Shown: positions 1-64,000 of the stretch, in pieces
Position numbering within the stretch: position 1 is the first letter of the stretch
Layout of the letters: every line of letters starts with the position of its first letter
Virus record (IMG/VR): IMGVR_UViG_3300023179_000105
Coordinates: 1 to 64,000 of that record
DNA from: a virus
Reading direction: 5' to 3' (one strand)
Length of the DNA: 64,000 nt
Notes under the pieces: model-generated
What the model was told of the DNA's origin: nothing
The model's database searches: none
Seen by the model: the letters and a program-made list of their open reading frames with translations, nothing else
Program-made: the position numbers and the translations under genes

Positions 1-2034
1 AACACCCCAAATGGTATTAGCATAAGCATAATCCATACCTTGGACTGCCGCATTTGCTGCGGATGTTAAACGACCATAGGCATCAACGGTGATTACTGGA
101 ATCTGTGTAGCACCACCATATGTGGTTGCTGTGACACCTGAAGTCGCAAGGTCAACATAAACAGTTTCGGTTGAACCTACGGTTACAGTATTTGCCCAAA
201 TTCTTGATGTGCTATTACTTGTAACAGTCTCAACTTTACCATTAGCAACACCCCAAATGGTGTTAGCATAAGCGTAATCCATACCTTGGACTGATGCGTT
301 TGCCGCAGAGGTCAAACGACCATAGGCATCAACGGTGATTACTGGAATCTGTGTAGCACCACCATATGTGGTAGCGGTTACACCTGTTGAAATTAGGTTT
401 AGTGTAGGTGTTGTAGTACCAGAACTATAAATCTGTCCTGCTGTACCGGTTACGGAAGCAACCTTCGCATTAGCAGCACCGAAGGCGCCATTTGCTACAC
501 CAAAGACAGAACCAAACTGTGTAAGTGTCGAATATGTTGCTGAGGTATAGTTATTAGTAGAGGTACCAACCGCAGAAGCATAAGAATTAGCGGAAGTAGC
601 AAGAGTATTTGCCTGACCATATGCGGCATTCGCTACACCAAAACCTGATGTAATCCATGTGATGGCATTAGCGCCGCCAAGGGTTAGATTGCTGGTATTG
701 AAATCGGCAATCAATACGGCATTAACCATATTGTTGCCGCCAGGAACAAAGTTATTATTTGCTGGTTCTGTATCATAACCATTAAACAGATAATACTGCT
801 TATTGGTGGCATCTCTAACAAGACCTGTGTGAACGTTGGCGGCAGTAGTATTACCATAGTTAGCAATAAAACCGATATCAAGTAAGTCTGTTCCGGAATA
901 GTTATTGGCAGCAAGATAGATTAAGGAATCACCAACAACTAAGTTATTTGATGAAACGACTGTTGAGTTACCAAGGAATGTTAGATTACCAGTGATAGCA
1001 AGATCACCAGTAATTGTCTGGGAACCGGCAGTTAGTTTTACGAATGTAGAGTTAACCCAAGTATTAGAAGCATTAGCATATCCATATGCCGCATTTGCTA
1101 CACCAAAGGCCGCATTAGTTGTTGTATAACCGGCGTTTTGTGATGTATAAGCAGCATTAATAACCGCAAATGCCGAATTAACAGCAGCATAAGTGGTATT
1201 GGAATGGCCAAAAGCGGCGGTTGTATTGGTTGATACACCGTTAGCAAAGGCAAAGGCGGCAGTACCATTAGTTGAGGTGTAAGCATTATTCGCTACACCA
1301 AAGGCAGCGTTAATGACACCAAATGCTGAGTTAACCGCTGTATAAGTTGCGTTAGAATGTCCAAAGGCGGCATTAGCAATAACACCTGCTTGGTTGGCAG
1401 CAAGACCTGCCGTATTGGCATATCCTCCTACAGTATTCGCCGAATCAAAGGCAGCATTAGCAGTATCAAATGCCAAATTGGCAGTAGCACCTGATGGAAC
1501 TGCTGAACCGTTTACCACCAAATTTGTAGCGGTTATGCTGGTTGCTGTTATTGAATTATTTGTTATTGTTACAGTATTACTACCAACAAAGACGTTTCCT
1601 GTGACTCTCAAATCACCTGCGAATACCACATTACTTGTGTTTGCTAAAGCATTATTTGCTTTATTAAAGGCGGCATTAGCAGTATCGAAAGCAGGAGCAA
1701 CCTGAGGTGCTACGTTATTTGCTGAGTTAAAGGCTGCGTTAGCAACACCAAACACAGAATTGGTTGCGGAATAAGCGGCATTAGCAATACCGTATCCTGA
1801 GTTAGCAACACTAAAAGCAGTATTGGTTGTATTGTAGGCAACATTAGCAATACCGTATCCTGAGTTAGCAACATTAAAAGCAGAATTCGGAGCAAGAGGA
1901 TGGCCGCCGGTAGTCGAACCATCATGAACGACTACAGTTTTTTTATCTGTATCGATACTAATTTCACCTGCCGCTCCAGTGAAATTTTGATTTTGGGCCG
2001 TTGTGCCTCTTCTAAATTGTACCTGTGTTGGCAT
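1..2034 (-). CDS. Tail fibre-like structural protein, C-terminus cut by window edge
   Basis: Open on the minus strand from an ATG at 2034 to base 1 with no stop, so at least 678 residues are present and the C-terminus lies outside. The N-terminus (MPTQVQFRRGTTAQ...) followed by an acidic segment with VVVHDGST resembles the N-terminal domain of phage receptor-binding proteins of the major tropism determinant type, and is shared with the 667-residue protein next door. Most of the rest is heptads of the form A-[YF]-x-x-A-N-x, as in ANSAYGFAN, which suggests a fibrous trimer. The module with VGDSLIYLAANNYSGTD lies at about 650-1030. A late-type promoter sits 41 bases before the start. The role in host attachment is inferred from the repeats and position. 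Confidence 0.85.
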   Translation of the reverse strand, partial: MPTQVQFRRGTTAQNQNFTGAAGEISIDTDKKTVVVHDGSTTGGHPLAPNSAFNVANSGYGIANVAYNTTNTAFSVANSGYGIANAAYSATNSVFGVANAAFNSANNVAPQVAPAFDTANAAFNKANNALANTSNVVFAGDLRVTGNVFVGSNTVTITNNSITATSITATNLVVNGSAVPSGATANLAFDTANAAFDSANTVGGYANTAGLAANQAGVIANAAFGHSNATYTAVNSAFGVINAAFGVANNAYTSTNGTAAFAFANGVSTNTTAAFGHSNTTYAAVNSAFAVINAAYTSQNAGYTTTNAAFGVANAAYGYANASNTWVNSTFVKLTAGSQTITGDLAITGNLTFLGNSTVVSSNNLVVGDSLIYLAANNYSGTDLLDIGFIANYGNTTAANVHTGLVRDATNKQYYLFNGYDTEPANNNFVPGGNNMVNAVLIADFNTSNLTLGGANAITWITSGFGVANAAYGQANTLATSANSYASAVGTSTNNYTSATYSTLTQFGSVFGVANGAFGAANAKVASVTGTAGQIYSSGTTTPTLNLISTGVTATTYGGATQIPVITVDAYGRLTSAANASVQGMDYAYANTIWGVANGKVETVTSNSTSRIWANTVTVGSTETVYVDLATSGVTATTYGGATQIPVITVDAYGRLTSAANAAVQGMDYAYANTIWGV
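651..1032 (-). repeat. Fibre module copy 1
   Basis: First of four near-identical coding blocks found in four fibre genes. It encodes TGDL-x2-TGNL, VGDSLIYLAANNYSGTD, IANYGN, VHTG-x-VRDA, YYLFxGYD, EPANNTF and NAIVWI. The bases as well as the residues are conserved, so recombination between copies is possible. Confidence 0.8.
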
Positions 2035-2074
2035 ATTTAACTATCCTCATGGGTTTTGATAATTTGTTATATTC

Positions 2075-2082
2075 TATTTATA
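2075..2082 (-). promoter_or_regulatory. Late promoter, TATAAATA
   Basis: On the minus strand the bases read TATAAATA, an exact match to the T4 late promoter -10 consensus. It lies in the gap between two fibre genes, 41 bases before the ATG of the leftmost gene. The match is seen directly; use by a gp55/gp33-type late polymerase is inferred from the gp33 homologue in this window. Confidence 0.75.
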
Positions 2083-2102
2083 ATAATTCTGGTTTCGATT
2101 AT

Positions 2103-4106
2103 TTAGGTCAAAACACCTAAATCTTGAACTTTAATTTGTCCGACCGGTTCCATAGAATCGTAAGATTGGGATAAATTTACACCGAACGCATCCGTCAGAG
2201 AACCACCTGTAGAACCAGGATAAGTTTCTCCTGTAGATAAATCTCCTGTCGGGAATGTAAAGATTGTTGAGTAAATGAATCCTGAACCGGAAGCAGCCGA
2301 AATAGTATTTGCGTAATTATAAGCATTATTAGCAAGAGTATATGCTATATTTGCTTCATTATATGCCGAATTCGCATTTGCTGCTACACCGTAGGCGAAG
2401 GTGTTGACTCCGTTAGCAAAAGCGAATCCGGCCGCTGCATTATATGATATACCATTTGCAAAATCATATGCTAAGTTTGCTGTATAGAAAGCAGATGAAC
2501 CGTTAGCAATTGTGGTGAATGTTGAAATAACAAAAGAATTTACCGAATTTGTAGAAGAATTTGTATATTGTCTGGCATAAGAATTTGCAGAATTTGATGA
2601 TATATCAACATGTGAATTTATAGCAATAGAGTTGTTTGAAATAGTAATATTAAGACCGTGAATATCACTATTTGCAGAATTAGCCAAAGCAAATGCTGCG
2701 GCAGCATTTACAGCCACACCATAAGCAAAAGTATTAACTCCGTTGGCGAAATCGTATGCAGAATTGGCAACTGTATAAGATGAATTAGAGACAACAAAAG
2801 ATGAATTAGAAACCGTATATCCAGCATTAAGTGTATCATATGCTGATTTAATCCAAACTATGGCATTAGCAGAACCTAAGGTTAAGTTAGATGTGTTAAG
2901 GTCGGCAACCAATACGGCATTAACCATATTATTGGCACCAGGTACGAATGTATTATTAGCCGGCTCAGCATCATAACCTTGGAAGAGATAGTATTGTTTA
3001 TTGGTCGCATCTCTTACAAATCCAGTATGAACGTTAGCGCCTGTTGTATTACCGTAATTGGCGATAAAACCTATATCAAGTAAATCGGTACCACTATAAT
3101 TGTTAGCAGCAAGATAAATTAACGAATCACCAACGACCAAGTTATTTGCTAAAATTGTTGTAGCGTTACCTAAGAATGTGAGATTTCCTGTGAGTGAAAG
3201 ATCACCAGTTATTGTTTGTGAAGGTGCTGTTAATTTTAAGAATGTGTTATTGGCATAAGTATTAGAGGCATTTGCCGTAACACCGGCATAATTATTTGCA
3301 GCATTTGTTGATACGTTTGTATAAGCATTAGCACCAATACCAGTATTATATGCCAAAACGTTAGATGAATTCGCTTTATCAAATGCTCCGTTTGCTACAC
3401 CAAAAGCAACGTTGAGCATATCTCTGGTTGGTGCGATTTGTGGTGAAACGTTATTGGCAGCAGCAAATGCTGCGGCAGCATTTACAGCCACACCATAAGC
3501 AAAAGTATTAACTCCGTTGGCAAATCCATATGCAGAGTTCGCAACTGTATATGCAGCATTAGCGGTATTGAAAGATGGTGCAACCTGTGGTGCTACGTTA
3601 TTGGCAGTTCCGAATGCCGCATTTGCAACATCATAAACGGAATTAGCAGCAAAATAAGCAGCCGCAGCATTTGTCACGGCACTATTTGCTCTGTTAAAGG
3701 CAGAATTAGATACACCAAATGCTACATTTAATGTGTCTCTTGTTGGAGCAATTTGTGGTGAAACGTTATTGGCAGCAGCAAAAGCGGCCGCAGCATTTAC
3801 TGCTACACCGTAGGCGAAGGTGTTGACTCCGTTGGCAAATCCGTATGCGGAGTTAGCAACTGTATATGCTGCATTAGCTGTATTGAAAGATGGAGCAACC
3901 TGAGGTGAAACATTATTAGCGGAAGCAAATGCAGCATTTGCAACATCAAAAGCGGTATTGGAAGCAAGTGGACGACCACCTACGGTAGAACCGTCATGAA
4001 CAACTACTGTGTTTTTATCTGTATCAACTGTAATTTCACCAGGAGCGCCAGTAAAAGCAGAATGTTGTGCCGTATTACCTCTTCTAAATTGTACCTGAAC
4101 GGACAT
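2103..4106 (-). CDS. Tail fibre-like protein with tropism-determinant-like N-terminus
   Basis: 667 residues. The N-terminus (MSVQVQFRRGNTAQ, then VVVHDGST near residue 35) matches the neighbouring leftmost gene. Long tracts of A-[YF]-x-x-A-N-x heptads follow, including near-identical internal repeats with AFAAANNVSPQIAPTRD. The shared module VGDSLIYLAANNYSGTD sits in the middle, then more heptads. The C-terminus (YDSMEPVGQIKVQDLG) is distinctive and may be the receptor-facing tip. It starts two bases from the end of the next upstream gene, in a fibre operon read leftwards. A structural fibre is well supported by composition and context; the ligand is unknown. Confidence 0.85.
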   Translation of the reverse strand: MSVQVQFRRGNTAQHSAFTGAPGEITVDTDKNTVVVHDGSTVGGRPLASNTAFDVANAAFASANNVSPQVAPSFNTANAAYTVANSAYGFANGVNTFAYGVAVNAAAAFAAANNVSPQIAPTRDTLNVAFGVSNSAFNRANSAVTNAAAAYFAANSVYDVANAAFGTANNVAPQVAPSFNTANAAYTVANSAYGFANGVNTFAYGVAVNAAAAFAAANNVSPQIAPTRDMLNVAFGVANGAFDKANSSNVLAYNTGIGANAYTNVSTNAANNYAGVTANASNTYANNTFLKLTAPSQTITGDLSLTGNLTFLGNATTILANNLVVGDSLIYLAANNYSGTDLLDIGFIANYGNTTGANVHTGFVRDATNKQYYLFQGYDAEPANNTFVPGANNMVNAVLVADLNTSNLTLGSANAIVWIKSAYDTLNAGYTVSNSSFVVSNSSYTVANSAYDFANGVNTFAYGVAVNAAAAFALANSANSDIHGLNITISNNSIAINSHVDISSNSANSYARQYTNSSTNSVNSFVISTFTTIANGSSAFYTANLAYDFANGISYNAAAGFAFANGVNTFAYGVAANANSAYNEANIAYTLANNAYNYANTISAASGSGFIYSTIFTFPTGDLSTGETYPGSTGGSLTDAFGVNLSQSYDSMEPVGQIKVQDLGVLT
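2846..3243 (-). repeat. Fibre module copy 2
   Basis: Second copy of the shared fibre module (GDSLIYLAANNYSGTDLL, YYLFQGYDAEPANNTF, NAIVWI) inside the 667-residue fibre. It is almost the same as the copies at 651, 6010 and 8317 in bases and residues. Confidence 0.8.
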
Positions 4107-4108
4107 TC

Positions 4109-4798
4109 TTATATGCTCCCATAATCGTTTGTGGATGAAAATGCTACATTAATCCATCCGAAATCGGCATTTGGACCCGTTGGTCCACCTATTGTAATAG
4201 TTTTTGAAACCGGATCTGTTGTTATATTTATGCCATTTGTTGGCGTAATGTTTAAAGTATCGTTTAAAGATGCGACTACACTACTTTGACCTGGAACGGA
4301 AATTGTTGTGAAAGAATTACTACTACCTCCTCCACCTGTATTCGCCTTAGCAAATGCGGCGTTAGCAATAACACCTGCTTGGTTAGCAGCAGCATATGCC
4401 GCATTAGCAACAACACCTGCTGGTACATCACCACCACTTGAAACAGTATTAGCATAATTAAATGCCGCATTAGCAACATCAAATGCCGGTTTTAAATTTG
4501 CCTTAATCGTAATGATATCGTTGATGATATCACCAGAGATTTCAATATTATCACCATTTGATATTGATAAAATGGAATTTGTTGCTGCGGCCGTTATTAA
4601 AGAACCGTTGGCATTAACGGTAGAAAAACTTAGAACATTAGCAACTGCGGCACTTGAAAAGGAAACAATCTGACCGGTAAGATTTTTATAATATAGTTTA
4701 CCGTCAGCATAGTTAATAGCTAACTCACCATTCGCCAAGGACGATGGTATAGAACTTGGTGTTGAAGAATATTTAAGTTGAATTACTGTGTTAGCCAT
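4109..4798 (-). CDS. Short fibre-like structural protein
   Basis: 229 residues. The N-terminus MANTVIQLKYSSTPSSIPSS with LANGELAINYADGKLYYKN is a common opening of phage fibre and receptor-binding proteins ('GELAxN-x-DGKLYxK'). A short Ala/Asn heptad tract (ANAAYAAANQAGVIANAAFAKAN) and a beta-rich tail with TISVPGQSSV follow. It lacks the long shared module of the larger fibres. Its stop and the ATG at 4798 are directly next to the upstream coiled-coil gene. Probably a minor fibre or fibre-tip protein; that is inference from sequence type and location. Confidence 0.75.
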   Translation of the reverse strand: MANTVIQLKYSSTPSSIPSSLANGELAINYADGKLYYKNLTGQIVSFSSAAVANVLSFSTVNANGSLITAAATNSILSISNGDNIEISGDIINDIITIKANLKPAFDVANAAFNYANTVSSGGDVPAGVVANAAYAAANQAGVIANAAFAKANTGGGGSSNSFTTISVPGQSSVVASLNDTLNITPTNGINITTDPVSKTITIGGPTGPNADFGWINVAFSSTNDYGSI

Positions 4799-5280
4799 TA
4801 AAAGTCGTCGTTCTTTTCTTCTGTTTCTTTCATGACTAACGGAGTTTCGCTTTTATCCTTAGTTGTATTTATAACTTTTTTAGGAGGTGATTTAGGTGTT
4901 AATTTTTCTTTAAGGCTTTCTATTTCTTTATCTTTATCAATAATCAATTTTTTCATTTCATTCATTTGAGATGTTAAAGTATCCATATGTGATACTTTAT
5001 TCTTCATCTCATTATATTCTTGTTCCCACCTTATAGCATCGGCCCTTGACTGGTTGATTTGTTCGTTATTGTCCCCTAATTTAGATTTATAGGAATCCAA
5101 TTCCGCTCTAATACCACCTAATTGTTCTTCAAGGGAGGATATGGTCGCATCTTTACCTGCGACCATATCACTCGTAACTTTCAGTTGTGTTTTAAGTTGG
5201 AGAACCATAGTCACATATTCATGTAACATTCCAACAGAATTGTCTACGTAAGCATTAATATAAGCATTTGAATCACTCAT
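4798..5280 (-). CDS. Coiled-coil protein in fibre operon
   Basis: 160 residues. Residues 25-125 are charged and heptad-like (SLEEQLGGIRAELDSYKSKL, then EMKKLIIDKDKEIESLKEKL), predicting a long coiled coil. The C-terminal 35 residues are Lys/Pro/Glu-rich and probably disordered. No known domain is recognised. It is embedded between fibre genes with a one-base overlap at its stop, so it is probably co-expressed with them as a connector or assembly helper. T4-like phages of this group often carry a small coiled-coil gene here, but the role is not established. Confidence 0.7.
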   Translation of the reverse strand: MSDSNAYINAYVDNSVGMLHEYVTMVLQLKTQLKVTSDMVAGKDATISSLEEQLGGIRAELDSYKSKLGDNNEQINQSRADAIRWEQEYNEMKNKVSHMDTLTSQMNEMKKLIIDKDKEIESLKEKLTPKSPPKKVINTTKDKSETPLVMKETEEKNDDF

Positions 5281-5304
5281 AATATATTCTCCAATTTAAT
5301 TAAG

Positions 5305-7059
5305 TTAGAAGGTGCCTCCAGAAATCATTTCGAATTGTGGAACACCTGTAGTGGATGCCATTAGAACTTGTCCTTCTGTACCAGCAGATGTTACTTGGAA
5401 GGCCGCGTTGCCGCCACCACCAAATAGAACACCGTTTAATGTAGCAGAAACTATACCTGTACCGCCGTATCCAACATTTACAGTTGAACCGTTCCATGTA
5501 CCAGTTGTAATTGTACCGAGACCGGTAATTCCTGTATAAGAACCGGAAAGTCTGCTTGAAGAAAGGGTGCCTGATGAAATATTTGCTGCATCAGAGAACG
5601 TTTGGAAGATAATAGTATTAAGGGTATTGGCCCAAGTATTAGACGCGGCACCAACAACGTCGGTGTATGCGTTACCTGATGTTCCTACAGTATTAGCATA
5701 AGCATTAGCACCAATACCTGTATTGTAAGCGAGGACGTTGGCAGAGTTTGCCTTAGCAAATGCGGCGTTAGCAATAACACCTGCTTGGTTAGCAGCGGCA
5801 AAAATTGGAGCATGGCCATGGCCTATTACTGAAAATGTAGCATTAGCCCAATTATTACCAGATGCTCCAACCGAGGTGGCATAAGCATTTGCAGAAACAC
5901 CAACCGCTGCGGCATATACGTTAGCAGCAACACCGACAGAATCGGCATAAGCATTAGCACCAATTCCTGTATTGTAAGCAAGGACGTTAGCGGCGTTGGC
6001 TTTATCAAATGCCGCACCAATCCAAACGATGGCATTAGCACCACCAAGTGTTAGATTACTTGTAATTAAGTCGGCATTAAGAACCGCAAGGGTCATATTG
6101 TTTCCGTAAGGAACAAATGTATTATTTGCCGGTTCTGTGTCATAACCCTGGAATAGGTAATATGTCTTATCTGTGGCATCTCTAACAAGACCGGTATGGA
6201 CGTTAGCGCCAGTAGTATTACCATAGTTGGCGATAAAACCAATATCTACTAAATCTGTACCAGAATAGTTATTGGCAGCAAGATAGATTAAAGAATCACC
6301 AACATTCAATTGTGAAGAAGAAATTACTGTAGAGTTGCCGAGGAACGTTAAATTACCTGTAACAGCAAGGTCGCCGGTGATTGTTTGGGAACCTGCTGTT
6401 AGTTTAACGAATGTGTTATTTGCGTATGTGTTTGCAGCAACACCAACTGCCGCGGCATATGTATTGCCTGCGGTACCAACTACGTTAGCATAAGCATTAC
6501 CAGCCGCACCAACTACTACTGTATAAGCATTACCTGCTGTTCCGATAGCAACTGCATAAGCATTACCAGATGTTCCAACTGATGTAGCGTAAGCATTACC
6601 AGCCGCACCTACAGCAGTAGCATAGGAATTTGCTGATGTAGCAAGAGTATTAACCTTACCAAAAGCAGCATTTGCAACATCAAATCCTGCTGAAGACCAA
6701 GCATATGCTGGGTAAGCATAGTTCGAATAAGTATTATTAGCAAAATCGTATGCTGAATTAGCAACTGTATAAGCAGCATTTCCTTTATCAAAACCAGCAT
6801 TTGCGGTCTGGAATAGAAGGTTAATAACGGCAAGCGAACCAGCGCCGTTAGCAGCACCATAAGCCGCATTAGCAACACTAAAAGATGTATTGATTAAGTC
6901 GAGGTATGCTTTACCGCCGATGGCAATAGTACCGGTACCGTCTGGAGTACCGATAAAGACTGTGTTAGATTGATACGAATAACCAAGTTCTGCTACACTA
7001 AGAGATGTAGGTTGTGAAGTGGTTAACGATCTTTTAATTTGAATTAATGTATTGGCCAT
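5305..7059 (-). CDS. Tail fibre-like protein with heptad repeats
   Basis: 584 residues. It opens with MANTLIQIKRSLTTSQPTSL and AELGYSYQSNTVFIGTPDG, a fibre N-terminal type related to the 229-residue neighbour. Ala/Asn heptads follow, including a stretch of ten-residue GNAY-type repeats (AVGAAGNAYATSVGTSGNAY). The shared module lies at about residues 225-350. The C-terminus has GTITTGTWNGSTVNVGYGGTG, the classic phage tail-fibre motif 'G-T-W-x-G-S-x-V', and ends in ISGGTF. The 72-residue protein encoded just upstream also ends in GGTF. A long adhesive fibre is the best reading. Confidence 0.85.
   Translation of the reverse strand: MANTLIQIKRSLTTSQPTSLSVAELGYSYQSNTVFIGTPDGTGTIAIGGKAYLDLINTSFSVANAAYGAANGAGSLAVINLLFQTANAGFDKGNAAYTVANSAYDFANNTYSNYAYPAYAWSSAGFDVANAAFGKVNTLATSANSYATAVGAAGNAYATSVGTSGNAYAVAIGTAGNAYTVVVGAAGNAYANVVGTAGNTYAAAVGVAANTYANNTFVKLTAGSQTITGDLAVTGNLTFLGNSTVISSSQLNVGDSLIYLAANNYSGTDLVDIGFIANYGNTTGANVHTGLVRDATDKTYYLFQGYDTEPANNTFVPYGNNMTLAVLNADLITSNLTLGGANAIVWIGAAFDKANAANVLAYNTGIGANAYADSVGVAANVYAAAVGVSANAYATSVGASGNNWANATFSVIGHGHAPIFAAANQAGVIANAAFAKANSANVLAYNTGIGANAYANTVGTSGNAYTDVVGAASNTWANTLNTIIFQTFSDAANISSGTLSSSRLSGSYTGITGLGTITTGTWNGSTVNVGYGGTGIVSATLNGVLFGGGGNAAFQVTSAGTEGQVLMASTTGVPQFEMISGGTF
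6010..6405 (-). repeat. Fibre module copy 3
   Basis: Third copy of the shared fibre module (NVGDSLIYLAANNYSGTDLV, YYLFQGYDTEPANNTFVPYG). It has diverged slightly more than the others around the end of the block. Confidence 0.8.
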
Positions 7060-7060
7060 G

Positions 7061-7279
7061 TTAGAATGTTCCTCCGTTTACGATGGGCAGTTCTTTTACT
7101 ACAAATTTATCACTTGCCTCATCATAAACTAATGTTTCGTTATTATCTAAACTTGACGCATCAACGTCTTTTAGTTCAACAATCGTATCAACAGCACCGG
7201 CACCGCCGCCAAGTCCGCCTGTTCTGTTATTTATCAAAATTCGGTTTTTAGGTGTTGACGTTACTACAATTTTTGCCAT
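7061..7279 (-). CDS. Small fibre-cluster protein
   Basis: 72 residues, two bases upstream of the 584-residue fibre. The N-terminus MAKIVVTSTPKNRILINN is followed by a Gly-rich turn and by VDTIVELKDVDASSLDNNETLVYDEASDKFVVKEL, a segment seen in many phage fibres ('L-x-DVD-x-S-x-L-x-N-x-x-LVYD'). It ends in NGGTF, like the adjacent fibre (SGGTF). Possibly a minor fibre domain encoded as a separate chain. Function unknown. Confidence 0.7.
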   Translation of the reverse strand: MAKIVVTSTPKNRILINNRTGGLGGGAGAVDTIVELKDVDASSLDNNETLVYDEASDKFVVKELPIVNGGTF

Positions 7280-7283
7280 TTTA

Positions 7284-7628
7284 CTACCTTGTTATCGATG
7301 GTGATACAATAATAATACCTTCCACCAATCTTGAAACAAGATTTCCTCCCATAACATCTTTAACTTTAACATCGAAAAAGTATGTTCCAGGACTAATATT
7401 AGCAGTATTTGCTGAATCCAACTCCACAAAAATTTCACCTGTATTAGGTGTAGGTATGGTACAAACCAAATTAGCAGTCGAATTAATAGAAATTAATGAC
7501 TTTCTCATCTGAGATGTAACAATATACCCCGTAAGATTTTGCGGGGCATTAGTGCTTTCATCATTAATGGCGACAGTGGTGCTAAACTCAGCACCTCTAT
7601 CCATGTATAGTTCTACATACTCGGCCAT
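7284..7628 (-). CDS. Ig-like fold fibre/baseplate accessory protein
   Basis: 114 residues. The pattern 'MDRGAEFSTTVAINDESTNAPQ' followed by NLTGYIVTSQMRKS and SPGTYFFDVKV resembles the N-terminal immunoglobulin-like domain of phage upper-baseplate and fibre proteins (BppU-type), where a strand with 'L-T-G-x' and 'G-x-Y-x-(F/Y)-D-(V/I)' closes the sandwich. It sits within the fibre operon with short gaps on both sides. A structural role is inferred from the family type and neighbours. Confidence 0.65.
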   Translation of the reverse strand: MAEYVELYMDRGAEFSTTVAINDESTNAPQNLTGYIVTSQMRKSLISINSTANLVCTIPTPNTGEIFVELDSANTANISPGTYFFDVKVKDVMGGNLVSRLVEGIIIVSPSITR

Positions 7629-7637
7629 TTTATTCCT

Positions 7638-9770
7638 TTACTTTACGTCTGGTAAGAATGAACCATAAAGATTAGTTCCATCACTCACAAACGATAGCAA
7701 ATCTCTGGCATTAGCATCGGTAGTCAATACTGGTGCTACACCAGCAGGCCATTTATAAGAGCTACTAAATGTTAATGTTCTTGACCCGGTACCATCTTGT
7801 ATTACATGGAGTATATATGTTCCTACTTTTAGATTTGTAGGATTTGCTAATGTTCTATTACCACCAAGTGTAACGGTAGCAACCATTCCTGCTGCAACAT
7901 TCCAGGAAATTGTAACACCATCGGTTAAGGTCTGAGTTGATGCGTTTGCATTATTATTAATAGTACCTGTTAATGCTATATTAGCATGAGATATGGCACC
8001 ATTAGATAGTCCATTAGCTGTATAGAACGAACCATTAGCAACACCAAAGGCAGCATTTGCTGTATTATATGCCGGTGCAATTTGTGGGCCAACATTATTA
8101 GCAGCACCAAAGGCCGCGTTAGCAACACCAAATGCAGAATTAGTAGTATTGAATATTATTGCTGTATTTGTTTGTGTTGAAAATACAGAATTGGCCCAAG
8201 TATTAGATGCTGCACCAACCACGTTAGCATAAGAGTTAGCTCCGGTTGCTACACCGTTGGCCTTAGCAAATGCTGCGGTTGTATTTGTCGAAACACCATT
8301 AGAGAAATCATATGCCGATTTGATCCAAACTATGGCGTTCGCGCCACCAAGGGTTAGGTTGCTGGTGTTAAAGTCAGCCACCAATACGGCATTAACCATA
8401 TTGTTAGCACCAGGAATAAATGTATTGTTAGCTGGTTCGGCATCGTATGCTTGGAATAAGTAATATTGTTTATCGCTTGCGTCTCTAACAAGACCGGTAT
8501 GAACGTTTTGAGAAGTAGCATTTCCGTAATTGGCGATGAAACCAATATCGAGTAAATCGGTACCGGAGTAGTTATTAGCAGCAAGATATATTAGAGAATC
8601 ACCGACCACCAAGTTATTTGTTGAAACTACTGTGGAGTTGCCAAGGAATATAAGATTACCAGTAATAGAAAGGTCGCCAGTAATTGTCTGTGCTGCTGAT
8701 GTTAATTTAACATATGTGGCGGTAGTGTAGGCATTAACAGAGTTTGCCATAGCACCAGCATAGTTATTTGCAGCGGTAGCAGTATTTGCAAGATTATTTG
8801 CTGCTAAATTTGCTCTTGCAAAAGCAGCATTAGCAACTGTGTATCCAGCATTTGAAGATGTATATACAGAATTAACAACCACATAAGCAGCATTTACTGA
8901 AACATATGCCGCAGATAGACGGACATTATCGGTATTCGATTGGGTATATGCCGCGGTAAGTCTTGTATTATCGGTATTTGCTAAAGTAAATGCTGCGTTA
9001 ACCGTATCAAAAGCGGCGTTTGTTGCATACCAATTATCAGAAAGAAAAATGGTAATGTTGGCAGTATTACCACCTAAAACCTGTGCCAATCCATAGGCAT
9101 CATTTGCTCTATTTCTTGCCGTATTGGCCTGAGTATAAGCAGCATTTGCTACAACATAACTACTATTGGTATAAGTATATGCCGAATTAACAACAACATA
9201 AGAAGAGTTAGTTAAATCGAAAACGGTATTAACACGGGAAAAAGCGGAGTTTACTACAACGTAAGCTGCCGATAAACGAACATTATCGGTATTAGACTGT
9301 GTAAATGCCGAATTAGTTAATGTGTAATTGGCATTTACAGAAACATATGCCGCATTAGCTACCACATATGCCGCATTAGACATATTAAAGTCTGCGTTCT
9401 GTGCCGCAAAGGCAGCGTTGGCAACATCGAATGCCGCATTAGTTAGTCCGTAATTGGAATTAGCAATATCAAAAACGGTATTAACACGGGCAAAAGCGGA
9501 GTTTGATACAACATAATTGGCGTTAGATGAAACATAGACTGAATTAGTAACGACATAATTGGCATTAGATGTGATATATGCGGCCGTTAATCTTACATTA
9601 TCGGTATTGGACTGTGCATAAACCGCATTAGCAACATTATAAACAGCATTTGCTGTTGCAAATACCAGATTTTGCTGTTCGTTTAACTGGTTGGAATAGA
9701 GAATAATTTGATTGGTTCTCAATCTCCAGGTATCAAATGTATCTGTTAGAGCGACGTTAGCTATTCCCAT
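7638..9770 (-). CDS. Long tail fibre-like protein
   Basis: 710 residues. A short N-terminus (MGIANVALTDTFDTWRLRTN) is a common attachment segment of fibres in this phage group. About 270 residues of A-[YF]-x-x-x-N heptads follow, with repeated SNTDNVRLTAAY and VNTVFDIANS units. The shared module lies around residues 355-485. The C-terminal ~90 residues contain GGNRTLANPTNLKVGTY and LLSFVSDGTNLYGSFL, a domain found at the ends of many phage fibres. It is the longest complete fibre here and is preceded directly by a 66-residue coiled-coil gene. Confidence 0.87.
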   Translation of the reverse strand: MGIANVALTDTFDTWRLRTNQIILYSNQLNEQQNLVFATANAVYNVANAVYAQSNTDNVRLTAAYITSNANYVVTNSVYVSSNANYVVSNSAFARVNTVFDIANSNYGLTNAAFDVANAAFAAQNADFNMSNAAYVVANAAYVSVNANYTLTNSAFTQSNTDNVRLSAAYVVVNSAFSRVNTVFDLTNSSYVVVNSAYTYTNSSYVVANAAYTQANTARNRANDAYGLAQVLGGNTANITIFLSDNWYATNAAFDTVNAAFTLANTDNTRLTAAYTQSNTDNVRLSAAYVSVNAAYVVVNSVYTSSNAGYTVANAAFARANLAANNLANTATAANNYAGAMANSVNAYTTATYVKLTSAAQTITGDLSITGNLIFLGNSTVVSTNNLVVGDSLIYLAANNYSGTDLLDIGFIANYGNATSQNVHTGLVRDASDKQYYLFQAYDAEPANNTFIPGANNMVNAVLVADFNTSNLTLGGANAIVWIKSAYDFSNGVSTNTTAAFAKANGVATGANSYANVVGAASNTWANSVFSTQTNTAIIFNTTNSAFGVANAAFGAANNVGPQIAPAYNTANAAFGVANGSFYTANGLSNGAISHANIALTGTINNNANASTQTLTDGVTISWNVAAGMVATVTLGGNRTLANPTNLKVGTYILHVIQDGTGSRTLTFSSSYKWPAGVAPVLTTDANARDLLSFVSDGTNLYGSFLPDVK
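8317..8705 (-). repeat. Fibre module copy 4
   Basis: Fourth copy of the shared fibre module (VVGDSLIYLAANNYSGTDLL, YYLFQAYDAEPANNTF, NAIVWIKSAYD). Bases flanking the module differ from the other copies, which defines its edges approximately. Confidence 0.8.
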
Positions 9771-9971
9771 TTACTTTACCAGTCCTTTTAGCAATTCTTT
9801 TATTTCTTGTAAATCGTTTTTGAGTAATGATACATCTTCTTTTAATGTATCCATCTCTTTCTCTCTCTGCCTTTTCGCTTTATATGCATTAAGAGCATTA
9901 TTATCCTTATTTATAAGAAATCCCTCGGAGGTTCTATAAACACCAGGTAAATCTGTTTTTGCGTCTGTCAT
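9771..9971 (-). CDS. Small coiled-coil protein
   Basis: 66 residues. It opens with MTDAKTDLPGVYRTSEGFLINKDN, then a charged helix with NDLQEIKELLKGLVK that should form a coiled coil. Its stop is directly before the ATG of the 710-residue fibre and its start overlaps the beta-helix gene upstream. Similar small proteins precede fibre genes in other T4-like marine phages; their role is unknown. A TATAAATA on the minus strand lies inside it. Confidence 0.7.
   Translation of the reverse strand: MTDAKTDLPGVYRTSEGFLINKDNNALNAYKAKRQREKEMDTLKEDVSLLKNDLQEIKELLKGLVK
9908..9915 (-). promoter_or_regulatory. Possible internal late promoter
   Basis: TATAAATA on the minus strand inside the 66-residue gene, 138 bases before the 710-residue fibre ATG. 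An exact consensus, but it lies within coding sequence and could be chance. Confidence 0.4.
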
Positions 9972-10741
9972 CTAACACCCACTTTTGCGGTTAGTAGGTC
10001 CATAATGGCCTTTCTTTCATCAAAATGTTCGAGGTCTTCCGGTCTGTCGGTACAACCATGAAACTCAATAACGAATTGTAATGCCTGTATCCATTTATCT
10101 GAAATTTCTGGACTATGGCCCATCAATCTCATCATTCTTTTTCCTGTTTTAGCCACGAAATAAGGTGGAAAAACTACACACCCTAATGCCACATGGTGGT
10201 CGGCAATCAAAACATCCGACTCAAATCCAAAACAAACAATTGGTTTCCTTGATACAACACAATTATCATATATCTTTATGGAATCATGAATAGATGCGGT
10301 ACCAAATATCTTAGCATGATTTAAAACTTCCGCATTATTTTTTACAGTAGCATTTCCATAAACTTCTGCGTTATCATAGACCATCGCATTATTTACCACT
10401 ATAGAATTCTCATATACTTTGGCATGTCCGCTAACTTTAGCATTATCATAAACCTGTGCCGCGTCATATACCTGAGCTTCGCCATATACTTTTGCGGAAC
10501 CATAAACTCTGGCATTACCATAAACTTTCGCAAAATCATTAATGATGGCCTTTTCGGTTACTCTCGCATTACCATAAACTACCGCATGAGGACCAACATA
10601 ACATTCTGGATCAACATGTGCGGTTTCAGCAACCCATCCGCCACCTTTTTCATGTTGGTGGGCAGGAACTTTACCCTGCCCATCTCCAAAATCGACATTC
10701 ACAACATGAGACATCTCATTCATATTAAAAGCAAATTCCAT
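9968..10741 (-). CDS. Left-handed beta-helix (hexapeptide repeat) protein
   Basis: 257 residues. Residues about 45-165 are a run of imperfect hexapeptides of the type A-x-V-Y-G-N/D (NARVYGSAKVYGEAQVYD), the signature of a left-handed parallel beta-helix. Cellular proteins with this repeat are acyltransferases or YdcK-like proteins; in a fibre operon it could equally be a rigid structural rod. The C-terminal ~90 residues (FGFESDVLIADHH, HGCTDRPEDLEHFDERKAI) are not recognised. It overlaps the 66-residue gene by four bases and is separated by nine bases from the giant structural gene. Fold is well supported; function is not. Confidence 0.75.
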   Translation of the reverse strand: MEFAFNMNEMSHVVNVDFGDGQGKVPAHQHEKGGGWVAETAHVDPECYVGPHAVVYGNARVTEKAIINDFAKVYGNARVYGSAKVYGEAQVYDAAQVYDNAKVSGHAKVYENSIVVNNAMVYDNAEVYGNATVKNNAEVLNHAKIFGTASIHDSIKIYDNCVVSRKPIVCFGFESDVLIADHHVALGCVVFPPYFVAKTGKRMMRLMGHSPEISDKWIQALQFVIEFHGCTDRPEDLEHFDERKAIMDLLTAKVGVR

Positions 10742-10750
10742 TATAACCTC

Positions 10751-13700
10751 TTATTTTTGTAGAGCAATTGCCCTCAAATCACCAACTCTTGGAACAATCG
10801 CAGAGTTTACACCATCATTTAGGAGACCAACCTTGAGAGCAAAATATTTGTATGTGCTATAAGTTACACCAGCATCGGTGGTGTAAGAGATAACATTTGC
10901 TGCTCCACCGTATTCGCTGTTTAGTGCGACGGTTCGGCCGGTGGCATAAACTTGTGTATTACCTACTACAATACCTGTTGAGTTTACCACGTTGGCGGTT
11001 TCACCAGCATAATATCCTGTATCGGACATTACATAGATGGTGGTGCTTTCGATGTTTTCAACCAAGGCGGAGAAACCTGAGGTTAGACCATTTAAGGTCA
11101 TACCGACATTAACGCCGCCTGTAACATATGTATTAGCAAGTGTTAGACGATCAACTGAACCTGTAGGAACAAGATATGTATATTCCTTAAAGTTGTTTCT
11201 GTCGTCAAGGGATGAATACTCATTATCACCATTACCATCTTTGTATAGTTCAACCCAGTGTTGCTGGGAGAATGGAGTACCATCTTCAGCATTTAGAATT
11301 TTAATCCAAACCTTAACATCTGTTCCTGGTGGACGATATGCGGAGAGAATAACTCGTAAATCTTCCGCATCTTGGCCTTCAGCCAACGTAACGGTCTTTG
11401 AGATATATTTGTTAATCAAAGCACCGTGTGTTGGTAGTGTTTCATCCGTTGTATCATTATTGATGATGTTATCAAGGATGATTGTTTGTGTCTTGGTTAG
11501 ATCAAGCAACGGAGAAACAGCATTTGATGATGTTTTCATACTAACCAAAATGGTCTGTGAATTAGCACCAGCAAGTAGATTAATCTCGTTTGTTCTTGAG
11601 AGAACTGCTTGTTCTGTGTTAAAGTATTGCGTTGTTGATGGATCAACTTTGATATATGTTCCAACAGCACCAGTTGTTGATACTGGTCTTAACTGATAAG
11701 TCATATCGGTTAACTGGAAGTTTAGTGCGGATGGTTCAAAATGGAATGCTGAGTATCTCCAGTTAGAAATACCCCAGATGTTTTCGATATAACCATACTG
11801 GCTCCAGTCGGTTGAACATATAATAGCATCACCTACAACGAATCCACCACCTGAACCACTTAGATGGACAAGTGAGGTATCACCGTTCACATAGTAATCA
11901 AGTGTTCCTTGTGCGTTTGTAATGTCGCTAATGGTTGCTTGGCCTTTAAAGGTACCATTTGAGGAATAGATTTGTAGAATCTCTCCAACATAATAGTTTG
12001 TATTACCAGCAGCAATTACACCACTAACACCAGTTGATACGTTTACTACGGCACTATTCTGGAATGATGTAGCACCGAAAGCAAAGTCTGTGACCGCAAC
12101 GGAAGCACCGCTGTTTAGAGCAGGTATTGATATATGGTCACCAGAGATAAAGATGTCACCACGATTATTGGAGAAATCAATAGTGGCATTTCTTACATAC
12201 AACTTTTCAATTGGTCTATTACCAAGTGTGGCGGTAGCCTGGTTTTTATTAAAGTCAGCACGATAGAACTTACAAGTTAGATCGACACCTTCGATGATAT
12301 CCCAGTTGGTGTTATTGTTTGTCTGGTAGAATGTACCAGTACCACGACGGTCATGTAGTGTACCCAATCCGTTAACATCCATTTGGCCAAGTCTTGAACA
12401 CCAAACATAAACGTCTGGGTTAGCATGAATTGGATGGATGATAAACGCATACTGTGTATTGTTATACAAGAATACAGGAATATCAAATTTAACATTACAA
12501 GGATTATCTTTGCCGTTCGGTGAAATAGGAACAGCCGCAGGATTATTAAAGAATACTTCTGAATATGGGACAGTATTTCTTGTGATTTGCTGTCCTGAAT
12601 CCATTTCACGAATTTCGCACCAGAATCCTTCTCTACCAATACGTGATACGAAAATATCAACCGATGTAAGGAAGATACCTTCTTCACCGTTTGGTGCGGA
12701 AGCCATGAATGAGTATGCGGTACATGAGTGAGACGCAGGTGCTGGTGGAGGTGGAGCAGCAATATACTCGAACCCAGCGGAGTTATAATTCTGTGAAACG
12801 GCTTCTGTATGATAAGAAACAGTTTTTGTTGTAAGAATAGAACGCTGCTTTGTAATTGCCTGGCCAGATGCGGTAAATACTGCGGCACCACCAGTTGAAA
12901 CGTCAACAGGAATATCAGCAGCGGTTACGGCACTACTCAAATCAATATAGTTTCTGCTATCAATAACAAGACAGTTGCGTTGACCTACTCTAAACTGACC
13001 TGATGTAATCTGCATTTGGAACTTGAGAACACCATTAGCATCGGTAACCAATTGACTACCATAGGCAGACCAAGGGCCAAGTGAAGAAGGTAGTGCCACA
13101 ATACCAGCAGCAGCATTTGTTGATGTACCTGTTCTGATATCATTTAATGTGTTTGAAGCAAGTCCATATTGGCCGTTCTGAATAATCCATGAGAACTGAT
13201 TAGCAGTTAGTGGTCTTGCGTTATTCGCCATAGCAACACTATCAAAGTAAGGCCACATACGAGTATATGGTTTCATACCGGTACAATGGACGGCAATTGT
13301 CTGTGGACGAATATAGGAATAATTTTGAACGTCAACTACCTTATAATCGGTTTGAACCACGTCGGCACTATCTGCTTCCCAATACTGAGTACCGGTTCTT
13401 ACTGTGTTATAAACGGTTTCGATTGTAACACCAGCACCACCAACTGGGTTGATAGATTGTGCGTAGTTTCTGGCCGCATCGTATGTTGAATATGTTACAG
13501 AGAACGGATTACCGTCAGATGTAACACTACCAGTATAAACCTTATACCCTACAACATGTGTTTCCCAGGCATTCCAGTTTGTGGTGTTAAGAACGTCAAC
13601 AACACCACCAGTTGTATTTTGTCTAAATCTTCCGTTAGCCTGATAGATACCATAAGTGGCATTACCTGTATTCAAGTTGTAGGCAGCAGTTGTACCATAT

Positions 13701-16700
13701 GCTGTAATAGCCTCGTTTGATGACCCTTGTGTACCAAAATTAACAACATAAATTGACTGCTTGGTTAACATTTCATCAGGCATAATGGTTGTATCAACCC
13801 AAATGTCCTGTGATGGATATAGATTAACTGTACCAAGGAACAACCAAGACTGACGTTCTACGTTAATGTCAAAAGTAGCATAAGATTGTGCGTGGTGTAG
13901 AACCTCTGTATAATCAACTGTGATAACTGGATTCTGATACTTAACGTTTGTACCAGATAGGAAGTTATAAACAATAGACTCCATCTTATAAACAGGACGA
14001 ATTGACCTTTCTTTCGAATCATATACAATTCTGAATTCTGGATCGTAATCAGCAGCATTTGAGTTATCACGGAATGAATCTGTAAAGATACCATTCTTAA
14101 AGCGGTCATTACCTGCTTCGTTCTGTATAACTGTTCCTGTTGCGGCCTTTTCAAGTAATGAAAGAGATGTGTAATACTCTAAGTTCACAATACGTTGTTT
14201 AAGTGTTCCAATATCTCTCATGGTATAGCGATATGTTGCTATTGACTTGGCAGTAGAGGCAAGGTCTTGTCTACCAAGTTTAGTGGCATATGCGGCTGAT
14301 AATGATGGATATGGAGAAATGGTCAACTGTGATAGTGCCATAACTCCAGGTGGAACTATTGGAGTTTGTGGGTTTGAACTTGGTTGACCTTTGATAACCT
14401 GGAATCGATTATCTTTATCAACGGCCACAATATCAATTCTACCAAGGTAGAAGTAATAATCGTATTCTACTCTCGATGATGGTACAGGGAATTTCATACC
14501 AGCAGCAGGATAGTTTAATGTTGATGACGCACTTGGATTAACCGATGCGGTTGCCGGATTTGTAGTATCACCGGAAGTATTTGTCTTAACTGGTCTAAAA
14601 TCGAACTGATTTCTTAGATTATATGATTGACCTGTTATTGTTGACTTGAATAGAGGAATATTTTCTGTTCTAATGTTATTAGCAGGATTAAATAGTGTAT
14701 CATCATCTTCTACTGGATAAGAATCCACGGAGAAGAAACCGCCTCGGTTGGTAAAGTCTGGTTCAAAGTAATCCAACTCCACCAATAGTCTATCAGTTGA
14801 TGCTAATAGAATTCTTGGTGTAATAGTACCATGATCGTAATGTGTATCTCTCTGACCGTTATCCAAGATGAATGAGGTTGTAACATCTAATCCACCAGTA
14901 TTGGATGTTGGATATGATCCACCTGTTCCTTTTCTGATAGATTTAATTTTATACACATCAGAGAAACCAAGGTCATAAGGACCAGCAACACCAGCAGTAG
15001 CACAGTTAATTTTAACATAACGTCCTGCTCTAAGTGTTTTCTTAATTTCTAAAGCAGTTGTTCTTTCAACTGGATACGTTACAGTAGCATAGAAAATGGT
15101 TGGGAATGTTTCTTTCAGATTGAACTGTAATGATGTTGATGTTGTAGAAATTGTTCTTTGAGCACCAGCAGCCGCGCCAAGTCCAAACATATTGATTTGG
15201 TCGCCTGCTTCGTAAACCTTGTAAAGAGTATTACCGGTATTAGATACTGGCAAAGTCTGGTCAACGGTAAGTTGTGTATCACTTGCGATAGAAACGACCT
15301 GATAAACAAATGTATTACCTGATAACTGAATTTTATCACCAGGATTCAATCTAAGGAAATGTGTACCAGTACCATTTAATGTATTACTTGATGTTGCTGT
15401 TGATGTAACACCACTAAGACCAACGGCCATGCTTGATGAACCGTTTGAGGTTTTATTAAATGTAGCAAAAATACCACTTGTAGAATAACCCTGTAGAGTT
15501 GTTGTTCCATAAGGAAGTTGTTCGATACCAGAAGAGATTGAGAGATTGAATATGCCGTTTGTTGAAACCTGAACGGCCGATGAAACACCTTGTGTATCAT
15601 TAAACTCAAATGTGGTGTGTGATACAAGAGGATTATTCGAATCTCTGATTGTATCTGTGTAATTAGAACCTGTAAAATATAATAGAGTTGAGTTAGGAAT
15701 TTGTTGTAAAACTGCTCTACTATTAATATCAAGAACAGTATCGGCACCTATTGCTGAGTTATAACCGCCCGTAGCGGCCGCATAGAGACTTTTTACTTGT
15801 CCGAAAACATATGAACCTGTCATCTTGACATCGGCAAGATAGACATTATACTTAGCATCGTATCCAGGTGTACCAGAAAGATATTGAACGGATAGAATTA
15901 TAGCAGTACCAATTTGTGTACCTGTCTGAGCCGCAGTAGACCAACCTTTGTTGGTAATTCTTCTTTGTGCTGTATCATAGAGATTAACAACATTACCTTT
16001 ATTGAGTTCCCAACCACCAACAAATTCGTTAACGGTCACAAATTGTCCCATATTAACAGTTGCGGACTGAGATGTGACGTTAGATGTGGTTAGACCTTTT
16101 TCAGTAGCAAGATCCATGGTTGCTGGCATACCAACTTCATATCCACCAACATATGCTTTACCTGGTGAAACACCAACGTAAAGTAGTTTATTATTACCAG
16201 TTGGATATCTACCGTAGTTTGAACCTGTATTATCGTGTTCTTTAAGTTGGACATCAAGGCCATTAACAACATAGTTGCCAGAATTGTCGAATGTGCGCCG
16301 GGCCATGGCATCATTAATGTATGAATACTGTGTATTGGCGTTATATGACTTAACAATACCGTTTTCAATAGTAAATAATGATACGAAATCTTGAACACTT
16401 GGTGTTGCGTCAATTGGCACCACATCAAGTGTCGGATTCAACATAAGACGGTCAGCACCAGGTGCGGAATAATTTGAGGCCTCTAATGCTGGATCAAGTA
16501 GTGTGGAATCCTGTGAAGCATTTACAATATCTTCTGTGATATAGAAACCAACTCTTGCTGTTGGATTCGCATCATAACGGCTAATAATAACTGCCTGGTC
16601 TGGAAATGCCACGAAATGGTTCTTAGCGAATAGAACGCCTGAAGAAATACTGAAGCGAGAACCCTTACCAGTTGCGTTTGCTGTGTTAGCAACAACCAGA

Positions 16701-17260
16701 GTATAAACGGTATTATTAACATTTGCTCTTAGTGTTTCACCACCTTGGAATGCTTTGATGGAAGCATTAGCACTTGATGATGATGTATAAGCAATATAAA
16801 GTGTTTTAGTATTTGATGTTGACTGAACACCGTCCAAAACCTGAATAACTTTAGCAGTAATATTTGAGGTGAGACCTACAACTTCCAATCTGGTATTGCC
16901 ATTAGCCTTACCTTGATTGATGAATGTATTCCATTGGTCCATGCTAACTGAGTTATTAGAAGCATCAAAGTCATTAACTTTAACGTAAGATATACCACGA
17001 CCTGCTGGACGACCTTCGTTTGTTTCTAAGGTAAACTGACCTGGAATAACGATTGTACCATCTTTAAAAATGTTTCTACCAAAACGAGCAATCTGTTCCT
17101 GTAATGCTGTCTGTATCTGTGTAAGTTCACGGGCCTGGACTGCATAACCTGGTTTAAAGAGGATTCGATAATAACCTGCTGATGGATCGTAATCATCATA
17201 ATAAGGTGTAACGTTGAAATTTGTGGTTAATGATGTTGAATTGGAAGTATTGGCATCCAT
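10751..17260 (-). CDS. Giant virion structural protein, DUF4815 family
   Basis: 2169 residues, the largest gene here. The N-terminus (FNVTPYYDDYDPSAGYYRIL, then FKPGYAVQARELTQIQTALQ, IFKDGTIVIPGQ) is the hallmark of the DUF4815 family of large structural proteins in T4-like cyanophages and relatives. The C-terminal part has repeated beta-rich stretches (TSGQFRVGQRNCLVIDSRNY, YLVPTGSVDRLTLANTYVTG). In relatives this gene lies between the baseplate wedge genes and the fibres and is thought to belong to the baseplate or proximal fibre; that is the likely place here too. It probably shares the transcript that starts before the gp8-like gene. Confidence 0.85.
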   Translation of the reverse strand: MDANTSNSTSLTTNFNVTPYYDDYDPSAGYYRILFKPGYAVQARELTQIQTALQEQIARFGRNIFKDGTIVIPGQFTLETNEGRPAGRGISYVKVNDFDASNNSVSMDQWNTFINQGKANGNTRLEVVGLTSNITAKVIQVLDGVQSTSNTKTLYIAYTSSSSANASIKAFQGGETLRANVNNTVYTLVVANTANATGKGSRFSISSGVLFAKNHFVAFPDQAVIISRYDANPTARVGFYITEDIVNASQDSTLLDPALEASNYSAPGADRLMLNPTLDVVPIDATPSVQDFVSLFTIENGIVKSYNANTQYSYINDAMARRTFDNSGNYVVNGLDVQLKEHDNTGSNYGRYPTGNNKLLYVGVSPGKAYVGGYEVGMPATMDLATEKGLTTSNVTSQSATVNMGQFVTVNEFVGGWELNKGNVVNLYDTAQRRITNKGWSTAAQTGTQIGTAIILSVQYLSGTPGYDAKYNVYLADVKMTGSYVFGQVKSLYAAATGGYNSAIGADTVLDINSRAVLQQIPNSTLLYFTGSNYTDTIRDSNNPLVSHTTFEFNDTQGVSSAVQVSTNGIFNLSISSGIEQLPYGTTTLQGYSTSGIFATFNKTSNGSSSMAVGLSGVTSTATSSNTLNGTGTHFLRLNPGDKIQLSGNTFVYQVVSIASDTQLTVDQTLPVSNTGNTLYKVYEAGDQINMFGLGAAAGAQRTISTTSTSLQFNLKETFPTIFYATVTYPVERTTALEIKKTLRAGRYVKINCATAGVAGPYDLGFSDVYKIKSIRKGTGGSYPTSNTGGLDVTTSFILDNGQRDTHYDHGTITPRILLASTDRLLVELDYFEPDFTNRGGFFSVDSYPVEDDDTLFNPANNIRTENIPLFKSTITGQSYNLRNQFDFRPVKTNTSGDTTNPATASVNPSASSTLNYPAAGMKFPVPSSRVEYDYYFYLGRIDIVAVDKDNRFQVIKGQPSSNPQTPIVPPGVMALSQLTISPYPSLSAAYATKLGRQDLASTAKSIATYRYTMRDIGTLKQRIVNLEYYTSLSLLEKAATGTVIQNEAGNDRFKNGIFTDSFRDNSNAADYDPEFRIVYDSKERSIRPVYKMESIVYNFLSGTNVKYQNPVITVDYTEVLHHAQSYATFDINVERQSWLFLGTVNLYPSQDIWVDTTIMPDEMLTKQSIYVVNFGTQGSSNEAITAYGTTAAYNLNTGNATYGIYQANGRFRQNTTGGVVDVLNTTNWNAWETHVVGYKVYTGSVTSDGNPFSVTYSTYDAARNYAQSINPVGGAGVTIETVYNTVRTGTQYWEADSADVVQTDYKVVDVQNYSYIRPQTIAVHCTGMKPYTRMWPYFDSVAMANNARPLTANQFSWIIQNGQYGLASNTLNDIRTGTSTNAAAGIVALPSSLGPWSAYGSQLVTDANGVLKFQMQITSGQFRVGQRNCLVIDSRNYIDLSSAVTAADIPVDVSTGGAAVFTASGQAITKQRSILTTKTVSYHTEAVSQNYNSAGFEYIAAPPPPAPASHSCTAYSFMASAPNGEEGIFLTSVDIFVSRIGREGFWCEIREMDSGQQITRNTVPYSEVFFNNPAAVPISPNGKDNPCNVKFDIPVFLYNNTQYAFIIHPIHANPDVYVWCSRLGQMDVNGLGTLHDRRGTGTFYQTNNNTNWDIIEGVDLTCKFYRADFNKNQATATLGNRPIEKLYVRNATIDFSNNRGDIFISGDHISIPALNSGASVAVTDFAFGATSFQNSAVVNVSTGVSGVIAAGNTNYYVGEILQIYSSNGTFKGQATISDITNAQGTLDYYVNGDTSLVHLSGSGGGFVVGDAIICSTDWSQYGYIENIWGISNWRYSAFHFEPSALNFQLTDMTYQLRPVSTTGAVGTYIKVDPSTTQYFNTEQAVLSRTNEINLLAGANSQTILVSMKTSSNAVSPLLDLTKTQTIILDNIINNDTTDETLPTHGALINKYISKTVTLAEGQDAEDLRVILSAYRPPGTDVKVWIKILNAEDGTPFSQQHWVELYKDGNGDNEYSSLDDRNNFKEYTYLVPTGSVDRLTLANTYVTGGVNVGMTLNGLTSGFSALVENIESTTIYVMSDTGYYAGETANVVNSTGIVVGNTQVYATGRTVALNSEYGGAANVISYTTDAGVTYSTYKYFALKVGLLNDGVNSAIVPRVGDLRAIALQK

Positions 17261-17276
17261 TTTCTATTCTTTCCTC

Positions 17277-18599
17277 TTAAAAACTTAGAACAATTTTGAA
17301 ATCTTCAGACTGGTCTTCAGCTCGTTCGATGGCAACGATGTTGTCCTTATATAGGATATATCCAGAATAAGGTTCTAAATCTGGATCTGTAATAGAACTG
17401 ACATATCTGGATGTTGTTGAAGTATTACCTATAATCAACTGTGCGGTAGGCGTGCCTTCGACATTTGTTATTTTCAATAGTGAGTTTGCGGAATCCCACT
17501 CCGTCACAATACCTTTGTAAGTAGCATTTGCTAAATCACTACCTTGATATACAGTTTCATCTAATGTATAGTTTGTTGCTGTTGAACCTGAACCTAATGA
17601 TAATGTGGTGACTTGAGAGAAAACAAGATTAGAAATGGCATTAGTTGTACCATAAACTAATGGATTCTCAAGAATAGAAATGTTTCTAAAATCATTAACT
17701 ACAGATAATTTACCATCTTCTGTGCCATCTAATTTTGTATTAATCATCAAGTAGGAACCACCTAGCTCATGTAGGGCATCGGAACCGTGCCCTCCTGGAG
17801 GATCGATGATAACTCTGGCAGTAGCACCCGTGCCATGTGATGATTTGAATGATACGTTCGCATAAGTATAACCAGAACCCTTATTGTCAATAATAATTGA
17901 TTGTATTTTACTTGTTGTTACATTTCTTACAGCATAAGCATTAGCAAATCGCCCATCACCAGTAATTGTCAGACTTATGTTATTAGATGTATATCCGGTA
18001 CCATTGGCAGTAACTAATATACTATTGATAGCACCAAAAATGGCATCCTGTTGAACCTGCCACTGTAAAGAGTTGTCATCAGCAATCAAAGTTTTAACTG
18101 GTATAAAATCTTTGGTGGTAAATCTTAATTGCTCCTCACCAGTCAAGGTATACATATATTTCCAAGTATATTGGTCGGCAGTTTGGAATACTGATGCTGG
18201 ATTGGTCGCAGTTGGCTTATATGTTGAAGGTTTACCATAATTGTTAGCAATACACTTATAAACATTAAACTCATCTGTAATAACATACATAGGTGTATTT
18301 GCGGATTTAAGTGTTAGTGAATCTGTTAAATCATTATAAGCATAATATACTGTATTGGCGGTCCAGTCATTACGATGTATAACATGGCGTATATCACTAC
18401 CATTAATTTTTTTACCACCAATCATATTTTTCCACATACCATAAAAATCACTTTCGTTGAGAGTTGATTGTGGTGGTGAATTTTCGTTAGTCCAAGGGTA
18501 AGTTCTACCAAATGTAAGATAAACGTTAGCATCAGCAACAGAATTTTTAAACTGCTTTGCTATATAAACTTCAAGGTCTTTTGAGTATATTGAGGCCAT
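17277..18599 (-). CDS. gp8: Baseplate wedge protein, gp8-like
   Basis: 440 residues. The opening MASIYSKDLEVYIAKQFKNS, then VYLTFGRTYPWTNEN, SDIRHVIHRNDWTANTVYYAY and TWKYMYTL matches the gp8 wedge family of T4-like phages ('x-FIGR-x-x-PW-x-D-E-N-x-PP'; 'NDW-x-x-NTVY-x-x-Y-x-D'). T4 gp8 forms a dimer within each wedge. This protein is longer than T4 gp8, and the extra C-terminal part is Gly/Thr-rich and beta-like. It lies between the DUF4815 gene and the gp7-like gene, with its own late promoter 23 bases before the ATG. Confidence 0.75.
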   Translation of the reverse strand: MASIYSKDLEVYIAKQFKNSVADANVYLTFGRTYPWTNENSPPQSTLNESDFYGMWKNMIGGKKINGSDIRHVIHRNDWTANTVYYAYNDLTDSLTLKSANTPMYVITDEFNVYKCIANNYGKPSTYKPTATNPASVFQTADQYTWKYMYTLTGEEQLRFTTKDFIPVKTLIADDNSLQWQVQQDAIFGAINSILVTANGTGYTSNNISLTITGDGRFANAYAVRNVTTSKIQSIIIDNKGSGYTYANVSFKSSHGTGATARVIIDPPGGHGSDALHELGGSYLMINTKLDGTEDGKLSVVNDFRNISILENPLVYGTTNAISNLVFSQVTTLSLGSGSTATNYTLDETVYQGSDLANATYKGIVTEWDSANSLLKITNVEGTPTAQLIIGNTSTTSRYVSSITDPDLEPYSGYILYKDNIVAIERAEDQSEDFKIVLSF

Positions 18600-18621
18600 A
18601 ATTTCTCTCTTAGTTATCTTC

Positions 18622-18629
18622 TATTTATA
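18622..18629 (-). promoter_or_regulatory. Late promoter, TATAAATA
   Basis: An exact TATAAATA on the minus strand, 23 bases before the gp8-like ATG and overlapping the stop of the gp7-like gene. The spacing fits a late transcript with a short leader. Confidence 0.75.
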
Positions 18630-21456
18630 TGCCAAATCTGCCGCGGTAACGGTTGAAACTTGTTATAATCTCGTTATTTGTCAAGGCTCTATTATAGACT
18701 TGAACGATAGCAATTCTTCCGTTCATGGTATTCGCCGAATCGCTTCTTGAACCTATGTATAGTGAATTTGCTGTGTCTGTGGCAGAGTTTGATATTCCTG
18801 GTGTTATACTGACAAAAGCACCATTTAGATAACCTCTAACATGGCTACCGTCATAGGTAAATGCCGCACAGTGCCAGGTATTAGCATTAACTGTATTGGA
18901 ATAAGATAGTATATTGTTTGTCGTTATAGGCCAGACAATTACCTCTAAATGATTGTTTTGTGAGAAGAATTCGAATCCTCTGGTCTTTGTAGAATTGGAT
19001 TTAGAAACAATAGTCTTATACTGAGAATTGGCCTTATCTTGATAGAACCAGGAAATTACAGTTAGAGCATTAGATACATTCAAAGAACTTCTATGCGGCA
19101 TAATGATTGTATCATTAGCACCATCAAACTGGAATCCACCACCAGTATAGTAAACGGTATTTGATATATTAGCATATTGTTGAGTATTAGCATCATTATA
19201 CCATACATTACCACTATTATAAACTTGATGTTGTGCCGCATCAAATGAAACAATAAGACTGCCTGTATTAACACCTGTCTGTATTGATGTGTTAATAACA
19301 TTAACGGTATTCATTAATGTGCTATTATTATCCTCATAAAGATACTCACCAAACAGTTTTAGGCCAGCTGGGTGAATTAAGTCTTTTAGTGCCTGCCTAT
19401 ACTTATTCAAGGATTCATCAATCTTAACAACGTAAGAATATTTCTGATAATAATCTCTATCTTCAAGGAATATATAAGAACTTAACTGACCGTCTTGATT
19501 TAGATATCTTCCTTGATAGGTGTAAATACCTGTTACGATATTGGCGTAAGCCTGTGCTGTACCGTCACCTTGACTGGTTAGGTTTAATGTAGGAGGAATA
19601 TCGTATCCAAAACCACCAGAAACAATTTTTAATTCTTGAATAGACCCAATAGCATTAGATTTTGCTTCTAATTGAGCACCATCACCTATAATAGCAACTA
19701 CCTTAACGTTAGCATTTGTTCCGTTTGCGGAAATGATACTAACATCTGGTAATAAGTCTTGAGTATATCCAGAACCGCCTGGAAGATGGCCTGGTATAGC
19801 AAACCAACTCACTTGCTGAATTGAACCATTAGTGTCAACAAGTGAGACCTGAGCATTTGCTCCAATACCGTAAGAACCTGGTTTATTTGTGAATTGTATG
19901 ATATCACCGTTAGCATATCCAGTGCCGCCGCCATATATTTCCATTCTACCGAGAATACCTAATGAACGTATTTGAGTATTAGACACGACAGAAACGGATG
20001 GTAATTCTACATATCCAGAACCGGGATTTATAATAGCAGTAGCAATAATTGGTCCACAATCACCGTAAGTCCAATAGTTAAACGCACTTGAGAGAACAGT
20101 ATTGACGTTTGGCTTTTTATGAACGTCAAAAGAAACATTTGCTAAACTACCGGCAAGTCCTGGTGATACGTTTAGTTCCCAATAATACCTATTACTTTCT
20201 ATGATAGTATGATAGGTATTTGGACCTCTTACATAAAGAACGTCTCCTGTTTCAAAATACACATTAGAATTTTGTTGTGCGAAACTCAGAGTTGCGATAT
20301 TTATAGTTGTACCAGGTCCGGTGCTAAGGTCGAGATTTGCTGTTGTGATGGAAAGTGTTGCGAGATTAGTGTAAGCAAAACCTTCATTAGTATCGAGTGT
20401 ATTTGCGATAATGTTGTTCGCCACAATTTCTATGGTATTCGCAACGATGCTATAACTGGATGGATGATAAGTTTCGGATACGTCAACGATATTGACATTA
20501 GCAGCCGCATCTATACCACCACCGCCTGTGAATAGAAGAGGTGTATTTGCTTGATATCCAGCACCAGGTAAAACAACGGTAATTGCTTTGATTTTACCTT
20601 CCAACTTGGCCTTAGCAACCTTACTAATAATAATCTGTGCGCCTTGACCGTTAGCAGCATCAACAGGAACAGAAGCACCTTGGACATAACCGGAACCAGG
20701 ATTTGTTACTGTTGTTTTAACAATAATACCAGAATAAAGATTTGCTGCTAATTCCTTGAATTCACCTTCATCTTCTATTGTTGTGAATAGTTTTTCACCA
20801 TTACTAAAATCTTGTTCAACACCAGAAACTTTTAGTTCCGTAACCAATACACCGGCATCATAATATGGATTAACTGCTTCCACTTTAGCAGTAGAATTGG
20901 ATGTATTACCTCTAATTGTAGTATTAACGAAACGAGAAAAGGCATCAGTATTGGCAACACCGTCAACGGTAATGTCTTTAACGTTTAGAGATTTTTCAAC
21001 GAACCATTTACCGTCGGATGCTTTTAATATGTTTGTCTGTGGATAATAAATGTCGGCACTTTTATTAAAAAGAATACGAGCAATAAATCTAACAGACTTT
21101 TCAGAACCAGTTGACCTATAGAAATCTTTTGAGTGTTTAAGAATAAGGTCAAGGTCGGCCAAAGATGTTGATGGAATATATTTGATAAAGTTATCATAAA
21201 ACTTTTGCTGTAAAATATGATAACTATTGGCGCTGTCTGTATGGCCTTCCGATTCATCTTCACGGACATCGGCATTAATAACATCGATGTCGTAGAAATC
21301 ATCAAAGTTTTTGGTTGTGTATAATAATTGACCGTCTTGCTCTAAGAATTTATAATAATTCTCAACAAACTCGACAAAAAGGGGGTGATCCCTTCTGACG
21401 AATTCGGGTAGTTGAGAGGCAACTAAGAATGATGTTTTATTATTTGCTGAATCCAT
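18625..21456 (-). CDS. gp7: Baseplate wedge protein gp7-like with C-terminal LamG domain
   Basis: 943 residues. The N-terminus (SFLVASQLPEFVRRDHPLFV, EFVENYYKFLEQDGQ, then STSLADLDLILKHSKDFYRS and TGSEKSVRFIARILFNK) matches the wedge protein usually called gp7 in cyanophage-like T4 relatives. The middle carries repeated beta units of the type NPGSGY-x-x-x-PSV. The last ~190 residues (GGGFQFDGANDTIIMP, NTWHCAAFTYDGSHVRGYLN, SLYIGSRSD, GRIAIVQVYNRALTNNEI) form a laminin-G/concanavalin-like jelly roll, a carbohydrate-binding fold. It overlaps the gp6 start by one base. The gp7 assignment is by family and order; the LamG call is by motif. Confidence 0.8.
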   Translation of the reverse strand: MDSANNKTSFLVASQLPEFVRRDHPLFVEFVENYYKFLEQDGQLLYTTKNFDDFYDIDVINADVREDESEGHTDSANSYHILQQKFYDNFIKYIPSTSLADLDLILKHSKDFYRSTGSEKSVRFIARILFNKSADIYYPQTNILKASDGKWFVEKSLNVKDITVDGVANTDAFSRFVNTTIRGNTSNSTAKVEAVNPYYDAGVLVTELKVSGVEQDFSNGEKLFTTIEDEGEFKELAANLYSGIIVKTTVTNPGSGYVQGASVPVDAANGQGAQIIISKVAKAKLEGKIKAITVVLPGAGYQANTPLLFTGGGGIDAAANVNIVDVSETYHPSSYSIVANTIEIVANNIIANTLDTNEGFAYTNLATLSITTANLDLSTGPGTTINIATLSFAQQNSNVYFETGDVLYVRGPNTYHTIIESNRYYWELNVSPGLAGSLANVSFDVHKKPNVNTVLSSAFNYWTYGDCGPIIATAIINPGSGYVELPSVSVVSNTQIRSLGILGRMEIYGGGTGYANGDIIQFTNKPGSYGIGANAQVSLVDTNGSIQQVSWFAIPGHLPGGSGYTQDLLPDVSIISANGTNANVKVVAIIGDGAQLEAKSNAIGSIQELKIVSGGFGYDIPPTLNLTSQGDGTAQAYANIVTGIYTYQGRYLNQDGQLSSYIFLEDRDYYQKYSYVVKIDESLNKYRQALKDLIHPAGLKLFGEYLYEDNNSTLMNTVNVINTSIQTGVNTGSLIVSFDAAQHQVYNSGNVWYNDANTQQYANISNTVYYTGGGFQFDGANDTIIMPHRSSLNVSNALTVISWFYQDKANSQYKTIVSKSNSTKTRGFEFFSQNNHLEVIVWPITTNNILSYSNTVNANTWHCAAFTYDGSHVRGYLNGAFVSITPGISNSATDTANSLYIGSRSDSANTMNGRIAIVQVYNRALTNNEIITSFNRYRGRFGI

Positions 21457-23534
21457 TAGGCTGTCGGTACCATTTTTAGCTGAATTGCTTGTGCGTTGTT
21501 GGTATCGATGGCCAACAATCTATTTCTTACTGGTGGAATAACACCAGATTCCGGAACAACGTTAAGTGTTAAAATGTTTTCATCATAGAATGGATTCCGA
21601 ACAACATTAACTGTATATAAGTTATTAATTGTAATTCTACCTGTGAGATAATCAATTACACCGGCATTTTCATTAATGAAAACTTTTTCACCGGTTGTTT
21701 TATAGTAATATGTTCTTAGTGTTCCGTAATTCGACCTCAATTTGGCAGATAGAGATGCTTCGCTTCCGAATGGGTCGGATATTGATACTGTAGCCTGTGT
21801 GTAGTTAATACCGGCATTTGTAACCTCTACAGAACGGACTCTACCATTAACGATGGTTGCTGTTGCGGTTGCTCCAGTACCGTCACCAGTAATTGTAACA
21901 ACTGGTGTAGATGTATAATTAACACCGGCATTTACAACACCAATAGAAGCAATACCAGTATATGATTCTGGAACCTCTTCAAAGAATACTTGTCTTTGTG
22001 AACCAGCAGAATCCAATACGGTAATTTGAGGATAACTATAAAGTTTCTGTAAGAAGTCACCTTTTCTCAAAGAGGTATTAAAATTGATTTCATACGACGC
22101 CGTTGCTGATGGTGTTAGTTTTTTTCTATTCTGTAAATATACAGTAATGTCCGAGGCCGTAATAGAACCGTCGGCGCTTTCAATATATTGCTGTAATTTC
22201 GATAATTTAAAGGTTGACTTAAAGGTATACAACTCATCCTGAGCATACTGATAAATTGATTCCTTGATTAAGTTCAAAATTTCGGTATCATCTTTAGTTG
22301 TTAGATTAGGATTGTAGTTGATATTACCTCTAACCTGAATAAACACATATTCCGGGTCAACAATTTCAGGAACAACTGTGAGAACATTTCTATTGAGGAT
22401 AAGTGTATCTTTAATTCTTTGCTTCTCAAGGTCGGTTAGTGTATAATAACCGCGAGTTTTCAAAGAGATATAAACTTTTCCATAAACTATTGGATCGTTT
22501 TCTTCTCCACCCCAAACAGAAACGGCTTCAATATTATTATAATCTTTTGTGATTAATGCTTCGTAGTCATTAACCGTAACGGCACGGTTTTGAGAAGAAT
22601 AGTAATAAGGTGCTCTGAAACGAACCGCATCTATATCTTCTTTGCTTGTACCACCATAAGAACCGCCATGTGCGGTCGTTTTAACATTATCACGGAAAAG
22701 ACCAGCAACCGGATCGACAAATGAATACTTAGTTATATTATTGGCAATTGTACCAACAGTATCGAGATATGTCATTATGATGATGTTATCATTAGCAGGT
22801 TTTTTACCAAGGACATCATCACCAAAATAAATTGTATATCTTAAATCATGGTCTTCTTCTAAGAAGTAAACTTCTGAGTTGGCTTGAATTTCTGTTAAGT
22901 CTGTGGCCAAGAAATACTGAGATGTTTGTGTGTTTGATGATGATTCCTGAACCGTAACGATAAGAGTGGTCGTATCAACATTAGATGATGGAATCTGATA
23001 TCTTCTGGAAACGTTGTTCGCATCAACGGCATATTGGTGTGTGATAACCTCACCTTGCTTAATGAAAACATTAGAGAATGAAAATGCGCCGTTATCCTTA
23101 TATGAGGTATTCGCATTAATCGTAACGAATGGATAATTAACACCATTAACATCTGCACCTAATAGACGAGTATATTTGTCTAATACGATATAATTGATGG
23201 TCTGGTTTTCTGTAGCACTCGGTGTTACTTTGATGTCCATTAATGCTTCGGCACCATGCATAGAAGATGGTACATAGTTAATTAACTTAGCATGTGAAAG
23301 GACATTCTTACGGTCCTGTGCGGTATCAAGGAAGGCCTCGTTGGCAATCATATTCAAATAGAAAGAATTATAGTAAGTATTATAAGCAAGGACGTCCAAT
23401 AGAACGGACATACCAGAACCTTCAAAGTCATAGTCTTGAAAAGTATTCTGACTTTTTAGAAAGTTCTTTAGATTGGTCTTGATAGAGGCGAAATCTAAGT
23501 CTGCAACTCTAAGTGAATTATTGGAAGTTGCCAT
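21456..23534 (-). CDS. gp6: Baseplate wedge protein gp6
   Basis: 692 residues. LDFASIKTNLKNFLKSQNTF, FEGSGMSVLLDVLAYNTYYN and SFYLNMIANEAFLDTAQDR are the strongly conserved start of T4 gp6, the wedge protein that forms the dimeric ring around the hub and belongs to the baseplate J superfamily. The central region (VNDYEALITKDYNNIEAVSV, WGGEENDP) is also typical. The C-terminal third has NAGVNYTSTPVVTITGDGTG-type repeats, as in the gp7- and gp8-like genes. It lies four bases from gp25. Confidence 0.92.
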   Translation of the reverse strand: MATSNNSLRVADLDFASIKTNLKNFLKSQNTFQDYDFEGSGMSVLLDVLAYNTYYNSFYLNMIANEAFLDTAQDRKNVLSHAKLINYVPSSMHGAEALMDIKVTPSATENQTINYIVLDKYTRLLGADVNGVNYPFVTINANTSYKDNGAFSFSNVFIKQGEVITHQYAVDANNVSRRYQIPSSNVDTTTLIVTVQESSSNTQTSQYFLATDLTEIQANSEVYFLEEDHDLRYTIYFGDDVLGKKPANDNIIIMTYLDTVGTIANNITKYSFVDPVAGLFRDNVKTTAHGGSYGGTSKEDIDAVRFRAPYYYSSQNRAVTVNDYEALITKDYNNIEAVSVWGGEENDPIVYGKVYISLKTRGYYTLTDLEKQRIKDTLILNRNVLTVVPEIVDPEYVFIQVRGNINYNPNLTTKDDTEILNLIKESIYQYAQDELYTFKSTFKLSKLQQYIESADGSITASDITVYLQNRKKLTPSATASYEINFNTSLRKGDFLQKLYSYPQITVLDSAGSQRQVFFEEVPESYTGIASIGVVNAGVNYTSTPVVTITGDGTGATATATIVNGRVRSVEVTNAGINYTQATVSISDPFGSEASLSAKLRSNYGTLRTYYYKTTGEKVFINENAGVIDYLTGRITINNLYTVNVVRNPFYDENILTLNVVPESGVIPPVRNRLLAIDTNNAQAIQLKMVPTA

Positions 23535-23537
23535 TTA

Positions 23538-23945
23538 CTACCTAATCCTTTCAAGGAATAACGTTGATACTACCGGTAAGTTTCTGTTTAATATAACATA
23601 TGTTAGAGTGATGTTATAACCATTATTGTCTATATCATCTTTAACAACAACACTTTGTAGTCTAACTCTTGGTTCGAAAGTATTTATTAATGCCGTAATG
23701 GAGTCTTGTAAATAGATTGTTGTTAGTGGTGTTATATTATCAAACAATAACTCAGTAACATCCGAACCAATATCTGAGCGGAACTTTCTCTCATAGAAAT
23801 TGGTGAATACAAGATTACGCACCGACCTTTTGATGGCCTCTGAACCAACTTTTCTGGATACATCTCCGGTCGTTGGATTTCTCATAAAGTCTAAATCGAG
23901 ATCGGAGTAATCTGGATCTCTATTGATAAACTTTTCGGTGGCCAT
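23538..23945 (-). CDS. gp25: Baseplate wedge protein gp25
   Basis: 135 residues, the normal size of gp25. SDLDLDFMRNPTTGDVSRKV and KRSVRNLVFTNFYERKFRSD with IGSDVTELLFDNI are diagnostic of the gpW/gp25 family. gp25 sits at the sheath-baseplate junction and helps trigger sheath polymerisation. It is first in the wedge group, with a CTAAATA late promoter 24 bases before its ATG. Confidence 0.92.
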   Translation of the reverse strand: MATEKFINRDPDYSDLDLDFMRNPTTGDVSRKVGSEAIKRSVRNLVFTNFYERKFRSDIGSDVTELLFDNITPLTTIYLQDSITALINTFEPRVRLQSVVVKDDIDNNGYNITLTYVILNRNLPVVSTLFLERIR

Positions 23946-23968
23946 TTTAGTCCTTTAACGGTTTTATG

Positions 23969-23975
23969 TATTTAG
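23969..23975 (-). promoter_or_regulatory. Late promoter variant, CTAAATA
   Basis: Minus strand reads CTAAATAC, 24 bases before the gp25 ATG. The same CTAAATA appears at a like distance before gp48 and before the structural gene at 38593-39906, which supports a real variant of the TATAAATA box. Confidence 0.6.
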
Positions 23976-23976
23976 T

Positions 23977-25224
23977 CTACTGCCAACTGGAGATTTCACC
24001 AGAAGCATCTGGTTCTTCAGTTGGTTGGTCTGCCCTCTCAGCAGTAATTTTAGGAATACCTTCTGCGCCTTGAATTTGATCGAACACAAAACTCAACTGC
24101 TGAGCCGCACTCATGATTGAACCGATACCACCATTTAGATTGAGTAAACTACCTAATGAATCCAGATTAAGAGCACCACCAGATGATACCATACTGAGAA
24201 TACCACCTAATGAGTTGATGTTGGTTGATTGACCGGCAAATGTTGCGGCACCCGATGGTGCTCTCATATCCATAGAGGCACCTGCCGTTGCTGTATAACT
24301 TTGACCTGCTATAGATTGAATACTACCAGATGCCGCTTTAACCTGGATATTACTGGAATCAGACTGAATACCAACTTGCTGTGCGGCCTTTACTTGATAT
24401 TTACCTGACTGCGCCTCGTGGTTGATATCTTGTTTTGCTTGAGTGGTGAAAGTGCCATCTTTAGCAGTTAGAGAAACCACTTGAGATCCACCTTGGTCGG
24501 CCGAAAACTTGGCATCAAACTTACCTTGCTTGGTCTCCATATACATATCACCTTTTTCATTTTTAAAAGTCATACTACCTTGATTAGGAACCGATGCGTG
24601 TAAACCTTTTGAACCGGCAAGAAACGTCTGTGCGCCACGGGAAGCCACAGTCATATTACCTTTAGCAACCACTGAATGTGCGCCCAACGTATTATACGTA
24701 GAAGACCCTTCAACTCTCTTATTAATGTTCTTTGCTGTGGTATCCATGTTTCCACGAATAGAACGATTTAGATTTTTGGCCGTCACATTCATGCTACCAA
24801 GAACGGTCAAGTTATAATCTTTATGAACCGTGACGTTATGATTGCCATATACACGGAGAGAAGCATCACCTTTAACTGTAATGTCCTGTGCGCCTGAAAC
24901 TGTAACACGGTCTTCACCAAAGACAACCTCATATTTACCGTTATGAGTTGTATAGTGAACACCACCATCTGGACGAAACTGGATTGCTGAACCACTACGA
25001 TGCTGAATGGTTATGGTTTCATTACCTTTTGAATCGTCCATAATAAAGTTATGACCGGAACGTGTCTTGTGCGACCAATAGTTTGGATATTGACCACCGC
25101 CTTCCATACCACGAGCATCTTTATCAAAGTTCATGGACTTTGGTGTTTCTTTTGCGTCCTCATTAGTATTATACTGGTTGCTTTCACTACCTGCTGCGGA
25201 AACTTGTCCAACTACATCTGTCAT
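23977..25224 (-). CDS. gp5: Central spike protein, gp5 C-terminal beta-helix type, no lysozyme
   Basis: 415 residues. PNYWSHKTRSGHNFIMDDSK and GNETITIQHRSGSAIQFRPD, then DGGVHYTTHNGKYEVVFGED and many short repeats (VTVKGDASLRVYG, NVTVHKDYNLTVLGSMNVTA), match the VgrG/gp5-type trimeric beta-helix needle at the tail tip. T4 gp5 has an OB-fold and a lysozyme domain before this needle; neither is seen here. The OB-like part may be in the upstream 467-residue protein and the muralytic activity in the 945-residue protein at 31996-34833. Clear needle; the rest of the split is inference. Confidence 0.82.
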   Translation of the reverse strand: MTDVVGQVSAAGSESNQYNTNEDAKETPKSMNFDKDARGMEGGGQYPNYWSHKTRSGHNFIMDDSKGNETITIQHRSGSAIQFRPDGGVHYTTHNGKYEVVFGEDRVTVSGAQDITVKGDASLRVYGNHNVTVHKDYNLTVLGSMNVTAKNLNRSIRGNMDTTAKNINKRVEGSSTYNTLGAHSVVAKGNMTVASRGAQTFLAGSKGLHASVPNQGSMTFKNEKGDMYMETKQGKFDAKFSADQGGSQVVSLTAKDGTFTTQAKQDINHEAQSGKYQVKAAQQVGIQSDSSNIQVKAASGSIQSIAGQSYTATAGASMDMRAPSGAATFAGQSTNINSLGGILSMVSSGGALNLDSLGSLLNLNGGIGSIMSAAQQLSFVFDQIQGAEGIPKITAERADQPTEEPDASGEISSWQ

Positions 25225-25235
25225 CTATTCATTCC

Positions 25236-26639
25236 TTATTGATAATATACTTTGTTAAGAGGATCGCCACCTTCTGTGGTAGCCTGATTAATCTGCTTTT
25301 GCTTTTGGGACTCATCCTGTTGGGTGAGTTTCTTATGCATTTGCGTTGCTTCTTTTTCCTGTGAAGGAGCCAATCTTTTCCACATATCTTGTAATGTACC
25401 AGATGCCTGACCGAAAATCTGGCCCATCATGCTCTGTAATTGTCCTGCGCCACCTGAACCACCGCCTGAACCTCCACCGCCAGAACCACCACTTGGAGTT
25501 GACGGTGCCGATGAAGCACCACTTGAATATGCCGTATTTGACATACTATTGGCAAAATTGGACTGTGCGTTTGCCGTATCATACGTGACGGTTATTGTAC
25601 CGTTGATATCGACTTCCTGTAGTGCGGTGCCCCAGGCATTTTCAATTTGAACAACCACATTATCTAATGCTTCGTGGCCCATGATAGATGTGTCCCACTG
25701 AAGGCGAGACATAACATACATTAGGTCATCGAGTGTTTGTACCTCACTTAATAATTGAACCGCATTTTCAAGATATATACCGTAATGAACCACATTACCC
25801 GTGACATAACCAACACCATTATCGGTTTCGTGTCCTTGGATTAGATTAGATAAACTCGTTACTGCCGCAGACATATTCGGAGTTAATGTGCTATGTAAAT
25901 CATCCCAATAACTCTGACCACCACCAAGACCTCCTGCCTGTGCGGCAGATGCGCCACCTGTCCCACCACCTTTACCATTCTGCATAAGACCTTGAAACAT
26001 TTGCGCCAGAGACATAATCTGACCTGGCAATTGCTCCATCAGGTTATTGGTCATCATCTGGTCGTTATGCTGTTTAGCAGTTGGTATTTTCTTTAATTCT
26101 GGTAATCTAAAACCAGACATATCAAACAAAGCACCATGAATAGGTAGACCATCTAATAGGCCTAAACTATGCATATCACCTTTTTCTTGTATCTCTCTAA
26201 TCTTAACACCACGTTTTGTGGTTTCTCTAACTTGTGGTGGAATAGAAACGCCGATGTCTCTATTGATAAGTTCGGACACTTTACCTTGCATAAGGTCTCT
26301 ACTATTACCACCGCCGCCACCAGATTGGCCGTTGCCTTTGCGAATAGAGTTGGCCTGACCTAAGATGATACCGCCAGCCTGCCCTGTGTTTTTAATATAC
26401 CATATTGGCGTGCCAGGATCCATAGCACCTGGAAATTGAGTAGCACCTGTTTGAGTTGGACTTAAACCTAAAGGTGAGAAAGCAAGGTCTTCTAAGTTAA
26501 CCTCTTCACCGTGTTCTAATGGATTATAAATCTTGGCATTACCAGAGTGGTCTTCTGGATGGTCCGCATCTTGACTTTTTGGATCACCGCCAGAGGCAAT
26601 AACACCTGTCTTAATAAGCGAAAATATATCCATCGGCAT
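25236..26639 (-). CDS. Gly-rich hub-associated protein, possible OB-fold part of gp5
   Basis: 467 residues between the gp5-like needle and the gp27-like hub. Residues about 60-105 (FPGAMDPGTPIWYIKNTGQA, GGIILGQANSIRKGNG) could be an OB-like barrel, as found at the start of T4 gp5 and in gp5.4/VgrG tips. The middle is helical (LMEQLPGQIMSLAQMFQGLM), there is a Gly/Ser tract (SGGSGGGGSGGGSGG), and the C-terminus is Gln/Lys-rich. No motif settles its function. Position suggests that it bridges gp27 and the needle. Confidence 0.6.
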   Translation of the reverse strand: MPMDIFSLIKTGVIASGGDPKSQDADHPEDHSGNAKIYNPLEHGEEVNLEDLAFSPLGLSPTQTGATQFPGAMDPGTPIWYIKNTGQAGGIILGQANSIRKGNGQSGGGGGNSRDLMQGKVSELINRDIGVSIPPQVRETTKRGVKIREIQEKGDMHSLGLLDGLPIHGALFDMSGFRLPELKKIPTAKQHNDQMMTNNLMEQLPGQIMSLAQMFQGLMQNGKGGGTGGASAAQAGGLGGGQSYWDDLHSTLTPNMSAAVTSLSNLIQGHETDNGVGYVTGNVVHYGIYLENAVQLLSEVQTLDDLMYVMSRLQWDTSIMGHEALDNVVVQIENAWGTALQEVDINGTITVTYDTANAQSNFANSMSNTAYSSGASSAPSTPSGGSGGGGSGGGSGGAGQLQSMMGQIFGQASGTLQDMWKRLAPSQEKEATQMHKKLTQQDESQKQKQINQATTEGGDPLNKVYYQ

Positions 26640-26651
26640 TATATAAACTCC

Positions 26652-27839
26652 TTATAATACTCTTGCGATACAATCAAGAGTGGTTGTAGAGAAACCACCA
26701 AACTGTATGTTGTGCTTTAATGCTGAAATCAAATACATGCTCGAACCAAAAACTGGTGCTCCAGATGTCTTATTCATCCACTCAAATCCTATCGAATCAC
26801 CAACATGTAGATTTGGTTCCCAAGGAATAGTCATTCTAAAAGTTATTCTGTCTCGTTCTAAGATTGCCATTCTGGCCTGTCTTTTAAGCAAGTATCTTTC
26901 AACGTCTATATCACAACCATTTTGTTGCTTTGAGGTGCCTTTGTTTGTTATTGCTTGCTTATGATTTCCACTTCCCATGCCGCAACCACCAGCAGCCATG
27001 CCGCCTGTGCTACCAAGACCTAATAGTTGTGCCGCCATGCTAACTGGATTAAATGTAGAAAGCGAGTTCATATTCTGGCCGTTTTCATCAAGACCATTTA
27101 GCAAGTCGGACAATAAATCAAAATCATTAGGAAAACTAAAATTGATAACTCTATTTGGATCACCAAGGGATAAATTTGTTGCTTCGGAGTGATAATAACG
27201 GCCGACAATACCTTGGTGCATAAGTTTCTTTAACGACCTGAAATAATGAGTGCCGCCATCCTCAAAGGTCATATAATGTAAGAATGATGGATCATCACCA
27301 TCTAAAGCCACATTTGCTTGCTGTGCGATAACCTGAAATGGATGAATATTTTCTGCGATATAATCTCTTGCTGGGTCGGCACTATCTACAACCGAATTAG
27401 AGGCACCGGCGCAAGACTGTAAAATATAATCTACAATCTCGGACGGTCTGGTACATTTCCATGATTTAGAAACCAAGGTCTTTGCGTCGTTTAATAATGT
27501 CTGGTCGCAGGCATGAATTGTTAATGATTCCGTTTGACCTACGTTAATGTCCAATTCTCTATTATCAATTCTATAAACCTTTTGACTAACCATCATACTC
27601 CTGCCAAGTGGATCGGATGCTCTATTACTCATATTAATAGAAATGGTTTTGTTTTTGAGGTTCATCCAATTTTTTCTTTGCTGGGTATAAACAAAGGATT
27701 GGAGAGTGACGGCAGTTTGTAGACCAGGTGTTAATAGACTTTCACCCAAAGTTACTTCTTTAATGGTAACATCCGTTAATTCAGCACCATCAATACTTAC
27801 TTGGGCATTAACTAAGAGATCGTCATAACTACTACTCAT
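26652..27839 (-). CDS. gp27: Baseplate hub protein, gp27-like
   Basis: 395 residues, close to T4 gp27. The N-terminus (AQVSIDGAELTDVTIKEVTL) and SLTIHACDQTLLNDAKTLVS, RPSEIVDYILQSC, LHYMTFEDGGTHYFRSLKKL and the C-terminal GDSIGFEWMNKT with YLISALKHNIQFGGFSTTTL correspond to the tube-like domains and 'late control D' fold of hub proteins. gp27 forms the trimeric ring joining the tail tube to the gp5 spike. Gene order (gp53, gp27, hub protein, gp5 needle) supports this. The Cys/Gly-rich insert around residue 285 is unusual. Confidence 0.83.
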   Translation of the reverse strand: MSSSYDDLLVNAQVSIDGAELTDVTIKEVTLGESLLTPGLQTAVTLQSFVYTQQRKNWMNLKNKTISINMSNRASDPLGRSMMVSQKVYRIDNRELDINVGQTESLTIHACDQTLLNDAKTLVSKSWKCTRPSEIVDYILQSCAGASNSVVDSADPARDYIAENIHPFQVIAQQANVALDGDDPSFLHYMTFEDGGTHYFRSLKKLMHQGIVGRYYHSEATNLSLGDPNRVINFSFPNDFDLLSDLLNGLDENGQNMNSLSTFNPVSMAAQLLGLGSTGGMAAGGCGMGSGNHKQAITNKGTSKQQNGCDIDVERYLLKRQARMAILERDRITFRMTIPWEPNLHVGDSIGFEWMNKTSGAPVFGSSMYLISALKHNIQFGGFSTTTLDCIARVL

Positions 27840-27850
27840 ATCATATTACC

Positions 27851-28657
27851 TTATACAGCAAAGCTTTGTTCAGTAAGTTTCTTAAACTCTCGTTCTATCA
27901 AAGGATAATAATCTGCTTTGATAACTTTGATAAGTCTTTTATTATCATTCAATCTTAACTCATAATCATAATTGGAGATGGCCTCACCTCTAATGGTTTC
28001 CACTACTGTCTTACCATCTACACTATATGTATTAACATCATTAGAATAGGCAACTGAACCTACCTTAGAAACGACTAATGTATCGTCATACATCAAGTCG
28101 GCAGTAAGAAATGGAATCTCTTCACTATCACCAGTAAAGGCACTACTGTCGGCCGTTCTTTTGGTTGTAATAGTATATGGTACATAATAATCATAAGGAA
28201 CACTTGGAACGTTTTCTGTTAATCTTGGTCCGTCAATAACAAACCTTGAAACATCGGTCGTGCCGAAAAACTCGTTGACTCTGGTTACCACCTTTTCATA
28301 ATGGTGAACTGTGATTTTAGCATTTTCAAGGGAACCATACTTATCAACAATCATCTTAGAAAAGGCATCATAGTTTAAAGGCCAGTCAAATTGTGGGTCA
28401 ACAATCTGATTAGCATAGATGATAACCCAACCAGCACCAGCATCACCATAAATCTTTTCTGCGAGAATTTCTGGTGTATCGGAGTCATCTAATTCATAAA
28501 CGGTATATGATGAAAGATTATTGATAATGTCTTTGACAACACCAAAACGGAAGAATATATCAACAACAGTCTCATGTGAACCCGTACCGAATCCGGTATT
28601 GTTGATGTCGTATTTCATTTTTGGAAACATGTCAAGAAACTTACTGTTCTTTATCAT
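27851..28657 (-). CDS. gp53: Baseplate wedge protein gp53
   Basis: 268 residues. YTVYELDDSDTPEILAEKIY, GDAGAGWVIIYANQIVDPQF and DWPLNYDAFSKMIVDKYGSL are the LysM-like core of gp53 ('DTPE-x-(L/I)A-x-x-(L/I)YG-x-x-x-x-x-W-x-(I/L)...N-x-(I/V)-D-P-x-x-DWP'). gp53 closes the wedge and helps join wedges to the hub. The C-terminal part (YELRLNDNKRLIKVIKADYY, PLIEREFKKL) is also typical of the family. It follows the next gene after four bases. Confidence 0.88.
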   Translation of the reverse strand: MIKNSKFLDMFPKMKYDINNTGFGTGSHETVVDIFFRFGVVKDIINNLSSYTVYELDDSDTPEILAEKIYGDAGAGWVIIYANQIVDPQFDWPLNYDAFSKMIVDKYGSLENAKITVHHYEKVVTRVNEFFGTTDVSRFVIDGPRLTENVPSVPYDYYVPYTITTKRTADSSAFTGDSEEIPFLTADLMYDDTLVVSKVGSVAYSNDVNTYSVDGKTVVETIRGEAISNYDYELRLNDNKRLIKVIKADYYPLIEREFKKLTEQSFAV

Positions 28658-28661
28658 TTAC

Positions 28662-29171
28662 TTACCTTTTGAATACCCAGTCTTCCACTGGTAGTTGGAT
28701 TGCTTTATCAAACTCATCAACATTAATCTCAATAAACTGCGACCGCACATGTGTATAAAGGTATCTCTTAATACAAGGACGAGATAAACTTTCTAACCTT
28801 CTTGAACCTTGTAATAACTGATAACTCAATTTAAGTTTAGTTGTTTCATCAAACTTCTTATTATTCTGGTATTTCATCAACTGGGTTAATAATGCTTCTC
28901 TCTCATTCAAAGTAAGATAGTGAAGATTGAGACCTAAGAAACCATCTCCATACATCTCGATAGGAAACACCATCGGAAATTTATCATATTTTGGTAGTTT
29001 CGCTTTACCCTTTGGGTCATACTTAAAGAAAAACAGTTTACCAATAACTGTATCATCCCTGCCTCTTTGCTCGGATGCTATAATAAGTTTACGAGCCCTT
29101 GGTGCCGTAGCAGACAAGGCCTTATCAAACAACCACTTTTGTAGGTCTTTGGATGTGTATTTTTCTGCCAT
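28662..29171 (-). CDS. Conserved T4-like protein of unknown function
   Basis: 169 residues. RDDTVIGKLFFFKYDPKGKA, KLPKYDKFPMVFPIEMYGDG and FLGLNLHYLTLNEREALLTQ form a recognisable pattern ('G-x-(L/M)-(Y/F)-x-F-x-YD-x-K-x-K-x-x-LP-x-YD-x-FP-x-x-x-P-(I/L)') common to T4-like phages of marine bacteria, always among baseplate and head-completion genes. Function unknown; probably virion assembly. The ATG at 29171 is the only in-frame ATG near the start and has no ribosome-binding site. A TATAAATA box ends five bases before it, so the late mRNA could be leaderless. Confidence 0.75.
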   Translation of the reverse strand: MAEKYTSKDLQKWLFDKALSATAPRARKLIIASEQRGRDDTVIGKLFFFKYDPKGKAKLPKYDKFPMVFPIEMYGDGFLGLNLHYLTLNEREALLTQLMKYQNNKKFDETTKLKLSYQLLQGSRRLESLSRPCIKRYLYTHVRSQFIEINVDEFDKAIQLPVEDWVFKR

Positions 29172-29176
29172 ATAGG

Positions 29177-29184
29177 TATTTATA
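29177..29184 (-). promoter_or_regulatory. Late promoter almost touching a start codon
   Basis: TATAAATA on the minus strand ends five bases before the ATG at 29171. With the usual 5-7 bases to the start of transcription, the mRNA would begin at or within a base or two of the ATG. Confidence 0.6.
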
Positions 29185-29628
29185 TCACTTTTTAAAGAGT
29201 TCTGTTTCCGTTATCAAACGGAATTCCCACCCACGACTACGGCAAAAGTCCTCTGCCGCTTTCCATTTTGCTTGATTAACTCCGTAAGTCATCACCTCGG
29301 TAATATACCTTTTTGTCTTTCTCGACTGCTTTTTAGGCTCTTGGGTTTGGGCCTTTGGTTTGACCTCTAAAAGCATCTTACGTGTCTCACCGTCTCTCCC
29401 AACCGCTTCCACGTAAAAATCGGTGTAATACCTGTGGACTTTATTATCGATAGGTGAAACATACGGAATGATAACTTCTTCCGAACCCCAACGGATAACA
29501 TTAATGTTCGTATCTAACCATTCCATAACTCGCTTTTCCCATCCTGACCGAAACACGATGTTTGTTGGGTCGCCTATATACTTTTTCGGATTTAAAGGTT
29601 TAAAAAACCCTTGTTTATAGTGTGCCAT
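29185..29628 (-). CDS. gp4: Head completion nuclease, gp4-like
   Basis: 147 residues, the same size class as T4 gp4. FKPLNPKKYIGDPTNIVFRS, GWEKRVMEWLD and IIPYVSPIDNKVHRYYTDFY then LLEVKPKAQT match the TnsA-like restriction-endonuclease fold of the gp4 head completion family. The likely catalytic set is E31, D70, E88 and K90. gp4 is needed to finish filled heads before tail joining. It is the first gene of the leftward wedge/hub operon and diverges from gp48 across 41 bases. Confidence 0.88.
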   Translation of the reverse strand: MAHYKQGFFKPLNPKKYIGDPTNIVFRSGWEKRVMEWLDTNINVIRWGSEEVIIPYVSPIDNKVHRYYTDFYVEAVGRDGETRKMLLEVKPKAQTQEPKKQSRKTKRYITEVMTYGVNQAKWKAAEDFCRSRGWEFRLITETELFKK

Positions 29629-29637
29629 ATATCCTCA

Positions 29638-29644
29638 CTAAATA
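29638..29644 (+). promoter_or_regulatory. Late promoter variant before gp48, CTAAATA
   Basis: CTAAATAG on the plus strand, 26 bases before the gp48 ATG, in the 41-base divergent gap between gp4 and gp48. The ribosome-binding site GGAGG lies just before the ATG. Confidence 0.55.
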
Positions 29645-29669
29645 GTATGTAGCAATTCCGGAGGAATAT

Positions 29670-30419
29670 ATGCCAGGACCCAGATTAGCATTTCCTGAAA
29701 TCGTCCAAGACGACCAAAACGGTCATTGGATGAATATAGAGGCCTTCGACGGTTCTTCCGAGATGCCGCAAGCAACTGTGACGCTTTTCGTACCAGGCGG
29801 TCTCAACGGTTCAAACATGGTCTGGGAAACAAACCACGAATATCAAGAGGCAAAACTATCTAAGATTATGGTTGGTGCGGCATCTGGTATACCAATTGTT
29901 GGTACTGCTATTGCGGCGGCCGCAGGCGCGGCACGCCTGGCAGGCCAAGCCATCAATCCAAAAGTGGAAGTTCTATATCGTGATACAAACCTCCGTAGAT
30001 TCCAGTTTTCATTTATTATGGCACCGGCATCATCAAGTGAAAGTAGAACATTAAAAGAAATCGTAAAAACTCTTAGAAAGCACTCATCACCAACATTAGA
30101 AGGTGGTCGAAGCGATCCAGAACGCGGTTATATAGGTTCAGCATCCGGTCAGGCTAATTATCTTGGTACAGGTTTTCTATTTAAATCACCTTCTGAGTTT
30201 AGAATAAGATTTTATTACAAAGATAGAAACGGCGTGTGGCAAGATAATCTAAATGTTCCAAGAATAGGTCGATGCGTTATAGAGCATATCGACATTAACT
30301 ATACACCACAGGGTGAGTGGAGCACCTTTCATGACGGCGCGCCAACATCTGCCATGCTAACGATGGTGTTTAGAGAGATGAGAATTATAGATAGTCAAAA
30401 TGTTGAGGACGGATACTAA
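29670..30419 (+). CDS. gp48: Baseplate tail-tube cap protein, gp48-like
   Basis: 249 residues, first gene of the only plus-strand block. Features typical of the gp48 family: a Gly/Ala-rich stretch (GIPIVGTAIAAAAGAARLAG), then NPKVEVLYRDTNLRRFQFSF, IMAPASSSESRTLKEIVKTL, PRIGRCVIEHIDINYTPQGE and LTMVFREMRII. gp48 sits on the hub and starts tube polymerisation with gp54. It is shorter than T4 gp48, as in cyanophage homologues. The stop TAA and next ATG overlap (TAATG). Confidence 0.85.
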   Translation: MPGPRLAFPEIVQDDQNGHWMNIEAFDGSSEMPQATVTLFVPGGLNGSNMVWETNHEYQEAKLSKIMVGAASGIPIVGTAIAAAAGAARLAGQAINPKVEVLYRDTNLRRFQFSFIMAPASSSESRTLKEIVKTLRKHSSPTLEGGRSDPERGYIGSASGQANYLGTGFLFKSPSEFRIRFYYKDRNGVWQDNLNVPRIGRCVIEHIDINYTPQGEWSTFHDGAPTSAMLTMVFREMRIIDSQNVEDGY

Positions 30420-31030
30420 TGCCTAACGTTCAACAAACAAACTTACCTACACAACTAACTATGAATGAATTTAGGTCTGCCGCCGATAATGCTGGCCAGT
30501 TTGCTAAAGGTTGCCGTTTTGTGGTTAGAATACAACCACCATCCGTTATAGACACTTTACCTGAAGACCTTCATCTTATGTGTGAAGCAGTAGAATATCC
30601 AGGTCGTGGATTCAACGTCACGGAAACCAGATACTACGGACCTTCACAGTCGTTTCCAAACAACACCATGTATAATACGGCAAATATGTCTTTCTTATGT
30701 AGAACAAAAAGTCCAGAAAGATTTTTCTTTGATGAATGGATGGATTATATAAATCCAACCACATCATTTAACTTTGCGTATCCACAAGAATACTGGGCCA
30801 GAATACAGATTTTCCAGTTAGCAGAATACGGCGCAAGAGTGCCTGGTTCAAATAGAAAAATGGAAGTCACATCCAGATTAACACCACAAGCATCTTATGG
30901 ATGGACTCTACATAAAGCATGGCCTACACTTATTAATCCACAACAGGTGTCTTGGGCCGATAATGACATACTAAGATTACAAGTTACTTTCTCATATAAG
31001 TATTGGGATAGACCACAAGTCAGCAAATAA
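30419..31030 (+). CDS. gp54: Tail-tube initiator, gp54-like (gp19 tube fold)
   Basis: 203 residues. The order CRFVVRIQPPS, LHLMCEAVEYPGRGF, MSFLCRTKSPERFFFDEWMD, NFAYPQEYWARIQIFQLAEY and the end LQVTFSYKYWDRP is that of a tube-fold protein in the gp19/gp54 family ('(C/A)-x-(A/S)-(V/A)-x-x-PG-(R/K)...F-x-(K/D)-W-x-x-x-(I/V)'). Placed between gp48 and gp26 it is more likely the gp54 initiator than the major tube protein, which is not in this window. The tube fold is firm; the choice between gp54 and gp19 is from position. Confidence 0.7.
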   Translation: MPNVQQTNLPTQLTMNEFRSAADNAGQFAKGCRFVVRIQPPSVIDTLPEDLHLMCEAVEYPGRGFNVTETRYYGPSQSFPNNTMYNTANMSFLCRTKSPERFFFDEWMDYINPTTSFNFAYPQEYWARIQIFQLAEYGARVPGSNRKMEVTSRLTPQASYGWTLHKAWPTLINPQQVSWADNDILRLQVTFSYKYWDRPQVSK

Positions 31031-31045
31031 TATGGAGATTATATT

Positions 31046-31768
31046 ATGCCTTTGCCAAAGATTGATTTGCCAACATATGATTTAACTATACCATCCTCTC
31101 AGGAGGTTATTACGGTTAGACCATTTTCGGTGAAAGAAGAGAAACTATTATTGATTGCGATGGAGTCAAAAGATATTGATGAAATCATTAAGACAGTTAA
31201 GCAGATTATCAATAACTGTCTTGTTAAAGGTAAAGTTAATATAGACAAACTACCTTTCTTTGATATAGATTATATTTTTGTATTTTTACGTGCTAAGTCC
31301 GTTGGTGATGTTGTAGAGGTTAGTTTAACTTGTAATAATGTGGTTGACGACAGGCCTTGTGGTAATGTCTTTGAGACTGACCTTGATATAGGTAAATGTG
31401 AAGTGGTACACAAAGAGGGTATCAGCGATGACATTAAATTGAGCGGTCATCAAGGTGTTAAAATGCGGTATCCTAACTATAGCACGATGAAAAGAATGGA
31501 AGAAGGTAATCCAGTCGACCAGAAAACAAACATCATCGTAAACTCTATTGACTATATTTACGATAAAGATGGAATGTATTCTTGGAAAGATTACTCAAAA
31601 GAAGAATTAAAAGAGTTTGTTGAGGGATTGACCGAAGAGAATTATAACAAACTACAGGACTTTGTTGATAATTTTCCATCTATTAATGCCCTATTAGAGG
31701 CAACTTGCGATAGATGTGGATTTCATCATAAGGTGAGGTATTCAGATTTCTATGATTTTTTTACTTGA
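31046..31768 (+). CDS. gp26: Baseplate hub assembly protein, gp26-like (T4_baseplate family)
   Basis: 240 residues. ITVRPFSVKEEKLLLIAMES, then FFDIDYIFVFLRAKSVGDVV, VKMRYPNYSTMKRME and IVNSIDYIYD define the T4-baseplate (gp26) family, a chaperone-like protein for hub assembly. Four cysteine positions stand out: a pair in CNNVVDDRPC with one later Cys (GKCEV) and a CDRC pair followed by HH near the C-terminus, which may bind zinc. Good ribosome-binding site (GGAG) before the ATG. It overlaps or abuts the gp51-like gene, the usual partner. Confidence 0.85.
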   Translation: MPLPKIDLPTYDLTIPSSQEVITVRPFSVKEEKLLLIAMESKDIDEIIKTVKQIINNCLVKGKVNIDKLPFFDIDYIFVFLRAKSVGDVVEVSLTCNNVVDDRPCGNVFETDLDIGKCEVVHKEGISDDIKLSGHQGVKMRYPNYSTMKRMEEGNPVDQKTNIIVNSIDYIYDKDGMYSWKDYSKEELKEFVEGLTEENYNKLQDFVDNFPSINALLEATCDRCGFHHKVRYSDFYDFFT

Positions 31769-31770
31769 TA

Positions 31771-31989
31771 ATGGGACACGATAAACTCGCAAACCATTTT
31801 AAGACAAACTTTTCGTTAATGCAGCATCATAAGTGGTCTTTGTCCGATATGGAATCCATGATGCCTTGGGAAAGATATATCTACGTTGAGTTATTACAAG
31901 AGTTCTTAAAAGAAGAAGAACAAAAGATGAGAGACCGTGAGAATGTGTTAAAGGCCAAAATGCAGACTGCTAATAGAAGAAAGATGTAG
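31771..31989 (+). CDS. gp51: Baseplate hub assembly catalyst, gp51-like
   Basis: 72 residues from the ATG at 31771 (a TTG at 31765 overlaps the gp26 stop and could add two residues). HKWSLSDMESMMPWERYIYV and ELLQEFLKEEEQKMRDRE match the gp51 family motif 'MMP-x-ER-x-IY-(V/I)-x-L(L/I)' followed by a charged helix. In T4, gp26 and gp51 act in hub assembly and are not part of the virion. No clear ribosome-binding site, so translation is probably coupled to gp26. Confidence 0.75.
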   Translation: MGHDKLANHFKTNFSLMQHHKWSLSDMESMMPWERYIYVELLQEFLKEEEQKMRDRENVLKAKMQTANRRKM

Positions 31990-31995
31990 CAATAG

Positions 31996-34833
31996 ATGTT
32001 TAAAACGGACAAGGTAGTTTTTAAGAAACTTAATAAAATGCCTATCACCAAAAGAATAGAGGTCGCATCTTCACCTCAAGGTTCTTCGGTTCTGGCCGCA
32101 TTAACACCTACCGAATTTGCAGAACTATTTCCACGATACTATCAACGAGGACTACCAGATGTCGGTGGTTTTCGTGCGGCGACCACGGCTGCGGCACAGA
32201 AAAGACAGTCAGAGGCATCGGCAAGCATACTCGATAGATTAACAAAGGCAGAGCAAGGTGCTGAGGCATATGCCAGTCAAATATATCACAAGTTAAAAAG
32301 AAAACTTGGATTAGAAACAGAAAAGCAACCTGAACTATCAAAAGAAGCGGATGATGCATTTGCCAAAGTTCGGTCAGGTCCTATTGCTGTTAGTTCCGAT
32401 GAAGGTAAAGTTTTTAGTAGATTAGATGATAAGAAACTGGAATCGGTTGGTATTAAGAGAACTAAAGATAATACAGGTCGAGATGTCTACCAATATACTC
32501 AACCTCAGGTGAGTGTAGAGGAAGCAAAAAGTAGATTAAAGACCTCAACGTCTACCGGTCAGATGATGAAAGATGTTTATAATTCTTTCATCTCTGCTGG
32601 ATTTTCACCACAACAAGCAAAAGCTTTAACTGCGGAAGCAGGACGAGAAAATGATTTTCGTGCTAATAAGATTTTTGGAACCCACGCTGAGCCAGGAGGC
32701 GGCGCCGGAACTCACGGTCGAGAGAATATAGGTATCTTTAGTTGGGGTGATCCGAAAAGACATGCCGAATTTGTCAATTTCATGAGGGAAAACGGCGGTT
32801 ATGATGAAAATGGACAATTAAAAAGAGATCAAAACACTCTCATTCTTCAAGCAAAGTTTGTCAAAAAAGAAATGGCAAATTATAATGATGCATCAAGGGC
32901 ATTCCTTGCTGATAGAGAGGTTTCAAGGGATCAAGGTGGTAAATACTTAGCAAGTTATATTGGTTGGGATATTGCAGGCAAATATATTAACCCACAAGAA
33001 CATATTAATAAAAGAAACGGATATTATGCGAAAGTCGATTCTTTTGCAGGATCCGAAGATGGTGCCGGGCCTAATAAGGAATATACTGGTCCTCAAATTG
33101 ATAAAATGATGGAACAGTTGCGTGAAGAAAAGAACGCCTCCAGAAAACAGGTATTAGCAAACATTCTATCTGATGCTGGTGTTAGTACCGCAACCATTAA
33201 TAGTATTAGTCAAGTTAAAACAAGTGGTGTTACAGGAGAACATTTCGGTGATAGAAAGGAATGTGTATCACTTTCTAAATATTTCGCACCTCAGATTGGC
33301 CCTGCCTCTAAGTGGCAGTTTAACGAAGGAACCGCCGGGATAGTTCCTGGTGCTGTTATTGCTACAAGAAGCTATGGACACGGGCCAACACCAGGCGGCG
33401 CCCGTTTCGATCAAATGCCTGATAAGAAAAGTCATTATCATACCGGTATCGCACTAACAAGACCTAATGCTGCTGGTGATGTTCTTATATTCGATCAGGC
33501 TCAAGGTTATGGTTCTAAGATTACCAAAGTAAACATTAAAAATTATCATGGAGAAACTTGGGGCGTCGTTAAGGGTGGTGAACCAACACCAAAATCTATG
33601 GAAGCAGTTAATATAGCACTATCACGGGCAAATGATAGTGAGAAGGCTGCCATCACCGAATCCATGAGAGGTTCGGCACCAAAGACAGCAACATCCACCG
33701 GTGAGATTAAAGCGGTTACAGATACAGGACCTCCTCCTGTAAAACCTGTCGATCAAGAAGGTAATCCTATTCCTCCGCAGCAACAAGCACCTGTTAAACA
33801 ACCTGGCGCACCACAAGAACCAGCACCTCAGGTTAAAGCAGACGCACCACCGCCGGCGCCGCAACCAAAAACTGTAACGTTTAGATTGAATAAAGGTAAA
33901 TACCTTGACCAAATTGAGGGTAAATATGGTTCATTATTAAATGCGCCAATAGTAGGGCCAGGACGTGAAGGTGCTTGGCAGCAAACACTCGACGGTATTA
34001 ATGAGAAGGGTGTTAAGTTTAAACAGACAAAAGATGGTATCGAAATAACATTACCTGAAAGTGATACAAGAATTTCCGAGGTAAGATCGGAAATGAAAAA
34101 TAGAGGTCTTGATGAAAAGACTTTCTTACAATCACAGATAAATGAACCTAAGGTAGAGGCAAAGAAGGCTGAAGTGCCTACACCTCCGCCACCTACACCG
34201 ACACCACCTACACCGGAGCAGGCACAAACCGAGCCAGCAACAATCAAAAAGTTTGTTAAAGGTGATGGTTATGCTGGTATGGTAGATGTTCCTAATCCTA
34301 AGTATGTTGCGCCGAAAGCGGAAACACCTCCACCACCAGAACAACCAAAGGTCGAGGCAAAACCACAAGAACCTCCAAAAGTTCCTGGTGCTTCTGACGG
34401 TGGTTTATTTAATGTTGGTGATAGAAATGTTGCCATCTCTCCTATGGATAAAAGAGATGATAAGGCAGTAATCGATACTAAAACTCAACAACCACTATTT
34501 ACTGTGAAATCAGGTGAAAAAATAAACGTCACACCTCAGCAAAAGGTTGATGGTATCGCACCAGCACAGGACAACATTAGAAATGAAATAAATGCCTTGA
34601 GACAAGAAATGGGTAATTCATTTGCTGATGCTGGTGGCAGAATGACACCTATACAAATGACACAAATTCGTTCCGCTGCTACCGATAATCCAAACTTTGT
34701 TAATAATCTAACAAAGCAGAACGTGGATTTATGGAACAACCCAGTAATGGAACGTGCTATGAATAGAACAAGACTACAAGAAACAGGTGATTCCTTAAAC
34801 AATCATTTCAGTTATGGTAATACAAACGGATAA
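31996..34833 (+). CDS. Tail-associated muralytic protein with two hydrolase domains
   Basis: 945 residues. Residues ~190-345 (VYNSFISAGFSPQQAKALTA, ENDF with E218, NIGIFSWGDPKRHAEFVNFM) resemble the phage tail lysozyme family (Phage_lysozyme2 type). Residues ~415-520 (KECVSLSKYF with C423; SHYHTGIAL with H480/H482; LIFDQAQGYGS) resemble the NlpC/CHAP-like cysteine peptidase/amidase fold of the BPSL0067 type. Two Pro-rich linkers follow (~550-640, ~710-820), and the end is Asn/Gln-rich. It is last in the plus-strand operon after gp51, where T4 has hub genes. It probably supplies the cell-wall cutting function missing from the gp5-like needle. Fold calls are from motifs, not from alignment. Confidence 0.75.
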   Translation: MFKTDKVVFKKLNKMPITKRIEVASSPQGSSVLAALTPTEFAELFPRYYQRGLPDVGGFRAATTAAAQKRQSEASASILDRLTKAEQGAEAYASQIYHKLKRKLGLETEKQPELSKEADDAFAKVRSGPIAVSSDEGKVFSRLDDKKLESVGIKRTKDNTGRDVYQYTQPQVSVEEAKSRLKTSTSTGQMMKDVYNSFISAGFSPQQAKALTAEAGRENDFRANKIFGTHAEPGGGAGTHGRENIGIFSWGDPKRHAEFVNFMRENGGYDENGQLKRDQNTLILQAKFVKKEMANYNDASRAFLADREVSRDQGGKYLASYIGWDIAGKYINPQEHINKRNGYYAKVDSFAGSEDGAGPNKEYTGPQIDKMMEQLREEKNASRKQVLANILSDAGVSTATINSISQVKTSGVTGEHFGDRKECVSLSKYFAPQIGPASKWQFNEGTAGIVPGAVIATRSYGHGPTPGGARFDQMPDKKSHYHTGIALTRPNAAGDVLIFDQAQGYGSKITKVNIKNYHGETWGVVKGGEPTPKSMEAVNIALSRANDSEKAAITESMRGSAPKTATSTGEIKAVTDTGPPPVKPVDQEGNPIPPQQQAPVKQPGAPQEPAPQVKADAPPPAPQPKTVTFRLNKGKYLDQIEGKYGSLLNAPIVGPGREGAWQQTLDGINEKGVKFKQTKDGIEITLPESDTRISEVRSEMKNRGLDEKTFLQSQINEPKVEAKKAEVPTPPPPTPTPPTPEQAQTEPATIKKFVKGDGYAGMVDVPNPKYVAPKAETPPPPEQPKVEAKPQEPPKVPGASDGGLFNVGDRNVAISPMDKRDDKAVIDTKTQQPLFTVKSGEKINVTPQQKVDGIAPAQDNIRNEINALRQEMGNSFADAGGRMTPIQMTQIRSAATDNPNFVNNLTKQNVDLWNNPVMERAMNRTRLQETGDSLNNHFSYGNTNG

Positions 34834-34838
34834 AAAAA

Positions 34839-34856
34839 AGGGGCCCGTAGGCCCCT
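34839..34856. terminator. Bidirectional rho-independent terminator
   Basis: Seven-base-pair GC stem with a four-base CGTA loop (AGGGGCC/GGCCCCT). A run of eight A on its left gives eight U for minus-strand transcripts coming from gp32; TCTTAAT follows on the right for the plus-strand operon. It lies between convergent stops. Confidence 0.9.
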
Positions 34857-34879
34857 CTTAATAGTTATCTTGTAAGGTC

Positions 34880-35827
34880 TCAGTCCTCAGCCAACTTTCG
34901 AAACATGGCGAGGTCTTCATCCTCTTCCTCTTCAACAACTGGTGCTGGTGCTTTCTTTATTTTAGCGGTCTCAGGCACATCGGTAGGAGGCGAGTAACTT
35001 GCTACTTTTGATTGTGCCATGGCATCAGATTGTGAACCGGTGAAACCAAGAACATCATCCAGACGGCGCTTTAGTTCTTCATAGGACTTAAAGTTCTTTG
35101 GATCGATAATCTCCTTGAGAGAGTGTTCACGCTTCCAAACTGCCTCTAACTCGGAATCATCCTCGTTTAGTGGGCCTGGTGCGAGAAACACGGACTCATC
35201 ATAGTTAGGGAATGAAACGGTACGGCCGCCCATATTAACTGCCTGACGGGTCACCTTCAACTTAAAGTTAGCACCTTTCCAAAGATCGAAAGGATTAACC
35301 TTACCCTCTGACTCAAGGTCTGGGTTCATCATCTTTGTAATCTTATCAAAGATTTTCTTGCCATACTTAAACAAGAATACCTTACCCTCATTCTCAGGGT
35401 TCTTAGGATCACTCACCACATAGATGTTAGAAACGTAGTGAAGACGGCGCTTTTGGTCTCTCGCCTGCTTACGCTCAGGACCATTATCGTCGCTTGAAGA
35501 ATTCCAGAGTGTAGAATTATACTCTGAAACAGGATCTTTCTGGTCAAAGGTCGTAAGGGACTTTTCGATGTACCACTTACCTGTAACCTTATTCTGGAAA
35601 CCATGATCAAAATAACGCACCCAAGGAAGGGCGTCATCACCATCAACAGCAGGACCTGGGAGGAAACGGATAACGGCTAGAGCATTACCTGTTTTATCGG
35701 GAGTTGGCTTCCAATAATTGTCGGTATCTTCCTTTTCGAAATTACCGCCACCGCCATTCATCTTTTCGACTTGCTTGAGTAGACCGTCGAAATCCTTAGA
35801 TTGTTTTTTTAGATTTGCAAAATTCAT
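34880..35827 (-). CDS. gp32: Single-stranded DNA-binding protein gp32, lacking the zinc cysteines
   Basis: 315 residues. Basic N-terminus with FANLKKQSKDFDGLLKQVEK (cooperativity domain), core with IRFLPGP, FDHGFQNKVTGKWYIEKSL, YVSNIYVVSDPKNPENEGKV, FLFKYGKKIFDKI and NPFDLWKGANFKLKV, and an acidic C-terminal tail (VVEEEEDEDLAMFRKLAED) for partner binding. This follows T4 gp32 closely. T4 gp32 binds zinc through one His and three Cys; here the His is kept (H75) but the Cys positions are not, and the whole protein has no cysteine. It is central to replication, repair and recombination. A short leader lies before it and a strong terminator after it. Confidence 0.93.
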   Translation of the reverse strand: MNFANLKKQSKDFDGLLKQVEKMNGGGGNFEKEDTDNYWKPTPDKTGNALAVIRFLPGPAVDGDDALPWVRYFDHGFQNKVTGKWYIEKSLTTFDQKDPVSEYNSTLWNSSSDDNGPERKQARDQKRRLHYVSNIYVVSDPKNPENEGKVFLFKYGKKIFDKITKMMNPDLESEGKVNPFDLWKGANFKLKVTRQAVNMGGRTVSFPNYDESVFLAPGPLNEDDSELEAVWKREHSLKEIIDPKNFKSYEELKRRLDDVLGFTGSQSDAMAQSKVASYSPPTDVPETAKIKKAPAPVVEEEEDEDLAMFRKLAED

Positions 35828-35896
35828 CGTATTCTCCTTGTATAACGTTGTATGTTAATCTTATCCACTTTACCATAACAATATGATGTATAATAA

Positions 35897-35914
35897 CAGG
35901 GGCCGAAGCCCCTG
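35897..35914 (-). terminator. Terminator with UUCG loop before gp32
   Basis: Perfect seven-base-pair stem CAGGGGC/GCCCCTG. On the minus strand the loop is UUCG, a very stable tetraloop often used in T4 terminators, and it is followed by UUAUUAUA. It ends the transcript of the 55-residue gene and separates it from gp32. Confidence 0.82.
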
Positions 35915-35927
35915 TCAAGTATTATTT

Positions 35928-36095
35928 TTATTTTCCTAATTCTTTACCTGTTTCTTTATGGACAACTCTGCCGCCTTTAATCCAATAATTGCCATGGTCC
36001 ATCCATAGGTCCCAGATTAACTCGGCACATACTCTATTGTCTTTATTTAATTCCATGATAATTTCCATGGAGGTCAATAAATCTTCTTTTGTCAT
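35928..36095 (-). CDS. Small protein, unknown
   Basis: 55 residues (MTKEDLLTSMEIIMELNKDN..., ending HKETGKELGK). The central WDLWMDHGNYWIKGGRVVHK is rich in Trp. A strong ribosome-binding site (AAGGAG) is seven bases before the ATG, a UUCG terminator follows the stop, and a TATAAATA late promoter is 64 bases upstream. It is thus a well-bounded single-gene unit. No known family is recognised. Confidence 0.75.
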   Translation of the reverse strand: MTKEDLLTSMEIIMELNKDNRVCAELIWDLWMDHGNYWIKGGRVVHKETGKELGK

Positions 36096-36158
36096 CTTTA
36101 TTTCTCCTTATAAGATGTATCGATATCTCACAAGAAAACATAACGATAATCTAAACTC

Positions 36159-36166
36159 TATTTATA
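36159..36166 (-). promoter_or_regulatory. Late promoter, TATAAATA
   Basis: Exact TATAAATA on the minus strand, 64 bases before the 55-residue gene, overlapping the stop of the 57-residue gene. Confidence 0.65.
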
Positions 36167-36335
36167 CAATCTCCAAAAACAACTCTAAATAGTATTCTGT
36201 TTCCTCATTTAGAGCAAAAACTTCTGTTGAATCCTCATCTATTAAAACCAATTTTTCTTTTCTTGTTCCTATTTTATATCGGCCTTTCACGTAGTCTCTT
36301 AGGATATCTGATGCATTACCGTCTAATAGTCTCAT
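36162..36335 (-). CDS. Small acidic protein downstream of gp59
   Basis: 57 residues (MRLLDGNASDILRDYVKGRY..., ending EETEYYLELFLEIV). Its start overlaps the end of gp59 by 20 bases, as is common in this genome. An ATG with an upstream AAGGAGAA ribosome-binding site supports translation. No family recognised. Confidence 0.65.
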   Translation of the reverse strand: MRLLDGNASDILRDYVKGRYKIGTRKEKLVLIDEDSTEVFALNEETEYYLELFLEIV

Positions 36336-36924
36336 CGATTTTCTCCTTGAGTATATGCTTGAACTTATCCTTGTCGTATTTTATGAATGGTTTATATTTT
36401 CGGATTTTCAACTCAACCTTCGACCATATCGGATCATTATTACCCAAGTATTTATTAAACTTATCAGAGAACCTTATGAAATCATTTAGTATCACCATAC
36501 TTTCTGGAGACAATCTCTTGCCAAGGAAAAAAGAAATAATGAGAGGATACTCACCGTCATTAATAGTAAAAGGCCTTGACAGACCGCCAGAAAAAACTCT
36601 CTCCAACTCGTTGGTAAAGTTATATGCGAGTGCCTGTTTACGAGACTTGTATTCCGTGTAGTTTTTTTCTGCTTCATTTTCTAATAACTCTATAATGTAA
36701 TGTTTATCTTGGATAAAATTGGCAACATAAAAGTCTTTTAGTTCCTCTGCATTATATAGTTTAGCAATCTTATCAAAGAAATGCTTATCTTGTCTTTTCT
36801 CATACGAGTCTTTAGTGGCACGGAGTTTACCATGCATCTTAAAGAAATCATACTTGTCGCTGGTAAAATGGGTACGCAACGCCAAGAATAATAGATAAGC
36901 ACCATAACCGGTGAAATGTTTCAT
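36316..36924 (-). CDS. gp59: DNA helicase loader gp59
   Basis: 202 residues, near T4 gp59. TGYGAYLLFLALRTHFTSDK with YDFFKMHGKLRATKDSYEKR, RQDKHFFDKIAKLYNAEELK, DFYVANFIQDKHYI and the C-terminal WSKVELKIRKYKPFIKYD match gp59. gp59 binds fork DNA and gp32 and loads the gp41 helicase. It sits next to gp33 and close to gp32, its partner, as in T4. It overlaps gp33 by four bases (ATGA). Confidence 0.88.
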   Translation of the reverse strand: MKHFTGYGAYLLFLALRTHFTSDKYDFFKMHGKLRATKDSYEKRQDKHFFDKIAKLYNAEELKDFYVANFIQDKHYIIELLENEAEKNYTEYKSRKQALAYNFTNELERVFSGGLSRPFTINDGEYPLIISFFLGKRLSPESMVILNDFIRFSDKFNKYLGNNDPIWSKVELKIRKYKPFIKYDKDKFKHILKEKIDETIRR

Positions 36925-37145
36925 ATTGGTAGTTTGGCAGTCTTTGACTTTTTAAGGAAGTTTAGTTCTTCAGCTTCAATTTGTATTTTGGCCTTGAGAA
37001 CACCAGAGACAAGTTTGCCTGCGGTTTCAGTCTCAAGATTATTTTGTTCGCAGAATAGGCAAATAGCATCGATGTATGGTATATCTTTCATGTATACCAT
37101 TTCTTCTATTGCCATGGAAAATTTGTTGATATCTTCGGGAGTCAT
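36921..37145 (-). CDS. gp33: Late transcription co-activator gp33
   Basis: 74 residues from the ATG at 37145. A TTG-started extension would run into the tmRNA and is rejected. MAIEEMVYMKDIPYIDAICL with FCEQNNLETETAGKLVSGVL and KAKIQIEAEELNFLKKSKTA matches the gp33 pattern (I-x-x-M-V...M-x-Y-x-x-A...EEN-x-(I/L)-E-x-x-x...I...KI-x-x-EA-x-x-x-N-x-L). gp33 bridges RNA polymerase to the sliding clamp and enables the TATAAATA promoters seen in this window. It lies directly downstream of the tmRNA. Confidence 0.82.
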   Translation of the reverse strand: MTPEDINKFSMAIEEMVYMKDIPYIDAICLFCEQNNLETETAGKLVSGVLKAKIQIEAEELNFLKKSKTAKLPI

Positions 37146-37170
37146 TTTCTTTTCCGTTGTTTCATAATAT

Positions 37171-37468
37171 AAAAGGTGCCGGATTCTGTTTCTAGGCTCC
37201 GGCGGGCCCAATGATTATGCTGCTAGAGCAAGATCAAATGATGCAAAGTTATCGTTAGCACCTAACGTTTGCTTTCGGTCTCCTTGAACCCTTACTACGC
37301 TTGTCGATCCTATTTCTGCCCCATCAAAGTAACACGGTTGCCCAAGGTTGCGACCCTATTATGGACTTACTGACGATTTCTATCCCGTATCCGTGTTACC
37401 ATGGTGGAGCAGCCGGGTACCGCCCCCGGGTCCAATACGTCTATGCCGTTCCTCTCAACGACCTAAGC
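37171..37468 (-). ncRNA. ssrA: Circularly permuted (two-piece) tmRNA
   Basis: Minus strand, acceptor piece first. Near 37402-37440: P2 strand ACGTATTG (37440-37433), T-arm CCGGG/CCCGG with loop GGCGGTA, then CTGCTCC, discriminator A and encoded CCA (37404-37402). About 80 bases intervene. The coding piece then starts at 37322 with GGGGCAG, which pairs with CTGCTCC (7 bp, one G-U). AAATAGGATCGA follows, then CAAGCGT (37303-37297), which pairs with the P2 strand (7 bp, one bulged A). The tag frame follows at 37259-37215. A 6-bp stem at 37178-37203 with UUUU after it may end the RNA. This is the permuted arrangement of alphaproteobacteria. Trans-translation would rescue stalled ribosomes and tag the nascent chains for host proteases. 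A late promoter lies just upstream. Confidence 0.93.
37215..37259 (-). other. tmRNA proteolysis tag reading frame
   Basis: GCT at 37259 to TAA at 37217-37215 encodes ANDNFASFDLALAA. With the alanine carried by tmRNA the tag is AANDNFASFDLALAA. The start (AANDNFA) and the end (ALAA) match alphaproteobacterial tags; the LAA end is the ClpXP/ClpAP signal. Confidence 0.92.
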
Positions 37469-37473
37469 AGATA

Positions 37474-37481
37474 TATTTATA
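37474..37481 (-). promoter_or_regulatory. Late promoter of the tmRNA
   Basis: Exact TATAAATA on the minus strand. Transcription would start near 37468, immediately before the acceptor piece of the tmRNA, so the tmRNA is probably made late in infection. Confidence 0.7.
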
Positions 37482-37507
37482 ACATATAATGAGATTTTTG
37501 GCAAGTA

Positions 37508-37618
37508 TTATTGTACCTGATTTTCAAATTCTTCTAATAATGGTGCTCCAACACCACGATGGTCTTTTGAGTTATTAGTTACATGGCCTTGAAGTGTTGT
37601 CCCGTATAAGGCACTCAC
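37508..37618 (-). CDS. Short overlapping frame, possible continuation of the lipoprotein
   Basis: 36 residues from a GTG at 37618 (MSALYGTTLQGHVTNNSKDH, then RGVGAPLLEEFENQVQ), overlapping the lipoprotein in the +1 frame. The residue pattern looks like real protein. It could be a separate overlapping gene or the true C-terminus of the lipoprotein joined by a frameshift. It ends 27 bases before the tmRNA promoter. Confidence 0.4.
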   Translation of the reverse strand: MSALYGTTLQGHVTNNSKDHRGVGAPLLEEFENQVQ

Positions 37619-37694
37619 CGACGGTCGCCACCAGACATCCAGACAAACCCAGACTAAGAAACACCATAGCGATAGCTAGATAAATCTTTTTCAT
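37575..37694 (-). CDS. Small lipoprotein (possible outer-membrane spanin or entericidin-like)
   Basis: 39 residues, MKKIYLAIAMVFLSLGLSGC followed by LVATVGECLIRDN. A two-Lys N-terminus, a hydrophobic core and the lipobox LSGC (Cys at residue 20) make a type II signal peptide. The mature part is only 20 residues. The start overlaps the upstream stop as ATGA, with a GGGAG ribosome-binding site. It could be an o-spanin partner for the coiled-coil membrane protein at 61254-61589, or an exclusion or entericidin-like peptide. Confidence 0.65.
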   Translation of the reverse strand: MKKIYLAIAMVFLSLGLSGCLVATVGECLIRDNTSRPCN

Positions 37695-37843
37695 CTGTAT
37701 TCTCCCATTTCTTTCTTTGCTTCCTTGTTTCGTTCTTTATCACGAAAGTTCTGAATCACACAACATTTACAAGAAAGGAGTTTATACTTCTTTCCTTTAA
37801 GATTGACTTGACCTGCAACGTTTCTAATGTGGAGAGATTTCAT
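37691..37843 (-). CDS. Small basic Cys-rich protein
   Basis: 50 residues (MKSLHIRNVAGQVNLKGKKY, LLSCKCCVIQNFRDKERNKE...). It has the cluster CKCC and a Lys/Glu-rich C-terminal half. Both ends overlap neighbours as ATGA, which argues for translation. A metal-binding role for the cysteines is possible but unproven. Confidence 0.6.
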   Translation of the reverse strand: MKSLHIRNVAGQVNLKGKKYKLLSCKCCVIQNFRDKERNKEAKKEMGEYR

Positions 37844-38520
37844 AACGTATGCTCCAATCTAAATTGTTTAATCTTATTGACTAACTCTGGTATATACTCA
37901 CTACGTTGTTTCACAAAGACCTGAGGATCTTCGTTATCAACTGATATCAATACTACAATCTGTTTTGCTTTGATACCTGTCATCTCTTCATACATTAGAG
38001 AGTAACAGGTGCATTGTTCAAAGTAGTTTAGGATCCACTCTTCTCTCTTTAACTTTAAAGATGTTTTAAAGTCAATAACAGAAGGTACACCGTCAAACTC
38101 GGCAATACAATCAACTTGACCTGCGAGACCGAGAGTTTCGCTATAGAGCATAGTTTCCAAATAGTGAACATTGTCAATCCTATCAACGATGGGTAACATT
38201 TGTTTGAATGCCATTTTCATATCTGGCATTACATTTTCGTTTAGAAAACTGCTCCGCTCCTGATTAGAGATATAAGACTCCATAAGCGAATGAAATTTTG
38301 TACCTCTTCTACTTGCTCGTCCTGATATCTTGTTCGCTTCTTCTTCCCCCACTTTAGCCCTCCATTTGGCAATGGAGTCTCCTTTGAAATGCGATAAGAA
38401 AGTTGTGACGGATGGTAATTTTTTACCGTTTGGTGAGATGTAGTATCGCTTGCCATTGTATTCTTCTCTTTTCAATTCACATAGGAAATGGTCTTGGTTT
38501 ATATGATTAAAGGTTTTCAA
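37840..38520 (-). CDS. PD-(D/E)XK exonuclease, MGME1/Cas4-like
   Basis: 226 residues from a TTG. KKLPSVTTFLSHF, then RRGTKFHSLME (H77), YLETMLYSETLGLAGQVDCI (E122, D137), SVIDFKTSLK (D150, K152) and a Q-x-x-x-Y motif (FEQCTCYSLMYE) make up the PD-(D/E)XK exonuclease core found in cyanophage T4-like genomes. It probably trims single-stranded DNA during recombination or repair. There is no in-frame ATG near the start. Upstream, a perfect sigma70 promoter overlaps an in-frame ATG that reads 13 codons into a TAG, so the true start is uncertain; the TTG after the TAG is the simplest choice. Confidence 0.82.
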   Translation of the reverse strand: MKTFNHINQDHFLCELKREEYNGKRYYISPNGKKLPSVTTFLSHFKGDSIAKWRAKVGEEEANKISGRASRRGTKFHSLMESYISNQERSSFLNENVMPDMKMAFKQMLPIVDRIDNVHYLETMLYSETLGLAGQVDCIAEFDGVPSVIDFKTSLKLKREEWILNYFEQCTCYSLMYEEMTGIKAKQIVVLISVDNEDPQVFVKQRSEYIPELVNKIKQFRLEHTL

Positions 38521-38560
38521 CTAACATCCAACATCAAAGTCTTCCTCAACTGTTTCGTCC

Positions 38561-38589
38561 ATTATATACTCCTATTATATAGTTGTCAA
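38561..38589 (-). promoter_or_regulatory. Consensus sigma70 promoter before the exonuclease
   Basis: Minus strand: TTGACA (38589-38584), 17 bases, TATAAT (38566-38561). Both hexamers and the spacing match the host sigma70 consensus exactly. Transcription would start near 38554. Confidence 0.82.
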
Positions 38590-38592
38590 CCT

Positions 38593-39906
38593 TTATCTTG
38601 TGATTTCTTCCCAGTCCATTGAACCAAAGCAGGTGCTGGTATCTGTTCCTGCTGCTATGGCTAATGTGAGTGGTGTTGCCACTCCTGTAAATGTGTTTCT
38701 TTCTAACTGGAACTTGAATAGAGCCTCTTTGAGAACGTCAATAGATGGTGATGCCTGTGTGGATGAATTAACATATCCAGAAGCCAATACTCTACCACCT
38801 GATATGGCGGTACCTGATATAGTGTATTCAACTGCGGAATCGGCAGCAGCTGAAGTCCATCCACCTGTTGTGATTGTTCCACCAGATATAACTTGCCAGT
38901 TAAAATCTACACCATTACCGCGACCAAGAATAGATAGTGCGGTCATGATAACAACCGCGTCTAATGCGGTTGATTTAAGTCTTATTGAAACAACTGGATA
39001 GTATGTACCTGCTGTCGTTAATGATTTAGGTGCTGTGATAGCAGTACCAATAGCCTGCTGTGTTCCTCGTAGTTCATAACCACCTTCTGAAATAACAGTA
39101 GAACAAACTTGCTTCATAGTGCTATTACTTGCCGTAACACCAGTATTCTTAATTTCTTGACGCAACGGTAATGATGCTGTGGTCATATATGTAGAGGTAA
39201 TCAAATTAGCATGATGAAATGAATGACAGTGGATCAATTGTCCATCGATAACAAATCCGCATCTAACGGTACCAAGACCCAACCACTCAACATCGATAAA
39301 CATAATCTGTGCTTTTGAAATGTCTAATGTTAATTTGGACGGACTTGATACCACATCACCGAGTAATGTATCTATATTCCAATTTGCCTGATTTACTCTT
39401 GTTTCAACGATGGTACCGGTGGTGTTAGACCTTTCAACAAATGAAAGAGTTGATCCATTAAGTTCAAGAAAGATACCATTATCAGCACCATAATAACCAA
39501 TTCTTTGTCTAAGATTGGTTTTACCACTATTCATAACAAACGTGGTTAAAATCTGTAATGATTTACCTGGCTGGTATGAGAATACTCTGGTCGTTTCTCT
39601 GATAACCTCGGCATTTGCCTGTGTCGTCACGTTTAGATTAACAAGTCCCTCTGTAGTAGAGAAAGCATATGTAGAATTGCCTGATGTGTTTGCTGTGTTC
39701 CAAAGTCCATTGTCTTTGAAACGATGGCTGGAATCGAATAGAGTGAGAGGAGTAGACATTCTGGCTCGGCCGAACGCATCGACTGCCACACCAGTGGGGT
39801 TAGCAGGACCGACCTGATTACCATACTTGTCGGCCAGCATTACCACCTCAAAGAGAGTTTTCTCTTGATTTAGGTATTGATGTGTGTCTATGCGGAACTG
39901 GGCCAT
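38593..39906 (-). CDS. Virion structural protein isolated among early genes
   Basis: 437 residues. FRIDTHQYLNQEKTLFEVVM, PTGVAVDAFGRARMSTPLTL, FDSSHRFKDNGLWNTANTSG and later WLGLGTVRCGFVIDGQLIHC with FHHANLITSTYMTTASLPLR form a pattern seen in T4-like marine phages as a virion structural protein. It is beta-rich with no transmembrane or catalytic motif, and may be a decoration or fibre-related protein. Unlike its neighbours it has a CTAAATA late promoter 25 bases before the ATG with an AAGGAG ribosome-binding site. It therefore forms an independent late unit within a non-structural region. Confidence 0.7.
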   Translation of the reverse strand: MAQFRIDTHQYLNQEKTLFEVVMLADKYGNQVGPANPTGVAVDAFGRARMSTPLTLFDSSHRFKDNGLWNTANTSGNSTYAFSTTEGLVNLNVTTQANAEVIRETTRVFSYQPGKSLQILTTFVMNSGKTNLRQRIGYYGADNGIFLELNGSTLSFVERSNTTGTIVETRVNQANWNIDTLLGDVVSSPSKLTLDISKAQIMFIDVEWLGLGTVRCGFVIDGQLIHCHSFHHANLITSTYMTTASLPLRQEIKNTGVTASNSTMKQVCSTVISEGGYELRGTQQAIGTAITAPKSLTTAGTYYPVVSIRLKSTALDAVVIMTALSILGRGNGVDFNWQVISGGTITTGGWTSAAADSAVEYTISGTAISGGRVLASGYVNSSTQASPSIDVLKEALFKFQLERNTFTGVATPLTLAIAAGTDTSTCFGSMDWEEITR

Positions 39907-39930
39907 AAATCTACTCCTTTTATTATGTTC

Positions 39931-39937
39931 TATTTAG
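39931..39937 (-). promoter_or_regulatory. Late promoter variant, CTAAATA
   Basis: CTAAATAG on the minus strand, 25 bases before the structural gene at 38593-39906. The same variant and spacing occur before gp25 and gp48. Confidence 0.6.
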
Positions 39938-39941
39938 GATG

Positions 39942-40661
39942 TTATAATCCCATCTCCGTTTTTTGAATAATATATTCTTTGACCACCCCGGAGCGCACGA
40001 TGTCCTCAATATTAAATTCAATATGGTCAAATGATGGCATACGGCGAGTAATGGCCATCAACTCTTTAATACCTGTCTTTTCATGTGGTTTGTGTAGGTC
40101 AGACTGGCGATAATCACCACAAAAGATAATTTTAGAGTTAGTACCAATTCTGGTCATAACCGTATCAATCTCTTGGAATGTCATATTATTACACTCGTCA
40201 ACAATAATAATACAATCGTTAAAGGTCATACCACGTAAGAACGAGGTGGTTGTAAACTCAACGAGTCCCTTTAACTTCAATATACGCCATCCGTCTCCAC
40301 GACCGAATAAATCATCACAAATTTCTTGGTAAGGTTGTTCATATACTTCCGCTTTTTGTTTGTCGGTTCCTGGTAGGAATCCCATATCGCGGCTTGGCAC
40401 GACTGAGCGGATGATAACGACCTTCTTATATGTCTCTTTTAATAAAACCTCCTTTAGAGCGAGATAGGATGATAGAAAAGTTTTACCGGTACCGGCATAA
40501 CCGTGTAGCATCAGGTTAGCGCCGCTTTCATATGCGTCCCACACTCTTTGTTGGTTTACTGTTAGTGGATTGATATGACGCAATTCAAAGTGGTTGTGCT
40601 GTGCTGGATTTTGTGGTTGCTCCTGATTTTGTTTACGGTTATTTCTTCTCTTTGTGGACAT
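39942..40661 (-). CDS. phoH: PhoH family ATPase
   Basis: 239 residues from the ATG at 40661, which has AAAGG seven bases upstream; a GTG at 40691 would add ten. Walker A is GYAGTGKT and Walker B IIIVDE. RSVVPSRDMGFLPGTDKQKA, YRQSDLHKP and IEFNIEDIVRSGVVKEYI are typical of the PhoH family. Phage PhoH proteins are common in marine myoviruses and resemble an RNA/DNA helicase domain; their role in infection is not settled. The Gln/Asn/Lys-rich N-terminus is probably disordered. A terminator precedes it. Confidence 0.92.
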   Translation of the reverse strand: MSTKRRNNRKQNQEQPQNPAQHNHFELRHINPLTVNQQRVWDAYESGANLMLHGYAGTGKTFLSSYLALKEVLLKETYKKVVIIRSVVPSRDMGFLPGTDKQKAEVYEQPYQEICDDLFGRGDGWRILKLKGLVEFTTTSFLRGMTFNDCIIIVDECNNMTFQEIDTVMTRIGTNSKIIFCGDYRQSDLHKPHEKTGIKELMAITRRMPSFDHIEFNIEDIVRSGVVKEYIIQKTEMGL

Positions 40662-40706
40662 ATTTTTACCTTTATTTTTATTGTTAGTCACGTCCTCATA
40701 AACAAA

Positions 40707-40739
40707 AGAGGCCGAAGCCCTTTTACGGACTCGGCCTCT
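40707..40739 (-). terminator. Rho-independent terminator before phoH
   Basis: Nine-base-pair stem AGAGGCCGA/TCGGCCTCT with a 15-base loop. On the minus strand it is followed by TTTTGTTT. It separates the 87-residue gene from phoH. Confidence 0.82.
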
Positions 40740-40771
40740 ATTCGTGGATTTCTTTGGTGGGTGAGACAGCT

Positions 40772-41035
40772 CTAAATCTCCTTTGGAATGTCCCAGCGTT
40801 TACTTGCTACTGCCGATGCCTCTGGGACGGCTGATTTAATTCTACCTAAAACATATTTTTGAAAGTCTGCTGGTGGTTTTGTAATACCAATATTAACTGG
40901 ATCGACCACAACGGCTGACTGAATAATTTGTTCCCAATCTGGTTTATCATTTAAGTATGTGTCGTGTTCCGCCATAGACATATTGACGACTATAATTTCT
41001 TCTGTTTTTTTATTACGAAAAGTATAATTTGGCAT
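40772..41035 (-). CDS. Small conserved phage protein
   Basis: 87 residues. MPNYTFRNKKTEEIIVVNMS and MAEHDTYLNDKPDWEQIIQS resemble FmdB-like zinc-ribbon proteins of T4-like phages ('MPTY-x-F-x-x-x-x-T-x-E...L-x-x-NP'), but the cysteines are absent. Function unknown. Confidence 0.7.
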   Translation of the reverse strand: MPNYTFRNKKTEEIIVVNMSMAEHDTYLNDKPDWEQIIQSAVVVDPVNIGITKPPADFQKYVLGRIKSAVPEASAVASKRWDIPKEI

Positions 41036-41051
41036 TCACTTATCCTTTTAA

Positions 41052-41348
41052 TTATTCAACAATATACCAATCGTCTGCTAATAGTCCTGCCGAAGTGGCC
41101 ATAAAAGATGAAGTATCATTACATGTTGCGGTTGATGTGTTTGGTATTATTGTTGGAAGGCCGCTCAAGGCCTGTATAGCGTTTGCAGTAAGTTCTCCAC
41201 TAGACATATCACATACCACCACGAGGTTGGCGCCAGATGTAGTATTAGTATTTAATCGAATAAATAAATTATTTTTTTTCAAATCACCGTTTTCTCGACT
41301 AACTTTTTTACCTGCTTTAATTTCTAAGAGTGCTTGACTGAAATCCAT
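41052..41348 (-). CDS. DUF2829-like protein, candidate Tad2 anti-Thoeris factor
   Basis: 98 residues. The N-terminus MDFSQALLEIKAGKKVSREN and the C-terminus ATSAGLLADDWYIVE match both ends of DUF2829 proteins ('M-(N/D)-F-x-x-AL-x-x-(L/I)K-x-GKKV-x-R' and 'S-x-x-D-(M/L)LA-x-DW-x-(I/V)-V'). In that family, Tad2 binds the Thoeris signal cyclic ADP-ribose isomer and blocks defence. The usual GWNG motif after the first helix is not present here and the middle is diverged (Cys/Thr/Ser-rich), so the binding pocket may differ. It lies among small accessory genes, a usual place for anti-defence genes. Confidence 0.68.
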   Translation of the reverse strand: MDFSQALLEIKAGKKVSRENGDLKKNNLFIRLNTNTTSGANLVVVCDMSSGELTANAIQALSGLPTIIPNTSTATCNDTSSFMATSAGLLADDWYIVE

Positions 41349-41351
41349 TTT

Positions 41352-41894
41352 TTATAACTCCTTTATCCAGTCCGGTGGTTGGCGGTTTTTCCACTTATGT
41401 AGGTGTACCTTACCGACCTTATAATAGTTGCGATAGTTTTTTATCGCATCTTCTGATATGATGTATTTAGGATCCATGGCACTTGGCGGTTGGGTTAAAC
41501 CAGCATTTTTAATTTTATGTGGAGGATATCTAAGAGCATGTAGCAAACCATCGGCCTGTACCTTATGTGTTTTGCCATAGCGATATGTATATTCTTTACA
41601 ATATTCGTTTAATAAAGACCACAACCAAAGATAGTTGGTATCGGTTTCACGGCACCAGACGGCCGACGGATGGTTCACATGAGTTGCGGAGTATAATGTT
41701 ATATTACGGTCATCATCAAGACGCCACCTCTTTACCTTGCGTTTTCCACCATCATCAATATATTCACTACCGTCTATCACTCTATGCGCGGTTGAGAGCA
41801 ATTGGGCACTCTCAAGGATCATCTTTACACAGTGAGAGTCAACAGACCACTCGGCACATAGTTTAGGATCTTCATGTAGATAAAATATGTTCAT
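41352..41894 (-). CDS. Conserved T4-like hypothetical protein
   Basis: 180 residues from the ATG at 41894; a longer start in the same frame is unsupported by a ribosome-binding site. MNIFYLHEDPKLCAEWSVDS with HCVKMILESAQLLSTAHRVI, YSATHVNHPSAVWCRETDTN, YLWLWSLLNEYCKEYTYRYG and YRNYYKVGKVHLHKWKNRQP is a strongly conserved pattern in T4-like cyanophages and relatives. It has many His, Cys and Trp residues at conserved places, so an enzymatic or nucleic-acid role is possible. No function is known to me. It overlaps the oxygenase upstream by 23 bases. Confidence 0.8.
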   Translation of the reverse strand: MNIFYLHEDPKLCAEWSVDSHCVKMILESAQLLSTAHRVIDGSEYIDDGGKRKVKRWRLDDDRNITLYSATHVNHPSAVWCRETDTNYLWLWSLLNEYCKEYTYRYGKTHKVQADGLLHALRYPPHKIKNAGLTQPPSAMDPKYIISEDAIKNYRNYYKVGKVHLHKWKNRQPPDWIKEL

Positions 41895-42468
41895 ATTTTT
41901 CTTCCATTTTTTTAAATATTGTGACAAATGTAAATCTATAAGGATTGGATAAATTTGAACTTAAATGTTGTAAAGGTTTATGTGGTATTTCACTATCGAA
42001 AAGTAAAACTCTATTGGGTTTATACTCTATAATTATTTCAGGTTCTAAAATATTGTTATAGAGTAATGTTTCACCGCCTTGTCCTTTTTTCCATTCCGTA
42101 TTAGCGTAATATAAAAAACTTTTTGATGTATTTTTTTGAGTAGAGTCACAGTGATATGAGGTATAAGATGAAGGTGTAAAACAATTTACCCACGATTTTG
42201 ATATTTTTTTATCTCCAATTATACATTCAATTGGTTTAAAATTAATGCTATCAAAAATACCTAAAAATTTTATGTCTTTATCATTATAAGCACTTTGCCA
42301 ATTATGAGGATCAGATTGTTGATCGAATATAGATGTTGCTCTTCCTGTTAAAGTATAATGAGATTTCTCAAAAATACGTGCAAATTTAACCATTTCGGAA
42401 TAAGAAAATACATCATCAAAAATATCAACAGTTCCGCCTGAGGATAAATGTTTTGTTTCTCTTTTCAT
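41872..42468 (-). CDS. 2OG-Fe(II) oxygenase
   Basis: 198 residues. The iron-binding set is H106-C-D108 (SYHCDS), H163 (DSEIPHKP) and the 2-oxoglutarate-binding R178 (PYRFTFVTIF), with the conserved strand SFLYYANTEWKKGQGGETLL. This is the double-stranded beta-helix of prolyl-4-hydroxylase-like oxygenases common in T4-like phages. The substrate (a protein or modified base) is unknown. One of four oxygenase-type genes in the window. Confidence 0.8.
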   Translation of the reverse strand: MKRETKHLSSGGTVDIFDDVFSYSEMVKFARIFEKSHYTLTGRATSIFDQQSDPHNWQSAYNDKDIKFLGIFDSINFKPIECIIGDKKISKSWVNCFTPSSYTSYHCDSTQKNTSKSFLYYANTEWKKGQGGETLLYNNILEPEIIIEYKPNRVLLFDSEIPHKPLQHLSSNLSNPYRFTFVTIFKKMEEKYEHILST

Positions 42469-42471
42469 TTA

Positions 42472-42642
42472 TTATCCCTCAATTAAATCCAGTATATCAT
42501 TTAAAAATGTGACTTCATTATGGAAATGCGTTTCAAGACGGTCAATAGGACCGTCTTCACCAATACGTTCGCTTAGTTTATTGAGACGTTCATACAACTT
42601 TTCTTTAATCTCAAGCAATACATTTGATGGATCGTTTTGCAT
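42472..42642 (-). CDS. Small acidic helical protein
   Basis: 56 residues (MQNDPSNVLLEIKEKLYERL, NKLSERIGEDGPIDRLETHF...). Mostly predicted helix with heptad-like leucines, probably a coiled coil. It overlaps the SWIM-finger gene by 32 bases. Unknown function. Confidence 0.62.
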   Translation of the reverse strand: MQNDPSNVLLEIKEKLYERLNKLSERIGEDGPIDRLETHFHNEVTFLNDILDLIEG

Positions 42643-42997
42643 TTTTCTTCACCTCATTAATGTGGTTACACCATTTGCGAAACTTAAAGGCAGTGCAATC
42701 GCAAGTATAACGGTTGAAATTGCCTCGGGTGACAATGTAGGAACGCTTATCACCAGGAACGAGAGAAACGCCATCATTATAGTTTTCATTACCAGTCCAT
42801 GCCTCTACTATATCACGTTTATCTAAGATACGAGCCGGCGCATCAGCATCACCAGTCGTCAACATAAACTCATATTCTTTTAACCATTTAGGTCTAGGGA
42901 GAACCACACGACCTTCATAATAATTATATTCAGGTTGGAAAACATAATTAGAACCCGGCCGATAGGCCGAGTTCTTATATTTCACTTTAAGACGCAT
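42611..42997 (-). CDS. SWIM zinc-finger protein
   Basis: 128 residues. The C-terminal third contains C99-D-C101-x8-C110-N-H112 (TCDCTAFKFRKWCNHI), the C-x-C-x(n)-C-x-H signature of SWIM fingers, which bind DNA or proteins. The N-terminal part (GSNYVFQPEYNYYEGRVVLP) has no recognised domain. The stop of the upstream gene and this start overlap by one base. A DNA-binding role is likely but unproven. Confidence 0.8.
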   Translation of the reverse strand: MRLKVKYKNSAYRPGSNYVFQPEYNYYEGRVVLPRPKWLKEYEFMLTTGDADAPARILDKRDIVEAWTGNENYNDGVSLVPGDKRSYIVTRGNFNRYTCDCTAFKFRKWCNHINEVKKNAKRSIKCIA

Positions 42998-43257
42998 TAG
43001 AGAACCTTCATGTCTATAGTATTCTCGAAAAACTTTTTCAAGTCATTTTCGAATGTGGAGTCCTTCATCGAGAAATCTTTCCAACAAAGAAACGCCTGAT
43101 ATAGATTATGGATTTCATCTACCGTTCGTTCAAGCGCCTCTACGTTTTCATCAACTTGACCCGGCATTTGAACCGTATAACCACGATGTTCGATTATATC
43201 AATCAAATCATCCGTATCGAGATAATTTGTATTGAGTTGATAGTTAATATAAGTCAA
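42997..43257 (-). CDS. Small protein, unknown; TTG start
   Basis: 86 residues if started at the TTG at 43257, which lies eight bases after AAAGGAG; an earlier GTG at 43266 is too close to that site. The sequence TYINYQLNTNYLDTDDLIDI, IEHRGYTVQMPGQVDENVEA is acidic and helical. No family recognised. Confidence 0.6.
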   Translation of the reverse strand: MTYINYQLNTNYLDTDDLIDIIEHRGYTVQMPGQVDENVEALERTVDEIHNLYQAFLCWKDFSMKDSTFENDLKKFFENTIDMKVL

Positions 43258-43275
43258 TAGAAGCACTCCTTTATA

Positions 43276-43866
43276 TTAGATACCAAGAGCCTTGAGGTCA
43301 ACGTTGTTGAGGTCAATTGAGTCCCAGTCTTTATCGACCGAGTATGAAGTAGCAACCTCACCATTTGAACCGAATTGCTCCGTTACATCATCAAACTCAC
43401 GGGTCTTTTTATTGGACTTTGCCTTCTTAGCGGCAACCTTCTTCATACCTTCGGCAACCTTCTTGATTGTTTCAAGGTTCTTTGCCTTAACATAAGCATT
43501 TTCGGCATTTTTTTCAATTGCGGCCTCAGCCCGCAACACGGCAGCATTTTCCTTGGCGACTACCGATTTGGAAACTTTAGGCGCCTTAGCAACCTTGGCC
43601 TTAGGTGCCTTAGGAGTAGCACTACGCAACTCGGCAGCATTAGCAGGCTCGGCAATCATAGTATAAGAGACGACCTTGCGGCCATCTTTATTGGCAGTAA
43701 TAGTAAAACCATACCGAGTATTAAGGAACGATACATACTTGGCAGCATAGTCGCCAGTACCAACGTGGGCATTAATCTCGGCAGGCGTAACAGTCTTGCC
43801 CATTTGAAGAACCGCAAGGGCGCGGATCTCAGGGCGGATACCATTGGAAGCGGACACTTTAGGCAT
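43276..43866 (-). CDS. Ala/Lys-rich protein with possible winged-helix N-terminus
   Basis: 196 residues from the ATG at 43866, with AAGGAG six bases upstream. The N-terminal ~75 residues (IRPEIRALAVLQMGKTVTPA, EINAHVGTGDYAAKYVSFLN, TRYGFTITANKDGRKVVSYT) could be a winged helix. Residues 85-165 are Ala/Lys-rich, histone-like (PKAPKAKVAKAPKVSKSVVA, KKVAAKKAKSNKK), and the end is acidic. It may be a DNA-binding or transcription-related protein. It is the first gene after early promoter module 1, so it should be made early. Function unknown. Confidence 0.65.
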   Translation of the reverse strand: MPKVSASNGIRPEIRALAVLQMGKTVTPAEINAHVGTGDYAAKYVSFLNTRYGFTITANKDGRKVVSYTMIAEPANAAELRSATPKAPKAKVAKAPKVSKSVVAKENAAVLRAEAAIEKNAENAYVKAKNLETIKKVAEGMKKVAAKKAKSNKKTREFDDVTEQFGSNGEVATSYSVDKDWDSIDLNNVDLKALGI

Positions 43867-43898
43867 ATTTAACTCCTTTTTCATCATTTAATACGGAT

Positions 43899-43987
43899 AT
43901 TATAACACAAAGGACGGATAAGGCAAGCAAAATCGTTTGTAAACAGGTGCGACATGATGTCACACCCTTGAATGTAAACGGTTTACA
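43899..43987 (-). promoter_or_regulatory. Early promoter module 1
   Basis: Minus strand: -10 TATAAT (43904-43899), 16-base spacer, -35 TTGCCT (43926-43921). Eleven bases above the -35 on the plus strand is TGTAAAC (43938-43944), three bases on is the dyad TGCGACA-N3-TGTCACA (43948-43964), and further up is TGTAAACGGTTTACA (43973-43987). It drives 43276-43866. Confidence 0.82.
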
Positions 43988-44001
43988 ATCAGCACTCGGG
44001 A

Positions 44002-44223
44002 TCAAAATCGTGCCACTCCTGGGACTAGTTTGGTTGCCCAACTTGGTTGGTCATCATCCTCATCCTCAGCAAGATCACCATAAAATTCAGGATAGTAGGC
44101 ACTCAGGAAATTCGAGACCTCGGACTCCGAAAGATAGTTGAGAAGGTCACGGATCAATTCATCACGATCCAAGATACCCTCATCTTTAGCTTCAATAACG
44201 GCATTAGTAAATTGACGGATCAT
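44002..44223 (-). CDS. Small acidic protein
   Basis: 73 residues. MIRQFTNAVIEAKDEGILDR and DELIRDLLNYLSESEVSNFL, then an acidic stretch (GDLAEDEDDDQPSW). Helical, probably small and soluble. Unknown family, within the early cluster. Confidence 0.6.
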   Translation of the reverse strand: MIRQFTNAVIEAKDEGILDRDELIRDLLNYLSESEVSNFLSAYYPEFYGDLAEDEDDDQPSWATKLVPGVARF

Positions 44224-44232
44224 TTTATTACC

Positions 44233-44409
44233 TCAGTTATGATTGCCAAGAGAAAACCATTTTTCAACGATAAAGTCAATTGTCTCCTTATTAACTGGAA
44301 CAGAAGAACGCTTATTGACATATTCATGGACCTGTTTATCAAAATGGATGCCTGGCGAGGACACAATCTCAATAACCAGTTTCTCGATTTCTTTATATAC
44401 AAAAGACAT
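44233..44409 (-). CDS. Small helical protein, paralogue A
   Basis: 58 residues from the ATG at 44409. VYKEIEKLVIEIVSSPGIHF with VHEYVNKRSSVPVNKETIDF resembles its upstream neighbour (LALQVDELVVQAIEY, VQTYVNDRLCIHIPIEQIN): two helices joined by 'V-x-x-YV-N-x-R'. Evidently an ancient tandem duplication. Confidence 0.62.
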   Translation of the reverse strand: MSFVYKEIEKLVIEIVSSPGIHFDKQVHEYVNKRSSVPVNKETIDFIVEKWFSLGNHN

Positions 44410-44416
44410 TATTACC

Positions 44417-44617
44417 TCAGTCAATTGTTTGTAGTTGGCTATAATAATCGTCTCTATAAAAATCACCGATAATACGGTTGATTTGTTCAATAGGAATATG
44501 GATACAAAGACGGTCATTTACATAGGTTTGAACCTGTTGTTCGGTTTGAGCACCATACTCAATTGCTTGAACAACCAATTCATCTACTTGTAAAGCAAGA
44601 TCGGACATTTTAGACAT
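44417..44617 (-). CDS. Small helical protein, paralogue B
   Basis: 66 residues (MSKMSDLALQVDELVVQAIE..., VNDRLCIHIPIEQINRIIGD). It shares the pattern of the next gene. Function unknown. Confidence 0.62.
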   Translation of the reverse strand: MSKMSDLALQVDELVVQAIEYGAQTEQQVQTYVNDRLCIHIPIEQINRIIGDFYRDDYYSQLQTID

Positions 44618-44619
44618 TA

Positions 44620-44850
44620 TTAACCCTCCACAAGATTGTCAATTTCGGATTGCGGTACAATAGTAGCATTTAAACCACTAAGCCATTTATTAATATGCTT
44701 TGAGGTTGTTACTGAATACTTTTGCTCGGTACGGATCCATCCTTTAACAGGATGAAAAGCAGCTACTGGTGTTCTATAAGAAAAGAACACTTTAATTCCA
44801 TTATCAAAAGAGAGGACGTTTTGATTTGAACCTTTAGGAATAAGTTTCAT
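44620..44850 (-). CDS. Small phage protein (DUF8033-like)
   Basis: 76 residues from the ATG at 44850, eight bases after AAAGGA. LIPKGSNQNVLSFDNGIKVF, FSYRTPVAAFHPVKGWIRTE and YSVTTSKHINKWL are typical of a small phage protein family with a beta fold and a C-terminal helix. Function unknown. Confidence 0.62.
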   Translation of the reverse strand: MKLIPKGSNQNVLSFDNGIKVFFSYRTPVAAFHPVKGWIRTEQKYSVTTSKHINKWLSGLNATIVPQSEIDNLVEG

Positions 44851-44863
44851 TTGATTTCCTTTC

Positions 44864-45076
44864 TTAGATTTCATTAAGAGATACTAGTTTAGACATATAA
44901 AAATGATTAGCATATTCTTTATCATTTTTATATTTTTCATTTAATTCATCAAGATATGATTTAGCATCTTTTTCATGTTCAAAGAATTTATATACTCTAC
45001 TTTCATCTGATTTAGCATAATGGATATCGGTATTATGACGCTCATTATAGGATTTTAAAGCAACAATATAAGTCAT
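44864..45076 (-). CDS. Small protein, first gene of early module 2
   Basis: 70 residues (MTYIVALKSYNERHNTDIHY, FFEHEKDAKSYLDELNEKYK). Charged and helical. It is the first gene after promoter module 2; the leader (AGAAAGGATAGTAAAC before ATG) is nearly identical to that of the 44-residue gene at 46961-47095. Confidence 0.65.
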   Translation of the reverse strand: MTYIVALKSYNERHNTDIHYAKSDESRVYKFFEHEKDAKSYLDELNEKYKNDKEYANHFYMSKLVSLNEI

Positions 45077-45103
45077 GTTTACTATCCTTTCTAATTATGT
45101 CTA

Positions 45104-45186
45104 AGGATAGCATAACACAACGGTAAAGGCAATCATAATCGTATGTCAACAAGTGCGACAGGATGTCGCAGTTTCCGTTTGTAAAC
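45104..45186 (-). promoter_or_regulatory. Early promoter module 2
   Basis: Minus strand: -10 TATCCT (45109-45104), 17-base spacer, -35 TTGCCT (45132-45127). On the plus strand: TGTCAAC (45144-45150) eleven bases above the -35, then three bases, then the perfect dyad TGCGACA-N3-TGTCGCA (45154-45170), with TGTAAAC at 45180-45186. The dyad is inside the end of the 43-residue gene. Confidence 0.82.
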
Positions 45187-45264
45187 TTTCTTGCTGTTGA
45201 CAATCTGCTGTTTACAGACAGGATTGCGGAGTGCCTTAGCAATAGGATTAGGTTTCTTTTTCAT
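45133..45264 (-). CDS. Small basic phage protein, DUF7230-like
   Basis: 43 residues. MKKKPNPIAKALRNPVCKQQ with IVNSKKVYKRK matches a widespread tiny phage protein ('K-x-NP-(V/I)-AK-x-LR...V-x-x-SKKVY-x-RK'). The final KLRHPVALVDIRL is encoded by the operator dyad and promoter region of module 2, so the C-terminus is shaped by regulatory DNA. Its start overlaps the upstream stop as ATGA. Confidence 0.75.
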   Translation of the reverse strand: MKKKPNPIAKALRNPVCKQQIVNSKKVYKRKLRHPVALVDIRL

Positions 45265-45410
45265 CGTTCCTCCAAACTCCAGGAGAGATAGTTTTCTTTC
45301 TTAGAATAAAGGTCAATATACCTATAGGCCGCAGTTCTTGAGATACCACGGAATGTAAGATCATAACCTTTGAACCAGATTGAGAGATTAAAAGTTTTCA
45401 CATTAGCCAT
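45261..45410 (-). CDS. Small beta-type protein, paralogue of next gene
   Basis: 49 residues (MANVKTFNLSIWFKGYDLTF, RGISRTAAYRYIDLYSK...). It shares the layout 'T-x-(N/D)L(S/T)-I-(W/F)FK...F-x-(G/D)I(S/T)R-(T/S)' with the gene at 45413-45571, so the two arose by duplication. Function unknown. Confidence 0.65.
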   Translation of the reverse strand: MANVKTFNLSIWFKGYDLTFRGISRTAAYRYIDLYSKKENYLSWSLEER

Positions 45411-45412
45411 TT

Positions 45413-45571
45413 TTATTTCCATTCGGTTTGAAAGTAAGCGTAGTCTTTTAGTTTTTGATACTTCTTTACATACTTCATCATCATGCTACGAGTAATATCA
45501 TGGAATACAACCTTAGTATTATCTTTGAAGAAAATAGTAAGGTCATATGTTTTGATTATATGAACACGCAT
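45413..45571 (-). CDS. Small beta-type protein, paralogue of preceding gene
   Basis: 52 residues from the ATG at 45571 (MRVHIIKTYDLTIFFKDNTK, VVFHDITRSMMMKYVKKY). A GAGG site precedes this ATG. Same fold pattern as the 49-residue neighbour. Confidence 0.65.
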   Translation of the reverse strand: MRVHIIKTYDLTIFFKDNTKVVFHDITRSMMMKYVKKYQKLKDYAYFQTEWK

Positions 45572-45578
45572 ATTAACC

Positions 45579-45779
45579 TCAAAAGTTGGCCGAGTCATCA
45601 TACGCAAATGGTTTTACGTCTTGTGGATCATCAGCAAATACTACGACATCATTCTCCATAACCTCATCGACCGCACGTTTATCCCATACTCTATGAATAA
45701 AGTCAGGAGTGCCGAACACCTTGACGGCCGTATGATAACGGTTATCTTTGAAACCTACAAAGTGTAAGGCATTATTCAT
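45579..45779 (-). CDS. Small acidic protein
   Basis: 66 residues from the ATG at 45779 (MNNALHFVGFKDNRYHTAVK, VFGTPDFIHRVWDKRAVDEV, then an acidic end). A GAGGATTAAT leader like those of its neighbours supports this start. The pattern FVGF-x-x-x-(R/K)Y-x-x-A-x-(K/R)-VFG-x-P-D-F-x-H suits a small host-takeover protein but no function is known. Confidence 0.62.
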   Translation of the reverse strand: MNNALHFVGFKDNRYHTAVKVFGTPDFIHRVWDKRAVDEVMENDVVVFADDPQDVKPFAYDDSANF

Positions 45780-45780
45780 A

Positions 45781-45909
45781 TTAATCCTCCAGAGTTCCAG
45801 GAACTGCCCAATATGAGATATCAACTGGTAGAATAGTATTGTATAACCAGGTGATAGCATCAATTCGACGTTCACCATAAATTGACGTTTCTGAATAAAA
45901 AACAACCAT
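45781..45909 (-). CDS. Small protein, unknown
   Basis: 42 residues (MVVFYSETSIYGERRIDAIT, WLYNTILPVDISYWAVPGTL...). GAGGTTAAT leader before the ATG; the stop is one base from the next ATG. Compact and aromatic. Confidence 0.58.
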   Translation of the reverse strand: MVVFYSETSIYGERRIDAITWLYNTILPVDISYWAVPGTLED

Positions 45910-45910
45910 A

Positions 45911-46012
45911 TTAACCTCCAAAGTATGCGATTAGACAAACGCCAAACATAAGACTAACAAGGGTTGCGAATAGTGCGAAACACTGGACCATTTGTTCATC
46001 ATCTTTAAACAT
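45911..46012 (-). CDS. Single-pass membrane peptide
   Basis: 33 residues (MFKDDEQMVQCFALFATLVS, LMFGVCLIAYFGG). One hydrophobic segment of ~22 residues after an acidic N-terminus. One of several tiny membrane proteins in this genome; possibly alters the host membrane early in infection. Confidence 0.52.
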   Translation of the reverse strand: MFKDDEQMVQCFALFATLVSLMFGVCLIAYFGG

Positions 46013-46016
46013 TTCA

Positions 46017-46238
46017 TTACCACCCGAATTTAGCATCTTTGAGATAGCAGTTTGTATGGCGAGTTTTGTCCGCATTTTCCAGATGTAGTAAAGTCCAACC
46101 TTTATGACCTAACCGTGGATTATCACGAATACCAATAATGGTCCAGATTGCTCGGCCAGTACCAAACTTAATCGTATCACCAATTTCAGGATCAGGATAA
46201 TGTTTAAGATTTGCTTTGAATTTAGAAAGACTTGACAT
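46017..46238 (-). CDS. Small beta-barrel-like protein
   Basis: 73 residues from the ATG at 46238 (SKFKANLKHYPDPEIGDTIK, FGTGRAIWTIIGIRDN, GWTLLHLENADKTRHTNCYL). It resembles small SH3-like phage proteins ('GD-x-(I/V)...G-x-W-x-(I/V)-x-GI'). The ribosome-binding site lies in the preceding tiny gene. Unknown function. Confidence 0.62.
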   Translation of the reverse strand: MSSLSKFKANLKHYPDPEIGDTIKFGTGRAIWTIIGIRDNPRLGHKGWTLLHLENADKTRHTNCYLKDAKFGW

Positions 46239-46239
46239 A

Positions 46240-46323
46240 TTAATCCTCATTTGAATTGATTGCGATAAGAGCCAAAGAGATAGGAACAGCGAGTGATACA
46301 ATAAAAACGATTAGTTCGGTCAT
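46240..46323 (-). CDS. Tiny membrane peptide
   Basis: 27 residues (MTELIVFIVSLAVPISLALI, AINSNED). Almost wholly hydrophobic. The start overlaps the upstream stop as ATGA and the stop supplies the ribosome-binding site of the next gene, so it is positioned as a real coupled gene. Confidence 0.5.
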   Translation of the reverse strand: MTELIVFIVSLAVPISLALIAINSNED

Positions 46324-46544
46324 GCGCTATTTTTTCCTTTTGCTTTACCAGAGGTTTTAAGGTTATTAGATTTTGCACCCATATGAGACACACTACCACG
46401 TACCATAGGGAACGAGGTATTAGCCCGACTACGACGACCTGGTTTACATACAGTAATGGCGCCGCCATTTTCAAAGTATGACAGCAAGGCATCAACCGTG
46501 TCAATACGGAGTTCAAGGTTCTTTTTAGCGAAACGATGGTTCAT
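46320..46544 (-). CDS. Small basic protein
   Basis: 74 residues. KNLELRIDTVDALLSYFENG then a basic, Gly/Ser-rich C-terminus (KPGRRSRANTSF, KTSGKAKGKNSA). Could bind nucleic acid. It overlaps the GIY-YIG gene by one base. Confidence 0.6.
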   Translation of the reverse strand: MNHRFAKKNLELRIDTVDALLSYFENGGAITVCKPGRRSRANTSFPMVRGSVSHMGAKSNNLKTSGKAKGKNSA

Positions 46545-46870
46545 TATCTTATATCCGTGTTAAGTTTAGGTTTACGATTACGAATTAATTCCCGTTCAAT
46601 AATGTGGGCAGCGGACTTTCCGCGAACCACATCCAATACACTAACGTCAAAGGCATCAGCGCCAAATTTGCGTATAGCAACACAGAGCTTCCACTTTTTA
46701 TTTTCCGTGAGGGCTCGTCGGACATGTTTTTGCCACCTTCTTGTTAAGGATTTCTTTACAGCCGACCGCTCAACATATGTGACGCCGATATATTCCTGTC
46801 CGTTTACAGACAAAGAATAAATCAGGTGTTTACGATCAGACCGAGATTTCCGTTTTTGAGTTTTCATCAT
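46544..46870 (-). CDS. GIY-YIG family nuclease
   Basis: 108 residues. KHLIYSLSVNGQEYIGVTYV is the GIY-YIG strand pair; LTRRWQKHVRRAL supplies the conserved Arg/His and HIIERELIRNRKPKLN the catalytic Glu helix. Such small single-domain forms are found as homing or host-DNA-degrading endonucleases in T4-like phages. It is the first gene after promoter module 3, so it is expressed early. Confidence 0.78.
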   Translation of the reverse strand: MMKTQKRKSRSDRKHLIYSLSVNGQEYIGVTYVERSAVKKSLTRRWQKHVRRALTENKKWKLCVAIRKFGADAFDVSVLDVVRGKSAAHIIERELIRNRKPKLNTDIR

Positions 46871-46876
46871 GATCGT

Positions 46877-46943
46877 ATCCTAACACAAGGAAAAGGAAGA
46901 GGCAAGAGAAATCGTATGTAAACGGATGCGACACGATGTCGCA
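46877..46943 (-). promoter_or_regulatory. Early promoter module 3
   Basis: Minus strand: -10 TAGGAT (46882-46877), 17-base spacer, -35 TTGCCT (46905-46900). On the plus strand: TGTAAAC (46917-46923) eleven bases above the -35, then three bases, then the perfect dyad TGCGACA-N3-TGTCGCA (46927-46943). It drives the GIY-YIG gene. Confidence 0.82.
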
Positions 46944-46960
46944 CCCTAAGTTATTGATTT

Positions 46961-47095
46961 TTATTCGGGGAGATTGTCGAATGTAAACCCAAGTTTTCCT
47001 TGTAATGTCAACGCATGTTTACAAATAGGGTAGGGCAATTCACAGGTGGCCCAGGCGAAGGCATAAGTGATTTTGCGTCGAATATAGAGAAGCAT
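46961..47095 (-). CDS. Small protein behind early module 4
   Basis: 44 residues (MLLYIRRKITYAFAWATCEL, PYPICKHALTLQGKLGFTFD...). The ATG follows AGAAAGGACTGTAAAC, a leader almost identical to that after module 2. Two Cys and several aromatic residues. TGTAAAC-type heptamers lie inside the gene. Unknown. Confidence 0.58.
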   Translation of the reverse strand: MLLYIRRKITYAFAWATCELPYPICKHALTLQGKLGFTFDNLPE

Positions 47096-47122
47096 GTTTA
47101 CAGTCCTTTCTAATTATGCCTA

Positions 47123-47210
47123 AGGATAGCATAGTTGAAAGGAACAGGCAACAAAAAAGGTATGTAAACGCCTGCGTCAGGATGTCACACCCTGAATGTA
47201 AACGTTTACA
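47123..47210 (-). promoter_or_regulatory. Early promoter module 4
   Basis: Minus strand: -10 TATCCT (47128-47123), 17-base spacer, -35 TTGCCT (47151-47146). On the plus strand: TGTAAAC (47163-47169) eleven bases above the -35, then three bases, then the dyad TGCGTCA-N3-TGTCACA (47173-47189) and the perfect palindrome TGTAAACGTTTACA (47197-47210). Confidence 0.82.
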
Positions 47211-47234
47211 TACCCTGTTGTCAATTAATTTTGT

Positions 47235-47765
47235 TTACAATTGTTGTTTCCGTTTTTCAACAGATTTTAAGTAGGATTCTATCTTTTTTCTTTTATGTTC
47301 TTCGGATTGTGGCCCATAAGGTTTTCTTTTACCACGCATTTTTTGTTTAGTTGTTTCTGTATGATTTTTACCATACATAGGATTACCTTCACCACTAATA
47401 TTATTTTTATGTCGCTCGGTATGAGAATGTCCAGGTTTACCAGTTTTTATTTTACTTATAAGTTTTTTAGTTTCTTCTGTATGGACTCTTCCTTCGGCAC
47501 CTTCACCACCATCAGTCATATTACGGAGAATACCTGTACCAAGGTCTTTACGGCCATACCAACGAATATAGAACCTCTCTAACGCAAAAGCACCGAGTTC
47601 CGTAAGATTAGATTCCATGATAACAATACGATCATCGGATGGTTTGGAGATAATATCTTTATATTTTTGCCATGCTCTTTTATTCTTACCCTTACCAATA
47701 TAGTAAGGTGAACCATCTGGTCTTAAATAGGCATAGATATAGAAATTGGTAGTATAAATAGACAT
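47235..47765 (-). CDS. GIY-YIG homing endonuclease with NUMOD3 motifs
   Basis: 176 residues from the ATG at 47765 (AGGGAG eight bases upstream); a longer frame runs into the leader hairpin and is rejected. Residues ~6-30 (FYIYAYLRPDGSPYYIGKGK) are the GIY-YIG core; LGAFALERFYIRWYGRKD carries the catalytic Glu region. NMTDGGEGAEGRVHTEETKK and GEGNPMYGKNHTETTKQKMR are NUMOD3 DNA-binding repeats typical of mobile homing endonucleases. A late promoter and stable leader hairpin, as known for T4 homing nucleases, lie upstream. Confidence 0.85.
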   Translation of the reverse strand: MSIYTTNFYIYAYLRPDGSPYYIGKGKNKRAWQKYKDIISKPSDDRIVIMESNLTELGAFALERFYIRWYGRKDLGTGILRNMTDGGEGAEGRVHTEETKKLISKIKTGKPGHSHTERHKNNISGEGNPMYGKNHTETTKQKMRGKRKPYGPQSEEHKRKKIESYLKSVEKRKQQL

Positions 47766-47790
47766 GCTGGCACTCCCTAAAAGTGTTAGA

Positions 47791-47818
47791 GTAGGCGGGT
47801 TCCCCAACCGCGGCCTAC
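47791..47818 (-). promoter_or_regulatory. Leader hairpin of the homing endonuclease
   Basis: Imperfect stem of about ten pairs (GTAGGC...GCCTAC outer, GGTT/AACC inner, GGGG loop on the minus strand) between the CTAAATA promoter and the ATG. A hairpin here could delay translation. Confidence 0.55.
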
Positions 47819-47823
47819 ATGTC

Positions 47824-47830
47824 TATTTAG
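47824..47830 (-). promoter_or_regulatory. Late promoter variant of the homing endonuclease
   Basis: CTAAATAG on the minus strand, 59 bases before the ATG at 47765. Confidence 0.5.
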
Positions 47831-47836
47831 TAAATC

Positions 47837-48031
47837 CTACTTTTCAAAAAAATCATCATACTCATCCCAGTCATCAGGATGACTTTCCCACGCCTTCTTT
47901 AAATTATGAAGAGGACGTTTCTTACTAATCTCAGATTGAGGACGTTCAAGACGTTTACCGCCATATTTACGGTCCTCTTCCTGTAGTTCAACATATGGAT
48001 CCTTGAGGGTTTGAGATTTTGTATGCTTCAT
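47837..48031 (-). CDS. Small charged protein
   Basis: 64 residues. SQTLKDPYVELQEEDRKYGG, KRLERPQSEISKKRPLHNLK and WESHPDDWDEYDDFFEK; highly charged, with an acidic aromatic end. Unknown. A TATAAATT lies 19 bases before the ATG at 48050-48057. Confidence 0.6.
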   Translation of the reverse strand: MKHTKSQTLKDPYVELQEEDRKYGGKRLERPQSEISKKRPLHNLKKAWESHPDDWDEYDDFFEK

Positions 48032-48035
48032 TTCA

Positions 48036-48443
48036 TTACACCTTATATAAATTTATACCTTTTATTTTAAAGTTCTCACGCCATGCCGTAAACGTAGGAC
48101 CGTGTCCGACAGGTTCATCATATTGAGCCTGAAAATGGTGTATCATTTCATGTGCCAATATCTCTACAAATTTCTTTTTGCTTGGGAACTTGTTATCCAT
48201 GACAATTCTTGTCTTGCCATGTTTCTTATGTTTCTTATCATAGTATCCGTAATATGCGTGAAGTTCATCATCATGCTTTATCTGGAACTTTTTTACTCGC
48301 ATTAATTTATTACCAAAGATTTGCTCGTTTAATATGGTGAACCATATTTCCATATCAGCAACCTTTGGACGGTATTTTACTCCATCCTCTTTCAGTTCTC
48401 TAAGGAGTTTACGATTGTGGTAATAATCCTGGGAACGCTTCAT
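48036..48443 (-). CDS. SprT-like zinc metallopeptidase
   Basis: 135 residues. ILAHEMIHHFQAQYDEPVGH holds the zinc motif H98-E99-M-I-H102 with a third ligand H114, typical of SprT/WSS1-like proteases. The N-terminal RPKVADMEIWFTILNEQIFG is the SprT helix. In cells these cut DNA-protein crosslinks; in T4-like phages the role is unknown. It overlaps the upstream gene by 35 bases. Confidence 0.82.
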   Translation of the reverse strand: MKRSQDYYHNRKLLRELKEDGVKYRPKVADMEIWFTILNEQIFGNKLMRVKKFQIKHDDELHAYYGYYDKKHKKHGKTRIVMDNKFPSKKKFVEILAHEMIHHFQAQYDEPVGHGPTFTAWRENFKIKGINLYKV

Positions 48444-48846
48444 TAATAAGTGCCTCAGTAAGATATGGTACCTTTAAGTCCTTTTTCAATATACCAATAA
48501 AAACATCCGCTTCTTTTGGTTCCAAACTTTCTAAGATTTGGAGCAAAAGTTCTGTTCTTCTTTTATCCGTTAGTGCGGCAGGAGTGCGTGGATTATTCTT
48601 CATGAAGAGATAGATTTTATCCAGCACCTGTGTCATATTACTATAACCCATACCGGCTGGCATGTTATCGTCTCGTTTAAAGTCTGGGATATCTTTGATA
48701 GCAAACTCAACACCCTTATGGAAAGCACCTAATAGCACCTGACGGAGAGCCCATGTGTCATGCCGATGAAGGACATCAATCTTGTCTTTTCTGGCCTTGG
48801 CGGCCTTGAAATCCTCAAAGACCTCATATATATTTTTATTACTCAT
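48409..48846 (-). CDS. Conserved T4-like protein (DUF6433 type)
   Basis: 145 residues from the ATG at 48846, after GAGGAAC. VLHRHDTWALRQVLLGAFHK, SLEPKEADVFIGILKKDLKV and LTEALINEAFPGLLP form a pattern conserved in T4-like marine phages, commonly beside RNase H. Helical, no catalytic motif. Function unknown. Confidence 0.75.
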   Translation of the reverse strand: MSNKNIYEVFEDFKAAKARKDKIDVLHRHDTWALRQVLLGAFHKGVEFAIKDIPDFKRDDNMPAGMGYSNMTQVLDKIYLFMKNNPRTPAALTDKRRTELLLQILESLEPKEADVFIGILKKDLKVPYLTEALINEAFPGLLPQS

Positions 48847-48854
48847 TTTGTTCC

Positions 48855-49715
48855 TCAAAAATCCGAAACGGACTCAATCATTACCTTGAGACCCTTTTCT
48901 ATAAAGTAGTTCAACATTTTTTCTTTGGTCGCCGGTTTTGTTTCTTCGTAGGCGTCCACGATTTTTCTTTGAATGTCATTAGGTATATAGTCAAAATCAA
49001 CCAAAGTTTGATTGCGCTTATAGCCGCGAAGCATATCGTCCGTGGTGCAGAAAGTTTCGGCATCTTGATTAACCCATTCCTGGAGTTTCTTACTATTTAT
49101 TACTTTCTGACGTTCACCAGCAGCAAAGGTGTTATCAGCAGACAGGAAGTTAGGAATGCCATCACCACGGTCTCCCTTGATGATATGCTCTCGGATAAAG
49201 GCCTTAGGATTGTCAATCTTGATGAACCGCTTTAGAATAGGACTATATTGGGAAACATTAGAGTATTTCTGTAGCTGGGCAAAGTCTTTATCAGAGGATA
49301 GAATAAGAACGCTACCGTGAGGTGCCAACCGTGCGGTTAATACGGCAATAACGTCATCAGCCTCAGCACCTTCCACATCAATAACCTTGTAGGGAAAGTT
49401 AACCTTAAACTCATCTCTAATCTTATTCAAGGTATCAAAAATCATACCCCAATCGTATCCGCTGGCCTCACGGTCATGCTTACGCTGGGACTTATAGAAA
49501 GGGAAAAATTCTTTGCGCCAATACTTTTTGGAATCGCAGCAAAGGATTACATTAGGATATTTGGATTTAAACTGCTTTACATTAGCACGAATGGTATTGA
49601 TAGACATATGCCTAATCAAGTCCTCATTCATTTCATGTGTCTTTGAGACAAACTTGAGGTGTTGCATCAAGTTCGATATAAGGACTTGATTAAGGTCCAC
49701 CATGATATAAGACAT
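48855..49715 (-). CDS. rnh: RNase H / 5'-3' exonuclease, T4 Rnh type
   Basis: 286 residues. CCDSKKYWRKEFFPFYKSQR, IDVEGAEADDVIAVLTARL, VLILSSDKDFAQLQKYSNV and IIKGDRGDGIPNFLS are the acidic metal-binding motifs of the T4 RNase H / FEN-like family, which removes RNA primers from lagging-strand fragments. Next to it in T4-like phages one often finds replication accessory genes, as here. A sigma70-type promoter overlaps the end of the gene upstream. Confidence 0.92.
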   Translation of the reverse strand: MSYIMVDLNQVLISNLMQHLKFVSKTHEMNEDLIRHMSINTIRANVKQFKSKYPNVILCCDSKKYWRKEFFPFYKSQRKHDREASGYDWGMIFDTLNKIRDEFKVNFPYKVIDVEGAEADDVIAVLTARLAPHGSVLILSSDKDFAQLQKYSNVSQYSPILKRFIKIDNPKAFIREHIIKGDRGDGIPNFLSADNTFAAGERQKVINSKKLQEWVNQDAETFCTTDDMLRGYKRNQTLVDFDYIPNDIQRKIVDAYEETKPATKEKMLNYFIEKGLKVMIESVSDF

Positions 49716-49742
49716 TATTTATTCCTTTATGATGATACCCTT

Positions 49743-49771
49743 ATGGTATCATTCTTCGCCTTCTTTGTCAA
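49743..49771 (-). promoter_or_regulatory. Sigma70-type promoter before rnh
   Basis: Minus strand: -35 TTGACA (49771-49766), 17-base spacer, -10 TACCAT (49748-49743), within and just after the end of the 133-residue gene. A small dyad GATACC-N5-GGTATC overlaps the -10. Confidence 0.6.
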
Positions 49772-50150
49772 GTTGTTCCTTTGAGGCCAACATATCTTCA
49801 ATCATGTTAAGGATTTGTTCCTCAGTCATGTTTTCCATTGCTTCGGCATCTTTTTTGGAAATAATGGATATATTCTTTTCTATGAAAGGATGTAAGTGGT
49901 GTTCGAAACCAAACTGGCGATATATTGTAGCACGTAGAGCATCAACAACTAAAACCAAGTCCTTAGCAAAAGACTCTTCCTCGACACTCACATAATAATT
50001 ATCAAGTTCTGTGATAATTATCGAAGCAATCTCCTCCACCATAGCATCAGCCATCTTTTGGTCGGCACGTTTTTGTCTTTCTTCTAAAACTTCTCCTGGG
50101 ATATCTCTTACAACTTTATGCTTTGGGAATTCGATTACCTTGTCGGTCAT
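49749..50150 (-). CDS. Conserved acidic helical protein
   Basis: 133 residues. VEEIASIIITELDNYYVSVE, EESFAKDLVLVVDALRATIY, RQFGFEHHLHPFIEKNISII with an acidic C-terminal tail. T4-like phages of this group carry a similar gene near rnh. No catalytic motif. Function unknown. Confidence 0.68.
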   Translation of the reverse strand: MTDKVIEFPKHKVVRDIPGEVLEERQKRADQKMADAMVEEIASIIITELDNYYVSVEEESFAKDLVLVVDALRATIYRQFGFEHHLHPFIEKNISIISKKDAEAMENMTEEQILNMIEDMLASKEQLDKEGEE

Positions 50151-50282
50151 TTATTTGTCCTTGTTCTTTAAATCTTGGTACATACCCCATGCCAGAATAC
50201 CAACTGTGAAGAGACCTGTAAACATACCAAGATAAATCATAAACCAGATTAGGTCAATTTCCGTTGTTTTCAAAATATTCAT
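50151..50282 (-). CDS. Small membrane protein
   Basis: 43 residues (MNILKTTEIDLIWFMIYLGM, FTGLFTVGILAWGMYQDLKN...). One strong membrane span of ~25 residues with a charged C-terminus. Overlaps the next upstream gene by 29 bases. Unknown. Confidence 0.58.
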   Translation of the reverse strand: MNILKTTEIDLIWFMIYLGMFTGLFTVGILAWGMYQDLKNKDK

Positions 50283-50448
50283 AACCATAATCCATCACCT
50301 CATGCCTGACTTGTTCATACATCTGTGTTTGTTTGGGTGTTAGTTTGAATCCGCTTCTGTTCATATGTTCATACCAATAACAATAGGCCATCTTATCTAT
50401 CATATCAATCCTTTCTGCGGCGATATGATTATAAAAAACGTTCTTCAT
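50254..50448 (-). CDS. Small protein, unknown
   Basis: 64 residues (MKNVFYNHIAAERIDMIDKM, AYCYWYEHMNRSGFKLTPKQ...). Rich in Tyr and Met. Overlaps its neighbours by four bases or more. No family recognised. Confidence 0.6.
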   Translation of the reverse strand: MKNVFYNHIAAERIDMIDKMAYCYWYEHMNRSGFKLTPKQTQMYEQVRHEVMDYGYEYFENNGN

Positions 50449-51569
50449 TTCACAACCCTCAATAGGATAGTTTCTTCATTTATACGACCATTGGCCTTGT
50501 TCTCTGCGGTCTTAATAGCACTCATAACTTTACGCAGACCAACTTTACCTTCGTTCAACACGATAGGAATTACTTGTTCTGGTTTTCTGAGTTTTTTTGT
50601 GATAGAAGAATCCGCATCATATCCTGTGATCGTAGTCCCTCTGACACTAAGGCCGCTATTACCCAAGGCATTATAAACAGAGAGATTACGGTATTTACAA
50701 TTATAGACCCATAGTTGCGAGGCATGAATAATATCCTTAGGTTGGACACTGGTGATATTTAGGTCTTTATCTTCAACTTTATACTTTAGTTTAGAAACCA
50801 ATATATGTGCTGGTTTCTCTTTCTTCTTACGCGGTTTGCGAATAGACACTTGTGCTGCGGCACTCTCATCAAGATGGTCGATTATCTTTTTGATAAAGAT
50901 AGACATGACTTTAAGAACTGGAGCACGCCATCCAGAATATGCTTCCACCAAGTCTGGGTCTTTACCTTCAAGGGCCTCACAGATTTCTTCGTATTGAGGA
51001 CGGAAGTGTTCTGTAATCCTCTTCGCAACTTGCGGTTTAATTCCCTTCTCAAGGGACCACTTCTTAATGTCAAACTGGATTACTCCTTCTCGAAAGAACA
51101 CATCGGTTTCTTCCTCAAGTTCGCCAATAAGGTCGGACGCCTTCGTATTAATGCGATCTTGAATTGATACGACTTTTTGTGTAGGTTGTTCTTCCTCCGT
51201 CTCCGAAACATCCAGCACCGTTGAGGATAGGAATAACAATCGACCTTCAATTCTTTCCCACTCACCGTCTGGCAAGGTATTTCCGGTATGTAATAGTCGG
51301 CAGTTCCATCCGATGTTGTGTAAGTCGATTGCTTTAACAGACGATAACTTTCCAATAATATGTTTGTCATATTTGATACTCTTTAGGTAGGATATAGTAA
51401 AGGCCTTGGCATCATCACTGGTGTAAAAGTAATTAAACCAGTTGTATGCCTGTGCCAATTCGGATTGTGTAGAACCAGCATGGACCTTAGGTTCTGATCC
51501 CATATATTTCTCGTCCGCAAATTTGCCGCGAGTTTTCACTTTCTTCTCCTCAGACAAAGATATACCCAT
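50445..51569 (-). CDS. Conserved T4-like protein of unknown function
   Basis: 374 residues. KFADEKYMGSEPKVHAGSTQ, AYNWFNYFYTSDDAKAFTIS, GWNCRLLHTGNTLPDG and YSGWRAPVLKVMSIFIKKII, then SKLKYKVEDKDLNITSVQPK, HASQLWVYNCKYRNLSVYNA and RKPEQVIPIVLNEGKVGLRK. This gene is well conserved in T4-like cyanophages and relatives, always outside the structural block. The Lys-rich stretch (SIRKPRKKKEKP) may bind nucleic acid. No known function. Confidence 0.75.
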   Translation of the reverse strand: MGISLSEEKKVKTRGKFADEKYMGSEPKVHAGSTQSELAQAYNWFNYFYTSDDAKAFTISYLKSIKYDKHIIGKLSSVKAIDLHNIGWNCRLLHTGNTLPDGEWERIEGRLLFLSSTVLDVSETEEEQPTQKVVSIQDRINTKASDLIGELEEETDVFFREGVIQFDIKKWSLEKGIKPQVAKRITEHFRPQYEEICEALEGKDPDLVEAYSGWRAPVLKVMSIFIKKIIDHLDESAAAQVSIRKPRKKKEKPAHILVSKLKYKVEDKDLNITSVQPKDIIHASQLWVYNCKYRNLSVYNALGNSGLSVRGTTITGYDADSSITKKLRKPEQVIPIVLNEGKVGLRKVMSAIKTAENKANGRINEETILLRVVK

Positions 51570-51843
51570 ATTCCTTAAAGTCCGAAATCACACAGATTCC
51601 GTCTTCAGTTGGATCCATATTATGCTCTATTTCTTCGGCAAAGTCAAGAGCCTCGTTTAAAGTATGGAAAACAGGAACTTCTCCGAATGTTTCTTTAATT
51701 GACTGAATGTTTCCGTTATACTTGGCAGTCTTATCATTCCATTCACCATAGATGTTATCAATTGCGCTGGCATATGAAACACGGTATTCAGGCCCTTTCT
51801 CGGACTCTGTTAGTAGGACATAGATACCATTATCAGCGGACAT
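51550..51843 (-). CDS. Small conserved phage protein
   Basis: 97 residues. MSADNGIYVLLTESEKGPEY with YRVSYASAIDNIYG, FHTLNEALDFAEEIE and DGICVISDFKEYGYIF is a family found in many large phages ('M-(S/A)-x-(D/E)NG-(I/V)-Y(I/V)L'). Function unknown. An extended -10 (TGGTATAAT on the minus strand at 51864-51872) lies before its ATG and may be an early promoter. Confidence 0.7.
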   Translation of the reverse strand: MSADNGIYVLLTESEKGPEYRVSYASAIDNIYGEWNDKTAKYNGNIQSIKETFGEVPVFHTLNEALDFAEEIEHNMDPTEDGICVISDFKEYGYIFV

Positions 51844-51853
51844 TATATTCTCC

Positions 51854-51952
51854 TTATTGGACGATTATACCATATATTAAAAACGCTATTGTCTTTAATA
51901 CCAACCAGAATGCCGTTGATAGAACGACGGCGGCAAACAACGGTTTATTCAC
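51854..51952 (-). CDS. Possible membrane peptide with GTG start
   Basis: 32 residues from a GTG (MNKPLFAAVVLSTAFWLVLK, TIAFLIYGIIVQ). Hydrophobic throughout; the start overlaps the upstream stop. The ribosome-binding site is weak, so translation is less certain. Confidence 0.38.
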   Translation of the reverse strand: MNKPLFAAVVLSTAFWLVLKTIAFLIYGIIVQ

Positions 51953-52205
51953 TTAATACTTGTTTGACGGAATCAATACGAAATGAACGCCAACCTTCTG
52001 CATCAATATCCCATACAGGCTGGACACTATCATTAATCTGTCTTGCTGCTTTAGGAACTTGTCCGTCATATTCTGATAATACTTGAGGAACATATAAATC
52101 GGAAAGAGTGCAACGCATAGTTCTTTCCGTTCCGTCAGTCTTTTCAAAAACGACCGTGATTACTCCGTTTTTTAGTTGTTCCTTTAATTCGTATTTATCA
52201 ATCAT
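51945..52205 (-). CDS. WYL_2 / DUF2693-like small protein
   Basis: 86 residues from the ATG at 52205, six bases after GGAGG. LKNGVITVVFEKTDGTERTM, RCTLSDLYVP and VWDIDAEGWRSFRIDSVKQV match the Sm/SH3-like WYL_2 fold widespread in T4-like phages ('G-x-(V/I)-x-V-x-F-x-K-x-(N/D)G-x-(E/T)R-x-(M/L)-x-C-T-L... GWRSF-R'). It probably binds nucleic acid or a small ligand, but the function is unknown. Confidence 0.75.
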   Translation of the reverse strand: MIDKYELKEQLKNGVITVVFEKTDGTERTMRCTLSDLYVPQVLSEYDGQVPKAARQINDSVQPVWDIDAEGWRSFRIDSVKQVLSE

Positions 52206-52425
52206 CATCTTCCTCCTCCCATGGGAAATCATCTTCTTCATAGATAGTGACATCACAAGACCAATCCTCATTCACCAATTCAAGCATGGTTGTTTTAGTT
52301 TTACCATTTGAAACTGTAGTTTCTCGCAACCATTTATCAGTTGCTTCAAATGCTTCGTCTTCGGAATCATAAGATCCAATTTTAATGGTTCCCAATTGGG
52401 CGGAATTTAACTCGGAAATCCACAT
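52198..52425 (-). CDS. Small acidic protein
   Basis: 75 residues (MWISELNSAQLGTIKIGSYD, SEDEAFEATDKWLRE...), ending in a very acidic tail (EEDDFPWEEEDDD). Its last codons carry the ribosome-binding site of the next gene. Unknown; the tail could mimic DNA. Confidence 0.6.
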   Translation of the reverse strand: MWISELNSAQLGTIKIGSYDSEDEAFEATDKWLRETTVSNGKTKTTMLELVNEDWSCDVTIYEEDDFPWEEEDDD

Positions 52426-52431
52426 AACAAC

Positions 52432-52677
52432 TTACTCCATACGACTGTTAGGCAATTCATAATAATCATCGGCGGCCCGACGGATTAGATCGTCTGACTT
52501 TCCGTAATACTCTGGATCCATAATAGCAAGTAAAAGTCCTTCATAGTCTTCCGTTGTTAAGGTATTTTTTGCCTTATCTAAGTATTCCCTACGGGTTATT
52601 CTTGTATCAATAGCAGCAGATACGGAACCAATACGCATGTCTGGTGTAATGGTAGGAAAAGGAAGTATATTACTCAT
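52432..52677 (-). CDS. Small protein, unknown
   Basis: 81 residues (MSNILPFPTITPDMRIGSVS, REYLDKAKNTLTTEDYEGLL...). Helical and soluble. The pattern 'DYE-x-LL-x-AI-(M/L)-D-P-x-(Y/L)' recurs in small phage proteins; no function known. Confidence 0.6.
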   Translation of the reverse strand: MSNILPFPTITPDMRIGSVSAAIDTRITRREYLDKAKNTLTTEDYEGLLLAIMDPEYYGKSDDLIRRAADDYYELPNSRME

Positions 52678-52685
52678 GACCGTCC

Positions 52686-52913
52686 TTAGTAAGTTAGCAG
52701 TAAATCATACAACTCATTATAACCGCCAATATACTTCTTGTCAAGTGTTATTATAGGAAATGTTTTTACTCCAGGAAACCATTCAAGGATTTCATCTCTT
52801 GAAAAATCCTTTTCCAGTTTATATTCAGTAAATTCCATTTTCCTCATTTCAAGTAAATTTTTGGCCTTATCGCAATAAGGACAATTATCTTTAGAATATA
52901 TCTCTACAATCAT
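52686..52913 (-). CDS. nrdC: Glutaredoxin
   Basis: 75 residues. MIVEIYSKDNCPYCDKAKNL has the redox motif C11-P-Y-C14; FPGVKTFPIITLDKKYIGGY has the cis-Pro TFPI and the GGY turn. The small size is typical of phage glutaredoxins. It likely supplies reducing power to ribonucleotide reductase, which here is the class II enzyme at 57133-59025 with a C-terminal Cys pair. Confidence 0.88.
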   Translation of the reverse strand: MIVEIYSKDNCPYCDKAKNLLEMRKMEFTEYKLEKDFSRDEILEWFPGVKTFPIITLDKKYIGGYNELYDLLLTY

Positions 52914-52924
52914 TTTATACCTTT

Positions 52925-53509
52925 CTATTTTAAAAAATTACCATTAAATGCTATACTTATACGTTCTTCATTTGATTGATTAGCAGAAACATTATGTGAT
53001 AACCAAGATGGAAATAATACCAAATCACCTGTTTTAGGAATATATCTATAGTTAGAGGAGTTATACGCATTATATTTCTCTATCATATCTCCAAAAATAA
53101 ATTCATCATAATTTTGTAAAGGAGTATGAAAAATTATTTCGCCTGAATTTTCAGGAACTTTAACATAATAGACCGCTGAAATTACCGAAATAGGATGTAT
53201 ATGTCGAGCATTATCATTATTTTTTTTGTTTATGTTTATCCAATAATTACATATTTGTAAATCATTAGGATTCGAATAGTCAAAGTTTTTGGCCAGATTT
53301 CTAATTCTATCAATAATTATATTCGTTAGTTCTTTTAGTTGATCATCTTTAACATGTAAGTCATTACTTTGCCATCCACCTCTATTAGTCATAATTCTTC
53401 CTACAGGATCCTCATTTCTTTTTCTATGGCAAAATTCTTCTATAGATTTGTTATCGAGAGAAAGATTTTCATAAGCAATCCAATTAGCAAAAATAGTTTC
53501 TATCTTCAC
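52925..53509 (-). CDS. 2OG-Fe(II) oxygenase (2OG-FeII_Oxy_5 type)
   Basis: 194 residues. NRGGWQSNDLH, then YWININKKNNDNARHIHPIS, AVYYVKVPENSGEIIFHTPL and LVLFPSWLSHNVSANQSNEE RISIAFN are the hallmarks of this phage oxygenase family. Likely ligands: H103/H105, H172; R183 for 2-oxoglutarate. The substrate is unknown. It overlaps the next oxygenase gene by four bases, so the two are co-translated. Confidence 0.85.
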   Translation of the reverse strand: MKIETIFANWIAYENLSLDNKSIEEFCHRKRNEDPVGRIMTNRGGWQSNDLHVKDDQLKELTNIIIDRIRNLAKNFDYSNPNDLQICNYWININKKNNDNARHIHPISVISAVYYVKVPENSGEIIFHTPLQNYDEFIFGDMIEKYNAYNSSNYRYIPKTGDLVLFPSWLSHNVSANQSNEERISIAFNGNFLK

Positions 53510-54120
53510 CTAAAAGGTCTCCCTGTTACCCAACCAACTAAGCTATGGCGGGTACCTTTTGTTGTTGGTTTTACCCTATGTAAAACATATGATGGAAATG
53601 TTATCAAAGTTCCCTGTTCTCTTGGTACGACGAATGGTTCACCACCCAAACACAACTCCAACTCTCCACCTTCATATTCATCTGGGTCTGTTAGTTGGAC
53701 TACCATAGTGAGTTTGCGAACCTTACCTTGTAGCAGTTTGTCGGTGTGGTCGGAGTAGTGGCCAGACGGAGCATTATACTCTGTGAATTGTAGGTCTTCC
53801 TGAAATCCAAGAATATCAAAATTAAAATAATCTGTATTCACATTTACTAATGTTTGTAGGATTTTTGGAAAGAACCAATCGAACTTTGTATTATCATAAT
53901 TAATGAAATGTATTTTACTATCTCTTATTTCTTCTTTGAGGTCGGAAGTCTTGACAGGTCCTTTTTTAACCTCAACCTCAGCATCATAAAGGTCAAGTTC
54001 TTTAGCATCTCTTACAAAAATATCACATTCCTCTTTTGTCAGAAACTCTTTGGTTATAACAAAGTTTTCCACATAATCATATTTACAATGTGCCGGTATG
54101 GCATCTTCAAGTTCTTTCAT
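53506..54120 (-). CDS. 2OG-Fe(II) oxygenase, prolyl-hydroxylase type
   Basis: 204 residues. The iron set H125-T-D127 (SDHTD), H181 (VLHRVKP) and R191 (GTRHSLVGW), with LTMVVQLTDPDEYEGGELEL, is that of PKHD-type prolyl hydroxylases common in cyanophages. The substrate is unknown. It overlaps the other oxygenase by ATGA. Confidence 0.85.
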   Translation of the reverse strand: MKELEDAIPAHCKYDYVENFVITKEFLTKEECDIFVRDAKELDLYDAEVEVKKGPVKTSDLKEEIRDSKIHFINYDNTKFDWFFPKILQTLVNVNTDYFNFDILGFQEDLQFTEYNAPSGHYSDHTDKLLQGKVRKLTMVVQLTDPDEYEGGELELCLGGEPFVVPREQGTLITFPSYVLHRVKPTTKGTRHSLVGWVTGRPFR

Positions 54121-54129
54121 AATGTATCC

Positions 54130-54480
54130 TTAGAGTAGATGTTGTGCTAATACCATACAAGAAATCCAGGCCCATAGTGTATTGAAACCTACAAGAGTTG
54201 GCAATAGTTTTTTATTAGATGCCCAGATTAATGTTAGAGATGTAAATAGAGTTAGGAAATATAACCACCAAATTTGAATATGGAAGATTAGACCGGGAAC
54301 AATAATAATCGCCTTGGCAAACCAAGAGACGAACTCAACTGTGTTATAGTCGGTCCAATATTCTTTGGTGAACCACATATTATAACATTCTTTTATTTTG
54401 GTAAATGTTATATGTCTATAAACGATTAGTATTAGGACGGCCCATACGCCTGATGCTATTAGAACTTGATTATTTGTCAT
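54130..54480 (-). CDS. Multi-pass membrane protein
   Basis: 116 residues from the ATG at 54480. Hydrophobic spans near residues 6-22, 55-72, 72-90 and 97-114 (VLIASGVWAVLILIVY, FAKAIIIVPGLIF, WWLYFLTLFTSLTLIW, TLWAWISCMVLAQHL). No conserved motif known. Could modify the host membrane or take part in exclusion; there is no direct evidence. Confidence 0.6.
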   Translation of the reverse strand: MTNNQVLIASGVWAVLILIVYRHITFTKIKECYNMWFTKEYWTDYNTVEFVSWFAKAIIIVPGLIFHIQIWWLYFLTLFTSLTLIWASNKKLLPTLVGFNTLWAWISCMVLAQHLL

Positions 54481-54497
54481 AATATACTCACTTTCTT

Positions 54498-54707
54498 TCA
54501 GAACCAACTACCAATTGGAACATGCGCCATCGGATCGTTTGGTTTACGTTTTGGTAAACAGCAGATTTCAACCTTTATGTTGTTAGTATCAAGATCAAAG
54601 ATGCTATGATACTTATCTTTAGGTTCTTCTATCTTCTTCTCTTTGTTTTTAGCCATAGATATATCACATAGACTAAGAACAATCATGATTGATATGATAA
54701 ACTTCAT
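54498..54707 (-). CDS. Small exported protein
   Basis: 69 residues from the ATG at 54707. MKFIISIMIVLSLCDISMAK is a signal peptide with a likely cut after SMA; the mature ~50 residues are Lys/Glu-rich with CC. Exported to the periplasm or membrane. It overlaps the GIY-YIG gene by four bases. Confidence 0.65.
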   Translation of the reverse strand: MKFIISIMIVLSLCDISMAKNKEKKIEEPKDKYHSIFDLDTNNIKVEICCLPKRKPNDPMAHVPIGSWF

Positions 54708-55099
54708 TTCTTTATATGGTTCTTCCTTACACGGCACATCACCCAATCATTATAGTATTTCTCGGAGATGACCGCATCTTCAGAAAAGATAGCCTTAGTT
54801 TCATAATAGGTCATTTCACCTTTGGTATAACAAAGATGTATTATTTCACGGATAAACTTATTCTCACCGAATAGTGAGACATGTTCGGCGAGAGTTTTGT
54901 TTGAACCGTAATATTCTTTCCAATCGGACTCGACCTTTATTCTTTTCTTCTTACCTTTGACTTGCTTGGTCTTAGAAAAGTAAAAGTTTTTCTTGCCGAT
55001 ATATTTCATACCATTGGCTTGGTTTGTTATGAGATAAACGAAACCAATGGCACCTTCGGGGATTTCTGTGAGGGGTTCTCTGTTGTATAACCATGTCAT
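54704..55099 (-). CDS. GIY-YIG nuclease, T4-like conserved type
   Basis: 131 residues. AIGFVYLITNQANGMKYIGK forms the GIY-YIG core, with KRIKVESDWKEYYGSNKTLA and FIREIIHLCYTKGEMTYYE (catalytic Glu region) as in a family conserved in T4-like cyanophages. Possibly a fixed, non-mobile nuclease that acts on host or rival DNA. Confidence 0.8.
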   Translation of the reverse strand: MTWLYNREPLTEIPEGAIGFVYLITNQANGMKYIGKKNFYFSKTKQVKGKKKRIKVESDWKEYYGSNKTLAEHVSLFGENKFIREIIHLCYTKGEMTYYETKAIFSEDAVISEKYYNDWVMCRVRKNHIKK

Positions 55100-55111
55100 A
55101 CAACTATATAG

Positions 55112-55339
55112 TTATTCGTTCTCTAAGTCCTCTATTTCAGGTGGATACTTTTCGTTCCACACCTCATCAAAGGCCTTATCGAGGTCTAAACATTCATCAA
55201 GGTTCTTAGCATCGAAGTCCTCAAAGACTTCAAGCAAAATTTCATATACAATTTTTCTATCATCATATGAAACATCGCTATCGACCAGATTTTCTATTAT
55301 CTGATCCAGTATTTGTGAACCTGTAGTCCAAGAAGCCAT
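55112..55339 (-). CDS. Small acidic protein
   Basis: 75 residues (MASWTTGSQILDQIIENLVD, LEVFEDFDAKNLDECLDLDK...). Strongly acidic and helical; the start abuts the next gene by one base. It resembles small acidic phage proteins of unknown role. Confidence 0.6.
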   Translation of the reverse strand: MASWTTGSQILDQIIENLVDSDVSYDDRKIVYEILLEVFEDFDAKNLDECLDLDKAFDEVWNEKYPPEIEDLENE

Positions 55340-55641
55340 TACTTTTTCCTTTTTATTGTGAAGAAGCGGAAGAACCTTACATAATACTTTACATTTGTTA
55401 AAGTTCTTATTATATTTATTCTCTTTCGCTTTTTCAATTTTTTATCGTTTATTAGACTTTCAAACCATTCTATATTCATCTCACATCTTTTTTTACCTCG
55501 TAACAACCAAGGTTCATTAGGCATAAGTTTCAGAAATCTATTTATAGCCTTTAATCTACGCCTCGCTGAATATAATTGTTCTGCTAATATATTGTCCAAT
55601 TCATCAGTTAATAATTCTGATTGTCGTTCCTTCTTTATCAT
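55339..55641 (-). CDS. Basic helical protein
   Basis: 100 residues. LNDILAEQLYSARRRLKAIN-like N-terminal helix followed by NEPWLLRGKKRCEMNIEWFE and a strongly basic C-terminus (DKKLKKRKRINIIRTL, FFRFFTIKRKK). Could bind nucleic acid or membranes. It overlaps the exported transpeptidase gene by 38 bases. Confidence 0.58.
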   Translation of the reverse strand: MIKKERQSELLTDELDNILAEQLYSARRRLKAINRFLKLMPNEPWLLRGKKRCEMNIEWFESLINDKKLKKRKRINIIRTLTNVKYYVRFFRFFTIKRKK

Positions 55642-56005
55642 TTTTTACAATCCCATAAAGAAATGCTGCATGACTGGGACTAAGCCGAACACAACCATGA
55701 GATGCAGGACGCCCCAAATTACCAGTATGTGGAGTAGCATGGATAGCATAACCGCCACTAAAAAAGATGGAGTGAGGCATCGGCGCATTATCATATTTCC
55801 TTGAGTAGTGCATTGGTTGAAGTGAATAAGGATGAAATGTTCCTGTTGGTGTGTAGTATCCTTTTCTTGCGGTTGATACAGGGAATTGATATGATCCTGA
55901 GTCTGTATCAACCTGCATCATCTGATGGCGCTTGCTGATGGTGATATCAGTCTGTGCCATTGCTGGTGTAGCAAATAGCATGGCGGCAATAATTAATTTT
56001 TTCAT
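55604..56005 (-). CDS. Exported L,D-transpeptidase (YkuD family)
   Basis: 133 residues. Signal peptide MKKLIIAAMLFATPAMA, then a compact YkuD domain: FPVSTARKGYYTPTGTF, AIHATPHTGNLGRPASHGCV with H89, H103, G104, C105 and R107 of the HGCVR catalytic motif. These enzymes form or remodel 3-3 peptidoglycan crosslinks. Most YkuD proteins are larger; this is near the minimal domain. In the periplasm it could strengthen or alter the infected wall (superinfection resistance, lysis timing). Enzyme class is firm; the role is inference. Confidence 0.87.
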   Translation of the reverse strand: MKKLIIAAMLFATPAMAQTDITISKRHQMMQVDTDSGSYQFPVSTARKGYYTPTGTFHPYSLQPMHYSRKYDNAPMPHSIFFSGGYAIHATPHTGNLGRPASHGCVRLSPSHAAFLYGIVKNDKEGTTIRIIN

Positions 56006-56466
56006 TCTATATTCACTCCTCTACATTTATCATCATTAAAAACGTAACAATAGGTCTGTATCCAGTTATGTGATATACGGTATTGTGCGTCTCTTAATCC
56101 TATTTTATTATCGCATACAAGATTATGTAGTCTATGTTCTAAAACATCTTTTACTCTGGCACCCCACATACCATTATAGGATTCAGGCCAGAGATTCCGT
56201 GTATCATTAGATCCACCGAGTTCTAAACTTATAAGATGATCTACCTCATATCCACCAGAACGTTCTATTCCATATTCTTCAAACACCTGATCCTTTTGTT
56301 TCTCGGTCACATGTCTAACAGTAGCAGTATAACCTTTTTGGCATATTTTGTCAACTGTTGCCGTTGAGTCAAATACACCAGGAGATAAATCTGAATTAGG
56401 TAAGATGGGGTCCTCTGCCCATGCCAATGAAGGCAATAGACAGAGGACTATGATTAGATTTCGCAT
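56002..56466 (-). CDS. Exported HNH-like endonuclease
   Basis: 154 residues. Signal peptide MRNLIIVLCLLPSLAWA, then YEVDHLISLELGGSNDTRNL (D76-H77, N87, N91) and GARVKDVLEHRLHNLVC. This is a beta-beta-alpha-metal-like HNH core found in secreted bacterial proteins. It would sit in the periplasm, where it could cut DNA entering from other phages. The neighbouring exported transpeptidase supports a shared cell-envelope theme. Activity is inferred. Confidence 0.75.
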   Translation of the reverse strand: MRNLIIVLCLLPSLAWAEDPILPNSDLSPGVFDSTATVDKICQKGYTATVRHVTEKQKDQVFEEYGIERSGGYEVDHLISLELGGSNDTRNLWPESYNGMWGARVKDVLEHRLHNLVCDNKIGLRDAQYRISHNWIQTYCYVFNDDKCRGVNIE

Positions 56467-57128
56467 TATATTTTCCTCATTAAAGGATAATTACTATCAC
56501 ATTTAATATTATTAACAAAAAAGACTTGCGTTAATCTTGGTTGTGATGAAGAATAATAACTACTGGCGGCGTGATATTCTTCACCATCATAAGCAACTAA
56601 TCTATTATAAATGTTATTAAATCTGGCCGTTTCTTCAAAATGTGAATTATGTTCTTTTAATTTATCATCATAATTTGGAATTATATTTCCTTTAAAAAAA
56701 TTATGTTTATATTTCAGATATGAGTCCTGATTGAAAAAAGAATTCTGTCGATAAATTGATGTTCCTGATTCTTTTTCTATATTAGGTGTTAAGTAAATTA
56801 TGCCCGCTAATATATTAATTTTATCTTTATGTACCCACCCTATATTTTTTATTGAATTTTTGTCAGTAGAATAAGGATATATTTTTTGAAATGAACTATA
56901 AACATTCCAATCTAATCTACAATAATTCGTATCATAAAATATAGAAAATAATTTTTTACAGAATTGTTCCCATAAATTTCTATTTAATAAAGATAAGCAT
57001 TTTGTTCTTTCTCCAGGCGCTTGACCATTTTCACACTTGGTATAATCTAAAGATAAGGCGAAATCTCTCACCTCATCTGGATTTTCATAAAAATTATCTA
57101 TACATATGGTCGGAAACCTTTTTATCAT
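56466..57128 (-). CDS. DUF6445-like oxygenase-type protein
   Basis: 220 residues. CIDNFYENPDEVRDFALSLD, GWVHKDKINILAGIIYLTPN, GTSIYRQNSF, FNNIYNRLVAYDGEEYHAAS and QPRLTQVFFVN are the motif set of a 2OG-Fe(II)-like family common in T4-like phages. The HxD pair appears as H-K-D (VHKDK), with a distal His in EYHAA and a C-terminal Arg (PRLTQ). Substrate unknown. Confidence 0.72.
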   Translation of the reverse strand: MIKRFPTICIDNFYENPDEVRDFALSLDYTKCENGQAPGERTKCLSLLNRNLWEQFCKKLFSIFYDTNYCRLDWNVYSSFQKIYPYSTDKNSIKNIGWVHKDKINILAGIIYLTPNIEKESGTSIYRQNSFFNQDSYLKYKHNFFKGNIIPNYDDKLKEHNSHFEETARFNNIYNRLVAYDGEEYHAASSYYSSSQPRLTQVFFVNNIKCDSNYPLMRKI

Positions 57129-57132
57129 TATA

Positions 57133-59025
57133 TCAGATTTCGCATCCGCCAGCGGTACAGGCTAATGTCTGCACACCTTCAACATTATCTTCTATCTCAA
57201 CCAAACTATCCCAATCAAGTGATTTTGGAATTGATGGTAACATGGCATCATATAAATCCTTTGTAATCTCCTCGTAAGGCGCCTGACGATATGAACCACC
57301 ATCGTGTGGTAAGAACGATACACCAGACATTTCATCAAAGTGATCATACACCCACGCACCAACTTTCATCCATTCTTCTTCACGAACGTTGATTGTAACA
57401 GATGGCTTGTGTTCACACCATGCTTCCTGATACACAGCCCATAGTTCGAGATGTTTGATTGCATCAATATCGTCTCTTACAACTGCACCCTTTGGTGCTT
57501 TCATCGGAAAAGAGAATACGGTTGTGGACTCAGGCTTCATAACATCTGGCTCCCAAGGCACACCCTTATCCTTCATAAACTTTGTGAGAGGATCTTTGTT
57601 ATCCGCACGAACACGACGTATATAGTATTGACTATGGCGAGGATGAATGCCAGAAGCAGAATCACAAAGTTGTGAAACAGTACCAGAAGGCTTAACGCAA
57701 GTGATAGCAGCAGCGACATTAATGCCAAGAGTAGTGGCCAATTCATTATTCACCTTTACAGCATGATCACGAAGAGAAGCAAGACGTTCCTTGATACCTT
57801 TGTCATCGGGATTGTTAAACAACTTGGAGTCGTAGATGCCTGTAAGAGAAACACCAAGTAGTCTTTCTTCTTCGGCGTTCTTAACCCAAATCTTTCTTAG
57901 GTAGGGAAAATCCGTAAGAGTAGATTGAAAAGTACCAAGGATAGTAGCAACCTCAATCTTATCCTTAATATTTTCCATTGTGTCATCGGCGCGGATAACG
58001 ACCTCTGTAAGGTTGCAGAAACCATAAGGTCGTAATATAATTTCGCTACACGGATTTGTGCCAAATAGTTGATCAGGATTTCTTCTTCCATTTCGTTTTG
58101 CGATTGTTTGACATGCTTCACGACTGAATAATCCTCTCTCACCTGATTTACTTTCGTATAATGAAATCCACTCGGCCATGAATGTGCCGATTTCCGGTTT
58201 CTCATTATACACGGCAGAGTTGTTTGATAATGCTCGTTGAGGGTTTGCTTCCCACCATGCACCTGCCTTAGCATGACGCATACGATCATCTGATAAGTTG
58301 GATAGACTGATCATAGCAGAACGACGAACGCCACCAACTACAACTACTTCACCAATCTTACACATAATGTCATGGCACTCTAATGATGTAAGACGACGAC
58401 CATGAGCATTACGAAACATCTTTACAACAAACTTAAATAGTTCCGAAAGTGGGCCAGGCCCAGATGAACGGCCACCAAATGTCTTCAAGGGAGCACCTGC
58501 TGGTCGAACCTTGGTCAGGTCCCACTTTGGAACTTCGCCCGTATAGAGAAGCGCAATAAGCATACGGAGAGCCTTTGCCCATCCTTCCTTACTGTCTCTT
58601 ACGACGATTACGGTTTCAGAGTCAAATAGTTTCTCTGGAATTTCTGGCAACTGATTAATAAATTGACGTTCAACGGAGAAACCAACACCAGTACCACATA
58701 AAAGAATAAACATGGCCTCATCAAATGCTTTGGGATCATCAATAGGCAAGAATGAACAGTTATAACCACATGTGTTATCACGTTCTAATGCTTTGCCGGA
58801 TGTCATCAAGGCACGCATAGATGGCATAACTTTAAGATCAATAATTGCTTTCTTTACCTTCTCACGAACAGGACCCATATCATAGTTATAATTACTGGTG
58901 AGATGATTATGCATAAAGGTAAGATATCGTTCAACTGTTTCCTCCCAATTTTCTCTTCGGTTCAATTCAGGTAGATATCTTGAGTATCTTGACTTGTAAA
59001 TAAATTCTTGATATAGACTGTCCAT
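57133..59025 (-). CDS. nrdJ: Class II (adenosylcobalamin-dependent) ribonucleotide reductase
   Basis: 630 residues. DNTCGYNCSF near residue 85, FGTNPCSEIILRPYGFCNLT with C326/E328 (radical site) and C337, ITCVKPSGTVSQLCDSASGI and the C-terminal redox pair TLACTAGGCEI (C623, C628) identify the monomeric B12-dependent enzyme of the Lactobacillus RTPR type. It makes dNTPs without oxygen or a second subunit. Next to ThyX and near a glutaredoxin, it forms a nucleotide supply group. The 34-base gap upstream has no cobalamin riboswitch. Confidence 0.93.
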   Translation of the reverse strand: MDSLYQEFIYKSRYSRYLPELNRRENWEETVERYLTFMHNHLTSNYNYDMGPVREKVKKAIIDLKVMPSMRALMTSGKALERDNTCGYNCSFLPIDDPKAFDEAMFILLCGTGVGFSVERQFINQLPEIPEKLFDSETVIVVRDSKEGWAKALRMLIALLYTGEVPKWDLTKVRPAGAPLKTFGGRSSGPGPLSELFKFVVKMFRNAHGRRLTSLECHDIMCKIGEVVVVGGVRRSAMISLSNLSDDRMRHAKAGAWWEANPQRALSNNSAVYNEKPEIGTFMAEWISLYESKSGERGLFSREACQTIAKRNGRRNPDQLFGTNPCSEIILRPYGFCNLTEVVIRADDTMENIKDKIEVATILGTFQSTLTDFPYLRKIWVKNAEEERLLGVSLTGIYDSKLFNNPDDKGIKERLASLRDHAVKVNNELATTLGINVAAAITCVKPSGTVSQLCDSASGIHPRHSQYYIRRVRADNKDPLTKFMKDKGVPWEPDVMKPESTTVFSFPMKAPKGAVVRDDIDAIKHLELWAVYQEAWCEHKPSVTINVREEEWMKVGAWVYDHFDEMSGVSFLPHDGGSYRQAPYEEITKDLYDAMLPSIPKSLDWDSLVEIEDNVEGVQTLACTAGGCEI

Positions 59026-59058
59026 TCTTATTCCTCTACGATACGGTTAAATTTGTTA

Positions 59059-59787
59059 TTACCAAAATGGCCACCATGGTTTATCTTTAGCATCAGGCAC
59101 ATCCTCAGAAAACCAATATTCTCTTAGTGATGGGAAATGTTGTAGTATTTCTTTGCGGGCACCAATAGCAATTTCTCTATGTTCTTTCTGTGTGCCTTCT
59201 GTAGCACGAACATCGATGTAATGAATCCAAGAACGAAGCGTTCCGGACATATATAGACGGGTTGTGGTCAGACCTTCTGGTAGAACCACTCTTGCCTGTT
59301 CTTTAGCAACACCATTTTCAATAGCCCACTTATAAGCAAGTCCTGCTTCGTGTGATTGTTGTAGTTGCTTGGCCTTCCATTGCTTACACAATAGTTCATC
59401 AGACGTTTCAATAGAGTTTTGTCTATTCTTTTTATCCTGTAATCGTGCTTCTCTCTCAACAAATCCTAAATCTTTTGTTGGGTCAGCATAACGTTGACTA
59501 AACTCCTGAAATGAAAACGACCGATGCCTAATAATCTGATGTGAAATGTCTCTTGTCGTTTCAATATCCATAGTGATAGAAACCATTTCAAATGGCGACC
59601 AGTGTTTATTCTTAATTAGATACTTGAGGAGTTTAGGTGCTGTTAGTGTATTGTTTTGATTTGATGGATTAGAAACTCTGGCAGTATAAGCAATAAACTC
59701 TTCCGCGGTCATTTGCTGACCTGCTTTTGTATATGGAGAGTCCAACCTTATTGTTGGTTGTGTGATTGCGATTATACTTACAGCCAT
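59059..59787 (-). CDS. thyX: Flavin-dependent thymidylate synthase ThyX
   Basis: 242 residues. RHRSFSFQEFSQRY (87-100) is the ThyX signature RHR-x(7)-S-x-R; PEGLTTTRLYMSGTLRSWIH and IDVRATEGTQKEHREIA are the dUMP/FAD-binding parts. ThyX makes dTMP from dUMP with FAD and methylene-THF. It overlaps the small gene upstream by ten bases and directly precedes nrdJ in the operon. Confidence 0.95.
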   Translation of the reverse strand: MAVSIIAITQPTIRLDSPYTKAGQQMTAEEFIAYTARVSNPSNQNNTLTAPKLLKYLIKNKHWSPFEMVSITMDIETTRDISHQIIRHRSFSFQEFSQRYADPTKDLGFVEREARLQDKKNRQNSIETSDELLCKQWKAKQLQQSHEAGLAYKWAIENGVAKEQARVVLPEGLTTTRLYMSGTLRSWIHYIDVRATEGTQKEHREIAIGARKEILQHFPSLREYWFSEDVPDAKDKPWWPFW

Positions 59788-59990
59788 TTTTTAGTTCCTA
59801 AAGATTGACCTATTTCTTCAATTGTTTCTTTCACATGAAACTTTTCACCTGAAACAACAGCAATCTCTGTGTATTTACCTGACGAATAATTCCAAGGACG
59901 AATTGATACAATATGGTCTGGGTTTATATAAACTTCTTTGCCTGATGTCGTAGCATCATGAACGTTTAATGACAATTTCAATATTTTCAT
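59778..59990 (-). CDS. Small FlbD-like protein, paralogue A
   Basis: 70 residues from the ATG at 59990. EVYINPDHIVSIRPWNYSSG and YTEIAVVSGEKFHVKETIEE resemble small FlbD-type proteins ('x-(V/I)-x-x-I-N-x-x-x-I-x-x-(I/V)'). A tandem copy lies upstream. Function unknown. Confidence 0.66.
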   Translation of the reverse strand: MKILKLSLNVHDATTSGKEVYINPDHIVSIRPWNYSSGKYTEIAVVSGEKFHVKETIEEIGQSLGTKKWL

Positions 59991-59991
59991 A

Positions 59992-60201
59992 TTATTTTCC
60001 TTCATTAATAATTTTAATGACCTCGGACAAACCTTCTTCAACATTCCATTTTTGCGGCGGGCCAAACCCACCAATAATTACCGTTGCTAATGAACCACCG
60101 TTTGTAGGTTCTTCAAAAACAGAAACGATACATTCTGAATTAATGTAAAGAGGATTACCTTTATATCTATCACTAATGTTAGTGAATTTTAACATTTTCA
60201 T
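59992..60201 (-). CDS. Small FlbD-like protein, paralogue B
   Basis: 69 residues from the ATG at 60201 (NPLYINSECIVSVFEEP, LATVIIGGFGPPQKWNVEEG). Same layout as the downstream copy: strand-turn-strand with 'YIN-x-(D/E)-x-IVS(I/V)'. It overlaps the primase by four bases. Confidence 0.66.
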   Translation of the reverse strand: MKMLKFTNISDRYKGNPLYINSECIVSVFEEPTNGGSLATVIIGGFGPPQKWNVEEGLSEVIKIINEGK

Positions 60202-61196
60202 ATTTTTGCCCACTGGTTCAGGTTCATCGTAGCATGAAGGCCGTTATGTGTATGTATATCTATAATGTGCTGGATAATAGAAGCGGACATACCTGAAAGT
60301 ATCATTTCATTTATATCTTTTTGCTTGATAGTATCAGGCCAAATACAAACATCATATCCTCTTTCAATTGCTTTCCTCATATTAGAAACAATCTGTTTAT
60401 TCCTCGGTTCATTATCATATACGAAAGTATATTGATAGTCAAGACCTATAATTCGTGAAGCAACCATAAGGTTAGCATCCATAGTAGCAACAGCATTTTG
60501 AATAAAGAGGGAGTCAATAGGTCCTTCAACCACATATATCCTTTTCTTCAAGTCAACTTTATTCCATCCGAAAAGTTTTATACAGTCTTCGGAAATTTTT
60601 ATTGTTATGTATTTGATTTTGGAAGGACCGATAGCACGGCCTTGAACACCTTGTAGAATACCATCCTTATCATAAAATGGAATAACGATCCGGTCTTCCT
60701 TATATAGCTCCTTGGTATTCTCTGGAATCAACTCCTGAATAAATTCTTTGAAGTCCGAGGCATAAAAAAATCCCTCTAATGGCACTTGTCTATGCTTGAG
60801 ATATAACTTTGCTGGATGGTCTTCGGAGAGCACCTGGACGGGTGGAAGGTTAATCGTCTTTGGTATATTGAAAGTGGGTTTACTCACAAAATCCGCTACA
60901 TTTACGTTATTTGATGTATTAGACCGCTCAAACTTTTCCAACAAATATTCTTTATAAAGGTGTGGGTCTTCCTGTTTCATAAAGTTCACAAAGGAAGTGG
61001 AAGCACCACAGTTATGACACATAAAGAAAAAGGCATCTTTCCGTTTGTAGATATATCCACGGGCCTTAATTTTATTTTTGGTGGAATCTCCACATACAGG
61101 ACAACGGAAGTTCCATAAAAATTCCCCCCTTGCTTTAAACTGCTGGAGTTTTGGGGCAAGGAGGGAGACGTATTTTTTATCAATATATAAGGACAT
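60198..61196 (-). CDS. gp61: DNA primase gp61
   Basis: 332 residues. The zinc ribbon has C32-P-V-C35 and C60-H-N-C63; IYVVEGPIDSLFIQNAVA is the Toprim Glu motif and FVYDNEPRNKQIV the Asp motif. This matches T4 gp61, which makes RNA primers with the gp41 helicase. T4 gp61 is of similar length. A near-consensus sigma70 promoter lies just upstream. It leads the operon down to RNR. Confidence 0.92.
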   Translation of the reverse strand: MSLYIDKKYVSLLAPKLQQFKARGEFLWNFRCPVCGDSTKNKIKARGYIYKRKDAFFFMCHNCGASTSFVNFMKQEDPHLYKEYLLEKFERSNTSNNVNVADFVSKPTFNIPKTINLPPVQVLSEDHPAKLYLKHRQVPLEGFFYASDFKEFIQELIPENTKELYKEDRIVIPFYDKDGILQGVQGRAIGPSKIKYITIKISEDCIKLFGWNKVDLKKRIYVVEGPIDSLFIQNAVATMDANLMVASRIIGLDYQYTFVYDNEPRNKQIVSNMRKAIERGYDVCIWPDTIKQKDINEMILSGMSASIIQHIIDIHTHNGLHATMNLNQWAKI

Positions 61197-61223
61197 ATTC
61201 CACCGTATTCATAATGAACTTGT

Positions 61224-61252
61224 ATTCTATATCATAGTCAACTCTATGTCAA
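61224..61252 (-). promoter_or_regulatory. Sigma70 promoter before gp61
   Basis: Minus strand: -35 TTGACA (61252-61247), 17-base spacer, -10 TAGAAT (61229-61224), 28 bases before the gp61 ATG at 61196. No copy of the early-module dyad is seen upstream. Confidence 0.78.
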
Positions 61253-61253
61253 C

Positions 61254-61589
61254 TTATTTTTTTAAGTATGGTCTCATTTGTTGTAAGACTTCCTTCAAAC
61301 TATCAATCTCTTTACGGAGGTCTTGTCTATCACCATCAACCACAGGAATACGTGATTCAAGTTTTGTTTTTATTGAATCCATGGTTTCTTCTATATGGTC
61401 TACCTTTTGCTCAAGGTAAACTACTCTTTGCTGTAGTTCCATATCTTTGACCTTAAAGTCGCCTACAGTTATAAAGTAGGCGGCAATAAGGCCTCCCACA
61501 CCAATAATGGCGGAGATTAAATGTGGAACTTTGTTTATAGCAAATCCACCAACTTCATTATCAAAGTCGTTGGTGTTTCTGTTAGTCAT
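61254..61589 (-). CDS. Coiled-coil membrane protein, candidate inner-membrane spanin
   Basis: 111 residues from the ATG at 61589. One membrane span around residues 20-40 (PHLISAIIGVGGLIAAYFIT) followed by a long coiled coil (ELQQRVVYLEQKVDHIEETM, KEIDSLKEVLQQM). This matches the i-spanin layout, and it follows the holin and endolysin genes. A small lipoprotein at 37575-37694 could be the o-spanin, but the two are far apart. Other coiled-coil membrane roles are possible. Confidence 0.66.
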   Translation of the reverse strand: MTNRNTNDFDNEVGGFAINKVPHLISAIIGVGGLIAAYFITVGDFKVKDMELQQRVVYLEQKVDHIEETMDSIKTKLESRIPVVDGDRQDLRKEIDSLKEVLQQMRPYLKK

Positions 61590-61606
61590 TACTGCTATCA
61601 ACCTTT

Positions 61607-62002
61607 CTATCCTCCCCGTCTTTTTGAAGGGTGCTTGGGAGGGTCTAACCCTTCATTTATTTCATCGTCTACACCTTGTATAGACGGTGAAATGGCGTCT
61701 TGCGTTTCAGCCTGAGCGAACAATCTCGTTCTCAGTATATTCTCTTGCCCTCTGGTCCAGGCAGAAATGCCTATTACAACACCCATAGCCATGTGATAGA
61801 AACCAGAATCCTTCAAAGTCATAGGATCCCACTTAAACTCATTACCGGTTTCTTTGGCATAATGAAAAGCAATCAAAGGGAAGATTATAAAATCACAGAC
61901 ACATACCGCGAAATACTGCCAAGCCATCATCGGCCGCCAGTATTTTGTTATCCAAGGTTCATCTTCAAGGACGACCTTGGGTAATGGGAATTTCTTAGCC
62001 AT
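61607..62002 (-). CDS. Holin (3-TM, gene-transfer-agent type)
   Basis: 131 residues from the ATG at 62002. ITKYWRPMMAWQYFAVCVCD with FIIFPLIAFHY and FYHMAMGVVIGISAWTRGQE form the pattern of the three-membrane-span holin family known from gene transfer agents and phages of alphaproteobacteria and others. It overlaps the endolysin stop by eight bases. The C-terminal ~30 residues are charged and cytoplasmic. Confidence 0.82.
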   Translation of the reverse strand: MAKKFPLPKVVLEDEPWITKYWRPMMAWQYFAVCVCDFIIFPLIAFHYAKETGNEFKWDPMTLKDSGFYHMAMGVVIGISAWTRGQENILRTRLFAQAETQDAISPSIQGVDDEINEGLDPPKHPSKRRGG

Positions 62003-62669
62003 TATTTTCCTCTGGTTCAAATGGCAACCCTTGGGCAATTACTGGCAAAGGTTCGACCGGTTCAACTGGTCTTGAAGGTAGATCCTGTTTAGGTTCTTCC
62101 TGTTTTGGTTTAGGTGGCAAATCCTTAACCTGTTCTGCCTTATCTAATGCTCTCTTTGCCCTTTGGACTTTTGCTAAACGGTCTTCAAGACCATTATAAC
62201 CGCCATTAACTTTTCTTGTTATCTGTTTACCGTTATCAGCATCGGCCAGTTCATTTAATCCTCTGTCCTGCCAATACTGTGCGGCGGTCAAAACTGAAAC
62301 CTCTGGTGTTGCTGCCAACTCTGGGTTATTTTCTAAATCGTATCCCAGTTTCTTACCATATGTGCGATAGTTGGCACGGCCTGTAATCTGTAATACACCT
62401 CGGCCTTTATATCTACGACCATCACCTTTTCTAACATTACCTAAATCTTTTCTACCTTCGTATGCTGCGCCAGATGCGTATTCTTCGGTAGTTCTAAAAT
62501 GGTCGCTTTCGTGTGCGATCTGTGCTAAAAAATGTGCTATTCTTAACTTTGTATTAATTTTATACTTTTCAAGTGCCGCAGGTAAATACTTCACTAATCC
62601 ATCAACAACCTTTTTATTTACAGAAGCACCAGCAACGTCTTTCAATAACTCTGGTGTTATTCTATACAT
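61995..62669 (-). CDS. Endolysin, GH19 chitinase-like muramidase
   Basis: 224 residues. IAHFLAQIAHESDHFRTTEE (E54 and E62/E63 as the catalytic acids), AAYEGRKDLGN, GDGRRYKGRGVLQITGRANY and AQYWQDRGLNELAD are the GH19 endolysin signature. The C-terminal ~50 residues are Pro/Glu-rich (KQEEPKQDLPSRPVEPVEPL) with no clear wall-binding domain. No signal peptide, so export through the holin is expected. It sits in a lysis group with the holin and spanin-like protein. Confidence 0.93.
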   Translation of the reverse strand: MYRITPELLKDVAGASVNKKVVDGLVKYLPAALEKYKINTKLRIAHFLAQIAHESDHFRTTEEYASGAAYEGRKDLGNVRKGDGRRYKGRGVLQITGRANYRTYGKKLGYDLENNPELAATPEVSVLTAAQYWQDRGLNELADADNGKQITRKVNGGYNGLEDRLAKVQRAKRALDKAEQVKDLPPKPKQEEPKQDLPSRPVEPVEPLPVIAQGLPFEPEENNG

Positions 62670-62672
62670 GGT

Positions 62673-63029
62673 TTATCCTTTATATCTAACGTACCTCATT
62701 TCGCCAGTTTTCTCATTCTGGACTATGATAGGTCCTTTATTCTTATTAGCATATTCTCTAATTTCGGAGAAACAATCATCCTCTTCAAGGTATGTTCTCC
62801 AGTGCTTATTCTTTCTTTTCTGCATAGTCAGACTATGAAATATAGCAGAGGACACCTCAAACACGGCAGCCTCAGCAAAGTTTGGTTTTCTACGGCGAAG
62901 CATAGGCATCATCTGTGATGGTCTGCCTGGTTCACCCCAATTGGCAGGTTTACCGGCCTTACTAACACCGGCACCGGCGACATCACCGCCACCTATATTA
63001 ACTGTTGGAGCACCATCTTCTTTAATCAT
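62673..63029 (-). CDS. Conserved T4-like protein, unknown
   Basis: 118 residues. The Gly-rich start (MIKEDGAPTVNIGGGDVAGA, GVSKAGKPANWGEPGRP) followed by MLRRRKPNFAEAAVFEVSSA and REYANKNKGPIIVQNEKTGE is found in T4-like marine phages. The start type 'D-x-PTNN-(V/I)-GGG-x-VAG' is typical of small structural or packaging-associated proteins. Function unknown. Confidence 0.7.
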   Translation of the reverse strand: MIKEDGAPTVNIGGGDVAGAGVSKAGKPANWGEPGRPSQMMPMLRRRKPNFAEAAVFEVSSAIFHSLTMQKRKNKHWRTYLEEDDCFSEIREYANKNKGPIIVQNEKTGEMRYVRYKG

Positions 63030-63417
63030 CGAAATTCCTTAATCTGTTTGCTATAACCATGTCTACTGGTATTTCTTCTTGTCTTACATGGTATTTATTA
63101 AACGAGACGGTTAACCGATTGGGCATATATTTAAGAAATATAAGAATTGTTTTGAGTAGTGGATAGTCGTCTTGGTCGACCTTGAAGAATAGCATATTGA
63201 CGGTGGGTTCGACACCAAAGACATTTGAGAGAATGATAACGTGGTTTAAAACCAGTCTCTCTTTGAACTCACCTGTTTGTCTATATTTTCTCAATAACCT
63301 TTTAACATACTTTATACGTTTGAGATCGTCCTCAAACTCTGATTGGAGTATATGAGGACGATCATAACATTTTGCAGCATATATCAAAAAATTACCATCA
63401 TTTAAATCATTTATCAT
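63022..63417 (-). CDS. Conserved T4-like protein (DUF7207 type)
   Basis: 131 residues. NFLIYAAKCYDRPHILQSEF, EDDLKRIKYVKRLLRKYRQT and ERLVLNHVIILSNVFGVEPT with MLFFKVDQDDYPLLKTILIF form a well-conserved pattern in T4-like cyanophages and relatives. Function unknown, no catalytic motif. It overlaps the next gene by eight bases. Confidence 0.75.
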   Translation of the reverse strand: MINDLNDGNFLIYAAKCYDRPHILQSEFEDDLKRIKYVKRLLRKYRQTGEFKERLVLNHVIILSNVFGVEPTVNMLFFKVDQDDYPLLKTILIFLKYMPNRLTVSFNKYHVRQEEIPVDMVIANRLRNFDD

Positions 63418-63423
63418 TACATT

Positions 63424-64000
63424 TTATTCAGATGCCAAGTTGTGCTTTGTTGGATCGTATTTATCTCTTGGGATACGATGGACTCCACCGCCGCCGGCAG
63501 CCTTTGGATCACCTTTGTTTGTCACGAGGACAGTATTGGTTCTTTCTTTGCCAACACCAAGGCCTTGTTTAACCTGTGTAGAAACCTTCTTCTTCATTTT
63601 CTTCATGGCATATGATTTCTTTACAGAACCCATGACCTCATCAAGGTTATCTTCCTCTAACTTATCCCAATGCTTTTTGATATACTTCGGGCTACCAGTT
63701 TTCACACTTTTACGGCCGTCACGGTCTGTTGTAATTGTATGATACTCGGTTTTATGACCAGGATTGCGTCTATGTAAGGTATGAGTTTCGCCCGGTCTTT
63801 TCTTTACACCGGCCTCTACCTTTTCATATTCTTCTTTAGCTTGAACACGGGCACTACCTGTCATTTTATTTACGGCACGTTCTATGCCTTGTTCTCTCTT
63901 TTCACCAGTTTTATTGGATTTATGGAGAGATTCTTTGTCCTTGCGAGAATATGCTTGTTCACCTTCGGCCGCTGCACCAAGTCCACTAACATGAGCTTTC
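63424..64000 (-). CDS. Lys/Glu-rich protein, N-terminus cut by window edge
   Basis: The frame is open to base 64000, so the N-terminus lies beyond the window; an ATG at 63864 is internal (AVNKMTGSARVQ). At least 192 residues are present. SGLGAAAEGEQAYSRKDKES, LHKSNKTGEKREQGIERAVN and the end GVHRIPRDKYDPTKHNLASE are highly charged and low in hydrophobic residues, suggesting a disordered or scaffold-like protein. A relative with similar 'GLGAAAEGEQAYSRKDKE' segments is common in cyanophage-like T4 genomes; function unknown. Confidence 0.65.
   Translation of the reverse strand, partial: KAHVSGLGAAAEGEQAYSRKDKESLHKSNKTGEKREQGIERAVNKMTGSARVQAKEEYEKVEAGVKKRPGETHTLHRRNPGHKTEYHTITTDRDGRKSVKTGSPKYIKKHWDKLEEDNLDEVMGSVKKSYAMKKMKKKVSTQVKQGLGVGKERTNTVLVTNKGDPKAAGGGGVHRIPRDKYDPTKHNLASE

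What the first reader, a model, noticed from the sequence alone, without database searches (positions are those of the whole stretch)
37171..37481. Phage-encoded circularly permuted two-piece tmRNA under a late promoter
The minus strand carries all parts of a permuted tmRNA. The acceptor piece has an encoded CCA. An intervening segment of ~80 bases follows. The coding piece begins with GGGGCAG, which pairs with CTGCTCC (7 bp, one G-U). A second 7-bp helix pairs CAAGCGT with ACGTATTG (one bulged A). The tag frame gives AANDNFASFDLALAA. The permuted form belongs to alphaproteobacteria, so the gene was probably taken from such a host. A TATAAATA box places it in late transcription beside gp33. 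A phage making its own tag RNA late could keep ribosomes working while host RNAs are degraded, or tag chosen proteins for decay. Phage-borne permuted tmRNAs are, to my knowledge, little studied.
Basis: partly seen in the sequence, partly recalled or inferred. Interest (0 to 1): 0.93.

Follow-up and report, generated by a model that had tools for sequence, protein, structure and literature searches.

The report
Phage-borne two-piece tmRNA, late promoter
A marine T4-like phage carries its own complete two-piece version of the bacterial RNA that frees stuck ribosomes, switched on from a phage promoter; such genes are already known in a few phages, but comparison shows a distinct phage lineage with its own promoters and, in relatives, small protein genes hidden inside the RNA gene.

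Summary
Every anatomical claim checks out. The minus strand at 37175-37463 is a complete alphaproteobacterial-type permuted tmRNA: alpha_tmRNA 117.8 bits, tmRNA_permuted 98.9 bits, ARAGORN tag ANDNFASFDLALAA. Six helices, including a 9-bp helix closing the 79-nt intervening segment, show compensatory changes in 13 relatives. It is not a first: OM43 phage Melnitz and SAR11 phage Mosig carry ssrA in the same place before gp33. It is a new member of a known kind.

New from comparison: (1) phage permuted tmRNAs form nearly one lineage apart from 165 alphaproteobacterial genes, so recent host capture is unlikely. (2) TATAAATA sits at a fixed place before 63 of 101 viral genes and 0 of 173 host genes; mostly a sigma70 -35 (TTGACA) lies exactly 17 nt upstream, suggesting a shared early/late promoter. 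The window has TTGCCA there; relatives L123 and L124 keep the box without a -35. (3) In relatives (not the window) the intervening segment carries small protein genes under purifying selection, one of them Pfam DUF6356.

Function (late ribosome rescue and tagging with host SmpB) is inferred.

The parts
37474..37481 (-). T4-type late promoter box TATAAATA
   Evidence: Exact match; same position upstream of the tmRNA in 63/101 nonredundant viral loci and 0/173 alphaproteobacterial loci
37499..37504 (-). Possible sigma70 -35 element TTGCCA, 17 nt upstream of TATAAATA (5 of 6 to TTGACA)
   Evidence: 5/6 or better at exactly 17 nt in 58/76 viral tmRNA promoters vs 5/148 other TATAAATA boxes. Absent in the close relatives L123 and L124, so uncertain here
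37402..37463 (-). tmRNA acceptor piece (5' part of the gene): long-helix strand, T arm, 3' acceptor strand, A73, encoded CCA
   Evidence: RF04321 alignment 37463-37215; helices counted
37413..37429 (-). T arm CCGGG-GGCGGTA-CCCGG with the noncanonical loop of the alphaproteobacterial family
   Evidence: Identical to the RF01849 consensus
37323..37401 (-). Intervening segment, 79 nt, expected to be removed on maturation; no ORF fills it here
   Evidence: Closing helix GTAACACGG (37399-37391) with CCGTGTTAC (37337-37329); 8 of 9 pairs show compensatory changes, 97.4% paired
37175..37322 (-). tmRNA coding piece (3' part of the gene) from GGGGCAG to the 3' domain
   Evidence: RF01849 match ends at 37175
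37215..37259 (-). Tag reading frame ANDNFASFDLALAA plus stop TAA
   Evidence: ARAGORN; the same tag in L010 and L123
36921..37145 (-). gp33-like late-transcription coactivator, first gene downstream
   Evidence: PHROG 254, E=1.2e-19; start codon read from the sequence
36316..36924 (-). gp59-like helicase loader
   Evidence: tblastn to T4-like phages; 37% to Melnitz, 70-73% to L124 and L123
34880..35827 (-). gp32-like ssDNA-binding protein
   Evidence: Homologous to the Melnitz ssDNA-binding protein; same order in relatives
37840..38520 (-). PD-(D/E)XK exonuclease, conserved gene upstream of the tmRNA
   Evidence: PHROG 298, E=8e-74; upstream in Melnitz and Mosig

Best explanation
A functional, phage-borne, permuted (two-piece) tmRNA gene of a distinct phage lineage of alphaproteobacterial-type tmRNAs, in a T4-like marine phage. 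Shown from sequence: complete conserved tRNA-like structure with the alanine identity pair G3-U70 and encoded CCA; intact tag frame ending in a ClpXP-type LAA; covarying helices; fixed place upstream of gp33; late box at a fixed distance. Inferred: a single transcript starts near 37470 from the TATAAATA promoter (late sigma gp55 with gp33 and the clamp, possibly also host sigma70). The closing helix folds back. Host RNase P cuts between 37323 and 37322, and the 3' side is trimmed to the CCA ending at 37402. The two pieces stay paired, are charged with alanine, bind host SmpB (no phage smpB found) and EF-Tu, and free ribosomes stalled on truncated mRNAs late in infection; the nascent proteins are tagged for host ClpXP. 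Transcription probably runs on into gp33.
For: Covariance-model and ARAGORN hits; same gene with the same or a changed tag in L010, L123, L124; compensatory changes in all six helices, e.g. acceptor GGGGCAG/CUGCUCC, GGGCCAG/CUGGUCC, GGGGGUG/CACCUCC with the G-U pair kept; same order nuclease-tmRNA-gp33 in Melnitz, Mosig and many contigs; TATAAATA in 63/101 viral vs 0/173 host upstream regions; in Melnitz the same box stands directly before gp23 and other structural genes; 78 of 97 phage tags end in LAA; no SmpB in 11 phage records, controls positive.
Against: No RNA or protein data. Some relatives lack TATAAATA (38/101) or have a plain sigma70 promoter (L010: TTGACA-N16-TATAAT), and Mosig has no such box, so late expression is not universal. 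The contig is a 65.9-kb fragment, so gp55 or smpB elsewhere in the genome cannot be excluded. The host is unknown.
Confidence: 0.88

Rival explanations
1. Selective tagging tool: the phage tmRNA's main role is to tag and recycle host proteins (an idea of Buchholz et al.), not to rescue phage translation.
For: Tag ends in a ClpXP-type LAA; proposed in PMC9004378.
Against: tmRNA acts on stalled ribosomes, not on chosen proteins (general knowledge); a conserved late box argues against a mainly early role; phage proteins would be tagged as well.
Confidence: 0.15
2. Decoy or inhibitor of host trans-translation, like the CDS-less tmRNA of phage DS6A mentioned in PMC11915505.
For: A phage tmRNA-like RNA that inhibits host tmRNA is on record.
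Against: Here the tag frame, resume region, stop and G3-U70 are intact and conserved.
Confidence: 0.06
3. Recent capture of the host's ssrA, possibly a passive passenger.
For: The gene order and T loop are alphaproteobacterial.
Against: Viral genes fall in nearly one clade apart from 165 host genes (4 label changes, shuffled mean 84; window inside a set of 106 viral and 1 host rows with support 96); low scores against the host model; phage-type promoter in place of the host promoter; compensatory evolution.
Confidence: 0.04
4. Degenerate gene with no function.
For: Reduced 3' domain and low score relative to host genes.
Against: The segment from D loop to tag stop is identical in window, L010 and L123 while the intervening segment and 3' domain differ; covariation.
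Confidence: 0.02

Closest known systems
ssrA of Methylophilales phage Melnitz (PMC9004378; MZ577097.1:45984-46436)
   Same: Permuted alphaproteobacterial-type tmRNA between the nuclease and gp33-gp59-gp32; TATAAATA at nearly the same distance; closing helix; tag ANDNYVPVDYALAA
   Different: Melnitz has a glutamine riboswitch (RF01739, 52.8 bits) between tmRNA and gp33, a perfect TTGACA-N17-TATAAATA promoter, and a 142-nt intervening segment with a 54-aa ORF; the window has no riboswitch, TTGCCA as -35, and no such ORF
SsrA of Pelagibacter phage Mosig EXVC030M (MT647606.1)
   Same: Permuted tmRNA directly upstream of gp33, after the PD-(D/E)XK nuclease
   Different: Different T loop, shorter intervening segment, no TATAAATA upstream
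Alphaproteobacterial ssrA (Rfam RF01849), e.g. Caulobacter and SAR11
   Same: Gene order, T loop GGCGGUA, acceptor identity, tag AN...LAA
   Different: Host genes score 143-313 bits, have short intervening segments (median 25 nt, max 82) and never TATAAATA in the upstream window

Membership tests
Permuted tmRNA (RF01849 / RF04321) | Covariance-model score above the gathering cut-off | tested here: met
   117.8 vs 50 bits; 98.9 vs 47 bits
Permuted tmRNA (RF01849 / RF04321) | Acceptor piece precedes coding piece, joined by an intervening segment | tested here: met
   37463-37402, 37401-37323, 37322-37175
Permuted tmRNA (RF01849 / RF04321) | 7-bp acceptor stem with G3-U70 and A73, the alanine identity (general knowledge) | tested here: met
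   7/7 pairs; U-G pair in 13/13 relatives
Permuted tmRNA (RF01849 / RF04321) | Tag reading frame with resume codon and stop, ending in a degron | tested here: met
   ANDNFASFDLALAA-stop
Permuted tmRNA (RF01849 / RF04321) | Processing into two paired RNAs | not testable with these tools
   Closing helix conserved by covariation, no RNA data
Permuted tmRNA (RF01849 / RF04321) | Works with SmpB | not testable with these tools
   No SmpB in the phage record; host SmpB assumed
T4-type late promoter | TATAAATA box at a fixed distance from the transcript | tested here: met
   37474-37481; position conserved in relatives. Start site itself not measured
T4-type late promoter | Phage encodes gp33 and gp55 | tested here: inconclusive
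   gp33 found; gp55 not sought in this fragment; Melnitz has an annotated late sigma factor
Melnitz/Mosig ssrA-gp33 arrangement | nuclease-tmRNA-gp33 order | tested here: met
Melnitz/Mosig ssrA-gp33 arrangement | Glutamine riboswitch between tmRNA and gp33 (Melnitz only) | tested here: not met
   No RF01739 match at gathering score in the window; 52.8 bits in Melnitz

The most novel reading that the evidence does not exclude
Phage permuted tmRNA genes are not borrowed housekeeping genes but an old phage-specific module. Its promoters merge a host sigma70 -35 with a T4-late TATAAATA, so the RNA is made early and late. Its intervening segment serves as a cargo site for small protein genes (DUF6356, 65-aa, 54-aa and 45-aa families), several of which end on the UAG inside the tmRNA's own 5' piece, so cleavage would make their message nonstop and feed it to the same tmRNA. 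The window would be a cargo-free member.
Probability: 0.5. Interest if true: 0.78.

Novelty: new member of a known kind. Interest (0 to 1): 0.55.

Why it matters
Timing and purpose of phage tmRNAs are open: the one published analysis found here postulated early use from an early promoter. The conserved box in front of this and many related genes points to late or dual use and gives a direct test. A stable phage tmRNA lineage means that ribosome rescue is something many marine phages carry with them. Small genes hidden in the intervening segment of relatives would be a previously unannotated place where phages keep proteins, present even in the cultured phage Melnitz.

Tried and rejected
Checked whether the 'glutamine riboswitch' in Melnitz was a false match to the tmRNA 3' domain: it is not, it lies just after it and scores 52.8 bits; the window lacks it. 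Checked the intervening segment of the window for an ORF: none that fills it. A CGUUAG/CUAACG hairpin at the resume codon was considered and dropped, because L124 breaks it. TATAAATA counts alone are uninformative. Many loci first seemed tagless; this was my pattern, not the genes. The first version of the promoter control was miscoded and was rerun. The consensus scan found no sigma70 promoter upstream of the tmRNA because it demands T at the last -10 position. Single short proteins (under 48 aa) could not be used for collection scans; alignments were used instead.

Full report
OBSERVATION. The window is all but 1.9 kb of a 65,861-base virus record of IMG/VR. It is T4-like: gp33, gp59, gp32, PhoH, baseplate wedge, gp2-like end protector. 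On the minus strand ARAGORN finds one gene, a permuted tmRNA with tag ANDNFASFDLALAA. Rfam gives alpha_tmRNA at 37508-37175 (117.8 bits, E=1.7e-31) and tmRNA_permuted at 37463-37215 (98.9 bits, E=4.9e-18).

STRUCTURE UNDER SELECTION. Thirteen sequences (window and relatives, nearly all syntenic) were aligned and six named helices counted: 94.9% of cells paired, 23 of 36 pairs changed on both sides, covariation score 0.473 against 0.194 in shuffles and at most 0.089 in slid controls. The acceptor stem and T arm are paired in every sequence. A 9-bp helix that closes the intervening segment right after CCA is paired in 97.4% of cells, with double changes in 8 of 9 pairs. It places both cleavage sites at the base of one long hairpin, which fits tRNA-type processing (inference). 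In window, L010 and L123 the stretch from D loop to tag stop is identical, while the intervening segment and the 3' domain differ.

SURROUNDINGS AND RELATIVES. A pattern for the alphaproteobacterial T arm plus CTCCACCA end gave at least 120 viral contigs. Of 41 records tested (38 from the pattern, two found through gp59, and Melnitz) 40 have an alpha_tmRNA match. Many carry the order nuclease-tmRNA-gp33-gp59-gp32, as do cultured phages Melnitz and, with thyX between gp33 and gp59, Mosig. In Melnitz a glutamine riboswitch lies between tmRNA and gp33; the window has none.

ORIGIN. A tree of 273 genes (108 viral including the window, 137 alphaproteobacterial, 28 SAR11) needs only 4 changes of the viral label (shuffled mean 84). 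The window lies with L010, L123 and L124 (support 99), inside a set of 106 viral and one poorly filled bacterial row (support 96). Viral genes mostly score 67-142 bits against alpha_tmRNA (one exception, L031, is bacterial-like at 301), while 92 genomes score 143-313. The ultimate source is plausibly alphaproteobacterial, but capture is old. The alignment is short (249 columns) and the tree was made by FastTree, so details of branching should not be trusted.

PROMOTER. TATAAATA occurs 30-70 nt before the conserved GGAC (nearly always 33-50) in 63 of 101 nonredundant viral loci, and in 0 of 115 genome loci found with the same pattern (Fisher 4e-28), nor in 58 further genomes. In Melnitz the same box stands directly before gp23 and many other structural genes, so it is the late box of this group. 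In 58 of 76 such tmRNA promoters TTGACA (at least 5/6) lies exactly 17 nt upstream, against 5 of 148 other TATAAATA boxes in the same contigs (Fisher 2e-31). The simplest reading is one promoter read by host sigma70 and later by the phage late machinery. The window has TTGCCA at that place. L123 and L124 keep the box without a -35, and L010 has TTGACA-N16-TATAAT followed by AAATA. So in the window's own clade early use is uncertain.

TAG. Of 97 viral tags parsed, 78 end in LAA; most start AN. SAR11 tags are mostly 9 aa (ANDELALAA and similar), unlike the window's 14. No SmpB in 11 phage records, so host SmpB is assumed.

GENES INSIDE THE INTERVENING SEGMENT OF RELATIVES. Viral intervening segments are longer (median 70 nt) than bacterial ones (median 25, max 82; p=3e-21). 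Of 24 nonredundant segments of at least 100 nt, 12 hold an ATG ORF covering at least 70%, against a mean of 1.8 and a maximum of 7 in 500 shuffles. One is a member of Pfam DUF6356 (E=5e-12): 49 viral contigs encode it, 7 with both tmRNA pieces recognised around it plus 4 with the CCA side, the rest elsewhere. The tmRNA_permuted model spans it independently. Synonymous change far exceeds nonsynonymous (0.66-0.80 vs 0.07-0.12 per site), and AGGA-type ribosome sites precede the ATG. Families of 65, 54 (Melnitz, record 46096-46260) and 45 aa were also recovered in several contigs each. The 65-aa family and one 45-aa family end on the UAG in the tmRNA's GAAAUAG, beyond the inferred RNase P site. 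The 2025 tmRNA database paper mentions a tRNA and a repeat in intervening sequences; my paper searches found no report of protein genes there, but the library holds open-licence papers only. The window has no such gene.

FUNCTION. Shown: an intact, selected, phage-type gene with a late box. Inferred: transcription from that box, two-piece maturation, alanylation, SmpB-dependent rescue of ribosomes stalled on broken mRNAs late in infection, ClpXP-directed tagging. Not shown: any RNA, charging or tagging.

VERDICT. A real and well-described feature, a new member of a known kind (Melnitz/Mosig-type phage ssrA), with comparative results that sharpen its timing and origin and open a new question in its relatives.

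Noticed in passing
L035, L080, L250-L255, L257, L262, L265, L267, L290: A DUF6356 protein gene (63-69 aa) nested in the intervening segment of a permuted phage tmRNA, with ribosome site and strong purifying selection; free-standing relatives elsewhere in phages.
   Followed up: yes
L099/L246-L248 (65 aa), L036/L082/L112/L307-L316 (45 aa), L011/L037/L299-L301 (45 aa), L002 and L320-L337 (54 aa), L018, L070/L081, L086: Further unrelated small ORFs filling the intervening segment of phage tmRNAs; several stop on the UAG inside the tmRNA 5' piece.
   Followed up: partly
L265 and L267 (records G047, G048): tmRNA_permuted match of 588 nt, an unusually long gene with DUF6356 inside and room for more.
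   Followed up: no
L032, L060, L067 and L034, L039, L109, L122: Unusually long tmRNA tags of 29 and 31 residues (e.g. ANDNALSNVTFVDFSAPVTAVNEDFALAA).
   Followed up: no
L027, tmRNA near 3661-3968: Odd tag AKKAHNDNINYSAMKIAA in an otherwise intact phage tmRNA.
   Followed up: no
L124:5451-5762: Close relative of the window whose T arm has a UUCGAC-type loop instead of GGCGGUA, suggesting exchange of the T arm.
   Followed up: no
window 37575-37694, minus strand: Small ORF MKKIYLAIAMVFLSLGLSGCLVATVGECLIRDNTSRPCN with a lipobox (LSGC), perhaps a spanin-like lipoprotein.
   Followed up: no
MZ577097.1 46000 and 12156: In Melnitz only two TATAAATA boxes, of 22 on its plus strand, have a TTGAC -35 at 17 nt: the tmRNA promoter and one other.
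   Followed up: no
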